Source of the DNA: Aurantiochytrium sp. KH105
Lineage: Eukaryota; Sar; Bigyra; Thraustochytrida; Thraustochytriidae
Assembly (NCBI GenBank): GCA_003116975.1
Contig: BGKB01000027.1
Coordinates: 1 to 64,000 of the forward strand
Direction of reading: 5' to 3'
Length of the DNA stretch: 64,000 bases
This document shows positions 1 to 64,000 of the stretch, in pieces. How positions within the stretch are numbered: the first letter of the stretch is position 1; the number at the start of each line of letters is the position of its first letter. The notes under the pieces were generated by a model. That model saw only the letters and a list, made by a program, of their open reading frames with translations, did no database searches and was not told the DNA's origin. Position numbers and translations under genes: made by a program.

Positions 1-1923
1 ATACGCTAAGAGCGTTTGGAAAGCGGTGGCCAGAGTAGATGCCTGACGGTTGGGGACTGGCTCCACGAAGACCATGCCCGACCATGCATCCACGACGACG
101 AGCGCATGGGTATGGCGGTGTGAAACGCTGGGTTCTTTGGCGCCGAGAAGATCCATGTACACGCAGTCGAGAAACTGTTGCGCTCGCGGAGCGTGCTCGC
201 CGCGAGGGACATTGCGCCGCGTACTTTTCGTGAGAGAACACGAGGCACAGGCATGGTTCGAAGTGGCAGTGCCGTGAATGTGGAGATGGGTAGTGCCCTT
301 GATGCTCGCACGAAGACGATCGTGTCCGAAGTGGGACACGCGGGCGTGTGCGACGGCAAAGGGGACCGAAGCGGTCGGCGTGGTGGTGCGACTGTCGCGT
401 GAAGAAACCGAGACATTCGATTTGTCCGTTGAGCGCGTCGAAGGAGTGCTCGGATCGAGAGCAAGTGATGTGAGGATGGAGTGGGGACCTGGGTGGGACG
501 AGATAGTGCCAGGCGAAGCAATGAAGAGCGCGCCGGACGAAGCATCCAGGGGAATCGTGCGATGAGTGCCTTGGAGGTGTGCGCGCGTCGAGTTGACGAC
601 GTGAAGTCGCCAGCCAACCGAAGCGAGATCAATGACAGAGAGGAGTGTCTCTGTGACCTCTGTGCAGAATAGAGCATTCGGAAGGCGAAGAGTGACGTCT
701 GTACCCGCGGAAGAGCACGTATGTATGATGAGGGTACCCGTGTGCGTGGCCGCAAGCTGTCGCTGATCGGCCATACAAATATTGAGCGGTGTGCTCAGAG
801 GGACAAGATCACAAAACAGGGAGCGGACACCTGACAGTGTCCGCGAGGAACCTGAGTCAACAACGACTGAATAAGAAGAGGAGGACATTGCTTTTCTGCT
901 GGTTTCCCAAGCGGCTAGGCGATGTTGAAGTGAACGAGGAACATGTTGCTGCCAGTCCTGGGGAACGGCATGAGCTGGAGCGCGACATTCGAAGCATTGA
1001 TGGCCAGACTTAGAACAGCGAAAGCAGTGAAGGACCCTCTCTGTGCGCGTAGGACGACGTGCCTTAGAGGTGGTCGGTCTCTGAGCTGTAGTCGCCTTCA
1101 ATGCAATATCCGAGGACGAGGTCTCCGCAGGCTGCTGAGCAGCGTGGCTGAGAAGGGCGGTGTGGATCTCGGAAAGAAGGCGCTCGACTTCGTAGATGGA
1201 GGCATCCATTGTGCTCTCTTCAGAGGCGGTCTGGATGCTGGCGACCAAAGCGGAAACAGCGTGGACGTTCACTGGCGCGGCAGTGATTATATGGGGCATG
1301 ATCGCCATGTGTGCCCAGTCTCGATGAGCCGCAGATCGACGAAGAAGAGTCATGATGCGACGCATTTCGTCAGCAAACGTGGCCCATGTCTCGGGATTGC
1401 CATTTTGTCTCGAACTGAGCTGGTAGAGCGTGGTCGAAAGGGACATAATGACCCCGACGTTGAGGCGCTCATGCACACTGAGGAGATTGTAGAATGCCAC
1501 GAGGCCGCTGCAGCGCGGGTTGCTGCGCGCCAGAGTGGGCGCGGAAGATGGAGGCAGGGCCGAGCGGAGCACAAGGTAAAGTGCCTTGTCGAGCTTGTCG
1601 TCGAGCGGCGTCGCGGCATTTGGTGCAGACGCATCAGGCCGCCAACCGCCAAATGGCATGCCGGAAACACCGAGGTCAAAGTTGAAGTGGGCTACAGTGA
1701 AGAAGCTCATTTGGTTTCGCCACGTGGTCCATTCATCAGCCGTCGGAGCAAGTGATAGACGTGGTATATCGTTCACAGGAATGCGACGGAGAGGATTTGG
1801 CTCGGTCTCATTGAAGAAAGATGAACCATTAGCAGAGCCGTTGGTCGACGGAGAAGCGCTGTTGGTGCTGGTGGTCGAAGAAGTCACGCTGGGAGGCGGG
1901 ATGACAGTTTCCGCAGTGACCAT
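1..1923 (-). mobile_element. Copia-type LTR retrotransposon fossil (gag-protease-integrase part), cut by the window edge
   Basis: Minus-strand reading shows, from 1923 downward, a Gag-like region, a retroviral-type CCHC zinc knuckle near 987-1031, an aspartic protease DSG motif near 850-865, an HHCC zinc-binding region of an integrase around 180-330, and the start of the integrase core running off position 1. The order protease then integrase, with reverse transcriptase expected beyond the edge, is that of the Ty1/Copia group. The visible part looks continuous with no obvious break, so it may be young, but most of the element (reverse transcriptase, RNase H, 3' LTR) is outside the window. The 5' LTR should lie between 1924 and about 2480, but I could not delimit it or find repeats at the ends. 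Confidence 0.75.
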
Positions 1924-3031
1924 AGTGACAATGAGATGCAGCGACGAGAAAAAGGAAGGGAGAAGGAAGTAAGGAAAGGAAGAAAGAAAGAGAGCGGCCG
2001 CGAGGAGGCACGAAGTGGTGCTGCGGCGACGAAAGGAAAAGAAAGAACGAAAAATAACGAGAAGCGCGCGCAGAGGTGCGGCGCGGAGGGAGAGCGCGTG
2101 TGAAGTGACAGCGCGAAGAGGGAGCGCGCACGAGGGTGCTGCGCGAAGAGAAAGCTTGCTCCGGCGACAGCGCGGAGGCGGAGTAGGGAGAGCGGTTGCC
2201 GTGTAGTGGCAGCGCAACGGCGATGTCGCAGTGATGGCGCCGCGATGGCGATGGCGATGGCGATGGCGCAACGCAGCGGCGCAGCGACGATGGCGGAACG
2301 GTGGCAGTTGCTCCACGGGAGCAGCGGAGAGATGACGGTGCGCTAGGCAACGGGAGCGCTACGCGCGCGGGCCCGGCGTCGGGCAGAGCGATGACTCTTT
2401 AATCTATTGTTCCATCGATGAATGGAAGATCGGTTTATGAGAAGACCTATTTAGGAATTGACTGTGAATGAGGATAGGGCGCCACGCGGGAATTCGCTCA
2501 GAGGCGCGCGGGGCGGCCGACTGGTCAAGACTCGCGAGGCGACGGAGCGGCCGTGACGTAGCCGATCGCGGGAGCTAGCGCGCAGCGTAGCCGCACAGTC
2601 AAGCGGGCCGTCTACGCTGGTCTGCCCAGTAGATCTAGCATGGTGTCGACACGATGCCCACGCTGGGCAGGCTGCGTCCGGACTGCGGGCACAGACGGAC
2701 GGCGCGCGCGCGCAGCTGCTCGGGCTGGCCGGCGCACGCGCGCAGCTGCTCGGGCCGGCCGGCCCGCACGCCAGGCTGCACAGCGATCTTGCTGCGCAAG
2801 TTGGCCGCGCACGAGCCAGCTGCTCGGCCAGCTGGCTAAGGTGCGTACTTCGACCGTTTATGGGTCAACACAACACCGATTCGCCGCACGAGCGAGAGCG
2901 AGGTCGAGGACGCGCAGCCGCAGGGGCGAGGGGAATAGCGCTCGGGTGGGGGCAGCCGCGCGCGAGAAGGGGCGCGCGGTCGAACAAAGGAAGAGGGCCT
3001 CGGCGAGTCCTGATCCTGTCTCCGTGAGACC
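1924..3031. other. Non-coding interval between the retroelement and the NLR gene
   Basis: No gene seen. The stretch 1950-2380 is purine-rich, then GC-rich, and probably holds the retroelement leader and LTR. A distinctly AT-richer pocket lies at about 2392-2475. At about 2700-2770 a unit of about 30 bp centred on CAGCTGCTCGG is repeated in tandem. The sequence up to 3031 is the presumed promoter and 5' UTR of the downstream NLR gene. Confidence 0.5.
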
Positions 3032-6000
3032 ATGGTGAGCGTTCAGGACTTGATCGCGCGCTTCAAAAGAGGCCGCGTCGGCGGAGCGCACGCAGAGGTC
3101 GAGGTGAACGAAGCCGCGCAGACGGAGGCAGAGCTACAGGTTGTTGTGGAGGACCAGGCAGAGGAAGGAGCGGACCTTGGAGTCCCTGAGGTCCTCAACG
3201 ACTTTTCCGTCCTCGTCGTGCACGATCCCGCGGACGAGACCGTGGCCGAGCAGCTCGTTGAAGCGATCCAGCCTCACCTCAGCGTGCCCGTACACACCGC
3301 AAGACAAGCTGCCGAGGCAAGAAAGGAGGCCAAGAATGCCGAGGTCGCTCTACTTCTCGTGGGCCCGGCACTCCAGAGCAACTGGAAGCTCGTTGAAGCT
3401 GCGGCGAGAGTCCTCCCGAACGCGCTTGTACCCATCCTCATCGACGATACAATGTATGAACAAAAGAACTGGAAAGGCGCGATTGCGTGGTACATGCCGG
3501 ATCTACTCTATGTCGATTTCTGCGACCCCATTAAGGCTGATGCCCGTGCGATAATGACTCAAGTATTTGCCGCACGAACTCGTGTTTCACCAGCTTTGGA
3601 TGGCAAAGACTTTCACTTCTTCATCTCTCATGAACGGGGTGATCGCGAGAACGCCATTGAGATTGCTCAAGAACTGCGTGACAGAGGCCTCGAAGCATGG
3701 CTCGAGGACACCGAGCTGTCTAGAAGCACTCATGAGAGTATGGCAAAGGGCATTGAAAAATCAAAGGTGTTCCTCATTCTCGCAACCCAAAGGTACATGG
3801 ACGTAATCAACAGCGGTGACTTCGCTGATAACTGCCTCAAGGAGTTCCAGTACGCTTGCAGCAAACGCTTCGATCGTATTGTAGTTGCTGCTCTAGAACC
3901 GGATATGATGAAGGCTACGACGAAATGGACCGGGCTTTTCAAGCTTGTACTTTCGCGTCAGGTACCCGTGGACCTGCTCAACTTTTCGGTTGAGGCGATC
4001 GACCTCCTCGCTGAGGCCATCAACCAACGTATACAAACACCAAAGGCTTCTTCGAACCTCACCCCTCTGATGCGCGACATCTATCCTCGCCTGAACCCGT
4101 GCAGCTCAGAGGCATGGGCCAAGGGCAAGGCGGAGACCTTTTTCCTTGGCACGCGAAGCTGGATCGTCGACGAGCTCTGCAAGTGGTACAGCGACAACAA
4201 GAGTGCCGTCTTCATTCTTTTAGGCGACGGCGGCGTCGGCAAAAGCGTCATCATGGCCGAGCTTTGTCGACGTGGAGGCGCTCTGATAACTGACGAAGAA
4301 ACTGAAAAGAGTAAGGCTGATGAAAGCCTGGAATTGCACCGAAAGTCGTCACGTGTACGTAGCCTGTGGCGTCGAAGCAAAAACGAGCGCCAGCCTATCT
4401 TGGTGGCAGCGTACCATTTCTTTCGGCACGATGATAGGACCGCGGCTTCACCTGCCGAAGCAATTCTGAGCATTGCTTGGCAACTGTGTCAGACCGTACC
4501 TCATTTCCCTGAAGCACTCAATCAAGAAAGCTTTAAGGGTCTTCGCGAAAAGACACTGGCGGATCTTCTCAAGACCATTCGATCCTTTGAACAAGCTCGG
4601 CTCAGGCCAGATGCGACAAGTGGTCGTGCTCGACGCCCTCGACGAGTGCAGCAAGAGCGACGATATGTTGTGGAAAATAGTTCGCACGTGGAAGGATGTT
4701 ATGCCGGCATGGCTCAGCTTGGTCGTGAGCACACGTCCCGAAGGCGAGATTCAACGCGGCATCACCAACAACAGCCTTGATTTTAAAGTGTTGGAGCTCA
4801 AGGACGAACATAACTTCTGCGACATCGAAAAGCACATCGAGCATTTGCTGTGCGACATGAAAAGTACCGTTGCGCAGAAGGACGTTGCTTCTTGCGCCAA
4901 GATTCTTTCCGAACGCTCCGAAGGTCTCTTTCTCTGGGCGAGCTTCCTTCCCGAGACCCTGAACCAGATGCACGAGGAGAAGCGAGGTGAATTGCTAACC
5001 TTGCAGGGCATCTCGCACGAAGACGCTATTCCCAATGGACTTTGTGGCATGTTCAAAGAGTATTTCAAGCGCCTGCAAGAAAAAGTTGGCGGGGAGAAGA
5101 GGTACAAGATGCTCCTGGCGCCAATCGTGGCTGCTCGCGAACCGCTTAGCGTCGAGCAACTAAGCGCAATTCTGCAATTAGACCAAGATGATACGGATGA
5201 TATGGTCGACAACGCGCGCAATCTCTTGTACCAGGGCGGCGATGGTCGTGTGGCGCTCATCCACAAGCGGATGGCAGACTGGCTGCTGGACGACGACCTG
5301 AGCGGAGATCTTGGCGTGGATGTTGAAGATGGCCATATTGCCTTGGCCGACTACTGCAGCAGCTCGCGGGACGACGTTTTTTCTCTCCGTCACGCCGTCT
5401 TTCACCTCGTCAAGAGCGGCGAACACGCTGAGGCTTTCGAGCTCCTGAATGACTTTGCATGGGTACAGAGCGCCATTTCTGTCGGTGAGGATGAAGCGCA
5501 AAGGCGCGCTACGATCAGAAACCTCATTCGCGACTGCGTCGAACTCGGCATCTACTTTGCGCCCGAAAGTGATACGCCCCGCTTTCTGAATAAAGCAGTA
5601 CATGCCCTCGGCGTCGATCCCAACGAACTTGCGTCGCAAGTTCTGGCGCGTCTTGGTCACGACTCCAAAGACCCATTGGCACATGGTTTACAAGCACCTG
5701 ATCAGCCATGGCTGATGCCTATTCGCGTCACCCTTACACGTCCTCGCGACCCCTGGCGCCACTTGTTGGAGGGGCACTTTGTGCATGTCAACAGCGTGGC
5801 GATACAGGGCGACACCATCGTCAGTGGGTCCGATGACAAGACGGTGCGCATCTGGGACGCTACGTCGGGCGAGGAGCAGCACGTGTTGAAGGGGCATCGT
5901 TGTCCGGTCGATTGCGTGGCGATAGAGGGCGACATCATCGTCAGTGGGTCCGTTGACCACACGGTGCGCATCTGGAATGCTACGTCGGGCGAGGAGCAGC

Positions 6001-7526
6001 ACGTGTTGAAGGGGCACTCTGGTTACGTCTTGAGCGTGGCGATACAGGGCGACACCATCGTCAGTGGGTCCTGGGACAACACGGTGCGCATCTGGAATGC
6101 TACGTCGGGCGAGGAGCAGCATGTGTTGAAGGGGCACTCTAGGCACGTCACAAGCGTGGCGATAGAGGGCGACATCATCGTCAGTGGGTCCTCGGACAAC
6201 ACGGTGCGCACCTGGAACGCTACGTCGGGCGAGGAGCAGCACGTGTTGAAGGGGCACTCTGATCGGGTCTGCAGCGTCGCGATACAGGGCGACACCATCG
6301 TCAGTGGGTCTGAGGACAAGACGGTGCGCACCTGGAACGCTACGTCGGGCGAGGAGCAGCACATGTTCAAGGGGCACTCTGGTACGGTCTACAGCGTGGC
6401 GATAGAGGGCGACACCATTGTCAGTGGGTCCTTGGACAAGACGGTGCGCATCTGGAACGCTACGTCGGGCGAGGAGCAGCACGTGTTAAAGGGGCACTCT
6501 AGTTATGTCACCGGCGTGGCGATACAGGGCAACATGATCGTCAGTGGGTCCTATGACAAGACGGTCCGCATCTGGAACACTACGTCGGTCGATGAGCAGC
6601 ACGTGTTGGAGGGGCTCTCTGAAACGGTATTCAGCGTGGCGATACAGGGCGACACCATCGTCAGTGGGTCCCATGACAAGACGGTGCGTATTTGGAACGC
6701 TACGTCGGGCGAGGAGCAGCACGTGTTGAAGGGGCACTCTGGTTATGTCTGGAGTGTGGCGATACAGGGCGACACCATCGTCAGTGGGTCCCATGACAAG
6801 ACGGTGCGTATTTGGAACGCTACGTCGGGCGAGGAGCAGCACGTGTTGAATGGGCACTCTGGTTCGGTATGGAGCGTGGCGATACAGGGCGACACCATCG
6901 TCAGTGGGTCCTCGGACAACACGGTGCGCATCTGGAACGCTATGTCGGGCAAGAAGCGGCACGTGTTGAAGGGGCACACTGATTGTGTCAACAGCGTAGC
7001 GATACAGGGCGACACCATCGTTAGTGGGTCCTGGGACAACACGGTGCGCATTTGGAACGCTACGTCGGGCAAAAAGCGACACGTGTTGAAGGGGCACTCT
7101 GATATGGTCTTGAGCGTGGCGATTGAGGGCGATACGATTGTCTCTGGATCCTGTGACAACACGGTGCGCATCTGGAACGCTACTTCGGGCGAGGAGCAGC
7201 ACGTTTTGGGGCATTCTACTGAGGACGCGAGCGTGGCGATTGAGGGCGATACGGCCGTTTCACAGTCACGGAATGAGACTCGTTACTGGAACGCTCGAAC
7301 GGGCGAGGCACTGGACGCGGATGAGGTGCAGGCATCGTCTACAACTGGAACAAAGACTTTGGTGACACTTGAGAATGAGACGCATGTGAAGCTTGGCGGA
7401 GGCATAGGCTTTACGACGGATCGTGCAATTTGCACGACAGCACGCGAGGGAAATGTTTACATTATTGGCGACTATAGCGGGATGGTCCACATCTTGCATG
7501 TCCAAGGAATCGAACCTGAGACCTAA
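3032..7526 (+). CDS. NOD-like receptor: TIR-TIR-NACHT-WD40, with an apparent frame change near 4580
   Basis: Signal-transducing STAND ATPase resembling innate-immune or non-self recognition receptors. From the ATG at 3032, residues about 52-170 form a TIR-like fold. Residues about 192-330 form a clearer TIR domain, with the acidic residue expected for TIR NADases at E271 (CLKEF). A NACHT domain follows with P-loop GDGGVGKS at 398-405 and, after the frame change, Walker B VVVLDALDEC near 4625-4650 and a sensor-like STRPEG. A helical linker then leads to twelve regular WD40 repeats plus a degenerate thirteenth (from 5775). The reading frame moves by one base at about 4579-4580, where ADLLKTI (first frame) is followed directly by DPLNKL (second frame). 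No GT-AG intron is needed because the homology is contiguous. This is either a real disruption or a single-base assembly error; both halves are otherwise open over long distances, which favours an error or a very recent change. In known NLRs the WD40 part senses ligand, NACHT oligomerises and the N-terminal domain signals. Confidence 0.88.
5775..7211 (+). repeat. Twelve tandem 120-bp WD40 units, highly homogeneous
   Basis: The histidine codon of each unit recurs at 5775, 5895, 6015 and so on to 7095, exactly 120 bp apart with no indel; the eighth unit has Leu in place of His. The segment encoding SVAIQGDTIVSGS is nearly identical in DNA from unit to unit. Differences concentrate in two clusters: the two residues before the conserved Val and the one after it, and the residue before the conserved Asp of SGSxD. 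A degenerate unit follows from 7212. This shows recent expansion or ongoing homogenisation. Confidence 0.95.
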
Positions 7527-9058
7527 TCGTGTGGCTTTGCGTTACCGTGCGCCATGCCTGCGTTGACGACCAATTCTGACTGCTTGTAATGTCTTACTAC
7601 AGGCACAGTATAAACATTCTGCTTTTAATCCATTGCTTTATCTGTGCACCGTCTCCATTGCGTATATTCAGCATTTACTTTCGTTTCGCTAAACTTTCAA
7701 AGATGGCCCCTCGGGAGACGACAAGAGACACGACGGCGCCACGTGAATACGATTGCGAGAAGACGTCACCCCCCCCCCCCCCTGCTTGTGCTCCCAAAGC
7801 ACTTTTTTGCCGCTGAGAAGCTCTTCTAATCAGTAATGTTTCAATGAATTGTGTTGGAGAGATTGCCGACGCTTGCCACGCCATAACAGCAGCCTCGTTT
7901 CACAGCCATATAAAAAGCAGCTTGATCCTTTATCCACCGAATTTTCGAGTGTCATCGTCAAGACTGCTTCGTCATTACTCGTGCTTCGCTGCGTTCTTTA
8001 AAGGGTCGCGCAAGAATTGTCGCGGCATCACGGTTCGAAGTACAAATATAGACATATCAGCACAACACGCTTTAAAATTATTGGGATGAGTAGAGCCCCG
8101 CTTGCCCAAACCGCATCACGTTTTTGGCAGAACTTTCCCCATCTAGCCTCGTGTTAGCTTTAAACTCAGTCCCTGCCGCAGCTCCGCCTTTCATTCCGTC
8201 GCATCGACTGCTACAAATGATGCCCTTGGCTGAATCTGGCCGTAGGCGCAGTATGGCTTAAAAACGAAACGACACTGGCTTGAGCGGTATTCCGCAGTCG
8301 ACAGTGAGTCCATCGCTCAAATCAAGCTCATCTGGCACATACCTATTGGAAGAAGCTACTCCGTTCTGGCGCTGCTGTCTTGTCTGAGTATGCCAGAATG
8401 GCAGAGCAGCATTGCAGGCGATAACAGGCTTGACGATGTGGTATTAACCTAGCACGCACGCCTCAAAGGGCACAGTATGCACGACGCAGCGCATGACGCT
8501 GGACCTACTTGCAATGTTCTCTCGCTAATCTGAGAAATCGAGCGTGGACCTTTCGCTCACTGCGCGTTTGACACCATGATTGCAAAGCGAGCGGTCGTGG
8601 CCGCATCGACTTGTTGACCTGTACCATGCTTGGTCGCCAGCATCGGCTTGAGCATCGGTTTGGCGAAGTATAAGGTTGCAGACAGCATGACTGCAGGCTT
8701 GACACGACGCGCACCGTTAGCGCTCGCCACAGCGTCCGAGACGCTGCGGTGGCCTTTCTTTCTTTCCTTCTTGCTTGCTGCTGTTCAACCCAAAGCCCAA
8801 GTCGTCGAGCAGCGCGAGGCAGTCTTTTTGCAATGCGCGTCTCCATTGATACAGCCGCGTCTTGGCCTCCCTGCGCCCCTCCCAGCTCGCGCCACCAGCG
8901 CCCGCACGTATTCAACAGGCTTCAAGGGAAGCCTCCCTCTCATCACTCTGCGCGGCGAGGCCGGGCGAGGCGGGGCGAGGCGAGGCGAGGCGAGGCGTGC
9001 TGTGGCGCAGGGCGGGCCGGCTGGCACAGGCCGCGCGCCGTGCAGAGCGACCCCCCTT
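7527..9058. other. Intergenic, AT-richer than flanks
   Basis: No convincing gene on either strand. It contains a C14 homopolymer at 7769-7782 and, at about 8950-9000, an array of GGCGA-type pentamers just before the ankyrin/TIR locus. Short open frames here lack domain signals. Confidence 0.5.
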
Positions 9059-10121
9059 ATGTCAAGTGGGCCCTGTATGAAGGCTCGTGGGGAGCAGCCC
9101 GCCATCGCGCGGTGGCTCATCGAACGCGGCGCAAAGCTTGACGACCTGCAGGACAACGGTGGATGGGTCGCGCTCCTGACCAAGGGCCGCTACGAGCAGC
9201 CCGACACGGCCCAGTTGCTCATCGAGCGCGGGGCCAAGCTTGAGCCGCAGACCGACAATGGATACACCGCGCTCATGTCAGCAGCCAAAAGGAATCGCAT
9301 CACACCGCGGTGGGTCTCCTGCGCTGCATCTTATGCTCTGCTAAGCGGCGGGCGCCGATCTGGATTTGAGGATCATCACGCACTGCCGCTGGCCAGGAAA
9401 GAAACTCGCGCCGATGCCGTCGCGTTCCTGGAGTTCGCGACGGCGTCGGAGGTGACGGGGCTCCTCCTGGGCGATTTGCAGCACCCGCGGAGCCTCGTGG
9501 TGACCTTTTACGAGGAGGGCCTGCGCACTAAGAGGATGTGTACGGTGCTGCCGAACGGGTCTCCAGGCGATGAGCGCGACCTCGTCGCTGAAACGGCGCA
9601 TGATCTCGAACGAGTTCAACTCAAACGCTGCCCATGTCCCGCAAAAGTCGCTGCCCAGGCACGTGTCGCGGTGGCTGGTGCGCGCGGCGCGGCAGTACCT
9701 CACGCTCAACTGGGGCGAGGACGGTGCAAATCACGAGGTCGTGAGCTCGGTGAACGCAAAGTTCCGACACGCGAACAAGGTCACGTGGTTTGATGAGGAT
9801 CGCCTCTCTTGCGATCTTGTCCAGCAAATCACGCAAGACATTGAGAACTCGTGCAATGTGGTGGTCTACATCACGGAGCGATGCATGGACGAGCTGCAGA
9901 GCGATAACGAAAAATTTACCGAGGATGAGTTTCTCGCGGCAACGCGTGTTCGTATAACGCGCAGTATGATTGCCGTTGTCGTGGACCCGGCAATGCTCGA
10001 CACGTCGTTGTGGCGAGGACCCCTGCAGCTCAAGCTCGGTCGCCGTCTTTACATCGACTTTACAACGCCAGCCAAGTGCGAGGAGAGCTTTCCATCTCTT
10101 TTGAAACGAATCGATGCTTGA
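9059..10121 (+). pseudogene. Ankyrin-repeat plus TIR-like locus, frame disrupted
   Basis: From an ATG at 9059, one frame encodes two ankyrin-like units, each ending in LIERGAKL, followed by NGYTALMSAAKRN, at about 9090-9300, then an unassigned stretch to about 9560. A different frame, from the ATG at 9570 to the stop at 10121, encodes about 183 residues resembling a TIR-like domain, with motifs such as NVVVYITERCMDEL. Its end (VVVDPAMLDTSLWRGP, then LYIDF) resembles the end of the first TIR-like domain of the upstream NLR (PILIDDTMYEQKNWKG, then LYVDF), so the two loci look related. Either the gene is broken, or an unrecognised intron joins the frames between about 9300 and 9600; no clear splice pair was found. 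Two short separate genes are also possible. Confidence 0.5.
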
Positions 10122-11037
10122 GCCTGATGCATCCGGAAGCGAATCCAATGTGATTCGAAGGCTACCATGAAAAATAGACGCCGCACGGCCGCAATGAAAT
10201 GTTATATTTGTTCTCCTTACCTCTAGCTGTAACGTTTCATGGAAGTGACAAGCGGAGAAGCGACAGCACTTTCCGCGGAGGATGACGTTGTCTCCGAACG
10301 AAACAGCAGCAGCGCCGAAGACCTCAGCGAGCATCAGAAACTGCGTTGTCATCAGGCAGTTTCTGTGGCAGCTGTGGAACAAACGAAGAAACCAAGCAAA
10401 TCGAGTACTGCCAATAATGAGCATTTTGGCGGTACCAAATGTGAGTTCGTCGTTTCATCGCAATGTTGATTCCCAAGTCATAGTTGCTACATTGAACAGC
10501 CTGGGTTTGGGGGGTTGGAGGGGTTGAAGGCCAGCCTTGAATATACACCCAATGATAACGATTTCGCGCTTGTATCTTTTCTACGCTACTTTTCTCAGGA
10601 TGTAGGCCTACTTGAGTCAACATTATCCTTGATTGCAATTCATTCGATCGTGCCACGTGCGCAACTCCTCATCTCATTCGCACTGAGCAAAAAGTCACGT
10701 AGGGCCGGGTTAGTATTGTGCACGCGACGTCTCGGTGTTGCATGTTTCCTCCTACTTTTTCTTCATCCTTTCTGATTCACTCGTTTCTCCTAAGATGCTT
10801 TGCGTTCTACCAGACCAAAGCAGCGTTTCTCTTTTTTTTTGACGGGAGAATTTTTGACTACAATGCAAAGTCCCGCCAAGTCGCAGTGGTCGCCGCCCAC
10901 TTGTGGTCTCTTTGCTGTAGTCAAACAGCTGCACCTTGCAACAAGGGCCATGGAATGATTATTTGGCCATCACTGGTCGCTGTCAACTTGGGTGAGAAAA
11001 AGAAGGAGAAGAAAAAAAAAAGAGGGGGAAAAGAAAA
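10122..11037. other. Intergenic
   Basis: No gene seen. The stretch is AT-richer, with short unsupported open frames on both strands. It ends at the tRNA-Glu gene, whose terminator lies at 11034-11037. Confidence 0.45.
11034..11037 (-). terminator. Pol III T-run after tRNA-Glu
   Basis: Four T residues on the minus strand follow the discriminator base directly, and a longer T tract lies slightly further on. Confidence 0.7.
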
Positions 11038-11108
11038 TTCCATGTCCGGGAATCGAACCCGGGGGTTGACGGTGAGAGCGTCAGATGTTACCATTACACC
11101 AACACGGA
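11038..11108 (-). tRNA. tRNA-Glu (anticodon CTC)
   Basis: The minus strand folds into a cloverleaf. The acceptor TCCGTGT pairs with ACATGGA (one G-U). The anticodon stem TGACG/CGTCA closes the loop CTCTCAC, giving anticodon CTC. The T arm CCGGG/CCCGG has loop TTCGATT, and the discriminator base is A. There is no intron and CCA is not encoded. A TTTT run on the same strand at 11034-11037 follows immediately, as expected for a Pol III terminator. Confidence 0.95.
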
Positions 11109-11630
11109 GATGTTGCCATTTCTTTGCGTTGAGGGAGCCGGCTGACATGGAAAATATATAGAAAATGCAAATCTTGGAAAAGAAGCAACAGTATTGTGAA
11201 TTTCGCGTTAAACGGGGTTTTTGCGATTGCGAAGACTCTTCAAATACAGCAAGAACGGAGCTTGTGCTCGCTTTTTATCAAGAGATTCTCTCGCAAAGCT
11301 TTAAAAGCAGAGGCCTTAAAGGTCGGAGCCCATTTAATCGTGCACTATCAAGTTGTTCGAAGAAATCGATGACTTGACGCGCAACAAGCAAAAAAGTCTT
11401 GATCGTCTTCTTTATTTCAAAAAGTGGCAAGTGCAAGGAAAGCGATGTATGAAGATAAGGAGAACAGCAATAGACGTGCGATTGTGATGAGGCAGGGAGC
11501 CTACCGGCCGACCCAATTTTTTTTATTTTCTCTCCGAGACCTTTCAAATTGCTAACGATCGCGTCGCGGCTCACGAGGCAGACAAAAGAAGCTCGTGCGT
11601 CGGGCTGGGTATCGGTGCGCGGGCGGCACG

Positions 11631-11686
11631 ATGAGCGCGTCCCTCGGAGCCGAGGCTGGCAATGACAGCGACAGCGGCAGCAACAT

Positions 11687-11724
<38 letters not shown>

Positions 11725-14700
11725 GCAGCGGCAGTGGCAGCGGCAGTGGCAGCGGCAGCAACATTAGCAGCAGCAGCAGCAGCAGCAGCAGCGGCGGTGG
11801 TGGCAGCAACAGCAACAGCGGCAGCGGCAGCGGCAGCGGCAGCGGCAGTGGCAGCGGCAACGACAAGCCAGTGCAGAAGGCGGCTACGAGCAACGCGTCA
11901 ATGAGCCCTGCAGCGATGAGCTCAACAATGGATCCGGTCGAGAGTTGGGTAGTGGCAGGGCTCGTGAAACTGTCCACAGGATTGAGCGATTCTCCCGGAG
12001 GCGACCATCGGCCCACCGGAGGAAGCGGCGCAACGGCAGCCGACGTGGGCGAGAACGATGCGGCCTTGACAGCCGAGATCTTATCTCATACGGAAAAAGC
12101 GGAAAACCCTTTGCACAAGGACCTTCCAGCGTTGCCGGCCGGCAAAGTGCATGCATCCCCAGTCGCGGCGCGACCAGCTCCTCCACCCATAACGCCCGCT
12201 GTGCAGTCGCGTCATGTCATCAAAAAGACCGTGGCAAGGCGCCGTGCCTCGGTTACATCGGTAGGATCGATTGGGCTCGATGGCGAGGGGCGCCCCCTCA
12301 TGACGTCAAGCGGGCGCAGGAGGAAGCCAGCACGTATTTATGAGGCAGAACCAGCTTCGGTTCACAATCGAAGGCTCCGCGGTCTACCCACGTTACAATC
12401 CTCAACTCCACGAACGCACAAGTCTGCGCAGAAACGCAAGTTGAAATTGACATATAAGCCCATGGCTACCACCCCCTCTTGTTCAACATCATCATCATCA
12501 TCATCACTACCCGCGTCCCGGAAAGATACACTCAAGTTGCCCGAATCCTCTAGCAAGGCCTTTAATCGCGAAAGCCTTTCAACATCCTCTCTTGGTGATT
12601 TGCGCGCCAGCAGCAAGATCGGCGGCAGTGGGTCTGTCGCTGACAATCAAAATGCTTCTGTGCCTTGCGAGGTCGCAAAGAAGAACACTGGCGACGCAAT
12701 GAGGCCCAGCGCACAATCTGCGGAAAAGTTGGCCAGCAGCAAAGCCAGCGACAATAGGGCTGTCGCCAACCAGAAGGCCATCCAAGTGCCTAGCAAGACG
12801 AACCACGAGAAATTAGGCGATTCGGCGAGTGCCAAGGTTCATTCCGCGCAAAAGGCGCCCACCCTTGTGCGGGACAATCAACAAGACCTGGGCAACGCCG
12901 GCCTCAGGTGCGGAGGCAAAGAAAAGACGAAAGAGAGCGTCACAACTCGTGTGAGCACCGGGCCTCTTGATGCAGTGCGCACTGTCGCAGGTCGTGACGA
13001 GACCGACAACTTGGGACGCGGCACTAATGAGATTGCTGTTCGCGAGTCCAATGCAAAGAATGCTTCGAAATCACCTCAATTGCAAGAGACTGGCTCTGTT
13101 GCCATCGGAAACGCTGCAAAGGAACGCGATGTCTCCACCGCCGCGTCAATATTTCTGCCTTCAAAGACGCTCTGCGAGGATACGGATATGGTAAAGAGAG
13201 CTCTCGAGGTGTACAAGCTCTTGAAGAAGGAAGAGAAAAGTAAACGTAAGAAGCAACGGCGCAAGTCTAAGCATGAAAAGGTGGCTCAAGTAAACAAAGG
13301 GCGAAAAATGGACGAGACCCCTGGTAAGACCAACAAGGAGGACAAAATTGAGTCGCATGAGATGGAGAGCCAAACGAAGGACATGGAGAAGAAAAAGAAG
13401 ACCAAGACCAAGATCAAGTCCAAAAAGAAGCAAAGGGAAAAGCTCAAGACGCTGGTGATGATCATGAAGCTTTTGGCGTACAAACCTGTGCAAACATCAA
13501 AACTCGAGACTGCGCCCGTGGCCGCGGGCGCAAGTGGTTCACAAAAGAATGATGCGGCTGGAAGCGGCGCCAGTCGTCGCGTTGACGCGGCAGAACCCGC
13601 AGAACCCGCGCCTGATCGCGGGCCCGGAATGTCTCGAAGCAGACGCGCGATTAAGCCCGTATCGCACTTTGTGGCCGAATCTGCCAGTGACGACAACAAG
13701 AAGATCCTTCGTGAGACACAACAAGATCCAAACAAGAGAAAGTCCGTGTCATCGCGCAATTCGGGTAATACTCCAGTTTCAAAATCGAAGACAGTGTCTG
13801 GCAAGAGAAAACGAGCGCGTAGGGGCTCGCAGCCCGTCAGCCAGACGCCCAAGTCTTCTCGAAAACGCACTTTATTGAAGCACGAAGAGCGCACTATTCA
13901 CCATGCTGACGTCAAGCATGATGCAATGTCCAACAACAACAATAACAACAACAACAACAAGAGGTTAAAACCGAGCCACAGTAGCGGCGCGCCGGTGCAA
14001 AGTGAAACAAAATCATGCCACGCTGCCCTGGGTACTGTCGAGGGCAACCTCGACAAGAAGTCCAACGGCAAGGGCAGTCACGCTGGCGTCGAGGCTGTTG
14101 ATTATAAAGTCATCAACGCTGATGGTATCAAGGACGCTGTTCGTAGCGATCATGAACACAACCTGAAAAGAGTTAGCGGTCTCGAGGCAAACGATTGCGT
14201 GGCCAACGGACAAAACGGCGGCAGCGATGGTAAGATAAAGCGTGTGGTGAATGACACTTTTGAGAGCAGCAAGGGATCTGACAATCTTGCCATTGGCGCC
14301 GTCGCAAAAGCCAGCCTCGGTGATGAGGAAAGGTCCGGCACCGACAATGATAAGAGAAGCAGCGTGGACAAGGAAGAAAAAACCGTCGTCAGCACTGAAG
14401 AAAATGTTGATGTTGAAGCTGCAGCAAAGTCCGGCATTGATAGAAAAGAAAGTGTCGGGATTCGTGAGGAAGAAGACGCTGCCAATCACAACGAGGAAGA
14501 AGATGCTGCCAATAACATCGGAAAAGTAGACGCTGACAACAACAGCGACGATGGCAGTGAGGCCAAGGAACGTGATGAAGCGGACAAGGACAAGAACAGC
14601 GAGAAGAAATGTGACACAGCAAGCACTCACGAAGATCATAGCGACGACAACAAGAAAGGGAAAAGCGTCGTCGGCAACGGGAAGGAGGAATCTCGTGTCC

Positions 14701-15296
14701 AAGAATCAGAAAAAGCCAGTCATGACAAGAAAGACAAGGTCGGAGTCCACAAGGAAGAGGACGCTGCCAACGACAGCGATGGTAGCAGTGAGGCTAGGGA
14801 GAGTAATGAAACGGACAAAGATCAGAACCACAAGAGCAAGAAGAAGGATCGCACAAAAAGTACTCACGATGACAGCAGCGACGACAGTGACAGTGACAAT
14901 GACAAAGATAAACGCGACAGTGTCATCGACGCCAAGAATAGCCCCCCAAAGGGAAAGAAAATCGTGCTCACGGGCAATTGGATCGATTGTGACGATAGTA
15001 GTGACCTGAGTTCCGACGACGAGAAAAATTGCTCCGTATCTGGGTGTCAAGGCAAGACACAACTGGGCAGTCTTTGTTCTTTTCGCGCACGACTGAAGGA
15101 ATGCAGCATCCCAGGGTGCCGAATGAGACCACATCAAGGAAGCGCGCAATGTTATGTTCATACACGAAGTCAAAATCAGGGTCGCGATAGAGCGTTTGCT
15201 GCGGCTCGAGACTTTCGTGCGTCAAGTTCGTCGTCTCATCTCCCTCGCGAGAAGCTGACCATGAAAAAGCTTAAGTTGGCTCGCTACTTTTCTTGA
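11631..15296 (+). CDS. Large Ser/Lys-rich protein with C-terminal WRKY19-like zinc knuckles
   Basis: About 1221 residues starting at the first ATG in frame (11631). Residues about 18-80 are almost pure Ser/Gly from AGC/GGC repeats. The middle is highly charged and disordered, with Lys/Arg clusters (KSKRKKQRRKSK near 13230-13280, KKKKTKTKIKSKKKQR near 13390-13440) that look like nuclear localisation signals, an Asn run near 13930-13965 and long acidic Asp/Ser/Lys stretches. The C terminus carries two Cys modules, CSVSGC...C and CSIPGC...CYVH, near 15030-15155. The second fits C-x4-C-x10-C-x2-H, the pattern of WRKY19-like zinc fingers common in stramenopile nuclear proteins; in the first the final His is replaced by Arg. 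Two short basic motifs, RRRKPARIYE and RRAIKPVSHF, recur far apart. A nuclear, chromatin- or transcription-related role is inferred; the function is unknown. Confidence 0.8.
11682..11864 (+). repeat. AGC/GGC trinucleotide repeat (poly-Ser/Gly)
   Basis: Long run of AGC with interspersed GGC and AAC triplets, in frame and encoding Ser/Gly. It reads equally in other frames as poly-Ala or poly-Gln, so opposite-strand open frames here are artefacts. Confidence 0.95.
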
Positions 15297-15749
15297 CACT
15301 ACACGAATGCCCGTACTGCCTGCGCCAGCCTAGAACTACTTTACTGCTATAAGAAATATCCCCGCACTGCATGTAACCTTGCTGTCCAATCTTGCGTTCT
15401 GAATCAAAGTCTTTGGGAGTTGCTTGCACGGCAGCAGAACATGTGTGAAGAGCTCAAGGATTTTCTGATCGTCTCAATTTCTTTGCGGGTGCTTACAGAG
15501 TCCGTTCTGTTTTGTTTTCGCTTATATCGTATGTGCAACCTCGTTGATGGCGATGGCTTGTGTGCGCGCGTTGCGTGAGTTTGGGTGCGTAGCACTCTAT
15601 TTTCGCACCGGGTTTGCGCATTCTTTGGGATCGGTCTTTCAACACCACTCTCGCTTTCCACCAAGAATATTATATAAAGATTGCTTCCTACCCCTTCACC
15701 AAGCGTGGTCACGTACATCGAAATGGCCACCCACTGTAGACAGCTGGGT
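15297..15749. other. Intergenic before tRNA-Thr
   Basis: No gene seen; presumed 3' UTR of the zinc-knuckle protein gene and 5' flank of the tRNA. Confidence 0.5.
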
Positions 15750-15821
15750 GCTTTTGTAGCACAGTGGCAGTGCATTTGATTCGTAATCAAAAGGTCCCGG
15801 GTTCGATTCCCGGCGAAAGCT
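15750..15821 (+). tRNA. tRNA-Thr (anticodon CGT)
   Basis: Good cloverleaf. The acceptor GCTTTTG pairs with CGAAAGC (one U-G). The D arm is GCAC/GTGC. The anticodon stem TTTGA/TCAAA closes the loop TTCGTAA, anticodon CGT, reading ACG. The T arm CCGGG/CCCGG has loop TTCGATT. There is no intron and CCA is not encoded. A T7 run follows at 15829. Confidence 0.95.
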
Positions 15822-15828
15822 GTCTAAC

Positions 15829-15835
15829 TTTTTTT
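15829..15835 (+). terminator. Pol III T-run after tRNA-Thr
   Basis: Seven T residues start eight bases after the tRNA 3' end, followed by further T-rich sequence. Confidence 0.8.
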
Positions 15836-16781
15836 ATTTTATTCTTTTTTACTTTTCCCCACTGTCAGCATTTCTGCTGGCAGCAGCCAGAAGAAAGAAA
15901 AAATCTTTTCGCGATCATGCGCATCTTCGCTGCTCCCTGCACCTTGCATGATGTTGACGCTGCGCGCTTTTGCAGTTTCCCGCTCTCGTAGCTGGGCGCC
16001 TCCTACTCGATGTCCATCGCGTATACCCCATCGCGTATACCCCGTCGCGCACTGCCACGCTCCTAGCGCGCGCGTCTCATTTCGCTCGCAGTTCTCTGCC
16101 CGCTGCGGCAGCTGCTGCCCTTGGTGAAATCGCGGCAGCGGCGCGGGAAGAGAACCAGCTTCCCGTTTGCCGTCCTTGCCAATGGCACGCAAGCCTGCCC
16201 TCATCATCAATCATCAGACACACCAGACAACCCGGCGCAGCGCTGGCGGCGTCAACGAGAGAGCGCAAAGGGGACACGCAGCGGCGCGAGGGAGGGCGAG
16301 GATTCAGGGCGCTCCAATCACACGAGCCCCGCTGCGGCTGCGCCCTGCCTGCCCGATACAAGCGCGTGGCGTCGCCTCGATTCGCGTAGGCGGCCGCTAG
16401 GGAGGCCTAGCAGGCCGGCCGGCCTCGCTGGCGACAGCGACGGCGAACGGAGAAGACGCAGGCGCAGGCGCAGGCGCAATTCAAGCCAAGCCAGGCAAGC
16501 AAGGCGAGGCGAGGCGAGGCGAGGCGAGGCGAGGTAGGGTCGAATCGAACGGAGCAGCGGAGCGGCGGCGGCTTGCCTCGAGTCTTCTTCATCTCCCCTT
16601 CCTCGTGCTTTCTCATTGCCCGTGAGTCAGTCAGGCTTCGCCGTAGAGAGTAGGCAAGCGAGTCGTACTACTTAGGCCTACTAGGCTGCTAGAGCCGAGC
16701 AAGGTGCCGCTCGGTCGCTGCCTCGGGCGGCAGGAGAGGAGCAGGAGAGACGCAGAGAGCGAAAGAGCAGAGGGCTGCAAC
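15836..16781. other. Promoter/5' flank of the polyprenyl synthase gene
   Basis: No gene seen. It becomes very GC-rich and contains a GGCGA pentamer array at about 16503-16535, some 250 bp before the start codon. Open frames here are low-complexity. Confidence 0.5.
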
Positions 16782-18050
16782 ATGTGGCGGGTGACGCGAC
16801 CTGCGACGCTGAGGGCCGCCGCCGCGGCGGCCGGGTCCGCGGGGACGAGGGCGAGAGCCCATGGGCGGCGAGGGATGGCCTCGCTGCAGGAACACATGCT
16901 GCGACAGAGCGTCAAGAGCGTGCTGGCAGACTTGCAGCTCGACGAGCCGACGGCGTGGATGCCGCAACCCGACTTCAAGGACTGCGACACCCTCCGCCAG
17001 CGCCAAGACGCCCAGATCGCAGCAGATCTGCTCGCCAACGTCGAAAAGCTAGATCCCTTCGCTCTGGTCAAGGCGGATGTCAACGCGCTGAGCACAAACA
17101 TCAAAGACCTCCTCGGCAGCGACCACCCTGTGTTGGAGACCGTGGCACAATACTTTTTCAATCAAGAGGGCGGCAAAAAGGTGCGCCCCACGCTGGTTCT
17201 CCTCATGTCCAAGGCCCTCGAGGCGCATCTCGAGGCCGAGGGCTTTAAGCGCGCCCCCGAGGACGCCACCGCCCTTTATGCGCAGCAGGTGCGCCTGGCC
17301 GCCATTATTGAGCAAATCCACACGGCCTCGCTCTTGCACGACGACGTCATTGACGTCGCAGACACGCGCCGTGGCGTCAAGTCTGTCAACTCCATGTTTG
17401 GCAACAAGCTGGCCATTCTCGCCGGCGATTTCCTCCTCGCGCGCGCCTCCGTTTCGCTCGCGCGCCTGCGCAATGTCGAGGTGATTGAGATCATCTCTAC
17501 TGTCATTGAGCATCTGGTCAAGGGCGAGGTCATGCAAATGAAGCCTAGTCTCAAGGGTAGCGAGGCTTTTGAAATGTACTTGCGCAAAAACTATTACAAG
17601 ACGGGTAGTCTCATGGCCAATAGCATTCTCTCTTCGACGGTGCTCGCGGGTGCGCCCAAGAATCTTCAGCTTCTCGCTTTCGACTATGGCGAGAGCTGCG
17701 GCCATGCCTTTCAATTAATAGACGATGCGCTCGACTTTGAAGGCAGCCTTTCGACTCTGGGCAAGCCGGCGCTGGCTGACCTCAAACAAGGTCTCGCGAC
17801 GGCCCCCATTCTCATTGCCCAAGAGTCCCGTCCGGAGCTCCGCCCCATGATTGAGCGCAAGTTCTCTGCGCCCGAGGACGTGGACAACGCAGCGACGGCT
17901 GTGCATGCTTCGCAGGCTATTGTGCAGACACGCAAGCTTGCTGTGGCCTATGCAGAAAAGGCAGTTCGCGCAGCTCTCAAGTTGCATCCATCTCCGGCGC
18001 GCGACTCGCTCATTCACATGGCGATCAAGATCGTCGACCGGAGCTCATGA
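16782..18050 (+). CDS. COQ1: Long-chain trans-polyprenyl diphosphate synthase (ubiquinone side chain)
   Basis: Condenses isopentenyl diphosphate units to make the solanesyl- or decaprenyl-type side chain of ubiquinone, probably in mitochondria. 422 residues from the ATG at 16782. The first about 35 residues (MWRVTRPATLRAAAAAAG, then Arg-rich) form an amphipathic, acid-free mitochondrial presequence, which supports this start. Family signatures are the first aspartate motif DDVID at 187-191, preceded by IHTASLLH, the GGKKVRP substrate loop, and the second motif DDALD at 314-318. The residue five before the first aspartate motif is Ala; in this family a small residue there goes with long products. 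The gene converges on dihydrodipicolinate synthase, with about 700 bp between the stops. Confidence 0.93.
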   Translation: MWRVTRPATLRAAAAAAGSAGTRARAHGRRGMASLQEHMLRQSVKSVLADLQLDEPTAWMPQPDFKDCDTLRQRQDAQIAADLLANVEKLDPFALVKADVNALSTNIKDLLGSDHPVLETVAQYFFNQEGGKKVRPTLVLLMSKALEAHLEAEGFKRAPEDATALYAQQVRLAAIIEQIHTASLLHDDVIDVADTRRGVKSVNSMFGNKLAILAGDFLLARASVSLARLRNVEVIEIISTVIEHLVKGEVMQMKPSLKGSEAFEMYLRKNYYKTGSLMANSILSSTVLAGAPKNLQLLAFDYGESCGHAFQLIDDALDFEGSLSTLGKPALADLKQGLATAPILIAQESRPELRPMIERKFSAPEDVDNAATAVHASQAIVQTRKLAVAYAEKAVRAALKLHPSPARDSLIHMAIKIVDRSS

Positions 18051-18755
18051 ACCGTCTCGTTTCTCCCTCTTGCGCTCGACTTTTCCAACACACAAACGCG
18101 TAACAAGTACCAAACATTTTTTTTTCTTTTTCTTTCTTTCTTTCATGCGTTCATTCTCTTTCTCGGTTTGCAAGAAACGAAAAAAAGAAAAGACTGCGCA
18201 TGTGTCAACTTGCTTCTTTCAAGTGCACTCCTTGGCCAAACATCGATCGATTGGCAAACTTTGGGACGACCTTCGCAAGGTTCTTCTTTTCAACTCGTCC
18301 CGATGACAATGTCAAGGGTATGATCGTGCTCTTGGGTATACCAAAAGTGTAAAGAAAGACGATCAGCAAGTACGATCAAAGATATCGCATGAAGGCTGGA
18401 AGATCTCTATGTTGTTTGTTTGCTCGTCGTCGTCAACAGATTGTAACCCGCTGCCAATTTCAATCGCCGGGACCCACGCCAAAAGAAAAAAATAAGGGAG
18501 AAAAAGAGACAGGAGGATCAACCAACGAATCGTAGACATTTTATTTCGGAAAAGAAAAGAAAAAGAGCTTGATATGACGTTCGTCGTCATGAAAGCGAAC
18601 CATGCTCTCGGGGGTACCGCGCTCGCGCGAATACACCTCTCATCACCTGCACCTGCCTCGTCATACGAGCGCACCTTTGGGGGCGAATGAATCCATATAA
18701 AAGATAGAAGCAAAAGGTGATCGATCGGGTGATGATGGCAAAGGAATGATATAAA
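18051..18755. other. Convergent 3' intergenic region
   Basis: No gene seen. The region holds the 3' UTRs of two converging genes, is T-rich just after 18110 and AT-richer than the surroundings. Confidence 0.5.
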
Positions 18756-19673
18756 TTACTGTTTGGCCTTCTTGGCGCCGTTGGGGCTGCTGGCCAGACC
18801 GGCGGCCTCGCACATGGCCTCAACCTTGGCCTTGGACTCGGCAGCCAGAGGTGCGAGGGGAAGACGCACACTTGCGTCGCACATGCCGGCAAGAGACATG
18901 GCGTACTTGCAGGGAACCGGGTTGGTTTCGCAGAACATGCCCTTGAAGACAGGGAAGAGCTCAATGTGCTGCTTGGCGGCACCGGCAAAGTCGCCGTCCG
19001 CGGCGGCCTTGACCATGCTCACGACCTTCTCCGGGGCAAGGTTGCTGAGCACCGAGACGACGCCCTTGCCGCCCACAGACATGAGGGGAAGCGTGAGGGA
19101 ATCGTCGCCCGAGAGGACGGTAATGTCGCAGAGGCTGCGAATCTCGGAGGCCATGTCGAGCGAGCCGGTTGCCTCCTTAATTGCGCAAACGTTGTCGAGC
19201 TCCTTGTACATGCGCGCGACGGTGGCCGCGGTGAGGGCGATGCCCGTGCGGCCCGGGATGTTGTAGAGCACGATGGGGACGCCGACCTCGTTCACGGCCT
19301 TGACGTGCTGAAAGAGACCCTCCTGGCTCGGCTTGCTGTAGTAGGGGTTCACGATGAGGACGGCGTCCACGCCGGCCTCCTTGGCCTTCTTGGTGGCCGC
19401 CACGGTGCCCTCGGTGTTGTTCGAGCCGGTACCGGCGATGACGAGGCACTTGCCGGCGCACTTCTCGACGCACATGGCGATGATCTTCTCGCGCTCCTCG
19501 GCGGTCAGCGTCGGCGACTCGCCGGTCGTTCCGATGGGGACCACACCAGCGACACCGCCGGCGATCTGCGCGTCCAGGAGCTTCTCCAGCGCCTCATAGT
19601 CCACCTCCTTGCCGTCCGCCGAGAAGGGAGTCACGAGCGCCGGGAAGACGCCTGCCAGTTCGAGACGCGCCAT
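18756..19673 (-). CDS. dapA: Dihydrodipicolinate synthase (4-hydroxy-tetrahydrodipicolinate synthase)
   Basis: Condenses pyruvate with aspartate semialdehyde, the first committed step of lysine synthesis by the diaminopimelate route. From the ATG at 19673 the protein is 305 residues, the normal family length, and the (beta/alpha)8 signature is complete: GTTGES with T49/T50, Y112 (NPYYSKP), Y137 and R142 (LYNIPGRTG), Schiff-base lysine K166 (AIKEATG) and G189 (LSGDD). These match the E. coli residues T44, T45, Y107, Y133, R138, K161 and G186, which favours true DapA over sialate or KDG lyases. The open frame extends upstream through CAG and AGA repeats, but that part has no family similarity and is taken as 5' UTR. 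No organelle targeting signal is visible. The bacterial-like sequence hints at an old transfer or a plastid/bacterial origin (inference). Confidence 0.93.
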   Translation of the reverse strand: MARLELAGVFPALVTPFSADGKEVDYEALEKLLDAQIAGGVAGVVPIGTTGESPTLTAEEREKIIAMCVEKCAGKCLVIAGTGSNNTEGTVAATKKAKEAGVDAVLIVNPYYSKPSQEGLFQHVKAVNEVGVPIVLYNIPGRTGIALTAATVARMYKELDNVCAIKEATGSLDMASEIRSLCDITVLSGDDSLTLPLMSVGGKGVVSVLSNLAPEKVVSMVKAAADGDFAGAAKQHIELFPVFKGMFCETNPVPCKYAMSLAGMCDASVRLPLAPLAAESKAKVEAMCEAAGLASSPNGAKKAKQ

Positions 19674-19723
19674 TCTTCTTCTTCTTCTTCTTCTTTCTCT
19701 CGGCTTCTCTCTCGCAAGCGTAC

Positions 19724-19724
<1 letters not shown>

Positions 19725-19761
<37 letters not shown>

Positions 19762-19822
19762 GCTGCCGCTGCGTTACGCCTCTGCTGCTGCCGCTGCTGC
19801 TGCTGCTGCTGCTGCTGCTTCT
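19725..19822. repeat. CTG/CAG repeat in the dapA 5' flank
   Basis: Interrupted CTG triplet arrays about 50-150 bp upstream of the dapA start, preceded by TTC triplets at 19673-19695. Translated on the minus strand they give poly-Ser/poly-Gln tracts joined to the dapA frame. Confidence 0.9.
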
Positions 19823-21374
19823 TGCTATGCGCAATGACGGAAGCCTGGTTGCGATCTGCCCCCGGCCGCTTGCACCTGGCCTCCTCTGCGCCGCACGATC
19901 CTGCCCTTCGCGGCCATTCGGCGTCTTGCTGTATTTGGCCGCTAGCCAACCGTACGTACGCCAGGTAATAAGAATACTGCATCCCGCAGCGCAACGTTGC
20001 CGGCACCTTCCTTCGCCAACCTCGCCCATGTACGCCTCCATCCCCGTCTACGCCGCCCTGCTCCCGCTCACTACCCCGCGCGCCGCGCTCGCCACGTACC
20101 CCGCGCGCCGAGCCGCCTTCGCTCGCAACTACTCTTCTGGAACCTTCAGAAGATATTAGAACCTTGAGAACCTTTGAAGGATTTTCTCCACAGTGCGTGC
20201 GGTCGGAGCTGCTGCGCCACGCGCCCGCACGCTCCTACGAACATTCGGCCACAGCCGCCACTTCAAGTCCAGGTCCACGCGAAGGACGCAGGACTCCAGC
20301 CACAGCCACGAGGTTTCTGCGCCGTTGCGTTACTCGTGCTGCGCGCTGCTGCTGCTGCGGCTCAGGACGGACCTTGGACGACTGCCATGTGGCTGCCCTG
20401 GCTGCTGGCTGTGGACAGCGCGCATCATCTTCTCTTTTTCATTTTACAGTCTCCTATAAATGCACTGCACGAAGAATTCGGCACGACCTTGACGCCATCA
20501 AGCACGACCCCGCGATCATGAGACCACCCATCCATACACTCCACGCACGGCAGCGGATGATCCTACGCTCCGTCAGAACGCAGCGACCAGGCAGGCGAGC
20601 GACCTCTGCGCCGGCCGCGGCTTCCGCGTTCGTCGCGCTCCCAGTGCCGACCTCCCTCCCTCTCACCTGCCCGCCCAACCGACTGTCGCGCCGCCTCGCA
20701 ACGGCGCTTCCCCGTCCCTCCTCCCTGCCTGCCTGCCTGCCTGCGCGTCCCCGCCTCTCTCTCTCTCTCCCCGCGGTGCTGCTCTGCTCCGCCCCCCCCC
20801 CTCTGTCCCGCCCGCCGCCAGCCAGGTCGGAGTCGAGCGCCTCTCTTTCCCCAGTCCAGTCCAACCACCTCCGTGCCGCAAGGGACACTCGTGTCGCCGC
20901 GCTTCGTACCCTGTCAGCGCGCCTCGCCGCCGAGAGTGCGTGTGTATCGATAGGCTATCGTAGTGTCGCACTTGCGCACCGAGGTCAAACAGCCAGGCAG
21001 GCCCGGCAGCTCAGCGCGGTCCTCTGCGGCGCGACGCGAGATCGAGCGGCGGCGAGGCGGAGGCCGTCGCCACGCGCGGTCGTCCGCCCGCGCGCTGCAG
21101 CGGCCAGGTCTGCCCTGCCTCGCTGCGCGGCGCTGCGCGTCGCAGTGGTCGCTGTCGCGGCGAGCGAGCTCGCCGCGCTCGCTCCCTCCTTGTATCGGCC
21201 GCGCTAATGCAGCTGCGGGCGGCAGCTCCCACCCAGGCTGAACCGCGCCGATAGAGGTTAGCAGCGAGGAGGCCCGCCGCCCTTGACAGAGAGAGCCTTG
21301 CCCGCCCCGGCTGAGGGCAAACAAGGCGAGGCAGACAAACAGACCGCTAACGCGCCTCGGACTCGAGGCGAAAG

Positions 21375-21412
<38 letters not shown>

Positions 21413-21425
21413 CGAGAGCGAGAAG
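19823..21425. other. Divergent promoter region, very GC-rich
   Basis: No gene supported. The long plus-strand open frame at 20164-21207 is Arg/Ala/Ser/Pro low complexity without domains. A CAG array occupies about 21379-21410, directly before the start of the next gene. Confidence 0.5.
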
Positions 21426-22832
21426 ATGATGCACGCCGAGGACATGGCCGCCAAGGTCCATTACGATGAGCTTCCCCGGGCCGAGGAGGCCACCGAGGTC
21501 GCCGCCTCCAGCGCCAAGGGACGCCGGATCGCCCACTTTGTAAAGCTTGCCGTGGCGTTCATTGTCGCCTTCGGCATCTCCTCCGTCCTCTTGGAGGAGG
21601 GACATGGCCATGGCCAGCAGCACTTTCACGAACACGGCCAGCACATGGCCAACTTCGCTGCTCCCGAGGGCAGTGATGACTTTTCGGCAGGCGGTCCTCC
21701 TGGTCCGAAGCCTGGACCTCCCGGACCTCCTGGTCCTCCTGGCCCGCACGGACCTCCTGGTCCCAAGCCTGGACCTCCCGGACCTCCTGGTCCTAAGCCT
21801 GGACCTCCCGGACCCCCGGGCCCGCACGGCCCGCATGGCCCGCCTCCCTTCCCCAAGGGATGCTACCTGCCGCCCCCGCCCCCCAAGCACCACCACCACC
21901 ACCACCACAACAAGACGCACAATGGCACCAAGTTTGATCTTGTCGTCAAGGAATGTGCCGAAGACTTTGAGCAAGCCTGCGGCACCCCCGGTGGCAACCT
22001 TTCCTCTGTGCTCATGTACGAGGACTGCATTGCCAAGCACCACTACGCTTACAGCCATGAATGCCACAAGGCGCTCTTCATTGCCAAAATCGACATGAAG
22101 TTTTTCTTTCCTCCTTCGTTCCTCAACAAGACCCTCATGCACACCGCCTTCAAGGCCTGCAAGGACGACACCAAAAAGGTCTGCCCCAAGATGTTGGAGC
22201 ACCTCGAGCCCTTCAACATGTGCCAGCTTCAGGGCATTATGGATTGCCTCAAGGCATCCAACGAGACCTCCTCCGAGTGCAAGTCTTCCCTCGAGAGTTT
22301 CAAGGACCCCGGGGCCGTTCCTGACTTTGAGGCCGAAGAGCCCAAGGATGACATGGAGCAGCACGGCAGCCACGAAGACCAGGAAGAAGACTTCGACTTT
22401 TTCAGTCTTGCACGTGGTCAGCAGATGGAGAAGCCTGACTTCCACCACTACCACGGCGAACGTCAGGAGGGCGAGCGCCAGCATGGTGAGCGCCAAGAGG
22501 GCGAACGTCAGGAGGGCGAACGCCGGGACTTTAACGGCGAGCGCCAGCATGGTGAGCGCCAAGAATTCGGCCACTTCATGGGCGGTCGCCAGCAGCATGG
22601 CTTCAACCGTGCTGCGCTCTTCGTTCATGCCGTGATGCACATTTTTCTGACCTTTGTCATCTTCAAGTGCCTGCAAAAGTGCTGCCACGCTTGCGCCAAG
22701 ACACCTACCTACGAGCGCATTGCCACTCGCTTGGAGGAGAAGCTTGCCCGCAAGCAGCCCAAGGCTGACACCCTCCTTGAGGGCCAGAACGAGTCGGACC
22801 GCGAGATCGAGGCGGCCAAGCTCGTCGTGTAA
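21426..22832 (+). CDS. Two-span membrane protein: collagen-like Gly-Pro, poly-His and GLG1-like Cys-rich repeats
   Basis: 468 residues. A short cytosolic-type N terminus leads to a hydrophobic segment at about 37-57, then a His-rich stretch. Residues about 89-148 are Gly-Pro-X triplets of collagen type, interrupted three times by GPKP tetrads and including GPH triplets. A run of seven His lies at 155-161. Residues about 177-288 hold two Cys-rich modules ([10 protein letters not shown]...C...C and [10 protein letters not shown]...C...C...C) whose spacing resembles the Cys-rich repeat of Golgi protein GLG1. A Glu/Arg/Gln segment repeating GERQ(E/H) follows (about 344-382), then a second hydrophobic segment at about 396-415 and a Cys/Lys-rich tail. 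Asn-X-Ser/Thr sites occur between the two spans, consistent with a lumenal or extracellular middle. The function is unknown; metal binding or a matrix/Golgi role is inference. Confidence 0.85.
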
Positions 22833-23337
22833 TAAGAACCAACTTCTAATTTCTGAACTCTCATTTTTACTCATTGCTATTGATGGTCGCTCTTTTTCTT
22901 TGCCTTTCCTTTCCTTTTCCTTTCCCCTCCTATTTTATTTCTGTCCCTTCTACTTTTTCCTTTCTCTTCATTTGCGTTTCATTCACATTTATTTATTTTG
23001 GTCGTCGTCGTCGCATGACGGTTACTTTCCCCACTATCTGACAGTGAGTCCGAGTCGAAGCACAAGTCGGCAGCGCAACACGGCGCTTCAAGAACCCGTG
23101 TTCGGCCATCCGCTATGTCCTGCGTGCGTAGGAAACGCTTGGGCCTACCTGCTTGCTTGCCTTTCGATTGAGGGAATTAGGAGATCGGGTCCGAGCCGAG
23201 CACGAGCCCAAGGGCTTGGGAGACCAGCCCGAAGGCAAATGCGAATTACCAAGCCCAAGCACAACCGAGCGCAAGAGGAGCGCGCGGGGAGCGGGAGAGA
23301 GACGGAGGGAGAGAAGACGACGAGGAGGAGAGAGAAT
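22833..23337. other. Intergenic; 3' UTR then kinesin 5' flank
   Basis: T-rich pyrimidine tract at 22880-23010, then GC-rich sequence. An open frame in phase with the kinesin extends back to 22654, but it overlaps the previous gene and lacks similarity, so it is not used. Confidence 0.5.
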
Positions 23338-26300
23338 ATGCTGTCCTTTTTCAGCAAGAAGACGGCCTCTTGGCGAGCCGGACGAGCCAAGCAGCAACAG
23401 CAACAACAGCTTGCCACGCAGGACCAAGACGAAGCGGTCGCCGACTCCGTCCCTTCCGCAGAGACTGCCTGCTCAAGCGACGACAACAACGACACTTCTC
23501 AACGTGATCAACTCGAGGAGACGGCAGCGTCGCAACAAGAGGACAGTATCGCCGACAGCGTCAATGATGATGACCACAACGACGAAAACGAAGATGACAT
23601 CAATAACGTGAATGGCATGTTGCCCAAGCGCATGATGAACATGATGAAAATGACGAAAAAAACTTCAAAGGCTGCGGACCCTCAAGAAGCCTTGAACGCA
23701 GTCGTCGAGGCCGCTGCGCTCGAGCAGCAAAAGGAAGAACTCGAGGCCAAGATGAGTCTCTTCAACGAGCTCGAAGACCGCGTTCAATGGCTTGAATCCG
23801 AGCGTGTCCGCTTGCTGCAGCTCACTCACAACAAGAGCACGCGGCGTCTCAGTTTCGCGCAAAAGCAGCAAGAAGAGGAGGAACGCAAACTGCGCGAGGC
23901 AGAGCAAGAGCAGGAAAACGAACGCAAACGTTCCGCTCGCGCAAAGCGCTCCGGGAACCGCAAATCCAAAATGGCCTCATCGCGGGCAAGTATTGCGACT
24001 CCACCGCCGCCGGCGCCGCAGTCTACATCCACCTCCGCGGCTTCAGCCTCGACTTCATCCAGGTCGAGCCGTCCTCGTCGAAGCATGGATGGCAAGGGCG
24101 TCTGGGAGCGCACCTCCAAATTCTTCAATGTCAGCATCAAGCTCAAGCCTGAAGACATTACAGAGACCACGACTTTCTGCAAGGCGCTTGGCATCGTTGT
24201 CGAACGCGATCCGCACATCGGCGGCGGGCGCTTTGTGATTTGCGAGTTTGTCCGCGACGAAAACGGCAATCCCATGGCTCTCGAAGCCTGCGGACACGTT
24301 GGTGTCGATGACATTCTTCTCGGCGTCAAGGGCGTTCGCATTACCTCCACCGCTCAGCTCGATGCGGCGCTCAGGAATCTCGAGCCCGACGAGCCGCTTG
24401 CCGTGGACTTTTGCCGCATGCTCAACAAGCAGCTCGCGAGCGGTGACCCGGAGAGCATCGAGCAGGCCAACGAGCGCATCGCCTTCCTTGAAAAGGAGCT
24501 CAAGTTCGCACGTGCAGAGTACGCTCGCCTCGACATCGGTGCCCTCGAGAGCCTTGAGGCCATGCTGCATGACACCCGGGGCAAGAACCAAAAGCTCGAG
24601 AACGACCTCAGCAAGCTGCGCGTCGTCGAAAAGGAATGGCTTGCTGACCAAGATCTTCGCCATCGCTACGAACTCAAAGCACGCGAGTGCCGACGCTTGC
24701 TCAACACCCTCATCGACTACAAGGGAGCCATTCGCATCTTTGTGCGCGTGCGCCCGCCCAAAATGGAAAACCTTAGCCAAGTTGACGCCAACAAAACCGT
24801 CTTGCACTTTCCTGAAAACAGACTGCTCGCGCTCTCCGACATGGACTCCCTCGATGTACCAGAAAAGTCGTGGGAGTTTGATGCCGTATTCAACCCCAAG
24901 TCGACGCAAACCCAAGTCTTTGCCGAGGTCGAACCCCTCGTATACAGCGTCGTCGATGGCTACAACGCCTGCGTGTTTGCATATGGCCAGACCGGGTCCG
25001 GAAAAACGTACACCATGGACGGACCGGAAAATGATCGCGGAGTCTGGTTTCGCGCCACCGATTCGCTCTTTAGCATCCTCGAGCAGCGCAAAACAGAAGC
25101 ACTCGAAAACGAAGTCATCGACTTCACTGTCAAGGTCTCCGTTCTTGAAATCTATCAAGAGCATGTGCGCGATCTCCTTGCCATCACCGCCTTGCACGAA
25201 GGACCCGACGCAGAAGACGAGGAATCCGCCGAGGACAGCGCTGACGAAGGTGCCGTACGTCCGCGCAATAAAAAGTCGCCCTTTTCCCTTGAAATCATGC
25301 ACCATCCTAAAACCGGCTATGTCTACGTCAAGGACGCCGTTGAAGAAACGGTGCGCAACGCCAAGGATCTTCACGCCGTTGTCGAGAGAGGCAAGGCTCA
25401 ACGCCGTGTCGGTGTCACCAACATGAACGAGCGTTCTTCGCGATCGCATATTGTTCTGCTCATCCAACTCGTCACCAAGGTCTTCGAAGTCGGATCCAAG
25501 ACGCCCAAAGCCCAGTCTCGCTCCAAGCTGCAGCTCATCGATCTCGCGGGTAGCGAGCGCGCTGCAAACATTGAGGGCGTCGGCGAGCGCCTTCGCGAGA
25601 CATGCTACATTAACAAGTCGCTCTCTGCACTCGGCGACGTCATGCACGCCCTCCAAAACAACGACTCGCGTCACATTCCCTTTCGCAACTCCAAGCTCAC
25701 GTCCCTGCTAAGCGATTCCCTCGGTGGCAAGGCGAAGACGCTCATGATTGTTCAAGTCAGCCCGCAAAAACGCAACATGCCCGAGACCATTCGGTCGCTC
25801 GACTTTGGCATGCGCGTCGGCAAGATTTGCCTCTCTGACAATGCTCCCGGTGCCTCCTCGTCCAAGAGCGGCGACCGCAAGGCCGAGCAGATTTCCCGTC
25901 TCAAGCGCGAAAACGCTGATCTTGGCACCGAGACTGAGAAACTCAAGGCCCGCGTCCTCGACCTCAAGCACAAGTTGGACCAGGAGCGCCAAGCCAAACA
26001 AGCCGCCGAGAATTCGCTGAGGATTCTTTCGAGTGCGAACGCGCAAGCAGCGAGCAACGCCCATGGCGAAGGCCAGCCCACGCGGCGGCGCCGCTTTGAC
26101 ACACAAGAGGAAGAGGAAGAGGAGGCCAAGTCCGACGACGCGTCATCCAAGGCCCAGGTCGAAGCCTTGCGCTCTCGAAATGCGGATCTTCGCCGCAAAT
26201 ACAAGGAAGCGCAGCAGCGCATTGAGATGCTCGAGAACCAGAGTGATACTTTCAATCTCCGCACGAACAACAGCAACGCGCGCGGGCCCAGCAATCTGAG

Positions 26301-26565
26301 CAAAACCCGAAACGTGGCTTCTACACCCAATGTGCGCCGAAAGGACATCATTGCAAAAGAGCGAGATGCGAGCCCGGCGCCAGCATCACGTCGCATCGCC
26401 ACGCATGCCGGCACGCCAGTGTCTCGTCGCGTCGCCGCCAATGTCAGTACGCCCATTTCTCGTCGGGCAGCAGCAAGTGTGGCGAACACTCCGCTCTCGG
26501 CGCGGACCATGACACCGTCGTCTGCGCAGAGCACGCCGCGTTCTCGGATGCACACACCGCGTTGA
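23338..26565 (+). CDS. Kinesin-14-like motor protein with an upstream PDZ-like domain
   Basis: Microtubule motor of 1075 residues from the ATG at 23338 (AAT before the ATG gives the favoured A at -3). The N-terminal 200 residues are low-complexity and acidic, with an Ala/Ser/Pro linker. Residues about 275-365 look like a PDZ domain (GIVVERDP, then HVGVDDILLGVKGVRITSTAQLDAAL, shown here only by its ends). A coiled coil (about 370-460) leads into the neck and motor: YKGAIRIFVRVRPP, P-loop GQTGSGKT at 550-557, switch I NMNERSSRSH, switch II LIDLAGSERA, and IPFRNSKLTSLL. The neck directly before the motor is the arrangement of minus-end kinesin-14. After the motor come another coiled coil and a basic tail with repeats of the type TPxSRR. 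A PDZ domain in a kinesin is not a standard architecture. The gene converges on the histidine kinase. Confidence 0.9.
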   Translation: MLSFFSKKTASWRAGRAKQQQQQQLATQDQDEAVADSVPSAETACSSDDNNDTSQRDQLEETAASQQEDSIADSVNDDDHNDENEDDINNVNGMLPKRMMNMMKMTKKTSKAADPQEALNAVVEAAALEQQKEELEAKMSLFNELEDRVQWLESERVRLLQLTHNKSTRRLSFAQKQQEEEERKLREAEQEQENERKRSARAKRSGNRKSKMASSRASIATPPPPAPQSTSTSAASASTSSRSSRPRRSMDGKGVWERTSKFFNVSIKLKPEDITETTTFCKALGIVVERDPHIGGGRFVICEFVRDENGNPMALEACGHVGVDDILLGVKGVRITSTAQLDAALRNLEPDEPLAVDFCRMLNKQLASGDPESIEQANERIAFLEKELKFARAEYARLDIGALESLEAMLHDTRGKNQKLENDLSKLRVVEKEWLADQDLRHRYELKARECRRLLNTLIDYKGAIRIFVRVRPPKMENLSQVDANKTVLHFPENRLLALSDMDSLDVPEKSWEFDAVFNPKSTQTQVFAEVEPLVYSVVDGYNACVFAYGQTGSGKTYTMDGPENDRGVWFRATDSLFSILEQRKTEALENEVIDFTVKVSVLEIYQEHVRDLLAITALHEGPDAEDEESAEDSADEGAVRPRNKKSPFSLEIMHHPKTGYVYVKDAVEETVRNAKDLHAVVERGKAQRRVGVTNMNERSSRSHIVLLIQLVTKVFEVGSKTPKAQSRSKLQLIDLAGSERAANIEGVGERLRETCYINKSLSALGDVMHALQNNDSRHIPFRNSKLTSLLSDSLGGKAKTLMIVQVSPQKRNMPETIRSLDFGMRVGKICLSDNAPGASSSKSGDRKAEQISRLKRENADLGTETEKLKARVLDLKHKLDQERQAKQAAENSLRILSSANAQAASNAHGEGQPTRRRRFDTQEEEEEEAKSDDASSKAQVEALRSRNADLRRKYKEAQQRIEMLENQSDTFNLRTNNSNARGPSNLSKTRNVASTPNVRRKDIIAKERDASPAPASRRIATHAGTPVSRRVAANVSTPISRRAAASVANTPLSARTMTPSSAQSTPRSRMHTPR

Positions 26566-26700
26566 TTAACCAAGATTTCAAGTCTCAATCATCAGCCACG
26601 TTGTGAGCTTGCGAGCAAGTTTGCTACGTGACACATTTCGAGCGTTTTGTATTATGATAGAATCACCAAGGGGTATAAAAAATGATGAGTATTGACAGCT

Positions 26701-27002
26701 GTGAACGGGTAGCTTGCCAGCAAGAGAAAGAGAGAAGCATCTCGCTGTTACGCGTGGTGAAACGAAAAAGATTTCAACTTGCGACAATACTATTGCATGA
26801 TGGCAGTCAAACGACTTTGAAATGGGTTTGCTTTGTTGAGAGAGGAAGTGCTGTGAAAGGGTAGCTCGTCAGCGAGAGAAAGGGAGAAGCATCTCGCTGT
26901 TGCGCGCGGTGAAACAATAAAGATTTCAACTTGCGACAATACTAGCATGATGGCAATCAAACGATTTTGAAATGAGTTTACTTTGATGAGAGAAGAAGTG
27001 TG
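26701..27002. repeat. Tandem duplication, period about 152 bp
   Basis: Two copies (about 26701-26852 and 26853-27002), each containing GAAGCATCTCGCTGTT, GATTTCAACTTGCGACAATACT and a CAAACGATTTTGAAATG-type block, offset by 152 bp with scattered differences. It lies in the gap between two converging genes, in 3' UTR territory. Confidence 0.85.
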
Positions 27003-27126
27003 TTGCTTTGATATAGCCGCAAAGAAGATTGAGCAGGGAGGGCGGGCGAACCGGCGAGTTGCCTGCCCCAGCGCATGGCAGAGTGGTGGAAATTGGACGA
27101 GACAAGTTGCAAGAGACGCAAAGTTC

Positions 27127-28947
27127 TCAGGACTGGCCATGACGCAAAAGTTTGAGGAGGTCCGTGCGGCGAATTGGCTTTGGCATGTACAGATCAAAGC
27201 CTTCCGGGAGCGCCCCTTCCTTGGTGGCAGAGAGACCGCAGACAAACTGGCGATTGTCCTCGCGGTTGGAAGACTCCCAGCGACGGAACTGGCGGATGCA
27301 GACGTCACCGTTCATGCGCGGCATGAGCTTGTCACAGAGGACAAGCGAGTATGGGCGCTCTTTGAGTGCCTCGAGACCCTCCACACCATCGTTTGCAACA
27401 AAGACTTCGTACGAGAGGTTTTGCAACTGCTTCGTGAGCAGCTTTTGCTGTACAATTTCGTCCTCGATGATGAGGACGCGCTTGAGGGCGAGATTTGCTG
27501 CAGTGCTTGCCGAAATGGGCGTCTCGCCGTCCGACTTCTTGCCCTTGCCAAACTGTGGCAGGTTGTCCGTCGTGGGAAGGCGACGGCGGCGCCGCCGCTG
27601 AAGGGTGTTGCGCAGGTACTGCGGACCTTCGCGCGAGGTGGCCTTTTGCTCCGTGACCCGATACGGGATTTCAAACCAAAAGATTGAGCCACGACCAGCC
27701 GCCTCGTTCGGCTTGTAGCCGCAGCGGCCACCCAAGGCGTGAATCTTGGCCGCCACCATGTACAATCCGAAGCCGTGATAGTCGCTGCGCTTCGCATCCA
27801 CAGTGTACAAGAGGTCGCGGAAGTCGGGCCTGACGCCAGAACCCGTGTCGCGAATCTCAAAGTGAAGCCACTGGTCCTTGGCAATAGCGCCCATTTCGTC
27901 CTCGGCCTGACCCTCCTCGCTGTCGATGAGCGTAACGTGCACATTGACCTCGTCACCAGGTCCCGAAAAACGGCGCGCGTTGCCAATGAGCTTGAGCGCC
28001 ACGGAGACGACCCAGCGCGGATCCGTCATACACGTCTGCAGCTCGCCAGCAACCTGGAATTCGGGCACAGAGCCGCCCATCAAGTTTTGCTTTTGTGAAA
28101 CGACATTCACATCGCCATACGCAGAGTGATAGCGCAGCGCGTACTGCACGCGTTCGAGCGTTGAGTAGACGTTCGTGGGCTGCGTCACCGGCTTGAAGAG
28201 CGTCTCGTGCGTACATGCAAGACCGTCGTACATGTCTGTGACAATCACGTGGAGGCTGTCCATTGCACTGAGAGCAAGCTCGGTCATTGAACCAAACTCG
28301 GCCATACGCGACTCCCACGTAGCCACCAGCTCGGATTTGAAGCCGGGCGATCGCGGCGAAAGGGAACCCATTCCGCTCGATCGCCCCGACGCCACGGACT
28401 CGGAGTCGGAGTCGCTCTCCTTTGTCTCTTCGATGTCGAGAGTCCAGTCCTGGACGAGGCCGGCCATGGCCTCCACCGAGAGGATAATGCCCTGCACGGG
28501 GTTGTTAAGCATGTGCTCAACGTGCTTGAGGTAGCGTTCGCGGAAGGATGCAAAGAGGCGATCGCGATCGAGTTCAGTCTCGAGCTCTTCACGCGACACG
28601 CGCTCGTCCTCGAGCTTTTGCTCCAGACCGGCAATCGTCTGCTTGAGAGCCTGAATATTTGTCACCAGTGCGACCTTGGTCGTGTTGCTCATGACAGCTT
28701 CTTTGGCTTTGTTTACAGTAAGGGCCGAGTTCACCATGAGTGCAATTGAGCACGAAAGAAGGACCTTGAGCTCCAGCAGAGGCCCGGCGTCGCCGCCGCC
28801 AAAGATGCTCCACGTCATCACCAGCGCGACCAGTACAGAGGCGGCCGGAGGCATCATCTTGGCCATCAGTTCCTCCGGCGTGGCCGCAGACTTCTTCTTG
28901 CCCTTGCCCGCCTTCGCCTTGGGCTTCGCGCTCGCGCCTTCGGCCAT
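27127..28947 (-). CDS. Membrane-anchored hybrid histidine kinase
   Basis: Two-component phosphorelay protein. The first ATG in frame, at 28947, gives 606 residues. Two hydrophobic segments (about 33-50 and 56-78) are followed by a coiled coil (about 95-135) and a degenerate H-box, in which H145 in EHMLNNPVQG takes the phospho-acceptor place. The ATPase domain has an N-box (KLIGNARRFSG), G1 (RDTGSGV), G2 (GFGLYMVA) and GRGSIFWFEIP. The C-terminal receiver domain (490-606) has the acidic cluster IIEDE, phospho-acceptor D539 (LVLCDKLMP), S573 and K590 (MPKP), so it looks active. Oddly, the acidic residue normally following the H-box His is Met. No periplasmic-type sensor domain is seen, so input is probably through the membrane or the coiled coil. 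The 5' flank holds a GCAAG/GCAAA pentamer array (about 29020-29060). Confidence 0.9.
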   Translation of the reverse strand: MAEGASAKPKAKAGKGKKKSAATPEELMAKMMPPAASVLVALVMTWSIFGGGDAGPLLELKVLLSCSIALMVNSALTVNKAKEAVMSNTTKVALVTNIQALKQTIAGLEQKLEDERVSREELETELDRDRLFASFRERYLKHVEHMLNNPVQGIILSVEAMAGLVQDWTLDIEETKESDSDSESVASGRSSGMGSLSPRSPGFKSELVATWESRMAEFGSMTELALSAMDSLHVIVTDMYDGLACTHETLFKPVTQPTNVYSTLERVQYALRYHSAYGDVNVVSQKQNLMGGSVPEFQVAGELQTCMTDPRWVVSVALKLIGNARRFSGPGDEVNVHVTLIDSEEGQAEDEMGAIAKDQWLHFEIRDTGSGVRPDFRDLLYTVDAKRSDYHGFGLYMVAAKIHALGGRCGYKPNEAAGRGSIFWFEIPYRVTEQKATSREGPQYLRNTLQRRRRRRLPTTDNLPQFGKGKKSDGETPISASTAANLALKRVLIIEDEIVQQKLLTKQLQNLSYEVFVANDGVEGLEALKERPYSLVLCDKLMPRMNGDVCIRQFRRWESSNREDNRQFVCGLSATKEGALPEGFDLYMPKPIRRTDLLKLLRHGQS

Positions 28948-29574
28948 CGTGCCTGCTTGCGCGCGCCTTCGCCCGCCCGGTTGTCGCCTTTCTCGCTCGC
29001 TCGCTCGCTGTCTGCTTGCTTGTTTCGCTTTGCCTTGCCTTGCTTTGCTTGCTTTTTGCTCGAACGGGTCCGGCCCCTCCTCCCGTAGCAAGCACCTAGG
29101 CCTCTCCTATGGGACTGGTCGCGCTCAACGGAATTGCGCTCTCACGCACTCACAGACTGGCCTCCTTCGATCTCCGCCGCGCCGAGCCCTCGCCGCCTTC
29201 GGTCTCTGCCGCGCCGAGCTGCGTGCCTGCGCGCCCGCGGCACCGAGGCCGAGCGCCGCGAGTCGGCCTCGCGCCTCGCGCGCCGAGCTGGCCGTGCGTG
29301 GCGCCCCTCCCTCGCCGGAGACCGAGGCCTGGACGCACGGCAGCGCAGACCAACGACTACTCGTTCGAGGTTTGATATTTGGAGGTTGCCAGGACCCCGC
29401 ACAGGCTGCAACAGCAATAGCAGCAAGACAACAACAGCGTGAAATCCTTTTGGTGGTGAAACTCATTTATCAACGTGGAGAGCAGTTGACAAGCGTATAC
29501 TGTGCTGCTCCGCACTTCCTGTTCCCCGTCCACTCCTCTTTCCCTCCCTCTCTCTCTCTCTCTCTCCCCCCCCN

Positions 29575-29605
<31 letters not shown>

Positions 29606-30899
29606 ACCGCTCGCGCCTTGCGGTCCACTTGGCGCGCCCTCTCTGAGAAACGGGATTTTTTGACTGGCAACTATCGCGGAGCTTTCGACGTGGGGCCATC
29701 GCGGAGCTAGCTGCCAGCTGCTGACAGCGAGCAGTGGTATGCGCCCGCGTTGTCAATGTATAGTGGTGAGGCAGGTAAGGCAAAAGGAAGGAAGCTATTT
29801 AAGAGAAGTGGAGAAAAAATGGGCAGAGAAAGTGGATTCCGGCGAGGACTACATACACGTCGATGTTAACATTGACAAAAGCATAGAAATGGAGGAGGTG
29901 GGATTCTTATCATATCCAAGATCCTTCCAAGGGGTCGCCAGGCCCCTGCAGTTTACGCTGTGAAGCGATAGGTCCACCATCAGCGAAAGAAACTTCGCCC
30001 GCCACAGTGAGAGAAAACCTGGGAGCGTCCGGCGACTTGGGAACAGACCCAGGCTCGCGATACTTGAGGCGGCTCTGGAGACATTTAGCGGCTCTTTGCT
30101 ATAGTTTACGACGCTTTGCAGCACTGGTTGAGGCCGTGTATAGTACACAGTGTTCACAGCGTGGAAAAGAAAATAACAAAAAAATTGGACACGGGACCAG
30201 TCAGGACAGCAAAACTCCGCTGTACGCATGCCCGCGCCCCACCGCACGATCGATCAAGAGCAGACACGCAGTGATTCATCCATCAATCCATCCACGCCAC
30301 CTAGAGAAAGCTTCGGCAAAAGGACAGGGGCCATAAGTACACAACGATGAAGTGAAGTGTACAGAAAGTGGACAAGGTCTTTTGCCAGCAATGGACTCTG
30401 CGACTGCGACGCGCAACGAGGTCAACAAATAGTGGACTGAGACGAAGCCTAGGGTTCTTGCGCATTCTTCGTGGAACAGAGCTTAGCAGGTGAATCGATT
30501 GATATTAAGGCGCCGGAAAGAATGAATTATCCAACAGATCCTAGAGCCTGTGGGCGATCTGCTCACTTGCGGTCGACTTGCGGAGAGGACGGGGCCCGGA
30601 GCAGAGGGGAGTCCGGGTTTCAAGGAACTCGTTTTCCTGCGCAGCTTTCGCGTCGCATGTAGCCTCTAAGAGAAGCTTTTTGACTCTATAAAAATAAAAA
30701 TCTTTGTAATATTGCCATGTAGGCGGCGCGGCGACGCGCCAACGGATCTTAACGGAACACATCGCAAACGATGTCAATTCGTCGAGTGCCAAGCAACCAG
30801 GTAGATGATATCATATGCGCGGCGAAGACCGGCAGCGACGTGACGTGGCGCGAATGAGCGCAGAGGCCGCGCAAGGATCTCAGGGCGTCTGAGCGCACG
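28948..30899. other. Long divergent intergenic region with a sequence gap in poly-C
   Basis: No gene supported over about 1.95 kb. It contains GCAAG-type pentamers near 29020-29060, a C40 run at 29566-29605 with an N at 29574 (unresolved homopolymer), and AT-richer sequence from about 29760 to 30720. It separates the divergent histidine kinase and LEKR1-like genes. Confidence 0.5.
29566..29605. repeat. C homopolymer with an ambiguous base
   Basis: Forty positions of C with one N at 29574; the true length is probably uncertain in the assembly. Confidence 0.95.
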
Positions 30900-32963
30900 A
30901 TGGCCTCACAACACGTCTCGGCGCTCCTCAAGGGGCGGCGAGACGTACCTGTGCTGGCCCAGAGCGGACGGCGCCTCGCACTCAAAGATGTGACGCGCGA
31001 AGAGCTGCACGGCACCAAAGGCGATGCTCTACGAGAGCTCCCCAATGCCGTCAAGAGCTTGGCTCGCGCCGACACTGTCTGTAGATTCTGCGGTGTCTCG
31101 TACTTGATCTTTAACGAGTTCAAAGACATTGAAAAGCAACTACAAGCTGCACAAGAAGCCTTGCAAGCAGCGACGCACAAAAACAATGACGATGACGAAC
31201 GCATCGAACAAGCTGTCCGCGAAAGGTCCAAGCAGTGGGGTCTAGAAAAGGCACGCTTGGAACAGGCTAGCGCGGAGCGGGCCAAGGCTCACGCCAAGGA
31301 GATCAAGGCCATTGCAGATCGAGCCAATCGAAAACGTCTCCAGCTTCAACAGCAGGTCGCACGCCTTGCGCGCAGCCTCGGCGCCCTTCGCAACGAGAGC
31401 GAGGCTCTACGGAGCTCGACCAAGCGCGAACTGCGAGCTCATAAATCAGCGAGCTTGCAATCATTGCAAGTGGTCCTGGACAAGGCGAGTGCATTCGACC
31501 ATTGTCTTCAGGCCGCTCGTCTTGCCGCACAGCGGCAGGAAGATGAGGTCAACCGAATGCGGAGTGCGCTGCAAGCAACAACAGAAGAGCACGCGCAAAG
31601 CACGAAAATATTGACGCAAAAGCTTGCGAGCCTGGAGCAGTCAAGCCAAACGAAAGCTGAGACAGACCTTGCTTCAGTGCGACACGTATATGAGACGCGA
31701 CTTAAAGATGCGTCGCAGGCGCATGCCAGAGAACTCAAGGCTCTTGTAGCAAGGCAAGAGGCTTGTATTAAAAAATTGCAAGAAACAAATGAAACGCGCA
31801 AACAGGATGCCCTCAAACAGATTGAAGAAACGTGGAGCCAAAAGCACGACGTGCTCGTTCAGCGCCTCAAAGACGCCGAGGCTGCAAACGCTGAGATCCT
31901 CGCAAGGCGAGCACAAGACACGGAGATGATGAAGCAGCAGCTCGCGAGCGCCGAAGAAGTTTCCCGTGCTGCGAAAGCTGATGAAAAGCGTCATCTCGAG
32001 ACTTCGAAAACTCTTCAAGCTCGTATTTCGGATCTCGAAGGGTCTCAAGCGGCGCTGGAGAAAGCGCTCAATACCGCGTTGCAAGCGAGGGAGCAGGCAG
32101 ACAAGAAAAGAACTGATCTTGAGGCCACTTTACAGTCCACCATGACGCAGCACGAGCGTGAGCTTGCAGAATTTCGGACAGAACTCGAGGAACGAGCAAA
32201 GACGACGAGTGAGCACGCAACCCGGCGCATTGACAGTCAACAAGAGGAATTGAATGCAATGCACAAACAATACGCGGAGAGCGTCGCGGCACGTCAAGAG
32301 GCGGACGAATTGCGGAAGCGCGCTGACGATCGATATGAGCAAGAGCTCACAGCTCGCATCAATCTGGAGAATGTTCATGCTGAACTGGGCAAAGAGCTCG
32401 AAGAAACTCGCGCAGCGGCTGACAAGGCACGCAAAGAGGTCGAGTCTTTGCGCAAAATCTCGAGTGAGCTTGCTGACCGAGCACGCGAACAATACAAGAT
32501 GCTGGAAGATGCCACGCAGACGGCTCGACAGCGTCGTGAAGAGGCCTTGCAAAGCACGCAAGAGCGCTGCGAGACCTTGCAGACACAAGTGTCTCTGTTG
32601 CAAAAGGAGGTCCAAGAGGGCAAGACAAGGTATCGCGATCTCGAACGTGAACTTTGCGCGCTGCAAGAAAACCAAGTCAGACGCAAGGAAGAAGAGGAGA
32701 AGGAGTCACAGACGCTGCGCCAAACGGCGAATTCTCTTCGCGAGACAGAGGCGAGGTATCGCGCACTTGAGGCTGCGGTGAAATTACTTCGCGATGTCGA
32801 GCCCGCCCCAGCACAAGACTTGCAGCAGTTGGAACACCACATGCTCCGTCTTTCGAGCTTGGTTCGCGAGAAAGACGCCGAGATCAAGGTCTTGCAAGCC
32901 ACGGTTCATCGGCAGTGTATGGAACGTACGAGCTTACTGCTGGCGCAGGAGAAGCAGCGCTAG
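30900..32963 (+). CDS. Long coiled-coil protein, LEKR1-like
   Basis: 687 residues. After about 55 residues comes the short motif TVCRFCGVSYLIFNEFK, which closely resembles the conserved N-terminal motif CxxCGVSYLI...EFK that I recall from the animal protein LEKR1 (Leu/Glu/Lys-rich protein 1). The rest, from about residue 75 to the end, is an almost uninterrupted heptad-type coiled coil rich in Glu, Ala, Gln, Lys and Arg, without membrane segments. The two Cys of the motif might bind a metal. A structural role, possibly in centrosome or cilia, is inference from its length and kinship; the biochemical function is not known to me. The gene converges on G-alpha, with a 465-bp gap. Confidence 0.7.
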   Translation: MASQHVSALLKGRRDVPVLAQSGRRLALKDVTREELHGTKGDALRELPNAVKSLARADTVCRFCGVSYLIFNEFKDIEKQLQAAQEALQAATHKNNDDDERIEQAVRERSKQWGLEKARLEQASAERAKAHAKEIKAIADRANRKRLQLQQQVARLARSLGALRNESEALRSSTKRELRAHKSASLQSLQVVLDKASAFDHCLQAARLAAQRQEDEVNRMRSALQATTEEHAQSTKILTQKLASLEQSSQTKAETDLASVRHVYETRLKDASQAHARELKALVARQEACIKKLQETNETRKQDALKQIEETWSQKHDVLVQRLKDAEAANAEILARRAQDTEMMKQQLASAEEVSRAAKADEKRHLETSKTLQARISDLEGSQAALEKALNTALQAREQADKKRTDLEATLQSTMTQHERELAEFRTELEERAKTTSEHATRRIDSQQEELNAMHKQYAESVAARQEADELRKRADDRYEQELTARINLENVHAELGKELEETRAAADKARKEVESLRKISSELADRAREQYKMLEDATQTARQRREEALQSTQERCETLQTQVSLLQKEVQEGKTRYRDLERELCALQENQVRRKEEEEKESQTLRQTANSLRETEARYRALEAAVKLLRDVEPAPAQDLQQLEHHMLRLSSLVREKDAEIKVLQATVHRQCMERTSLLLAQEKQR

Positions 32964-33428
32964 CTAGGTTTGATTGACCATTTTATTGATTTGTGATATC
33001 GGTTAACGCGCACGCCAAGCCGAGGATGCTTCTTCACTTGCCTCATCTTTCTCTTTTCCTTGGCTGGCCGAGAACGTTTGAAAGGGGAGTTATTTCGATT
33101 GTATACTGTTGTTGCTTTGGAGGAAATGCGAGCATCGGCTGAGTGACGGAGAGAACGAAAGTAAATGATGTGCTGGTTTTTCCCTTTCTTCCGAGAAAAG
33201 CTCGACATCATTCATTTGCTGTGGTTTTTGTTGAGGAAGAAAAGAAAAGGGAGAAAATCGACTGATTGATTTTGTTTTTTGTTTTTTTGGTTTGGGGGAG
33301 GAGAAAAAAAGAATTCAAATCGGGGAAAATCACAGAAAAGAAGAGGCAGAACACGAGAGAAAGGGTCGAAAGAAAGAAAGGAGGAGGGAATGTGGATGGA
33401 GCAACAACCGAAATACGGGGAGAAACGG
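32964..33428. other. Convergent 3' intergenic region
   Basis: No gene seen; AT-rich with A/G-rich homopolymer-like stretches near 33230-33390. Confidence 0.5.
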
Positions 33429-34517
33429 TCAGGTCGGCATGAGGCCGAGGTTCTGAAGGCTGTCGCGAAGGATCGAGTCCTTGCAGGCATCAAAGACAAC
33501 CTGCACGCCGTACGTGTCGGTGGCGCAGGTAACGTGCGTGAAGATGACCTTTCTTGGGTTCTTCTTTTGCGCGAGAAACTTTCGTCGCATCCAATCGGCG
33601 CCCTGCTGATAGTCGAAGCCAGAAGGTGCGTCGGGAAAGAGGCCTGACTTGTTGATGGGTATTTTACGTTCGCAGAGCTTGTAGCGAAAGATGTCGCTCT
33701 TGTTGAGGAAGAGGACGAGGTTGGTGCGCTCGAACCACTCGGAATTACAGATGCTGTCGAAGAGCTCGAGGGCTTCCTCGAGGCGGTTCTTGTCGCGTGC
33801 CTCAAAGAGCATCTGGTCGTACTCGGAGATGGCGGCGACAAAGATGACGGCGGTGACCTGCTGAAAGCAGTGAATCCACTTGCGACGCTCGTTGCGCTGG
33901 CCGCCGACGTCAATGAGAACAAAGTTGAAGCCGTCAATGTCGAACTGCTCCTCAACAATGCCAGAGGTCCGCACGCGGGCGCGGATGGCGTCGGCGATGC
34001 TGGGGATCCAGGAGGGCCCACCCCACTCTGGGAATTTGTGGCACTGCTTGGCGAAATCGGCCCAGCCGTCGAGGACCTGAAAGTTTGATCGGTCGTCCCA
34101 GGCGGCGGCAAAGTTCGGGTCCTGGTAGAGTTTGGCGATGGCGTGGGCCGTTTCTTCGCTAAGCTCTACGTTTTCCTCGACCTCGAGGACCTTTTCGGCA
34201 ATGGCCCTGGACTCTCCCTCGAGAGGCCTGCCCGCGACGCCCTCGTTGGCGGCGCGGATGATGGCCTGCGCGCCGCTGACCAAGTTGTTGTGGACGGCGC
34301 CGCGCAACGCCGCGCGTTTCTCCTCGCTGTAGCCTTCGCCGTAGAGGATTTGCATTTGCTTGAAGATGGTCGACTTCCCGCTCGACCCTGCGCCGAGCAG
34401 CAGCAGCTTGAGCACCTGGTCCTGCGCCTTCTTGGCCTTGCGCAGCTCCTGGTTGATGCTATCGTCCACCCTGTTCGGCGCATCGTTTTCCGCGTTCTTG
34501 GACGCCCGGCACCCCAT
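33429..34517 (-). CDS. Heterotrimeric G protein alpha subunit
   Basis: GTP-binding switch coupling heptahelical receptors to effectors at the plasma membrane. 362 residues, a usual length. The N terminus MGCRASK carries G2 for myristoylation and C3 for palmitoylation. The P-loop is GAGSSGKST (42-50), switch I contains the catalytic Arg R181 (RVRTSGIVEE), switch II is DVGGQ with catalytic Q207, followed by RNERRKWIHCF. NKSD and TCATDT complete the guanine pocket, so the protein looks fully competent. The last residues (NLGLMPT) lack the Cys at -4 that pertussis toxin modifies in Gi. The class C receptor at 51978-54848 is a possible partner by family, but nothing local links them. Confidence 0.96.
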   Translation of the reverse strand: MGCRASKNAENDAPNRVDDSINQELRKAKKAQDQVLKLLLLGAGSSGKSTIFKQMQILYGEGYSEEKRAALRGAVHNNLVSGAQAIIRAANEGVAGRPLEGESRAIAEKVLEVEENVELSEETAHAIAKLYQDPNFAAAWDDRSNFQVLDGWADFAKQCHKFPEWGGPSWIPSIADAIRARVRTSGIVEEQFDIDGFNFVLIDVGGQRNERRKWIHCFQQVTAVIFVAAISEYDQMLFEARDKNRLEEALELFDSICNSEWFERTNLVLFLNKSDIFRYKLCERKIPINKSGLFPDAPSGFDYQQGADWMRRKFLAQKKNPRKVIFTHVTCATDTYGVQVVFDACKDSILRDSLQNLGLMPT

Positions 34518-35151
34518 GCTGCCTCGCAGCCGGGGCCGCCCGGCTCCTCGCGCGCGCCGTCGCCGCCGCCGTCGCCGCCGCTACCTCCGCCGCCGCCGCC
34601 GCCGCCGCCGCCGCCCTCGCGCGCGCCCGCCCTCGCGCGCCTCGCCCTCGCGCTGCCGATAGGCCGCCTCCGGACGGCGCTCCCGCTCTGTTTGGACTCG
34701 GCCTGCCTGCCTCTGCCTGCCTGCCTGCCTGCCTGCTGCGCCTGCTTGCCGCCTGCCCTCGCTGCTGCCGCGAGAGAACGGCGCCGCGCAAAGAACGACG
34801 GGAAGAACGGTCGCGTGTGCGCGGAAACGGGACCCGGGGCCGCCCGCGCTTCCCGGCCTCGGCGCTCTCCCGCCTGCTTTGTTTGGTGCTTGCGGGCGGG
34901 GCTTGGCTTGGCTGATGCAGCGAGCGCAGGGCTCTCGCTCCCGCGCGCGTCGCCGGCAGGCAGCGCACGGGCTGTGCGCGCCGCCCGCGCGCTCGGAACC
35001 TCCCCCGCAAGAGCGGGCCCCGAAGGCTCTTCTCCCAGGCGGGCGGGCGGGCGGGCGGGGCGGTGCGGATGGGGCGGGCGAGCGAGCGGCGCCGATCTGG
35101 GTCCCGGGACCCGCGACAGCGACCGAGCGCCCAGAAACCCGCTCCTCGCCT

Positions 35152-35215
35152 GCACTGCACTGCACTGCACTGCGCTGCACTGCGCTGCGCTGCACTGCGC
35201 TGCCCTTCACTGCAG
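35152..35215. repeat. CTGCA/CTGCG pentanucleotide array
   Basis: About a dozen tandem CTGC(A/G) units. Confidence 0.9.
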
Positions 35216-35306
35216 CGGCGCGGCTCGAGGGGCGGCCCTGCGCGCGCGCGCGCTCGCTCGCAGCGCAGACGGGCTCTCTCGCTTCGCGCTTTGATGCCGC
35301 CCCGGG

Positions 35307-35372
35307 TTTGTTTGTTTGTCTGTTTGTTTGTTTGTTTGTTTGTCTGTTTGTTTCTTTGTTTGTTTGTTGTGA
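35307..35372. repeat. GTTT/GTCT tetranucleotide array
   Basis: About sixteen tandem GTTT units with GTCT and TTCT variants. Confidence 0.9.
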
Positions 35373-35804
35373 TTGTGCTTGCCTGTCGTGATTATTTGGA
35401 GACAGTACGAGCGGGACGAGGTGGTCCCATCGCCCGCCTGCGCCCGGGTCCGGTTTTCTTTGGCCTCTTCGTTTCGCGTGTTCCGCTTGACCAGCCCTAG
35501 CCGCCCACTGCGAGCCACCGCGCTCGCTTCTCCGCCCTCGCCAGCTTCGACTTCTTGGCCGCGGCCAGCCCAGCGACGCCTGCCCTGATGTATGCCGGCC
35601 GCAGCGCGAAATCAAATGCATGCATGCACGCACGCGCGCGCAATCGCAATGGCAGCAATGGCCGTGCCGAGGATCCTCGTCTCTCTGACTGTGACTCAGA
35701 ATCCAGAGGCCCCTTTGCCCCCCCCCCCCCCGCCTTTTTTCCCCCTTTCTTCTCTCCCTGGCCCAGCTGCCTTGCGAGGACGGCGCCGTGCGACGCGGCC
35801 GAGG

Positions 35805-35915
35805 CGCGATGCGATGCGAGGCGATGCGAGGCGATGCGAGGCGATGCGATGCGATGCGATGCGAGGCGATGCGAGGCGATGCGATGCGATGCGAGGCAAT
35901 GCGAGGCGAGGCGAG
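35805..35915. repeat. GCGAT/GCGAG pentanucleotide array
   Basis: Over twenty tandem pentamers alternating GCGAT and GCGAG. Conceptual translations give repetitive Arg/Cys/Asp open frames that are not genes. Confidence 0.9.
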
Positions 35916-36658
35916 GAGAGGAGGCGGTCTCTACTACTCCATCTAAGGGATGGGAGAGCGCGACTGGGAGCGCGGCTCCGCAAGTGGAGAATCCGCCGCC
36001 GCAAGTCGGCCTCGCCGCGCGCCAAGTGGCCGCTGATCTCGTTTCGCTCCGCGACGCCGAATCGCAACTGCCTCGGGTTCAGCGCGCCCGCTGAACACAG
36101 AGGAGTTCTTCTGCACCCCCCGATGAAGACCTGGGAAGAACCGGAAAGCACATAAAGGAGAAGGCGCACACAGGGGTACGAGGCGAGTATGCAAATAGTT
36201 CTGTGACGGTGCCGTAGAGGTTCCGTAAATTACATTCGTCGCCGTGACGAGTCGTGAAAAGTCTAATGCCGCGCGTGTCGCACGCCGCATTCACTGGCTG
36301 ATCGCGCAGAAGTCATCCGCCACTGCCATGGTTGGATGAATGTATGGACAAAAGGATGGATGGATGGATGAATGGCTGATTGACTCTTCCTTTTTTCCCA
36401 TCAATGACACGCGACACACTCTTTTCTTTCACTTGGCTTGGCCTTTCTTTGTCTGGAGGGAGGCTGACGACTTCGACTCAACTGCAAGATGCATTGACCG
36501 CCACCGATCAGTGGCAACGCGGAGCTCCCTGCAAGCTAACTGGCTCACTAGCGTCGCTGCGAAAAGGAAGCCAAGCCAAGAAACAAGGCCAAACCAGCCC
36601 GTAACATTTCTCAAAAGAAACTCAAAAAAGAACAGGAGAATAACTTACTTCTTGTGGC

Positions 36659-37912
36659 CTACGAATAAAAATACGAAGTGCACGAAGACCCGTTCTGAAG
36701 ATCGCTCAGATCGGGATCCGCCCATGTGTAGCCGCCAATAATGATGATCATACAGACCTGCGAGATAATCATAGAGCCAAAGCCGTAGACGTAGGCATCT
36801 CTGCGCTTGAGCTTTTTCAACTCGGAAATAAAGGTTGACACAGTCGAAAGACTGCCGCAAAACCCCGTCATGAATCCATTAAGCACCTCGCACTGCACCG
36901 TATCCGCAGACACCACGGCCAGACCCAGAATATAGGCCATGGCAAGCAATGCAGAGGCAAACACGTTGGCCAAAAAGGTGCCAAGCGGAAAGTTAGCAAA
37001 CTTGGAGTTGAGCAAACGGCCCAGCGCGTACCGCAGCCAGGCGCCAAAGGGACCCCAGCAGAGCGCAAAAAGCGTCTTTGTGCGAATGAATCCGGTGAGA
37101 AGAGCGATCAAAAGACCTAGCAGCACCGCGCCCAGCACGCTTGCTGCCTCGTATAGCATGCGAGGCACGCATGGCCCGTTCGAGGATTTCGCATTCTCGG
37201 AACTCTTGGGGCTCACCAGGTACAAGGCATCCGAGAGATGGCGACCAAAGTCGTAACCCATGAGGATCACACCGATCCCCGTAAGTTGAGTCTCGAACCA
37301 AACAAAAGCACGCTGACCGCGCGAAAGTTCTAACGTCGTGGGGCCCACGAGCACCGCTGTGGCTTCTTCCCAGCTGGAGAATGTCGTCAGCGAGCCGCAG
37401 AAACCGGTGCCGACGCCCACAAAAAGCGGCGTCCAAATGAGGTGTTTGAAATTGCTCCAGTACGCCAACCACGCTGTGCCAAGAAAATTGGCAAACACAT
37501 ACGAGTCAAAGGGATACGCCGCGTTTTTACCGAGCCCGATACGCAGCGCCACGCCTGCAATGGACCCGACCGCGATCAGAGCTAGCGTCGCCAGTTGTTC
37601 GCGCAGCCACGAGAAACCTGGTTCTGGGTCTTCGCGCGCCTCTTTTCTCGCCTCCGGGACCTCGGACGCCTCTTCTCGGCCGGCCGTGGCCAGCACCTCG
37701 TCGTCGAGCAGAACCTCCTCCTCCTGCTGGGGGCTCATCTTGTGCTGCTGCAGGTTGTGCGCCCCGCGCCCGTCCTCGAGCTCGTCGCCGTGGCCATCTG
37801 CGGCCCCGCGCTCGCCATCCTGCTGCGGCGCCATCGCGTCTTCCTCCTCCGCGCCAGAGCCGCCGCGCCGACGCCCCTCGCTGCCCTTCCCCGCGGCCTC
37901 GGCGCCGAGCAT
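36659..37912 (-). CDS. FEX: Fused two-domain fluoride channel (CrcB/Fluc/FEX family)
   Basis: Exports fluoride across the plasma membrane. From the first in-frame ATG (37912), 417 residues: an acidic, disordered N-terminal region of about 110 residues, then two homologous four-helix halves. Each half carries the family signature, GFCGSLTTFSSW (about residue 168) and GFCGSLSTVSTF (about residue 347), with the conserved Arg (ALRIG, WLRYALG) and Asn-Gly helix (FANFLGT, LANVFA). Bacterial Fluc is a dimer of one-domain subunits; eukaryotic FEX is a fused pair, as here. The frame stays open to 38047 without another ATG and is preceded there by a stop adjoining an acceptor-like TTTGTTTGCTAG, so a 5' exon is possible but I could not place it. 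Later in-frame ATGs at 37834 and 37738 are alternatives. Confidence 0.88.
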   Translation of the reverse strand: MLGAEAAGKGSEGRRRGGSGAEEEDAMAPQQDGERGAADGHGDELEDGRGAHNLQQHKMSPQQEEEVLLDDEVLATAGREEASEVPEARKEAREDPEPGFSWLREQLATLALIAVGSIAGVALRIGLGKNAAYPFDSYVFANFLGTAWLAYWSNFKHLIWTPLFVGVGTGFCGSLTTFSSWEEATAVLVGPTTLELSRGQRAFVWFETQLTGIGVILMGYDFGRHLSDALYLVSPKSSENAKSSNGPCVPRMLYEAASVLGAVLLGLLIALLTGFIRTKTLFALCWGPFGAWLRYALGRLLNSKFANFPLGTFLANVFASALLAMAYILGLAVVSADTVQCEVLNGFMTGFCGSLSTVSTFISELKKLKRRDAYVYGFGSMIISQVCMIIIIGGYTWADPDLSDLQNGSSCTSYFYS

Positions 37913-39553
37913 GCGCGCGCGGTGGTCTCCGCCTCGCGGGCCTTGCGGTTCTGCCGCCGCCTGCAGCGCCCGGAGCGGATGCTGGTTGAGCGCGAGCGCG
38001 CACTCTTTCGCAGAGTCCTTCCTCTTCCTCTCACCGGCCACGGCCAAGTGCGACTAGCAAACAAATGAGAGGCAAGGCGAACAAGGCAAGCTTTGCACGT
38101 ACTAACAGTAACAGTATAGTAACAGTAAAGACAAGGCAAGCGCGGCCAAGAAACAACTTGCGCGACCATGAAAGGAGAAGGCCTTGCGCAAGGCAGCTTG
38201 TGACGCAGCGCGCAGCCGCAGCACGGACGGCGTCGCTCGCGCCGAATCCGCGCGATGCTTCCGCCCGCGACGCCCTGCCCGCCCTCGTCGCGACCGCTAC
38301 ACCGGCCGCGGCCACCGGCTTGGCGGCCTTCGAGCTCGCGGCGTCCGGGCGGCGGCGCCGGCTTGCGGTGCGGCGCGGCCGGCCGGCCTGGGACATTTTC
38401 TTTGGGTGGCTGCCTGAACCCGCGAACTGGCTGCGCGATCTCGGCTGTTCACGATGCTGCTGCCATCTTCTACGTAGTATAGGCCTGCGTTGCGTGCAGC
38501 GAGATCGTCCGGCCAACCCTTCCTTCTTTCTTTCTTCTTTCGCCGCAGCCGCGAGCAGTTCCAGGAGCGAGAGCCTGGACTGCAGCAGCCGTGCCGGTGT
38601 CTTGGCTTTGGGCACTTGGGACGAGGTTGAACGAGAGTGGTGGACGCGCCAGTGTGTTTGGTCATGGACGGACGAGGCAGATCCAGAGGGATAGGAAGCG
38701 ATGTCTGCGCTGCGAGTTGTAGGCCCAGAAAGAACTGCTCGGATCGTGCGTGGAAAATGAAGGAATGACTGGCAGTGACAGTGGAGTTGACTTCAACTAC
38801 AACCTGTACGTCAAAGCCTCATCGCTGGAACAGGCCATGTGTGACCTCGACCTCTGCCGCACACCACGTTCCAGACTGGTGAGAGCGCGTCCCCTCACGT
38901 TCGATACGGGCCCCTCCAAAGTGGCAATGGAAATGCAAGTGCAATGTGCTAGAAGACTGTCGACGGCTCGGACGGAGCACATTTTGTTTTGTTTAGGGGG
39001 GGATGGGGGGGGGGGGGGGGGGATAGCTCAAACAAACATGTGTGCATGCACGCGAATGCAGGGCAGCCACCACTGGTATCAGCCGCATCGCCACTTGCCT
39101 TGACTTGCTGCTATACCGCCCCACTCGAGGCTTCGCCACGTGGACAAATCCAGCGGCAGCAGCAGCGTGCGTTTGGGTTGCACTACTGGTCCTTACCCAA
39201 CCCTAGTAGCCTGCAGTGGCATGGCTGGCGTGTTGACGTTGATCCGTGTAAAACTCTTTTGTTGCGTTGTGAGGAGACAGACGGACGCCCCGCCCCTTCC
39301 TTGCCCGCCCTCACAAACAAACACTGATGTGAACGCGCACTGTGAACTTTCCGAGTCCTCTTTTGCAAGGGCGTTTGATTTTGCGGGGCGGCCGCGGTGG
39401 CCTGAGGTGACCCAGTGAGGTAAACAGACCGCAAGCCTTTGCCTGCCGAGCGGAGAGACAGCAGACAGACAGGCAGACACACGGACGCACGCGGCAGTCG
39501 CAGGCACGCAGAGCGACCTCGCACGTCGAGACCGCGACTCGGACGGAACCCCA
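37913..39553. other. Divergent promoter region between FEX and the lactonase
   Basis: No gene supported. It contains AGGC/AAGGC-type repeats around 38070-38090 and a G-rich run at 38996-39022. GC-rich open frames here have no domain signal. Confidence 0.5.
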
Positions 39554-40906
39554 ATGCCGCAACAGGTTGCAGCATCGTGGGACGCGCTCGCCAAGAAAGA
39601 CCTCCAGCGGCAACGCTCGGGCGAGGGCGAGAAGAACTCAGACCCGCTCGTCATCGTGTCCTCGTACAATGACTTTGCCGACCTGGCGCACGGACCTCGC
39701 GGCAGGCAAGCCGAACACACGCTGCGCTCGTATCGACTCGACGTCCGGGACGGGAGTCTTACGCTGCTGAGCCTGGCCAAGGCAGACACCAACCCTGCCT
39801 TTACCCGCATGCACCCGTATCGCAACGTCATGTATTCCTGCACGGAGCGCCTCTCCGAAAACGGCCGAGTCGTCTCGTATGCTCTCGACAATGACACCGG
39901 TGCCATGACCAAGCTCGGCGACAAAGACGCGCAGGGCAGTTCCACGTGCTACTTGACAATCGACAAGGCGGCCCGCTTCATGCTCATTGTCAACTACTGG
40001 AGCTCGCACGTCGTCTCGATGCCCATCAATCAGACCACCTTTGCGCTCGAAGACGCCACCTGCGTCTACCACCCTACTGGCATGGCATCGGTATCCCTGG
40101 CGCACATGGAAAAACGTGTCAACCACTCGCAGAACGACGAGCTCGCACGCAAGGAGCGCCAAAAGGACCCACACACCCACGCCGTTGTGCTCGACCCCTT
40201 TCACGGCGTCATCGCATACGTTCCGGACCTCGGCTCGGACACAATCCATGCTCTACATTTTGATCGCAACTCGGGAAAATTAACCTGGCTCGAGGACATT
40301 TGCGTCGGCATCAAGGGCGAGTCGCACGGCCCACGCTACATTGAGTTTCATCCTTCTCTGCCCGTCTGCTATGTCATCAATGAGATCGGCTCCGAAATTG
40401 CCGTCTTTGGCGTCGACCGCGCTGAAATTAACCGCATCGCAAGCCTTCAAGACGGCGCAGAGGCCGCGGCAACGCAGTCGCAAAGTCGAAGCTCACTCTA
40501 TCCCCTGCAGAGAATCAGCACAATCCCAACCGCCTTTCCCAAAGACCTCAACACGTGCGGTCGTATTGCAGTGCACCCATCCGGTCGCTATGTGGTCGTC
40601 TCGAATCGTGGTCATAACAGTCTTGCAGTGTTCCGCGTCAAGCCTCAGCAGGGTGGCAAGCTTGGTCTGGTTGGCTTCTTTCACACGCGCGGCGAGACGC
40701 CTCGCCACTATCAGTATGACCCTACGGGTCAGTACCTCATCGTCGCTAACCAGGACTCCAATTCCCTTGTCGTTTTTGAATTCAACGTCTCTGACGGCAA
40801 GCTCAGGTTCACCAATAATCTTTACGACTGTCCCTCGCCTAATTTCGTGGCCTGCTACGCCTACGAGGAGCCCGAGATCGAGCTCGAGGAGGACTGTCCG
40901 CTCTGA
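39554..40906 (+). CDS. Seven-bladed beta-propeller lactonase (YbhE-type 6-phosphogluconolactonase)
   Basis: Probably hydrolyses 6-phosphogluconolactone in the pentose phosphate pathway, or a related lactone or carboxymuconate. 450 residues with propeller-blade signatures of the family: THAVVLDPFHGVIAYVPDLG, GPRYIEFHPSLPVCYVINE, AVHPSGRYVVVSNRGHNSLA and PRHYQYDPTGQYLIVANQD, in the canonical order. It is somewhat longer than bacterial Pgl (about 330 residues) because of an N-terminal extension of about 30 residues, a loop before AEINRI and an acidic tail (EPEIELEED). No targeting signal is apparent, so it is probably cytosolic. Most eukaryotes use the unrelated NagB-like lactonase, so the exact substrate is uncertain. 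The gene precedes CBS on the same strand by about 600 bp. Confidence 0.85.
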   Translation: MPQQVAASWDALAKKDLQRQRSGEGEKNSDPLVIVSSYNDFADLAHGPRGRQAEHTLRSYRLDVRDGSLTLLSLAKADTNPAFTRMHPYRNVMYSCTERLSENGRVVSYALDNDTGAMTKLGDKDAQGSSTCYLTIDKAARFMLIVNYWSSHVVSMPINQTTFALEDATCVYHPTGMASVSLAHMEKRVNHSQNDELARKERQKDPHTHAVVLDPFHGVIAYVPDLGSDTIHALHFDRNSGKLTWLEDICVGIKGESHGPRYIEFHPSLPVCYVINEIGSEIAVFGVDRAEINRIASLQDGAEAAATQSQSRSSLYPLQRISTIPTAFPKDLNTCGRIAVHPSGRYVVVSNRGHNSLAVFRVKPQQGGKLGLVGFFHTRGETPRHYQYDPTGQYLIVANQDSNSLVVFEFNVSDGKLRFTNNLYDCPSPNFVACYAYEEPEIELEEDCPL

Positions 40907-41512
40907 TTGTCATGACCACCAGCAACAGCAGCAGCAAACAGCTCGCCTGCCCGCCCGTCTGCATCTCTCTCTCATCTTGCAGAGAACCAACCTACCCTTC
41001 AGCCATCATTATCACAATCTTCTTCTTCATTTTCTTGTAGTTCACGATCACTCTTCCTGGCGTGCCCACGTCCCTGACCGAGGTCACACGGCTCCTTGCG
41101 CCATGCATACCTTCAGGCCTCCCGTTCGTGGGTCGTGCACGGTGCCGCCGTCACAAAAACGCCATGAGAGATCCTTACTACTACTACTACAAGTCCAAAT
41201 TCTTGTAAAAAGCGCTGCCAGGGACGCGAATCTTTAAGCTTGTTCCTAGTCTACAGGTACTAGGCTCACTACCTGGGCCGTTGCCCGCTCCAAAGAGGCT
41301 GAGAGGATTGATACTACGAGACCAAATCCGTATCTCGCCCAGAGAACCGAGGCTGATCGAACCGAAGCTTCGTTCGAGGGGTCGCGCACGCAGCAAGCGA
41401 GCGAGCGAGCGAGCGAGGGAAAAGGAAGGCAGCGGTAGCACCGTCACGGCGCAGACAGCGTTCTCTTCGCGCGCGCAAGAGGCGAGACGTTGAACGCGAG
41501 CGAGCAAGAAAG
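40907..41512. other. Intergenic; 3' UTR and CBS promoter
   Basis: No gene seen. The last 150 bp are purine-rich, with GCGA tetramers (about 41394-41420) just before the proposed CBS exon 1. Confidence 0.5.
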
Positions 41513-43268
41513 ATGGCTAGGTAAGTGCGCCAGGAAATTGCCGGGCAGAGGCGAGAATCGCCACCGTGACGCCCTCGCGCGACGCGAAGCGAACGTAGCG
41601 CGAGGCGAGGCCACGCGAGGCGCCGGAATCGACTCGATTCGACACGTCTCTGCTTAACGTGACTCAACTTGACTTGACTTGACCCAGGTCCGTCAACGCA
41701 ATGATTTGGCCCAAGCAAGCGCGCGAGTTTCGCCCTCGGACGGACAAAGACGTAAAAAGCCAAAAGACATGGACTAACATCAAAAACCCTTGCTTTGACC
41801 CGATGCAACTGCTTGCCTCCCGTACATACATGTGCACACGCACAGCAACGATGATGCGAGGACCAAGCCTGTCGACGAGGTCATCATGGACACGATCCTG
41901 GACAACGTTGGACGCACGCCACTCGTGAGACTGAACCGTGTTGGCAAAAACGACGGCCTCAAGTGCGAGCTGGTGGCCAAGTGCGAATTCTTCAACAGCG
42001 GCGGGTCCGTCAAGGACCGTATCGGACTGCGCATGATCGAGGATGCCGAAAAGAGCGGCCGTATCAAGCCTGGCGATACTCTCATTGAACCAACCTCCGG
42101 CAACACTGGTATTGGTCTTGCGCTGGCGGCCGCCATCAAGGGCTACAAGATGATTATCACGCTCCCGGAGAAAATGAGCAAAGAAAAGGTTGACGTGCTC
42201 AAGGCGCTGGGCGCGGAGATTATTCGAACCCCAACGGAAGCGGCCTACGACTCCCCAGAGTCCCACATTAGCGTCGCTCGCCGACTCAACGAGGAAATCC
42301 CAGACTCTCACATTCTCGATCAGTACGCCAACCCATCGAACCCCCAGGCGCACTACGAGGGAACTGCCGAAGAGCTCATCAAACAGACTGGAGGCAAGAT
42401 TGACATGATTGTCATGAGCGCTGGAACCGGCGGTACAATTTCGGGTACGGCACGCAAGCTCAAGGAGAAGATCCCTGGCATCAAGGTCGTCGGCGTTGAT
42501 CCGGTGGGCTCCATTCTCGCCCAGCCCGAGTCCCTCAACGACAAGAACCGACTCCAACCCTACCAGGTAGAAGGCATTGGTTACGACTTCATTCCCGATG
42601 TCCTCGACCGCTCCATCGTCGACGAGTGGATCAAGACCGAAGACAAGGAGTCCTTTATCATGGCGCGTCGTCTTATTCGCGAGGAAGGTCTCCTGTGCGG
42701 TGGCTCGTGCGGCTCCGCCGTCGCTGCCGCTTTGCAAGCGGCCAAGGACCTCGAGCCTGGCCAGCGCTGCGTTGTGCTCCTTCCCGACTCTACGCGCAAT
42801 TACATGACTAAATTCCTCGACGACGGCTGGATGATTGAGAACGGCTACATGTCCGCTTCGGAAACCGCCGATCAAAAGGAGTGGTGGTCTCTCAAGACTG
42901 TCGAGGACCTCAAGCCGTCTGCTCCCTGCACCATCGGCCCGGACATGACGGTGCGTGACGCTGTCATCATGCTCGAGTCCAAGGCCTTTGACCAGCTCCC
43001 CGTTGTTGCAGAGGGAGGATCCATTCTTGGCGTCGTGACGGCAGGCAATATGAACGCCAAGCTTCTGCGCAACCAGGTTCAGCCCGAGGACAAGGTCGAA
43101 AAGGCCTTGTACAAGAGCTTCAAGCGCGTCTCCCGGGACACCAAGCTCTGCGATCTCTCGCACATTTTCAACAACGATCATTTCGCTCTCGTTCTCAGCG
43201 AGGCGGACAAAACTGTAGAGGGTATTGTTACACGCGTCGATCTGCTCAAGTACATTACCAACCACTAA
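41513..43268 (+). CDS. CBS: Cystathionine beta-synthase, two exons
   Basis: PLP enzyme joining serine (or an activated serine) and homocysteine to cystathionine in transsulfuration. The long open frame has no usable ATG at its 5' end; it opens with GTG at 41832. An 8-nt coding exon ATGGCTAG (41513-41520) followed by GTAAGT, and an acceptor ACAG ending at 41845, join to give [14 protein letters not shown] in frame, 476 residues in total. The fold-type II core has the PLP lysine K59 (GGSVKDRI), the phosphate loop TSGNTG and SAGTGGT; two C-terminal CBS motifs (about 355-476) form a Bateman module. The N terminus before VGRTPLVRL is short and lacks the Cys/His haem ligands of animal CBS, as in yeast. 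An ATG at 41886 is an alternative start. Confidence 0.93.
41521..41845 (+). other. Intron in the CBS gene
   Basis: 325 nt, GTAAGT donor and a pyrimidine-containing tract before ACAG. It splits a Ser codon after an 8-nt coding exon and restores an ATG-initiated frame. Confidence 0.8.
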
Positions 43269-43983
43269 AAGGAAAAGTACCTCCAACGTGCGTTGATATC
43301 GCGTGTTTTGCAAGATTTAGCTAGCTAGATTCACAGTCCTGTTCTAACAAAAGTGGCAGAATCCCTTTTTTCCTTTCCTCTTTTGCGGGGATCCTCTGTC
43401 TTTCGTTTGCTTGGTCAATGTGACAGCCTGGCACGATTCGCCTCTTTCTCCGGGAAGCTCAAAATCTCAAAAGAAAAGAAATATTTGCTCGAATGTATGA
43501 GAACGCAACGGATAAGGAAAGCATGCCTTTCCACTCACAGAGAGCACATAATTTGATGTTGAGGGAGCACCAGTTTTTGTTTCACAAAGCAGATCGCCAC
43601 AACAATCTCATCTGAATTCTAAAACACAGTGCCCACTTTTACGAGAATAAGAATAAGCCAACTTTCTCTCGAATTGAGCAGAAAGCAACTTGAGACGAAG
43701 TCCCCGTTCGGTGAGCCCCCAGTCAATGCCGATGTTAGATCGAGACATCGAGGCCGGGCGCTACATCGCTACGAACGCGTGGATTCTCAAATCGCATTCT
43801 CTCATGGACTGGTGGCGCATCACACAAACACACAAAGATACTTGAACAAAAGCTAGCTCATGAGGCAAAAAACTGTCGCGAGAAGAGACTTGCTTGATCG
43901 ATCGGCTCGCGGCAATCACAACCGAGCGAGCATGCATGGCATTCTTTTCTTGGATATACTTTCAAAGGCCAGGCCCAAATTTC
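43269..43983. other. Convergent 3' intergenic region
   Basis: No gene seen; AT-richer, with short unsupported open frames. Confidence 0.5.
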
Positions 43984-46473
43984 TTAGCCTACTCTTGCTT
44001 CTGCAAGCTTCTTCTTAGTGGCCGTGGCCTTGACCATTTGCGCAGCTACGCGCTGTTTCTGCTTGGTCTCAATCCCGCCATAAAAAGCACCATCCTGGGC
44101 AGCGAGCTCGGCTTCCTCGGCCGCGCAATGCGCAAGCTGATCCTCTTGCGTGATTTGCGCCAAGGCCACGGCATCTTCGGTGCGAGCATCGAGGAAGGCG
44201 CGATCATAAAATACTGGCCGGACCTTGGCGCGCTGTAGCCGTGCTCCGAGGTCAAACCATCGCTCACCATGGCAAAACGCCTTGTATTGCTGCGCAAGCG
44301 ACAAAATGACGCGTCGTTGATGCGAAAGCTCTTCGACAAATGATCCGTGCTTGTCGAGCTCAAGGCTCTCGAGAAGCGCAGAAATACGGTCGCGCATCTC
44401 CACAGCGTCTGCGGCGCTGAGGACCTTGCGCTGATCGTCGGGAAGCATAAGCGCCTGAGCATCGTTGAGTGCCTGAAGGAGACGTGCCCGCGGGCCCGTG
44501 GCAATTTGTGGCGGCGAAGACGATGACGATGACGATGCATTTGCGTTTCCGAGCGGCCGCTCGAGGTCTGTAATGAGGGCTTCCGTGCAAGACTTGGAGA
44601 CCCAGAGATCGAGGATGAGCGAGAGTGCATCTGCTTTGGAAGGTGTCGATGATTTGTAGTGCAATGCAATGGGCACAGCCTGCGGGTTGTTGGCGAGAAG
44701 GTCGGCAAGCAACGCGAGGGACTGGCCTTGCACTTGCACGACAGAGCCGTCGATGAGGTCGAGCACGCGTTCAATACCGTCTGCCTCCTCAATAAAGACC
44801 CGCTCCGATGCAGTATCATTTACGATGCAAGCGTGCGCGCACGCAAGCCCGGCAATTACGCAGGTTTCCTGATGACGCAAGGCAGCGCGGTCTGGAGTGA
44901 GAAGAATAGCAGCTACAGTCCGAATGCCGCCAGTCTCTTTGAGTGCTGGCGCCGCCGCGCTGCCCATGCGCGTAAGAACGAGCGCTGCCGCCTCGCGGAT
45001 CTCTTCGCTTGAAGAAGTCTCAATGAGGTATACAAGGAGATCCACCGTGGCATATAGGTCCTCGGGTAGATCTTGACAGTGCAAGGCTACTCGCAAGCAC
45101 GCTTGCACCAACTCGTTTTGCTCTTGCTGGTGATGTTCGTCGCGAATTACAACAGGCACGGCAAAGCCCGTCTCGGGTGCATCAAAGGATGCACGACCCA
45201 CAGCACAGCGCACCACATCAAGTGCGACGAGCTGGTCGCGGTCCTGAGGCCCCAACGCCGCGAGGAGGTCCAGCGCGTGAAGGCGGAGTGTCTCTCGCTG
45301 GCGCAGCGAGTATGGCGATGTTGGCACTCGTTGGGGCAGAGGCCCCGGCAGAACATAGCCTCGAAGCGTGTCGACAAACAGGGACTCGTCAATGACGGGT
45401 CTGCAAGCAGCGTCGCGCGCGAGGCGTCGGAGCGTGTGCCATGTGAGAAGCTTAAATTCGAGGTCCAAAGGGTCTGCGGTGGCATGGTGACGCGGGTCAC
45501 ACCCTGTGGGAAGTTCGTGCTCGGCCGCCGACGCGTAGAGCAAGAGGAGCGAGAGGAAGCCCGAGGACTTGAAAAGAGGAAGATTGGCGTCTCGCGAAGC
45601 GAGCTGTGCGGCAATGATGAGCACCTCGTTGCGGAGCTGCTTGTCAGCGGTGCGATGGCCTTCGAGAAGCATGCGTTCCATGAGAGAGCAAAGCATCCCA
45701 ACTGCACTCGGGTTACCGAGACGCGCCAAGGCATTGGCATGACGAAACTTGTCGAGAAGCTGCATCCGCGTCACGGCCATGCTACCGGCCAGACGGTCTG
45801 TCGAGTGCTCGAGCACGCTCCAGAGAATCTGAATCATGAGTCTAATTTCATCCTTGCGAAAGTCAATGACACGCGACACGACCTCAACAAGCATGTTGGG
45901 CACGTTGGCTCGCGTTAGATTGAGAGCATTTTCGCGGTGAACAGCGAGGGCCTGTACGAGGTCCATGAGCGCGACCACATCACAGCTTGCCGCGGCCGAG
46001 ACTTGAGCACGTTCGTACTCTGCAGAACTGATGCGACCATCGCCGTCCACGTCGTTGTCGTTGAGATTGTCAACGGTTTGAGCAACAGCGGCATCAACGA
46101 GATCCATGGCCCCATATCGCGCAAAAAGGGCGCCAATCCATCCATTCTCTTGGCGTGCAAAGCGCGTCAAAAGTTGTGCGCTGGCTGTAGCGATTGCTTT
46201 CGACCCGCTCAAAAGCTCGCACAGAACAACCAGGACGGAGCCGATGGAGGTCTCAAACCGGGCTCGCGCATGTGGCGTGCGCGCCTCGATTTTTTCGATG
46301 CGTTGCAAGGTTTGTGGCGCTTCGGCCATTTCCAGGTGGGGCAGCAGCTCGACAAAGGCGTCGCATTCGTCCATGAAGAGAGCAGGTCCTACGGCGCGCG
46401 CGATTTCCTCGCGTCTCCTCTCGCGCAGGTCTTGCGTCAGTTCATCCCCGAGAAAGCGCACGAGTGCCTCCAT
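43984..46473 (-). CDS. CFAP69: Armadillo-type helical repeat protein, probable CFAP69, with an EF-hand
   Basis: About 829 residues from the ATG at 46473 (MEALVRFLGDELTQDL). The open frame extends further upstream, but that part is basic, of low complexity and without similarity. Most of the chain is helical with Leu/Ala-rich ARM-like units. The order of blocks, such as SGFLSLLLLYAS, then FKLLTWHTLRRLA, then ETLRLHALDLLAALGP, recalls the ciliary protein CFAP69 (human about 940 residues), a component linked to sperm and olfactory cilia. A canonical EF-hand loop DVDGDGRISSAE lies at about residues 139-151, suggesting calcium binding. The C terminus is a charged coiled coil. The assignment rests on recalled family layout and is not certain; another ciliary ARM protein is possible. 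Confidence 0.6.
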   Translation of the reverse strand: MEALVRFLGDELTQDLRERRREEIARAVGPALFMDECDAFVELLPHLEMAEAPQTLQRIEKIEARTPHARARFETSIGSVLVVLCELLSGSKAIATASAQLLTRFARQENGWIGALFARYGAMDLVDAAVAQTVDNLNDNDVDGDGRISSAEYERAQVSAAASCDVVALMDLVQALAVHRENALNLTRANVPNMLVEVVSRVIDFRKDEIRLMIQILWSVLEHSTDRLAGSMAVTRMQLLDKFRHANALARLGNPSAVGMLCSLMERMLLEGHRTADKQLRNEVLIIAAQLASRDANLPLFKSSGFLSLLLLYASAAEHELPTGCDPRHHATADPLDLEFKLLTWHTLRRLARDAACRPVIDESLFVDTLRGYVLPGPLPQRVPTSPYSLRQRETLRLHALDLLAALGPQDRDQLVALDVVRCAVGRASFDAPETGFAVPVVIRDEHHQQEQNELVQACLRVALHCQDLPEDLYATVDLLVYLIETSSSEEIREAAALVLTRMGSAAAPALKETGGIRTVAAILLTPDRAALRHQETCVIAGLACAHACIVNDTASERVFIEEADGIERVLDLIDGSVVQVQGQSLALLADLLANNPQAVPIALHYKSSTPSKADALSLILDLWVSKSCTEALITDLERPLGNANASSSSSSSPPQIATGPRARLLQALNDAQALMLPDDQRKVLSAADAVEMRDRISALLESLELDKHGSFVEELSHQRRVILSLAQQYKAFCHGERWFDLGARLQRAKVRPVFYDRAFLDARTEDAVALAQITQEDQLAHCAAEEAELAAQDGAFYGGIETKQKQRVAAQMVKATATKKKLAEARVG

Positions 46474-47399
46474 CTTGTTCGCACAATGGCTTGCAAGTTT
46501 GGCGGTCAAATTGAGGGTTGCGTGTGAGCACCAGGCCCGCCTCGACGCAACAATCAAGGACCGCGGGCAGCTGCACGGTCCGCGCGCGCGCGCCCGAGGA
46601 GCGCACGCGACACCTCCGAATGTCTCTTGCCTTGTGCTATGCGCGTAGACAGACGTCAACGCTGTACAAGCATGAGATTGGAGACTCGGACTCCTGGACC
46701 AAGAGTCTCGCCGCATTTCAACGGATCTCCTTATTTTTTTTAACTTTTTTTTTTTCAAAAGGGCCTAGGCCTAACCTACTTTTGGGGGGACGTTGTCAAG
46801 GGACGAGCCATCATCGCTGGATGAGAGAAAGCTATCAAGCTGCCTATGCTTGGCTGTGCTTTGTCGTGCTTGCTTGTGACGGTGAACAGGAAATTCTTCT
46901 CGCAAAGGAAGACAAGCACCAAACACAAAATAGTCAATTCGTTGATCCATGAAAGTTCTACTCTTTGTTTTTCGTTTTCGTGCCCTGGGTAATATGTGCA
47001 CTCAGCATGCATGAGAGCTGAGAATGCTGGACACGGGTTCTAACGCTATTTCCCGAGCCATAAAGTTGATCTGATTGCAACAAGCCTACTTCAGATGCTA
47101 ATCACCAAAAAGGAGAATTGAGACAGCTTACAAACTCTTCATTGTCTGCTCACTGATCTTTCTATCCGTGCAAAGGTCTAAGCTCTCCATGCGAGTTTGC
47201 TGAAGTTTATTTTTTCGCCAAGTTATGATGGCACAATGACATGCAACAGAGAGCACTGTAGCGAGGAATCCAACACAAAAGGCCAGAACACTGCGTGACA
47301 ATGACGCCAGTTTTCTCACGGACGTAAAAGGAGGAGGAGGAGGAGGAGGAGGAGAAGAAGAAGAAGAGGAGGAAGAAGAACGAAAAAGAAGATCGACAC
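46474..47399. other. Intergenic
   Basis: No gene supported. The GC-rich 5' flank of the CFAP69-like gene passes into AT-rich sequence from about 46720, with GGA/GAA triplets at 47328-47390 next to the SDHAF1 stop. Confidence 0.5.
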
Positions 47400-47657
47400 T
47401 CAGCGCTTGATTTTGAAGACAGAAACGCGAGCGACATCCGCGCTCTCGAGCTCCTCGATGCGTCGCGTGCCTTGTCGCAGCATGAACTCGATTGTACGAA
47501 AGTCCTTGCGGTCAACATCGGCTGCGTCGCTTCTAAACTTGGTCTTGACGGTCTCAAAGTTCTTGAACGAGCTCGGACCGTCCTTTTTTCTCGCCACGCG
47601 CAGCGCCTTTCTGTAAAGATTCAGAACGTCCTTTTGCAGGCCCGAGTGCCGCAGCAT
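47400..47657 (-). CDS. SDHAF1: LYR-motif succinate dehydrogenase assembly factor 1
   Basis: 85 residues. The N terminus HSGLQKDVLNLYRKALRVAR holds the Leu-Tyr-Arg motif within the first helix, at the same place as in SDHAF1 (SGLQ...LYR). The second half (FRTIEFMLRQGTRRIEELES) matches the family's second and third helices with the basic RxxRR patch. LYR proteins bind the Fe-S co-chaperone HSC20 in the mitochondrial matrix; SDHAF1 helps insert Fe-S clusters into the SDHB subunit of complex II. Length and layout are typical. Other small LYRM proteins are the alternative, but the SGLQ start and spacing favour SDHAF1. Confidence 0.8.
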   Translation of the reverse strand: MLRHSGLQKDVLNLYRKALRVARKKDGPSSFKNFETVKTKFRSDAADVDRKDFRTIEFMLRQGTRRIEELESADVARVSVFKIKR

Positions 47658-47745
47658 CTTGGCTTGGCGATGCTTCAGTTGTCCCCCTCGCGAGCGTCTC
47701 CGTTGTCCACTGCCCCTCTAGCTCGCGCTCTCCGTTCGTTTAGCT

Positions 47746-47782
<37 letters not shown>

Positions 47783-48730
47783 TTCAGCTGCAGCTGGGCT
47801 TCTTTCGCTCCTCTTTTTGGTGTCTGCGCGTCCCGGGAGACAACCCACACACACAGAGGGATACCTGGCAGAGAAGCCTCGACGAGAGCAAGCTTCCCGC
47901 CGCTCTTCTCTGCTTCGCCCGGCCTGTCCGTACTCGCCTTCTCCCGCGCGCAAACAAACAAACAAACACACTCTGCAGACAGCAAGCAGCTGCCATGGCT
48001 GCAGACAGCAAGCAGCAGACAGCAAGCGCTTCTAGCCGCTCCAGAGCTTCTGTCCTCTCTAGAACCTGCGCAACCCCTCCTGCCGCCCTCCCTCCCGCTT
48101 CCACCGCGGGCACCCGCGGAACCCCCCTCTGCGCTCTCCGCCCCTTGCCCTGCTTTCCCACTCGGCTTGCGCTCCCTTCTTTCCTCCCGCTCCCCTCCTT
48201 TCGTGCCCTGCTTTCCTTCCGCCTCCCGGCCTGGGACGGACGCCGCCGCCCCTCCTCGCGCGGCGCGGGCGGGGCGGCCGCGGCGTGCGCGCGGGAGGCT
48301 GGCAGGCAGGGAGGGCGGGCGGCCGCGAGGAGCGAGGGCCGACAGGGCCGGCGGCCGCGGCGTGCAGGCGCGCGGCCGCGGCGGGCGGCGGGGGGCCGCG
48401 GCGGGACGGCGGCGCGAGCGGCCAGTCCAAGACGCGTCCAGGAGGAGGCAGGGAGAGAGAGAGACAGACAGACAGACAGACGACGGCGGGGCGGAGAGAA
48501 GACAGACCCTGTTGCGCGCGGGCGCGGCGGCAGAGCGCGGGGCGCGGCAGAGCGGCGGGCGCGGCAGAGCGCGGCGCGGCTGCTGCGGCGGACGCTGGCC
48601 GGCGCGGGAGGGAGGAGGGAGGGAGGGAGGGAGCGCGGGAAAGGGCGGACGCGAGATTTGAATCGATTCGAGCGCAATCGTCGACCGGCGGGGGAGCGGG
48701 GAGAAGGACGGACGCGCGCACGCAGACACG
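47658..48730. other. Divergent promoter region with CAG and GACA repeats
   Basis: No gene supported. It contains a CAG array at about 47745-47781, extremely GC-rich sequence at 48240-48640, and a GACA run near 48460-48480. Long low-complexity open frames on both strands are rejected. Confidence 0.5.
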
Positions 48731-49527
48731 ATGCTGGACCACCTTATGCCGTGCATCTTGAACGAGATGCTCGAGTTCCTCGGCGAGGAAGACCTTGTGC
48801 GGTACGTTGACCTGAATTCACTCTTCTTTCTTTCCTTCTTCCTCGCTTTCTCTGCCTCTCTCTCTTTTGCTTAGAACAAATGACTGACAAATTGACGAGG
48901 GGAACGCTACACAGACTGGGCATGTGCTGCACGCGGATGTACATTGACGTCATCAGAGAAGAACCGCTGTGGGCACGTCGCTGCGCCGAGCTCTGGCGCA
49001 ACAAGGTCTCCATCCCGCCGACATTGTTGACGCGGCCGGACATCCGCAGCTTCTTTTGGTCGCGTCTTGCAGCCAAGGACGTCTCGGCGGTCCATCTCGA
49101 GCACATTCTCACATCAACCTGCTTCCATATGCGCTTCGCGCAGGGCACGGCACAGCTGTATGGCTTCGAAGACGAAACTGGAAGACCCGTGCCCATGTTT
49201 CGGAAATTCGCCCCGGGAGGACGCTACTTGCGGTACCCCGAGGCGCACGATCGCGCCTCGAACTGCTGGGCCCTGAGCCCAGTCAAAGACCCTGTCGAGC
49301 ACCACGAGGAAATGTACGGACCTCTTTTGCCTGGCCACACGCTCAAGTGGAGCTTCAGCGCCGACGGCAAAAGCGTGGCGCTTGCCAACCTTCCGCCGCT
49401 GCGGGTGTCGCGTCGCGAAGACAATTGGGCTTGGAGACTCGAAAATGAGTTCCTCGTCTACGAGACATGCTCTGCGGAAACTGTCAATGATCCCCACCGC
49501 CTCGATGTCTCGTTCACAGCCATGTGA
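48731..49527 (+). CDS. F-box protein, two exons
   Basis: Probable substrate adaptor of an SCF ubiquitin ligase. Exon 1 (48731-48801) begins ATGCTGGACC and ends CTTGTGCG before GTACGT; exon 2 starts at 48915 after ACAG. The join makes an F-box of normal form, ILNEMLEFLGEED then LVRLGMCCTRMYIDVI, then EEPLWARRCAELW, which neither exon shows alone. The protein is 227 residues. After the F-box (about residues 5-50) there is a C-terminal domain with no repeats I recognise, with several Trp and Cys residues (SNCWALSPV, LKWSFSADGKSVAL). The second part may be a beta-rich substrate-binding domain. The only ATG upstream in the exon 2 frame lies within the intron, which supports splicing. Confidence 0.85.
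48802..48914 (+). other. Intron in the F-box gene
   Basis: 113 nt, GTACGT donor, pyrimidine-rich middle (CTTTCTTTCCTTC) and ACAG acceptor; splits the Arg codon CG|A inside the F-box. Confidence 0.85.
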
Positions 49528-50448
49528 GACTTGCACCTTTGGTGGCATTCTACCTTTTTTGACTCTCGCTGCCGCGGGAGTGGAGGACGGGATGAGCGCT
49601 ACGCATTGCGCCCTTCTGTGCCTCTCCCCTTCTCTATCTATTTTACTCTCGAAAGCTTGCTGCGAGCAGCAGCAGCAGCAGGCTTTCCCTTTCTTATTTT
49701 TGGCCATCTCACATGTATTGCCTTCTTGGCCTTCGCCTTCGCACATGTTGATACAAGTAAAAGAGCGAACTTCACATCGCTCACGGCGTCGCAATTATCT
49801 CGACTGTCTTATACCAATTTTACATACAAAGCATTTGACTTTTCCAGTCTTGTGTCATCAGGTGCAGTGTCAAGTATTTCGTGACACAAGAGGCTGCCTG
49901 GCTGCTTGGCTGTTGCCGAGCACGCCATCAACGTTTGCCAAGAATCGACATTCCGAATCGTTGGCATCTTCAAAATTGCTCGTTCTCACGCCGCATTGTC
50001 GAGGATTCTGGTCTCGTCGTCTGCCAATCCTTCATCTGCAGCACTGAGACTACAAAAAGGAGAGAAAAACAAGAAAAACAAGAAAAAGAAAAAAGCCCGA
50101 AAAGGCCACCAAAGAACAACAAAGCCAAGAAAAAGAAGAAGAAAGCGAGAGCGCAACAAACCCAGAAGCTGAGCGTGTTCGCTCGAACCCCTCGCGAGAG
50201 CGCCAACGAGAGCGCGACGGGCACGGGGAGAGGCGCGAGGAAGGGGCAAAGAAACGGGTGGGCTAGCGCACAGGCAAGCAAAGAAAAAACCGCTAATTAC
50301 GTCGAGCTCGACGTCTCTCTCTCGGAGGAGGGAGGAGGATCAAAGCAGCCCACTCGCGCTCGCCCGAGGAGCGGCCCGGCGACAGACAACATACAGGCTC
50401 GACAAGACGAGGCAAGACGAGACAAGTCGCGACACAGCATTCGCGAGA
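49528..50448. other. Intergenic
   Basis: No gene supported. An A-rich stretch (50055-50160) is followed by GACGA/GACAA pentamers (about 50400-50435) directly before the UBX gene start. Confidence 0.5.
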
Positions 50449-51753
50449 ATGAGCTCGTCGTCTTCTTCGTCCTCGTCCTCTTCGTCAGCAACAGGAAAAG
50501 GCCGACAACAGCGACCACGGAGACAAGTGGAAAACGCCGCCGCTGTCGTCGACCTTGTCGATGACGACGACATTCAGGTTGTTGGCGCTGACGCCCAAGT
50601 CTCAAAGTCATCAACCTCGCGAAAACGCACGCGAGGATCGGGTGATCGCGCTGATCGCTTACGCTCATCGAGGTCTGCAACCACGCAGGGGCTCGACGCC
50701 GAGGCCATTGCGGACGAAACCGATTCAGGTCCGTCGCGCAAGAAATCACGAAAGCGAAAGTCCAAGAGCTCCCGTAGGCAATCTTCGAAACGTTGTCGAC
50801 CAGCAAAAGAGAAAAGACGTTCGTCAAGGTACAATGATTATGACGACGACGACGACGACGACGACGACGAAGACTGGCGAGGTGATGATGACTTTATTGC
50901 GCCGGACGACGATGGCGGCGAGCAAGCCCGGCTGGCACGGGCGGTCATGGAAAGCATGAGAGATGCAATGCCCCGTGGTTTTGCGTTTGATCCCTTGCAA
51001 CAGACAAGACATGGACATGATATGCCGATGAGCCCGAGCGAGGCTTTTGAAGCAGACATGAAAAAAGCCATTGCTCAATCAAAAAGCGATGAGGCCGCCA
51101 AAATTCGCGAGGAACAAAACAGAGAATTCGAGCAATCGTTAGCAGCGGATCGCGCCAAGGAAGAAGCGAAACGACGCGAAATGCAAGAGAAAAACCGTGT
51201 CGAGCTCGAGCGCGAAAAGGCCAAGCAAGCCCGTCAGAAAGCGAGGGACGAGCGCATTGCTCTTTTGGAGTCGTGGAAAACATCCTTACCCCCAGAACCT
51301 GCATCGAGTGCACCTCAAGCCATTCATCTCGCTCTCTTGGTTCCTGCGGGCAGGTTCAAGCGTAGTTTTGACGAGGATGCCACCTTGTTCGACCTTATGC
51401 GCTGGGTTGCCATTACTGATCCGCGGTGCCACTTTGCGCCGAGCTTCGAGATCGTCGTGCCGCCGAATCGCCGCCTCTCATCGAATATGGCTGCCGACGA
51501 GATGAAGACGCAAACCCTCAAGGCACTTGGTCTACGCCGCGACGGGATCCGCGTGACAGTTGAGGAAGAGGACGACGAAGAGGAAGGAAAAGAAGAAACA
51601 GAAAAAGAAAAAGAAAACAACGAAGAAAAGGATCAAGCAAATGGCCTGAACGGACGCAGATTAGACGACAGAACCGATCGAGAAACGAAAAGTGGACAAA
51701 CTCGTGCGATAAAGCCTGGCACCCACGATGACGAGGTCGAGGAAATACTTTAG
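50449..51753 (+). CDS. UBX-domain protein with SUMO- and ubiquitin-interacting-like motifs
   Basis: Likely p97/CDC48 adaptor of the FAF1/UBXD type. 434 residues. After a poly-Ser start, VVDLVDDDD (33-41) and DIQVVG (41-46) look like SUMO-interacting motifs beside acidic residues. A basic, nuclear-signal-like stretch (RKKSRKRKSKSSRR) is followed by an Asp run. Two segments, LARAVMESMRDAM and ADMKKAIAQSKSDE (about 160-215), have the A-x3-S spacing of ubiquitin-interacting motifs. The sequence EQNREFEQSLAADRAKE is the hallmark preceding UBX domains, and a long coiled coil leads to the UBX domain at about 287-370 (IHLALLVPAGRFKRSF, then ATLFDLMRWV). A Glu/Lys-rich tail ends the protein. Role in ubiquitin-dependent unfolding is inferred. 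It converges on the receptor gene. Confidence 0.88.
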   Translation: MSSSSSSSSSSSSATGKGRQQRPRRQVENAAAVVDLVDDDDIQVVGADAQVSKSSTSRKRTRGSGDRADRLRSSRSATTQGLDAEAIADETDSGPSRKKSRKRKSKSSRRQSSKRCRPAKEKRRSSRYNDYDDDDDDDDDEDWRGDDDFIAPDDDGGEQARLARAVMESMRDAMPRGFAFDPLQQTRHGHDMPMSPSEAFEADMKKAIAQSKSDEAAKIREEQNREFEQSLAADRAKEEAKRREMQEKNRVELEREKAKQARQKARDERIALLESWKTSLPPEPASSAPQAIHLALLVPAGRFKRSFDEDATLFDLMRWVAITDPRCHFAPSFEIVVPPNRRLSSNMAADEMKTQTLKALGLRRDGIRVTVEEEDDEEEGKEETEKEKENNEEKDQANGLNGRRLDDRTDRETKSGQTRAIKPGTHDDEVEEIL

Positions 51754-51890
51754 AGAAACAAATGGAGCACGTTTATGCGTGTGAAGGCGACTCGTATTTT
51801 CCACACCATCATGATAGGCTACGGCCGGTGCTTTTGAGTCAGACTTGCACAAAAGTATTCGGTGGCCTCTGTCATTCGCCGCGGAGGGAG

Positions 51891-51917
51891 GGGGGGGGGG
51901 GGGGGGGGGGNNNGGGG
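51891..51917. repeat. G homopolymer with an assembly gap (NNN)
   Basis: Twenty G, then NNN at 51911-51913, then GGGG, lying between two converging stop codons. The true length is unknown. Confidence 0.95.
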
Positions 51918-51977
51918 CTTAGAAGGTATATAAAAATGAAACATCACTTGTCGCATGTGGAATGTATAAAATAAGCA

Positions 51978-54848
51978 TCAGACTTGTGTGAGAGCGTGTT
52001 CCTTCTCGAGACTATCTCCATTTGCTGGCTGCACATGGCTCGACGCGAGCTGGCTGCGCAAGCGCTTACACTCCGCTTCGAGTTCCTCGTTGACGGCACG
52101 AGCTCTCTCCAGCTGATCCTCCAGCGCAGCACTCGAACGAACCCCATCCGACGTGCTATTATGGCTCGACTTGCGTATCGAATCTGCCATTTCATCCGCT
52201 GACTTACCCTTGTGCCGCGCTTGCGAGCGGATTTTAGGAATGAAGATTAATCCAAGCACGGCAAGGTCTGTAAGAAAGATGATGCCAGAGAGACAAAGAA
52301 AACGCGCGAGCGGGTCACTTCCCACAGCGAACAAAAGAGGAATACCGAGCACGAGGAGCTGCAACGAAGTGTACAGAATAATGAGCAGGTATCGGCGTTC
52401 CAAAAATTGCGCGCTCACGTTGCGCACCTTGTACAACATGACATGACCGCCAATGAGAATGGAGACGTGGACCACTGCGAGAGCCGCCACAAAGCCGCCC
52501 GGATAATCCGACGAGCACATCCCCGAAGAAACCTCAAGAACCACGCCTGGGGTGTTTTGGATCGTCACCGAGACAGCCTCGCCACGAGCCCAGTGAAGCG
52601 GATCTACAGCCGTCCACACACTGAGAATAAGGATGTCGACACAAAGCACCGCCGCAATGGATATGGAAAGGTCCAGATTGGTGATGCGTAACCTCTTCAT
52701 GCGCTTGTTGTTGACGATCTTGCCGAGTCGCCAGGACTTGGCAAAGAGTGATGAAAACGAGAGTGTCCAGCCAATGCAGTAGAGCCAGGGAGCAATCAAG
52801 CATGCCGCGCTTGCTCGAGAATCGTCCTCGTTGGCCTCTGCGTCCACTGCAAGAGGTAAAATCGTCGACGTCGAGATGGCACATCCAATCGCAACAAGGT
52901 AAAGAAAAAAGGGCTGGGAAAGCTGAACGACAGGCTCCTTGCGGTGACGGAAAACCCAGGTGGCAAAACCGGCCGCCAATAGCCAATTAATTGCCACAAG
53001 GGTGTAGCCCAGGCCGCGGACCCAAGAGTCGAGCGTGCCATCGCTGACGCTGATACATACGTCGCGCGCTTCAGCAGGTGTGCTCAGCGCTGGACACACT
53101 TTGCAAGCTTGCCCGTCGCTGCTAAAGGTATCGCCCTCGCAGAGAAAGCATTTCGAGCACAGAAAGCACCCATCGTCGAGTATACGCGACGATGACTTAG
53201 ACTGACCCGCTACGCATGCCTGCGCGAGAGGCACTGGAAACTCGATCGAAGCTGTGGCCGCTTCGCTTGGCGAAATACATGTATCCTCAAAGGTGACGTT
53301 CCCGGAAGAAGCGTTTCGAGCGTTCAATGGCACGCGCTCAATCTCTGCTGTAGCGGGCGCAGTTGTTGTTGATGTTGTTGCTGCTGCTGCTGCTGCAGCT
53401 GCTGCTGTCGACGACGACGACAGCAAAGTAGTACTGGCAGGCAGGACCTGCACGCCAGCAGCATCGCGACCCACATTGCGCTTGAGGTCGTTGAAGGCAA
53501 CGCGACCGTAGATTGTCTCAACCACGAGCGACTCGAGGGAGCGACGTAGTCGCTCGTACTCGGAGCGCATGACCTCGCGCACATCGGGACTGTCGAAGTC
53601 TGCAAAGGCACGCTTTAAATGCTGCATGAACACGTAGGGGATCGTGTACGAGGCAACCGTGTCGTAAGACGGTGTGTAGTTAAAGGCCGCGGCATTAAAT
53701 GCCTGCAGGTCTGCTCCATCCGTGAAGAACTCGTCATCATACGGGAATTGGCGATGCCATTGACCTGCGCCGAGCAAATACTTGGACCGGCCCTGCAGCC
53801 GATTCAGCCCCCACGCCTGGGTGGTTGTCGTCATCCACACTGCACTGGGCTCGCACTCATTTTTCTCCCAATAGTCGAACATCGCGTTCGCTTCAATGTC
53901 TGCAGAGACACATAAAAAGTAAACTGTGGCTTCGGAATCGCAAATCTCTTGAGCGAGTGTTTGCGCAAAGGCCGCGTCCTCGCCGTCGGGAAGCCCATTG
54001 GAATTGCTGTCCTCTTGTGGGTTGTACATGTTGTAGTACGTCACCTCGAGGCCGATATCTGGAGACGCTGCATAGCTTGCGGCTCCTGCACAGGTTGTAT
54101 TGTAATAGTTGCTGCGATCGCGGCCAGCGACGGCAATCTTGGCGCCCGGCGTGGCGAAGCTCACCTGGCGAATCGCGTCAAAGGAGTATTCATTGCTTGG
54201 CACGTGGATGCCGAACAGCAGAGGGTTGCTAAAGTTTTCGTAGTACTCGTTATACCCGACCTGGGCCATAAGGATGCGCTGGTCCTGATCGCCCTCGTAG
54301 GCGCTCGCGGCCTCGCAGGTCCCGATGATGAAGGCGATGTCGAGCGTTGCGAGAGAAGAATTCAGTAACGCCCTGTGCGTGGCCTCATACTCGGGCTCCA
54401 TCGTCGATCGACCCGCGATGATGGACAGGAGACGAAAGTGAACCTTGGTCTTGTCGCCGTAGCCCACCTCGAAGCCTGACGCGTTGTTGATTTTCCTCAC
54501 GGCGGTGAGGGCGCCATCCCGATGATCTGCGCAGGTCCCTGGTGTGATTTGCAGCAAGAGGATTTCCACACTGTCGAGCTCCTCTGCGTTCTCGAGCGTC
54601 TCATTGTACAGCACGCAAGGCTCGACGGTCTCCGCAGTCTCCCTGAGCTCGCCGCTCGTGAACGCGCAGGCCGTCAGGTTCCCCACCTCCGGCACGGCAG
54701 CCTCGGCCGCGCTCGCCGCCAGCAGCAGTGGAGCCAGCACCAGCGCCAGCGAGCACGCCCGCAACCGCGCCCGCGAGCACCGCGCCGAGCGCGCCGCGCA
54801 GGCCGAGGCCCCCGCTGGCCGCGGCGGGCGCGCCTCGATCAGGCCCAT
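51978..54848 (-). CDS. Class C G-protein-coupled receptor, GABA-B-like
   Basis: Seven-helix receptor of 956 residues. A signal-peptide-like segment (about 31-51, ACSLALVLAPLLLAASAAEA) is followed by a bilobed periplasmic-binding-type ligand domain (about 85-480) with N-glycosylation sites. A low-complexity Ala/Thr/Ser insert (about 490-520) and a small Cys-rich piece (CFLCSKCFLCEG...CKVCP) come next. Seven hydrophobic segments span about 612-875, including the GABA-B-type motif WTLSFSSLFAKSWRL at helix 3 and loop 2. The cytosolic tail has a coiled coil (LEDQLERARAVNEELEAECKRL), as in GABA-B subunits, which use it to dimerise. The ligand is unknown. It probably signals through G-alpha. Confidence 0.92.
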   Translation of the reverse strand: MGLIEARPPRPAGASACAARSARCSRARLRACSLALVLAPLLLAASAAEAAVPEVGNLTACAFTSGELRETAETVEPCVLYNETLENAEELDSVEILLLQITPGTCADHRDGALTAVRKINNASGFEVGYGDKTKVHFRLLSIIAGRSTMEPEYEATHRALLNSSLATLDIAFIIGTCEAASAYEGDQDQRILMAQVGYNEYYENFSNPLLFGIHVPSNEYSFDAIRQVSFATPGAKIAVAGRDRSNYYNTTCAGAASYAASPDIGLEVTYYNMYNPQEDSNSNGLPDGEDAAFAQTLAQEICDSEATVYFLCVSADIEANAMFDYWEKNECEPSAVWMTTTTQAWGLNRLQGRSKYLLGAGQWHRQFPYDDEFFTDGADLQAFNAAAFNYTPSYDTVASYTIPYVFMQHLKRAFADFDSPDVREVMRSEYERLRRSLESLVVETIYGRVAFNDLKRNVGRDAAGVQVLPASTTLLSSSSTAAAAAAAAATTSTTTAPATAEIERVPLNARNASSGNVTFEDTCISPSEAATASIEFPVPLAQACVAGQSKSSSRILDDGCFLCSKCFLCEGDTFSSDGQACKVCPALSTPAEARDVCISVSDGTLDSWVRGLGYTLVAINWLLAAGFATWVFRHRKEPVVQLSQPFFLYLVAIGCAISTSTILPLAVDAEANEDDSRASAACLIAPWLYCIGWTLSFSSLFAKSWRLGKIVNNKRMKRLRITNLDLSISIAAVLCVDILILSVWTAVDPLHWARGEAVSVTIQNTPGVVLEVSSGMCSSDYPGGFVAALAVVHVSILIGGHVMLYKVRNVSAQFLERRYLLIILYTSLQLLVLGIPLLFAVGSDPLARFLCLSGIIFLTDLAVLGLIFIPKIRSQARHKGKSADEMADSIRKSSHNSTSDGVRSSAALEDQLERARAVNEELEAECKRLRSQLASSHVQPANGDSLEKEHALTQV

Positions 54849-56526
54849 CCGATCTATTCAAAATCTTGGTCTCGTCTCGACTCTCTTCTGCGTCGCTCGT
54901 CTGCCCTCGATCCCCTCGCCCGCCCGCCTCTCCTGCCTCCGCGCGAGCGAGCGAGCGGCCGGCCGAGGGACGCGTGCGGCGCGGCCAGCGCTCGGCCGCG
55001 GCCACGACGCGGGCTTCACGACGCGGGTCTCACGACGCGCCGAGGCGAGGCGAGGCGAGGCGGGCGCTCGCCGGGCTCTGCACTGGCGGCTGACAGGGAC
55101 ACACTCTGCACAGACAGACAGGGACAAGCAGACAGACGGAGCTCGTGAAGCAGGCCCGACCTGGAAGGCGGCCGCGCTTCCTCCTTGCTACCTACCGCAG
55201 CGCCAACTGTAACCTTGGCGGGTACGTAGTGCGCCTCAGCGGCTTGACTTGGCGTGGCGTGGCTTGGCTTGGCTTCGCAGCGACAGCGACAGCGACTGCG
55301 ACTGCGACTGCGACAGCGACTGCGACTGCGACTGCGACTGCGAATGTGAGGCAAGATCGAGAGCTAGCTGCTTCGCGCGTTGCTGCGCTGCGCGGTGTTG
55401 TGTTGTGCTCTGCGCCAGCTAGCTCGAGCTAGCTAGCCAAAAGGTTAGTAAGTTTTATGCGAGCTGTGGCTGGCAGTCTCCGGGCTTTGCTAGCGAGCTA
55501 GATAGCTTCCTCCTCGCAGCAGCCGCTCCGGAACAACAGCCAGCTTTGCTTGGCGCTGCTACGATCTACGGTCGCAGAGACGAGGCGCGAGGAGACGAGA
55601 TTCGAGGCCACGGCAGGCCATGCACGCGACAGCGACGCGGAGCGAGGCGCGCGTCACAGACACCGCACGAGGAGGCGCCGCACGAGACCAACATGATGCT
55701 GAGCGAGGCCAGGCCAGAGGCCAGGAGAGGCACCCGCACGCACAGTCACAGTGAAGCTGGATGTACAGAGTGTGCGTCGCAGAGCAGATCTCGCGCGCCT
55801 CCAAATGCAGGGCTTTGCGGCTGAATCGAGGTGCCTGGTCTTCGCGCTCTCGGTCGAGGCAGGCTGCAGCTGCACGCACGCACCGTGACAGATTGCAGGG
55901 CGAGCCTGGTTGGCCTTGCAGGCAGGCAGGCAGGCAGGCAGGCAGGCGGGCGGGCAGGTCGCCTTAGTCGTACGTGGAGGGAAGCTCGCTCTTTCACGAC
56001 AGGAAAGATGACCGCGAACAAACAAAATAAAAGAAAGTAATGCTTGGAGGGTGGGTGGGTGACTCATGTCGACGCTTCAGAGTTGGCCTGCTCCTCCGTC
56101 ATCGCCCAACTTGCCTCACACTGTGCGTGCGCGTGGCACGTAGTATTGTGAACGGCTCCGCTCAGTAGGACGACTCCCAGCGCGATGATCTTCTGCTTCA
56201 TGGACTGGGGGCGACGACAGTGTTCTTACTTTTGCATGATCAAGTCTTCGTTTGGAGCACTCACATGATAAGCAAGTTTCCGCTAGATAGAGGGCTATTC
56301 TGGCCATCAAATCAAAGGAAGAACATCTTGCCAAGTCGATTTAAAATTTAAAAAAAAAATGTGGAAGACAGGATGGGCTTCATTCTTGTTGGCGCTTCTG
56401 GCGCAAGACGTCCGCAGAACCTCTACTTTTTTTATTTTTATAATCCATGTTCACAATTGAGAAAAAGAAAAGACAGTCTTCCTTGTGGCAAGAAGAGCAT
56501 GACTTGTCCATACTAGAATGAGCCCG
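54849..56526. other. Long intergenic region with simple repeats
   Basis: No gene supported. It has GGCGA pentamers at about 55040-55062, GACAGC/GACTGC hexamers at about 55278-55345, a GGCA array at about 55917-55950, and AT-rich sequence from about 56200 that leads into the 3' end of the next gene. Confidence 0.55.
55278..55345. repeat. (GACTGC/GACAGC)n hexanucleotide array
   Basis: About eleven tandem hexamers located some 450 bp upstream of the receptor start. Confidence 0.9.
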
Positions 56527-57474
56527 TCATTGCGAAGAAGAAAGGCTCGAGTAAGTGCCATTCTTGACCGATTCGTCGTGCATCCAGCTAAGTATCACAC
56601 CGAGAATGGCAGCAAGCGTGACGGCAACGCAGCCGGAAATAGCCATGGTGTCGAGTTCGGTGCTGATGGGCAGCGGCGAAGAGCCTTGCGATGACTGATT
56701 GCGGTGAATGCCGAGCAACGCCCAAATGCAGACACCCGCAAAATAGAGGTCCATGCGCACGACGGCCAACACCACAGTCAAAAGCGTCACGAAGCCGACG
56801 ACAGCAATTGCAAAGTCGGCGCTACCAATCTGAGTCGTGGACTGGCTGGAGGGGTCATAAAGCGTGTTGGCAAAATTGAGAACAGCCGCCAAGGTCACCC
56901 AGCAAAGATTGGCCGAGACAGCGCCAAAGAGCGTTGCCTTGGTGAAGAAAGATACATCACTGCGCGTGTAGTCCACGTTGAGCAGCGTGTGCACATTGTA
57001 AAGCGAGTAAAAGGTCACAAAGAGAATCACGACGGCAAGCCAGTACGAGAATCCATGGGATGCGGCGCCATTCGCCACAAGCCATGCTCCGGAGAAAATG
57101 TAGTCTGCGCACATTGCAGCGAGATCCCAAAGTTAGTTTGTGTGTTCCCTTTCATGAATTCAAGAGCAAGAGGCTTTCGTATTGCTCCCCGTGGCGCCCA
57201 CTTTTCTCCGATCCATCAACGTACTAACAACCAGCCACACACGCGCATGCTCCATGCCATCGACATTGTAGCCATAAAAGAGCTCGTAACCCACGACGGT
57301 GGCATGCAGCGCATAGATCATGCTCCACACGGAAAAGGTTCGGTCGTCCGGCTGCACGTACGAGTACGAGGCGCCCTTGGTCGTCCCATCGCTGTACATT
57401 GCAAACGCGAAGCCCGCCAGACCAAACTGCGCCACAAAGGCCAGCGCCAGTGCTGCTGCGCTCACCGGCGCCAT
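56527..57474 (-). CDS. Multi-pass membrane protein, TspO-like, two exons
   Basis: Exon 1 runs 57474 to 57225 (MAPVSAAALALAFV), with a GTACGT donor; exon 2 runs 57104 to 56527, after a GCGCAG acceptor. The join keeps the frame and gives 275 residues with ARVWLVVNYIFSGAWLVANG across the junction. About six to seven hydrophobic segments are visible: residues about 4-26, 40-62, 80-118 (probably two), 133-160, 170-205 and 225-245. The aromatic-rich pieces FSVWSMIYALHATVVGYELF and FSYWLAVVILFV recall tryptophan-rich sensory/TspO-related proteins of algae and bacteria, but similarity is weak and the name is tentative. It shares a divergent 493-bp promoter region with the PRP5-like helicase. Confidence 0.65.
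57105..57224 (-). other. Intron in the TspO-like gene
   Basis: 120 nt on the minus strand, GTACGT donor and CGCAG acceptor, phase 1; removing it joins two membrane-protein open frames. Confidence 0.75.
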
Positions 57475-57967
57475 CTTCGCAGTCCTCGGTCCCTCTGCAG
57501 CGATGCTAGCTGCTGTCTCCGTCCGCGCCGGAAGAGCTTCACCGCCGCGAGATTGCAGTCGCTGTCGCTTGTTCAAGATCTGAATGCTCCGGGACGGCTT
57601 GGTCGAGAGGAGACAAAAGAACGAAACGAAAGAACATTTTTTTGGTGTTGATTTTGACTGCCAGGATCGGCCATGCAAATGCTTACTGTGAATGGCTTCT
57701 CGTGCTCGCGACTTTAACAGCTAGGCACTGGTATCGCAATGCATGCATGCGAAGACCCGCCACCGCCACCGCTGCCGGACTTCGAATCGGCAACCTTGCT
57801 TCAACCAGTTGGTGCGGCGATTTTAGCTTCAGAACCATTTCAGAACAGACCCGGAACCTCGAGATGCATAGTATATGCCCGTAGAGGGTATACAAAGCGC
57901 AACTGGCACAGAGAAGTTTTAGTCGAATGCAAAGTGCCATTGGAGAGGGCAGGGCACCAACGCCGCG

Positions 57968-60900
57968 ATGGGGCGCAGCGAGACGGAGAGCGAGCGCGGG
58001 CGCGAGCGCGAGCGCGGGAAGAAGGAAAAGAGGGAAAAGAGGGAAAAGAGGGAGAAGAAGGAGAGCAAAAGCAAAAGCAAAAACAAAAAGAGCAAGAAAA
58101 GCAGTCGCAAACGTCACGGCGATGAGAGCAGGAGCCGTCGCAGGCACGACGACGACCGCCACGAGGACCGCCACCGCAGCAGGAGGAGATACGAGGATGA
58201 GCACGAGGAGGACTTTGACGACAAGAGACGAAAAAGGGAATATCACGATAGACCGAGCAGCCGGAAAAGATCTAGGGATCGCAAGAGGTCAAAAAGTCGT
58301 AAAAGGTCTCACTCCAGAAACTCGGTCTCTTCCTCTTCTTCAGCCTCCTCGTCCTCGTCCTCGTCCTTGTCCTCGTCCTCCTCGCCTGCATTGTTGCCTT
58401 CCAAATCTTCGCGATTGGATGCAATGTCGAAAGGTGCTCAAGATGTTGATGCCTCCAAACGTTCGAGCGTATCACCACCGACAAAGCGTCCAAGATCGCA
58501 GTCACCGCCAACACAACGTCACGAGGATTCCATCTCTGCAAGTGTAGCGCGATCAACGACAAGAGACGAAGAAAAGGATTCTCCGGGGTCATTGTCCTCA
58601 TCGAAACCTGCTGTTGCTCCTGTGGAGTCGACTCCCAAAGAGTCTGTTGAGGAGGAGAAGCTTCGCAAACGCCGCGAAAGGCTTCAACGATGGAAAGAAG
58701 AGCAGGCACGCAAGGCCAAGGAAAAGGAAAAGGAAACGGAAACAGAAACAGAAACAGAAACGGAAGAAAAGAGTAGAATCAAAGAAGTAGCAACAACAAC
58801 AACAACAACAACAGCAACAACAGCAACAACAACAACAACAAATGGAAACACTCCCCAAGCGCAAAGCCCGGCACTCCCCACATTTTCAGCCCCATCTTCC
58901 CAGACGTTTGTACCTCGTCCCATGAAACTTAAGCGCGTCGGAATCTCTCGTGCACGGACGAGAAATCCTGAGGATGACGAGGACGAGGACGAGGCCGGTC
59001 ACGCCGCGCGACGTCGCGCGCAAAAGGGCGCAATGGCCTTTATGAAGAGACCAGGAGACGCTTCTGCCGCCAAAGGGCCAAGTCATGCGGAGACTAACGA
59101 CGATGAAGCAAACAACATGGACGATGGCGAGGAGGTGGATCCGCTCGATGCTTACATGGCCCAGCTTGGCCAAAGTGCATCAGGCTCGGGCTCAGGCTCG
59201 AGCTTGGGACCTGCTCGCGATGCGACAGTCACCCCCTTCGAGACCAGTAACGATACAAGAACAGCAGCAGCAACATCATCATCATCAGTAGCAGCAGCAG
59301 CAGCAACAACAACAACAAGAGCACCGACACATGAGGATGAAAAGGAAAACGACGACGCTGCGTCTCCTGCTGCCCGCGCCATCACGCTCGAGGAAATCAT
59401 GTCCGAGATAAAGTCTGACGTGGACACCGCTGGCGACGCGAACGACGCGCGAGATCGCAAAAAGGGATCCGGCACGGCGCGTAAGGCCCAGCGCGAAGAG
59501 CGAAACGAACAGGGTAGCTTTCATGCGGCCTTTTTGCAAGCGGCTCGCGCACGACGTGCCGCGGAAGAAGAGGAGACCCGACGTCTCCGCGCCGAGCGGG
59601 CCAAGGAGGCCGAAGCTGCGAGCGCCGAGCTGCAAAAGGCAGAGCCCGTAGTAGGACGTGGTGGAAGCGCCGGGGAAGATGGCGTAGGGATCATGGGAGA
59701 GGACGACGGGGAGCAAGATGCTGTTCTCGCAGAGCTCAGCAAGCCAAGCGTGTCGGCCATTGACTTGCTCAAAGAAAAAGCTCGCAAGAAGGAGCTCGCG
59801 CCTGTCGATCATAGCAAGATCGAGTATGAGCCATTTACAAAGGACTTTTATGTCGAGGCCCCGTCCCTCCGCGCCATGCCCGAAGGTCTTGTGGACCTCA
59901 CTCGCAAGGAGCTGGAAATCACGATTCGAGGCGCACGGCCACTCCCCAAACCCATCGAGCAATGGGCCCAATGCGGACTCAGCGATCGCATCATGAATGT
60001 CTTGCAACGCAGAGGCTGGGAAACACCCTTTGCCATTCAGCGCCAGGCCATACCAGCAATCATGAGCGGGCGAGACCTGATTGGTGTGGCCAAGACTGGT
60101 AGTGGCAAAACGCTTGCCTTTGTGGTGCCCATGGTACGACACGTGCTAGACCAACGCGCGCTCGAGCCTGGCGAAGGTCCCATCGCCCTCATCATGGCAC
60201 CTGCCCGAGAACTTGCGGTGCAGATCAACGAGGAAGTCAAGAAATTTGCCCGGGCTTGCCAAGTGAATTCTCTATGCTGCTATGGCGGCGTTGGCGTCAA
60301 AGACCAGATTTCGGCACTCAAGCGAGGTGTAGAGATCCTCGTCGCGACGCCGGGCCGTCTCATCGATTTGCTCACGGCCAACAACGGTCGTCTGCTCTCC
60401 TTGCGGCGCGTCACTTATATTGTTCTCGACGAGGCGGATCGCATGTTTGACATGGGCTTCGAGCCTCAGATCACCAAAGTAATTCGCAACACGCGTCCCA
60501 CGCGGCAAATCGTCATGTTTTCCGCCACCTTCCCCCCGCTTGTGGAGCGTGTGGCGTCCGAGGTCCTCAAAGAGCGACCCACCATTATCGTTGTCGGGGG
60601 TCGTGCAAAGCCTCCCTCCAACATCAAGCACCTCGTGGAAGTCCGCGAGCCGCACGACAAGTTCCCGCGTTTGCTGCAAATTCTCGGCGAATGGTACGAC
60701 GAGGATCACCAAATTCTGGTCTTTGTCAAGACACAGGCAAGCTGCGACAAGCTTTTCCAACAGCTTGTGCAAATCGGCTACAGTTGTCTCACGCTACATG
60801 GAGGCAAGGACCAAATCGATCGCGACAACACCATCACTGACTTCAAGAACAAGGTCACGACGCTGATGCTCGCCACGGGCGTTGCGGCGCGTGGTCTCGA

Positions 60901-61819
60901 CGTTGCAGACCTCCGGCTCGTAATCAACTTTGACGTACCGAATCATCTCGAGGAACTCATTCACCGCATTGGAAGAACAGGGCGTGCGGGTCGAGATGGA
61001 ACAGCCTTCACCTTTATTGCCCCCGACGAGGCAATGTACGCGCCAGACTTGGTAAAGGCGCTGCGGGATGCCAAACAAGAGATTCCGCCCGAAGTGTTGG
61101 CGCTCTCGGAATCCTACAAGCGTAAGATCGTTGCCGGTGAGGCCAAGTTCCGCAGCTCGGGTTATCGGGGCTCGGGCTTCAAGTTCACAGAAGACGAGAA
61201 GACTGCTTCGGCCAAGCAGCAAGAGCTCCTGCGCAAGGCCGAAGAGGTCAATCTTGGCATTCGCGGAGACGAAGATACCTCGCAAAGTGCAGTGGAAGAT
61301 CCAGCCGCCGCCGAGTCGGCACGCCACGAGGAGTCTGTGGCGCGTGCCACGCGTCTTGCTGAGAAGTTCGCAGCGAGCGGTGCGCCCGAGCAAGCGGGCG
61401 GCGCCTCGTCTTCCTCATCTTCCTCGTCAAATGCGTCTGGGGCCGCAGACTCGGCTTTGGCTCGAGTTCGTCAGAGCGTTGCAGCCGCTGTGGAACGAGT
61501 CAAGGATGCTTCTTCGCAGTTCACCGAGTTTATCATCATCAATGACTATCCGACCAAGGTTCGTTGGAAGATGACGCACAAGGACACATTGAACGCCATT
61601 ACGGACAAGACTGGCGCGGGCATCACGGTGAAAGGCCAATATTCTGCGCCCGGAACGTCGCACACGGCGTCCGAGCCGCCGCTCTTTCTCCTTGTCGAGG
61701 GCGGGTCCTCTTACGATGTTGCGCGCGCTGCAACTGAGCTACGGCGCATTCTCGAGGAGACTACCCGTGACGTTGCGGCGTTGCCCTCGGGCACGAGCTC
61801 TCGCTATAAAGTGCTTTAA
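57968..61819 (+). CDS. PRP5: Prp5/DDX46-type DEAD-box splicing helicase
   Basis: RNA helicase that acts in pre-spliceosome assembly at the U2 snRNP branch-site step. 1283 residues. A long charged Arg/Glu/Lys/Ser N-terminal region (to about 380) is typical of the animal/plant DDX46 form. The Prp5 hallmark DPLDAYM starts at D391. The helicase core has the Q motif (PFAIQRQAIPAI), motif I AKTGSGKT (708-715), PARELAVQ, TPGRL, DEAD at 821-824, FSAT, ATGVAARGLDVA and HRIGRTGRAGR (about 999). A C-terminal KH-like region (from about 1195, ending in LRRILEET) also matches DDX46. Runs of Thr, Ala and Ser from CAA/GCA repeats interrupt the N-terminal half. The gene is intron-free despite encoding a splicing factor. 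Confidence 0.95.
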   Translation: MGRSETESERGRERERGKKEKREKREKREKKESKSKSKNKKSKKSSRKRHGDESRSRRRHDDDRHEDRHRSRRRYEDEHEEDFDDKRRKREYHDRPSSRKRSRDRKRSKSRKRSHSRNSVSSSSSASSSSSSSLSSSSSPALLPSKSSRLDAMSKGAQDVDASKRSSVSPPTKRPRSQSPPTQRHEDSISASVARSTTRDEEKDSPGSLSSSKPAVAPVESTPKESVEEEKLRKRRERLQRWKEEQARKAKEKEKETETETETETEEKSRIKEVATTTTTTTATTATTTTTNGNTPQAQSPALPTFSAPSSQTFVPRPMKLKRVGISRARTRNPEDDEDEDEAGHAARRRAQKGAMAFMKRPGDASAAKGPSHAETNDDEANNMDDGEEVDPLDAYMAQLGQSASGSGSGSSLGPARDATVTPFETSNDTRTAAATSSSSVAAAAATTTTRAPTHEDEKENDDAASPAARAITLEEIMSEIKSDVDTAGDANDARDRKKGSGTARKAQREERNEQGSFHAAFLQAARARRAAEEEETRRLRAERAKEAEAASAELQKAEPVVGRGGSAGEDGVGIMGEDDGEQDAVLAELSKPSVSAIDLLKEKARKKELAPVDHSKIEYEPFTKDFYVEAPSLRAMPEGLVDLTRKELEITIRGARPLPKPIEQWAQCGLSDRIMNVLQRRGWETPFAIQRQAIPAIMSGRDLIGVAKTGSGKTLAFVVPMVRHVLDQRALEPGEGPIALIMAPARELAVQINEEVKKFARACQVNSLCCYGGVGVKDQISALKRGVEILVATPGRLIDLLTANNGRLLSLRRVTYIVLDEADRMFDMGFEPQITKVIRNTRPTRQIVMFSATFPPLVERVASEVLKERPTIIVVGGRAKPPSNIKHLVEVREPHDKFPRLLQILGEWYDEDHQILVFVKTQASCDKLFQQLVQIGYSCLTLHGGKDQIDRDNTITDFKNKVTTLMLATGVAARGLDVADLRLVINFDVPNHLEELIHRIGRTGRAGRDGTAFTFIAPDEAMYAPDLVKALRDAKQEIPPEVLALSESYKRKIVAGEAKFRSSGYRGSGFKFTEDEKTASAKQQELLRKAEEVNLGIRGDEDTSQSAVEDPAAAESARHEESVARATRLAEKFAASGAPEQAGGASSSSSSSSNASGAADSALARVRQSVAAAVERVKDASSQFTEFIIINDYPTKVRWKMTHKDTLNAITDKTGAGITVKGQYSAPGTSHTASEPPLFLLVEGGSSYDVARAATELRRILEETTRDVAALPSGTSSRYKVL

Positions 61820-62346
61820 TTTTACGACAAAAAGGAAAGAAACAGAGAGTCCTCCTCTCTTTGGAGTATGATTTGATAGAAACGACGACTTGACTTGTGT
61901 GGATTTTGTTTGGCCAACGCGCGCGCATGACCACGAGCTCGAAATGTTCAGTCAAAACCATTTGCTCCCAACATTTTTGTGCGATGGTCAGTCGTTCGAA
62001 CCGAAGCTACGTCAGGAAGCTTGCTCTTGAATGATTGTCGTGCCCTCGGCCTCGCCACTGTAGTGACTCCTCCCTCCTCCACGGTAAGACTGGTCAAGTA
62101 CTATCAACGAACTTGACCCCCCTCACTGTGAATCAAGTGTCGCTCGCCAAGGCTCGCTGGCAAGAACAAACTGTTTCGTCTGCAATAGCAGGATCGTGTC
62201 GCGTTGAGCCGGATCCCGCGGCGCGGTAACGCAAGCGGCAACGCGTCACGCGAGCTCGCAGCAGCAGCGCGCACAAAACTGTCCGCCTGCAGTGCGAGCG
62301 AAAGAAAGCGAAAGTTGAGCGAAACGAAGCGAGCGAAAAGGGAAAA
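61820..62346. other. Intergenic
   Basis: No gene seen; 3' UTR of PRP5 and promoter of the mitochondrial protein gene. Confidence 0.5.
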
Positions 62347-63075
62347 ATGCTCGCGCTCAGCTGGAGCCCGCTTGTGCGCGCGACGACAGCGCGGGTCGTG
62401 CGCAGGGCGCTGGCGACCAAGGTGCCTGTCGAGATAGCGGAGAAACCGCACGTCGTGCTCCAAGATGGGGCCGAGTACCGCGTACCGGCACCAGAGGAGG
62501 TGACAGAAATGCCTCGTAAATTTCGCCAGCTGGGTAACGAGGCCATCTTTGAGCTGTCGATCCACGGCAAGCACGGCGCAACCCGTGAGCGCCTCGTGCG
62601 CGAGATCATGCGGGTCGATCAATGCGATTGGGTCGTTGCTCGTCAAAAGGTGAGCGAAATGAACGACGTCAATGACAAATTCATCCCGTTTGCACAAGTA
62701 CCTTACTACGTCGGTATGACGAGTGGGTTCTTGGGAGGCCTGATCTCGCTTCCGCTCGTTTTTCACAAGGGCACAGTGGTTTGGTTCGCAGAGAACGTTG
62801 TCAAGATGGACCCCTCTGAGATTCCTGTGGACGAAATGACCACGTGGTGGACCGTGGGCTCGTTTTCTTGGTCGTACATGGAGCCTCTCTTGGGCACGCT
62901 ATCTTTTGTGCTTTTGGCGGCGCAATTTTCGCGCGCCAACATGCAGCACCTCGAATTCCATCCTTATTCTTCCAAGATCAACGCCATGCGTGGCGATCGT
63001 CTCTGCCGTTTGTATCCCAACTACGAGAAGAGCATCGTCCGCGAATTTGCCATTACGGACTCATGGAACCGTTGA
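62347..63075 (+). CDS. Small mitochondrial membrane protein of unknown function
   Basis: 242 residues. The N terminus MLALSWSPLVRATTARVVRRALATK is basic, without acids, and amphipathic, a good mitochondrial presequence. The middle (PFAQVPYYVGMTSGFLGGLISLPLVFH) contains a hydrophobic segment, and a second one follows at MEPLLGTLSFVLLAAQFSRAN, with the aromatic-rich TTWWTVGSFSWSYMEP between them. The compact, well-conserved-looking Pro/Trp/Tyr pattern suggests a real family in protists, possibly an inner-membrane protein, but I cannot assign a function. It converges on the RGG-protein gene at the right edge. Confidence 0.75.
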   Translation: MLALSWSPLVRATTARVVRRALATKVPVEIAEKPHVVLQDGAEYRVPAPEEVTEMPRKFRQLGNEAIFELSIHGKHGATRERLVREIMRVDQCDWVVARQKVSEMNDVNDKFIPFAQVPYYVGMTSGFLGGLISLPLVFHKGTVVWFAENVVKMDPSEIPVDEMTTWWTVGSFSWSYMEPLLGTLSFVLLAAQFSRANMQHLEFHPYSSKINAMRGDRLCRLYPNYEKSIVREFAITDSWNR

Positions 63076-63878
63076 GTCTAATAAGTGCAGTGCGAAGCCG
63101 TTGATGCTAAAGTAAATCGGGTCTGAATGTCTCAGGATGGGTGCACTTTGGGCTTTTGCAGCACCTTTCTAAAAGTGACTCTTCGGATGCCTTAGCCATG
63201 GATCGCCGCTACCCGCCGAGCTCCGGGAGAAGTGACTTTTGACCGCGTCATGAAACGAGAAACAGTAGGCGCTACATGCACTCTTTCGCACAAAAATAGA
63301 TATGCGGAACTGCTGTATGCGAGTGCGTGCGAAGCACTGCAACGACAATACCAACACATAAAATAATAAACTCATCTCTCAAGCAGGCGAGCGCCAAGTC
63401 TTATTCTCAACAGACCAAACAGCTGTGTTTGAGAAGAAAAGAGAAACTTGCAAGGGAAAAGTCAGCCGCTCCTGTTTGATGCGTTCACATGGCTTTGAGA
63501 TTTACAAGCACAGTTTTTTTTTGCAGATCGATCGTGCTTTTCGGACAATCTCGAAGAGGTAGATTGACAATGACCCGCAAAAATACATATTTCGACAGGG
63601 AGAGGAAAATGTGGGTGCGCTGACTGATTGCACAACTTGCAAAAGTCGTTTGATGCTCAAACTGACTGATTGCACAACTTGCAAAAGTCGTTTGATGCTC
63701 AAACTGACTGATTGCCTAGTTTGCAAAAGTCGTTTGATACTCAAACTGACTGATTGCACAACTTGCTTAAATTGAGGCTTGTTCTTCTTTCTATTCTGTC
63801 AAATTTTTTATTTCATCCAAAAAACCTCAGAGACGACACACAACTTGAACTCATTTGTCGTTTTAGAATTTACCCAGC
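63076..63878. other. Convergent 3' intergenic region
   Basis: No gene seen; AT-richer and containing the 42-bp tandem repeat. Confidence 0.5.
63620..63766. repeat. 42-bp tandem repeat, about 3.5 copies
   Basis: Units start at 63620, 63662, 63704 and 63746 (partial), each beginning CTGACTGATTGC. The first two are identical and the third differs at a few bases. Open frames through it give a repetitive peptide and are not considered genes. Confidence 0.95.
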
Positions 63879-64000
63879 CTAGTAGCGCCTGCCACCACCA
63901 CCGCGGTAACCACCACGGCCGTAGCGAGGCCGACCACCACCACCGCCGCGACCGCCGCGCATGGCCATGTCCTCAAGCTCCGGGGGCACAACCTGCTCCG
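63879..64000 (-). CDS. C-terminal RGG tail of an RNA-binding protein, partial
   Basis: The minus strand entering from the right edge reads [20 protein letters not shown], then Arg/Gly/Tyr repeats ending GGRRY and a stop at 63879-63881. RGG tails of this kind end several RNA-binding proteins; the PPELEDMA lead-in would suit a DEAD-box helicase C terminus, but the body lies outside the window, so the family is open. Confidence 0.7.

Follow-up and report, generated by a model that had tools for sequence, protein, structure and literature searches.

A TIR-NTPase-WD40 gene read in two frames

The question raised by this locus, which lies in a 64,000-nucleotide stretch of Aurantiochytrium sp. KH105 DNA (the whole stretch being called the window hereafter), is whether a row of WD40 units placed behind a TIR and an NTPase part forms a diversifying recognition array, and what can then be said of the gene that carries it. 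As assembled, this gene consists of two open reading frames (ORFs) in different frames of the forward (+) strand, on which all the features described below are found: 3032-4780, coding for the TIR part and Walker A, and 4473-7526, coding for Walker B, a helical part and the WD40 units.

The first element, at 3200..3541 (residues 57-170 of the protein P0001), has no Pfam match over these residues. Its AlphaFold model (mcd1e8598be10), in which strands and helices alternate, with pLDDT values of about 71-89 for the block of residues 61-140 and of 44-61 beyond it, suggests a degenerate alpha/beta domain that may be TIR-like. It is followed at 3608..4039 by a TIR domain that spans residues 193-336 of P0001 and contains a C-x-x-E motif (C268, E271). 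Eight Pfam families were found for P0001 at E values up to 1; TIR_2 is among them and the HET domain is not. Structure comparison matched the TIR fold with that of SARM1, the agreement between E271 and the SARM1 glutamate following only from the offset of the aligned ranges. This E271 is nearly invariant in 12 aligned rows, with a D in P0007.

Concerning the NTPase, the motif GDGGVGKS at 4223..4246, which we take to be the Walker A of a NACHT-type NTPase, was read in the translation of the ORF that also gives a Pfam match to NPHP3_N (1.6e-11). The motif VVVLDALDEC at 4620..4649, presumably Walker B, was read in the second frame, and alignment A3 shows no variation at its residues V14-V16, D18, A19, L20, D21 and E22. 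The rest of the NTPase and the helical linker (4581..5759) show 64-84% identity to ten Hondaea paralogues in a 12-row alignment. The TIR-NACHT scaffold proposed in the initial annotation was therefore recovered as regards its parts (TIR_2, a SARM1-like fold and an NPHP3_N P-loop NTPase), but not as an intact gene, since a frame break divides the window copy.

This break was located at 4579..4581, between Walker A and Walker B, by tblastn of paralogues onto the window, the queries being at most the first 930 residues of P0006, P0009, P0011 and P0015, and pieces of P0012 and P0017. Each of the six aligned as two pieces in different frames, which join at 4579/4581 for five of them and overlap for P0006 (4581-4600). 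All six paralogue proteins read through the site, and the records of P0009, P0012 and P0013 each combine TIR_2, NPHP3_N and WD40 in one protein. Because of the break, the window copy is probably dead or mis-assembled and, as assembled, gives no working receptor. This limits what can be claimed for the window gene, not for its family.

Whether the window copy is a pseudogene holding the remains of a once-functional array is, in our judgement, an even call, and such a state would be compatible with the family-level reading preferred below. The position of the break between the two Walker motifs and its presence in none of the six paralogues tested speak for it, as do the neighbours of the gene, a copia-like pol piece directly before it and, after it, a degenerate stretch of ankyrin/TIR type. 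On the other side, an assembly error would yield an identical break, and the array is still open over its whole length, so that any death would be recent. Also, the death of one copy leaves unexplained a hypervariable pattern that is present in the paralogues as well.

Organisation of the WD40 units

The array at 5760..7199 (Pfam WD40, 6e-96, 12 stretches) consists of twelve units of 40 codons, each exactly 120 bp long, with zero indels and in the frame of ORF 4473-7526; its 1440 bp are open, without stop or indel. Twelve units without indel had already been described in the initial annotation, whose start at 5775 corresponds to the GH of unit 1 and thus designates the same array. The two series of residues that it read through the units were matched letter for letter, NDLTCYTFWWNL being found at unit codon 11 and DVWSELYHHSWC at unit codon 25. 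Calling the DNA of the units almost identical was, however, a slight overstatement: the mean pairwise identity is 0.848 for whole units and 0.902 without codons 8, 9, 11 and 25, these four codons having a mean pairwise DNA identity of 0.366. Downstream, the translation shows a degenerate 13th unit and a conserved C-terminal tail (7200..7526), and this tail is resembled at the ends of P0009, P0010, P0012 and P0013.

A structure model of the array, made from the single sequence (mean pLDDT of 63), resembles a designed eight-bladed propeller and many natural ones, and it does not settle the number of blades or the face on which the variable residues would lie. The idea that the arrays are built as multiples of seven units was dropped: by our own count, the window and P0009 fit and P0010 and P0012 do not, and with a blade count left unsettled by the model this idea is not claimed here.

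Substitution pattern at the variable codons

Strong variation was found at codons 8 (7 residues among the 12 units), 9 (8 residues among the 12 units), 11 and 25, referred to below as the hypervariable (HV) codons, and mild variation at codons 27 (K in six units, N in five and H in one) and 7 (S in 9 of 12 units). Codon 34 is nearly invariant in the window array, with A in 11 of 12 units. Counted by the Nei-Gojobori method for all 66 pairs of units, pN is 0.658 at codons 8, 9, 11 and 25, vs. 0.076 at the other 36 codons, the framework, where pS is 0.171 (bootstrap range 0.114-0.234). HV pN is higher than framework pS by a factor of 3.82 (2.98-5.62 when units are resampled), and 51% of the nonsynonymous vs. 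21% of the synonymous differences fall in the four HV codons. Synonymous difference at these codons is also high, with a pS of 0.52 that comes from few sites.

A neutral simulation (star tree, 12 units, 4000 columns per setting) produced columns with at least seven residues in 0 of 4000 cases at p = 0.109 and at a frequency of 0.0013 at p = 0.171; at higher rates, the frequency was 0.0088 (0.25) and 0.062 (0.35). As for the codon model, fitted to the HV codons on the framework tree with the branch scale left free, the gain of a free omega (log-likelihood of -184.88) over omega = 1 (-188.13, kappa also fixed) is only 3.25 units, this weaker support being probably due to saturation of the HV codons. 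An excess of nonsynonymous change at the variable codons, on which the initial annotation made its interpretation depend, is borne out by both the pairwise pN/pS counts and the neutral simulation.

A different origin of this pattern would be an ordinary, recent tandem amplification in which loops are relaxed and the variable residues are unconstrained WD40 positions drifting without any selection for change. In general, such loop positions are weakly conserved in WD40 families. Other positions vary to an equal degree in P0014, a diverged array, and in the relative P0016, and codon 11 also varies (W, R, N) in the array of PDB 2ymu, which we take to be a Nostoc WD40 protein. However, drift should stay within the synonymous rate, whereas HV pN is about 3.8 times the framework pS, and the simulated frequency per codon at the framework rate is 0.0013 or less. 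Moreover, 2ymu is highly repetitive and yet mostly uniform at the HV codons, so that amplification alone does not give the full pattern. We regard drift as an unlikely origin. As a whole, the hypervariable sensor array is real and was most likely shaped by selection.

Distribution of the pattern among related proteins

When the NTPase part of P0002 was used as a protein query, 21 proteins were found, 14 of which are named Hondaea fermentalgiana (a thraustochytrid) and are 60-84% identical to the query, although some of these 14 records are possibly fragments of one locus. The existence of a multi-gene TIR-NACHT-WD40 family is supported by these records. The nearest relative beyond them is P0016, with 44% identity in this search and 45% in the 12-row alignment.

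Eight units were taken from P0003, P0005, P0006 and P0007, without those cut by record ends, and their five most variable positions (9, 25, 8, 27 and 11) are those of the window (hypergeometric 1.5e-6). P0010 also has all five as its top five, three of them recur in P0012 and in P0013 (p of 0.009 each), and the overlap is one or two in P0009, P0014 and P0016, which by this measure is not beyond chance. In a rank test, the five positions exceed the remaining ones in all eight sets (p of 0.0072 or less), the result for the window being circular since the positions were chosen on it. Low-score units were excluded from this eight-set test (1 of 6 in P0009, 1 of 12 in P0010, 2 of 17 in P0013, 2 of 9 in P0014 and 1 of 8 in P0016), and its counts cover the units seen by the unit finder, which overlooked some, e.g. 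in P0013. A pool of 69 units was formed from all 12 of the window, the eight of P0003, P0005, P0006 and P0007 and, for six others, those with a score >100; no two units of this pool have the same combination of residues at the five positions. Elsewhere in the unit, the amino-acid identity is 0.86-0.93 for the window and the four partial paralogues, both inside each set and from one set to another.

Five of six distant relatives were tested as well, P0021 being left out with its two near-complete units. Positions 25, 8, 9 and 11 are among the five most variable in P0018, P0019 and P0023, which are probably bacterial; the pattern was not seen in P0020 and P0022. The initial annotation considered the pattern special for lying outside fungi, and its presence in three of the five distant relatives tested means that this may be less special than was claimed. 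In prokaryote genomes, four weak loci (24-46% identity) were found among 73 matched stretches. As for viruses, no relative was found among the 57 stretches of viral contigs that matched a pattern, and nothing in phages was matched by 3032-5760 in a megablast search.

Signs of exchange between units

Nineteen of the 78 pairs of two-state framework sites fail the four-gamete test. The first part of unit 9 has 3 differences in 63 positions from unit 3 and its second part has 0 in 57 from unit 8; the longest identical run of units 8 and 9 (95 bp from 6636) crosses the unit border. The differences between unit pairs in the two halves are uncorrelated (r of 0.08, Mantel p of 0.35). Gene conversion whose breakpoints fall inside the units would explain this most simply, reshuffling the codon 8/9/11 patch against the 25/27 patch, while recurrent mutation may be another source of this mosaic pattern.

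Four of the paralogues (P0003, P0005, P0006 and P0007) end inside their array, on contigs of 1.7-4.4 kb, which suggests long identical stretches common to several loci. Such endings are expected where shared repeats defeat assembly, and the order and number of the window units could, in the same way, be those of a chimera of several near-identical loci. We hold this to be improbable. The indel-free register and the degenerate terminal unit favour a real array, P0009 and P0010, whose contigs measure 24 and 174 kb, have arrays closed by a similar terminal unit, and units with distinct HV codons would have to exist in the reads whatever their order.

At codons 8 and 25, T is the final base in each of the 15 cases where that base is a pyrimidine, although these are not independent draws since the units share ancestry, and the remaining 9 of the 24 codons end in G or A. 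Among the pyrimidine-ending codons of the scaffold, T/(T+C) is 0.38, and codons 9 and 11 use both T and C at the third base. Still at codons 8 and 25, 44-77% of the unit pairs differ at the first and second bases and 44-55% at the third, there never as T vs. C. A targeted mutagenesis writing the variable codons, e.g. by a retroelement-type diversity generator, would account for changes sharply limited to single codons amid nearly invariant neighbours (in all 12 units, codon 25 stands between TCC/TCT and GAC), but it is very improbable, since the T-only pyrimidine endings fit T-ending ancestors selected for amino-acid change better than a mutagenesis of the whole codon, and the sole pol found is one copia-type fragment (17 ORFs Pfam-scanned, of 109 listed with at least 150 aa).

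Proposed function of the family

Our preferred reading, which we consider probable, is that the window gene belongs to a diversifying multi-gene TIR-NACHT-WD40 family of the NLR/STAND type, HNWD-like but with a TIR effector, the window copy itself being most likely an assembly error or a pseudogene. The WD40 units would remain alike through duplication and gene conversion, again and again, while selection for change would hold codons 8, 9, 11 and 25 (and, more weakly, 27 and 7) different in nearly every unit. The usual WD40 layout puts residues at such positions on one face of the propeller, so that each array would form a different composite binding surface. A putative ligand binding to this face would release the NACHT NTPase, which would then oligomerise, and the putative output of the TIR domain would be NAD+ cleavage or signalling.

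More tentatively, the preferred reading can be extended to a repertoire of many TIR-NACHT-WD40 loci drawing on one pool of units in a free-living unicellular stramenopile, in which conversion within units would reassort two distinct variable patches of each blade, 8/9/11 and 25/27, and produce combinatorial diversity. Such a repertoire would possibly provide an anticipatory, germline-encoded and population-diverse immunity, perhaps against viruses or bacteria, rather than a mycelial self/non-self recognition. To our knowledge, the thraustochytrid host does not fuse its cells.

If the preferred reading is true, a lineage of marine protists would also have gained or kept hypervariable NLRs that swap repeats, which are best known from fungi, here combined with a TIR effector. 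A thraustochytrid that can be cultured could then serve to find out which targets hypervariable WD40 surfaces bind and how immune receptors are diversified in single-celled eukaryotes.

Comparison with known systems

The TIR domain of the window is 13-20% identical to those of TIR NADases (SARM1, plant RPP1 and RUN1, and the prokaryotic SPARTA TIR), and NADase activity is putative here. Among solved chains, PDB 2ymu is the best match of the array (1.2e-109). It shares many near-identical units and a variable codon 11 with the window array and differs from it in that, in the alignment shown, codons 8, 9 and 27 do not vary and codon 25 has a single exception. The distant, repetitive NTPase-WD40 proteins P0018, P0019 and P0023 share the HV positions with the window array, and their NTPase region is 25-29% identical.

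The closest parallel in organisation is with the fungal NWD/HNWD genes (Podospora het-d, het-e, het-r and hnwd), in which a NACHT-type NTPase is likewise followed by highly similar WD40 units, and which also form a multi-gene family with signs of unit exchange. The WD40 units of these fungal genes are reportedly hypervariable at set positions. We take the HNWD positions 10, 11, 12, 14, 30, 32 and 39 to be unit codons 7, 8, 9, 11, 25, 27 and 34, respectively. The variable positions of the window array correspond to this set, in line with the likeness to fungi seen in the initial annotation: codons 8, 9, 11 and 25 are strongly variable and 27 and 7 mildly so, but codon 34 hardly varies. We know of no incompatibility phenotype or strain polymorphism for the window family. 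Finally, the effector of the fungal HNWD proteins is HET, whereas that of the window family is TIR, in a stramenopile host, and the window gene, with its TIR in place of HET, is for this reason not a member of HNWD.

Genomic surroundings of the receptor gene

Directly upstream of the TIR-NACHT-WD40 receptor gene lies an open minus-strand ORF (window positions 1-2316) with a Pol_BBD match in Pfam (2.5e-7), which is apparently a fragment of pol from a copia-type retroelement. On the 3' side, plus-strand positions 8630-10121 hold a degenerate ankyrin stretch (Ank_4, 3.2e-6) followed, in a different frame, by a second TIR_2 domain (1.5e-6). This region, weakly matched by the paralogue P0012 (26%, 1.9e-6), may represent a remnant of a receptor gene related to the TIR-NACHT-WD40 gene.

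The window also carries a 5S rRNA match (10640-10746, +; 40.5 bits, gathering 38) adjoined by a tRNA-Glu gene (11038-11108, -), a class C GPCR ORF of 956 residues (51978-54848, -; 7tm_3, 6e-35) and a tandem repeat (63620-63766) with 3.5 copies of a 42-bp period and 91% matches.

Family members under other names

Four paralogues, P0004, P0011, P0015 and P0017, share the TIR-NACHT part of the receptor family, their records stopping before the WD40 array or at its start. Their NCBI names, ankyrin repeat protein 50 or TANC1, probably reflect similarity-based annotation.
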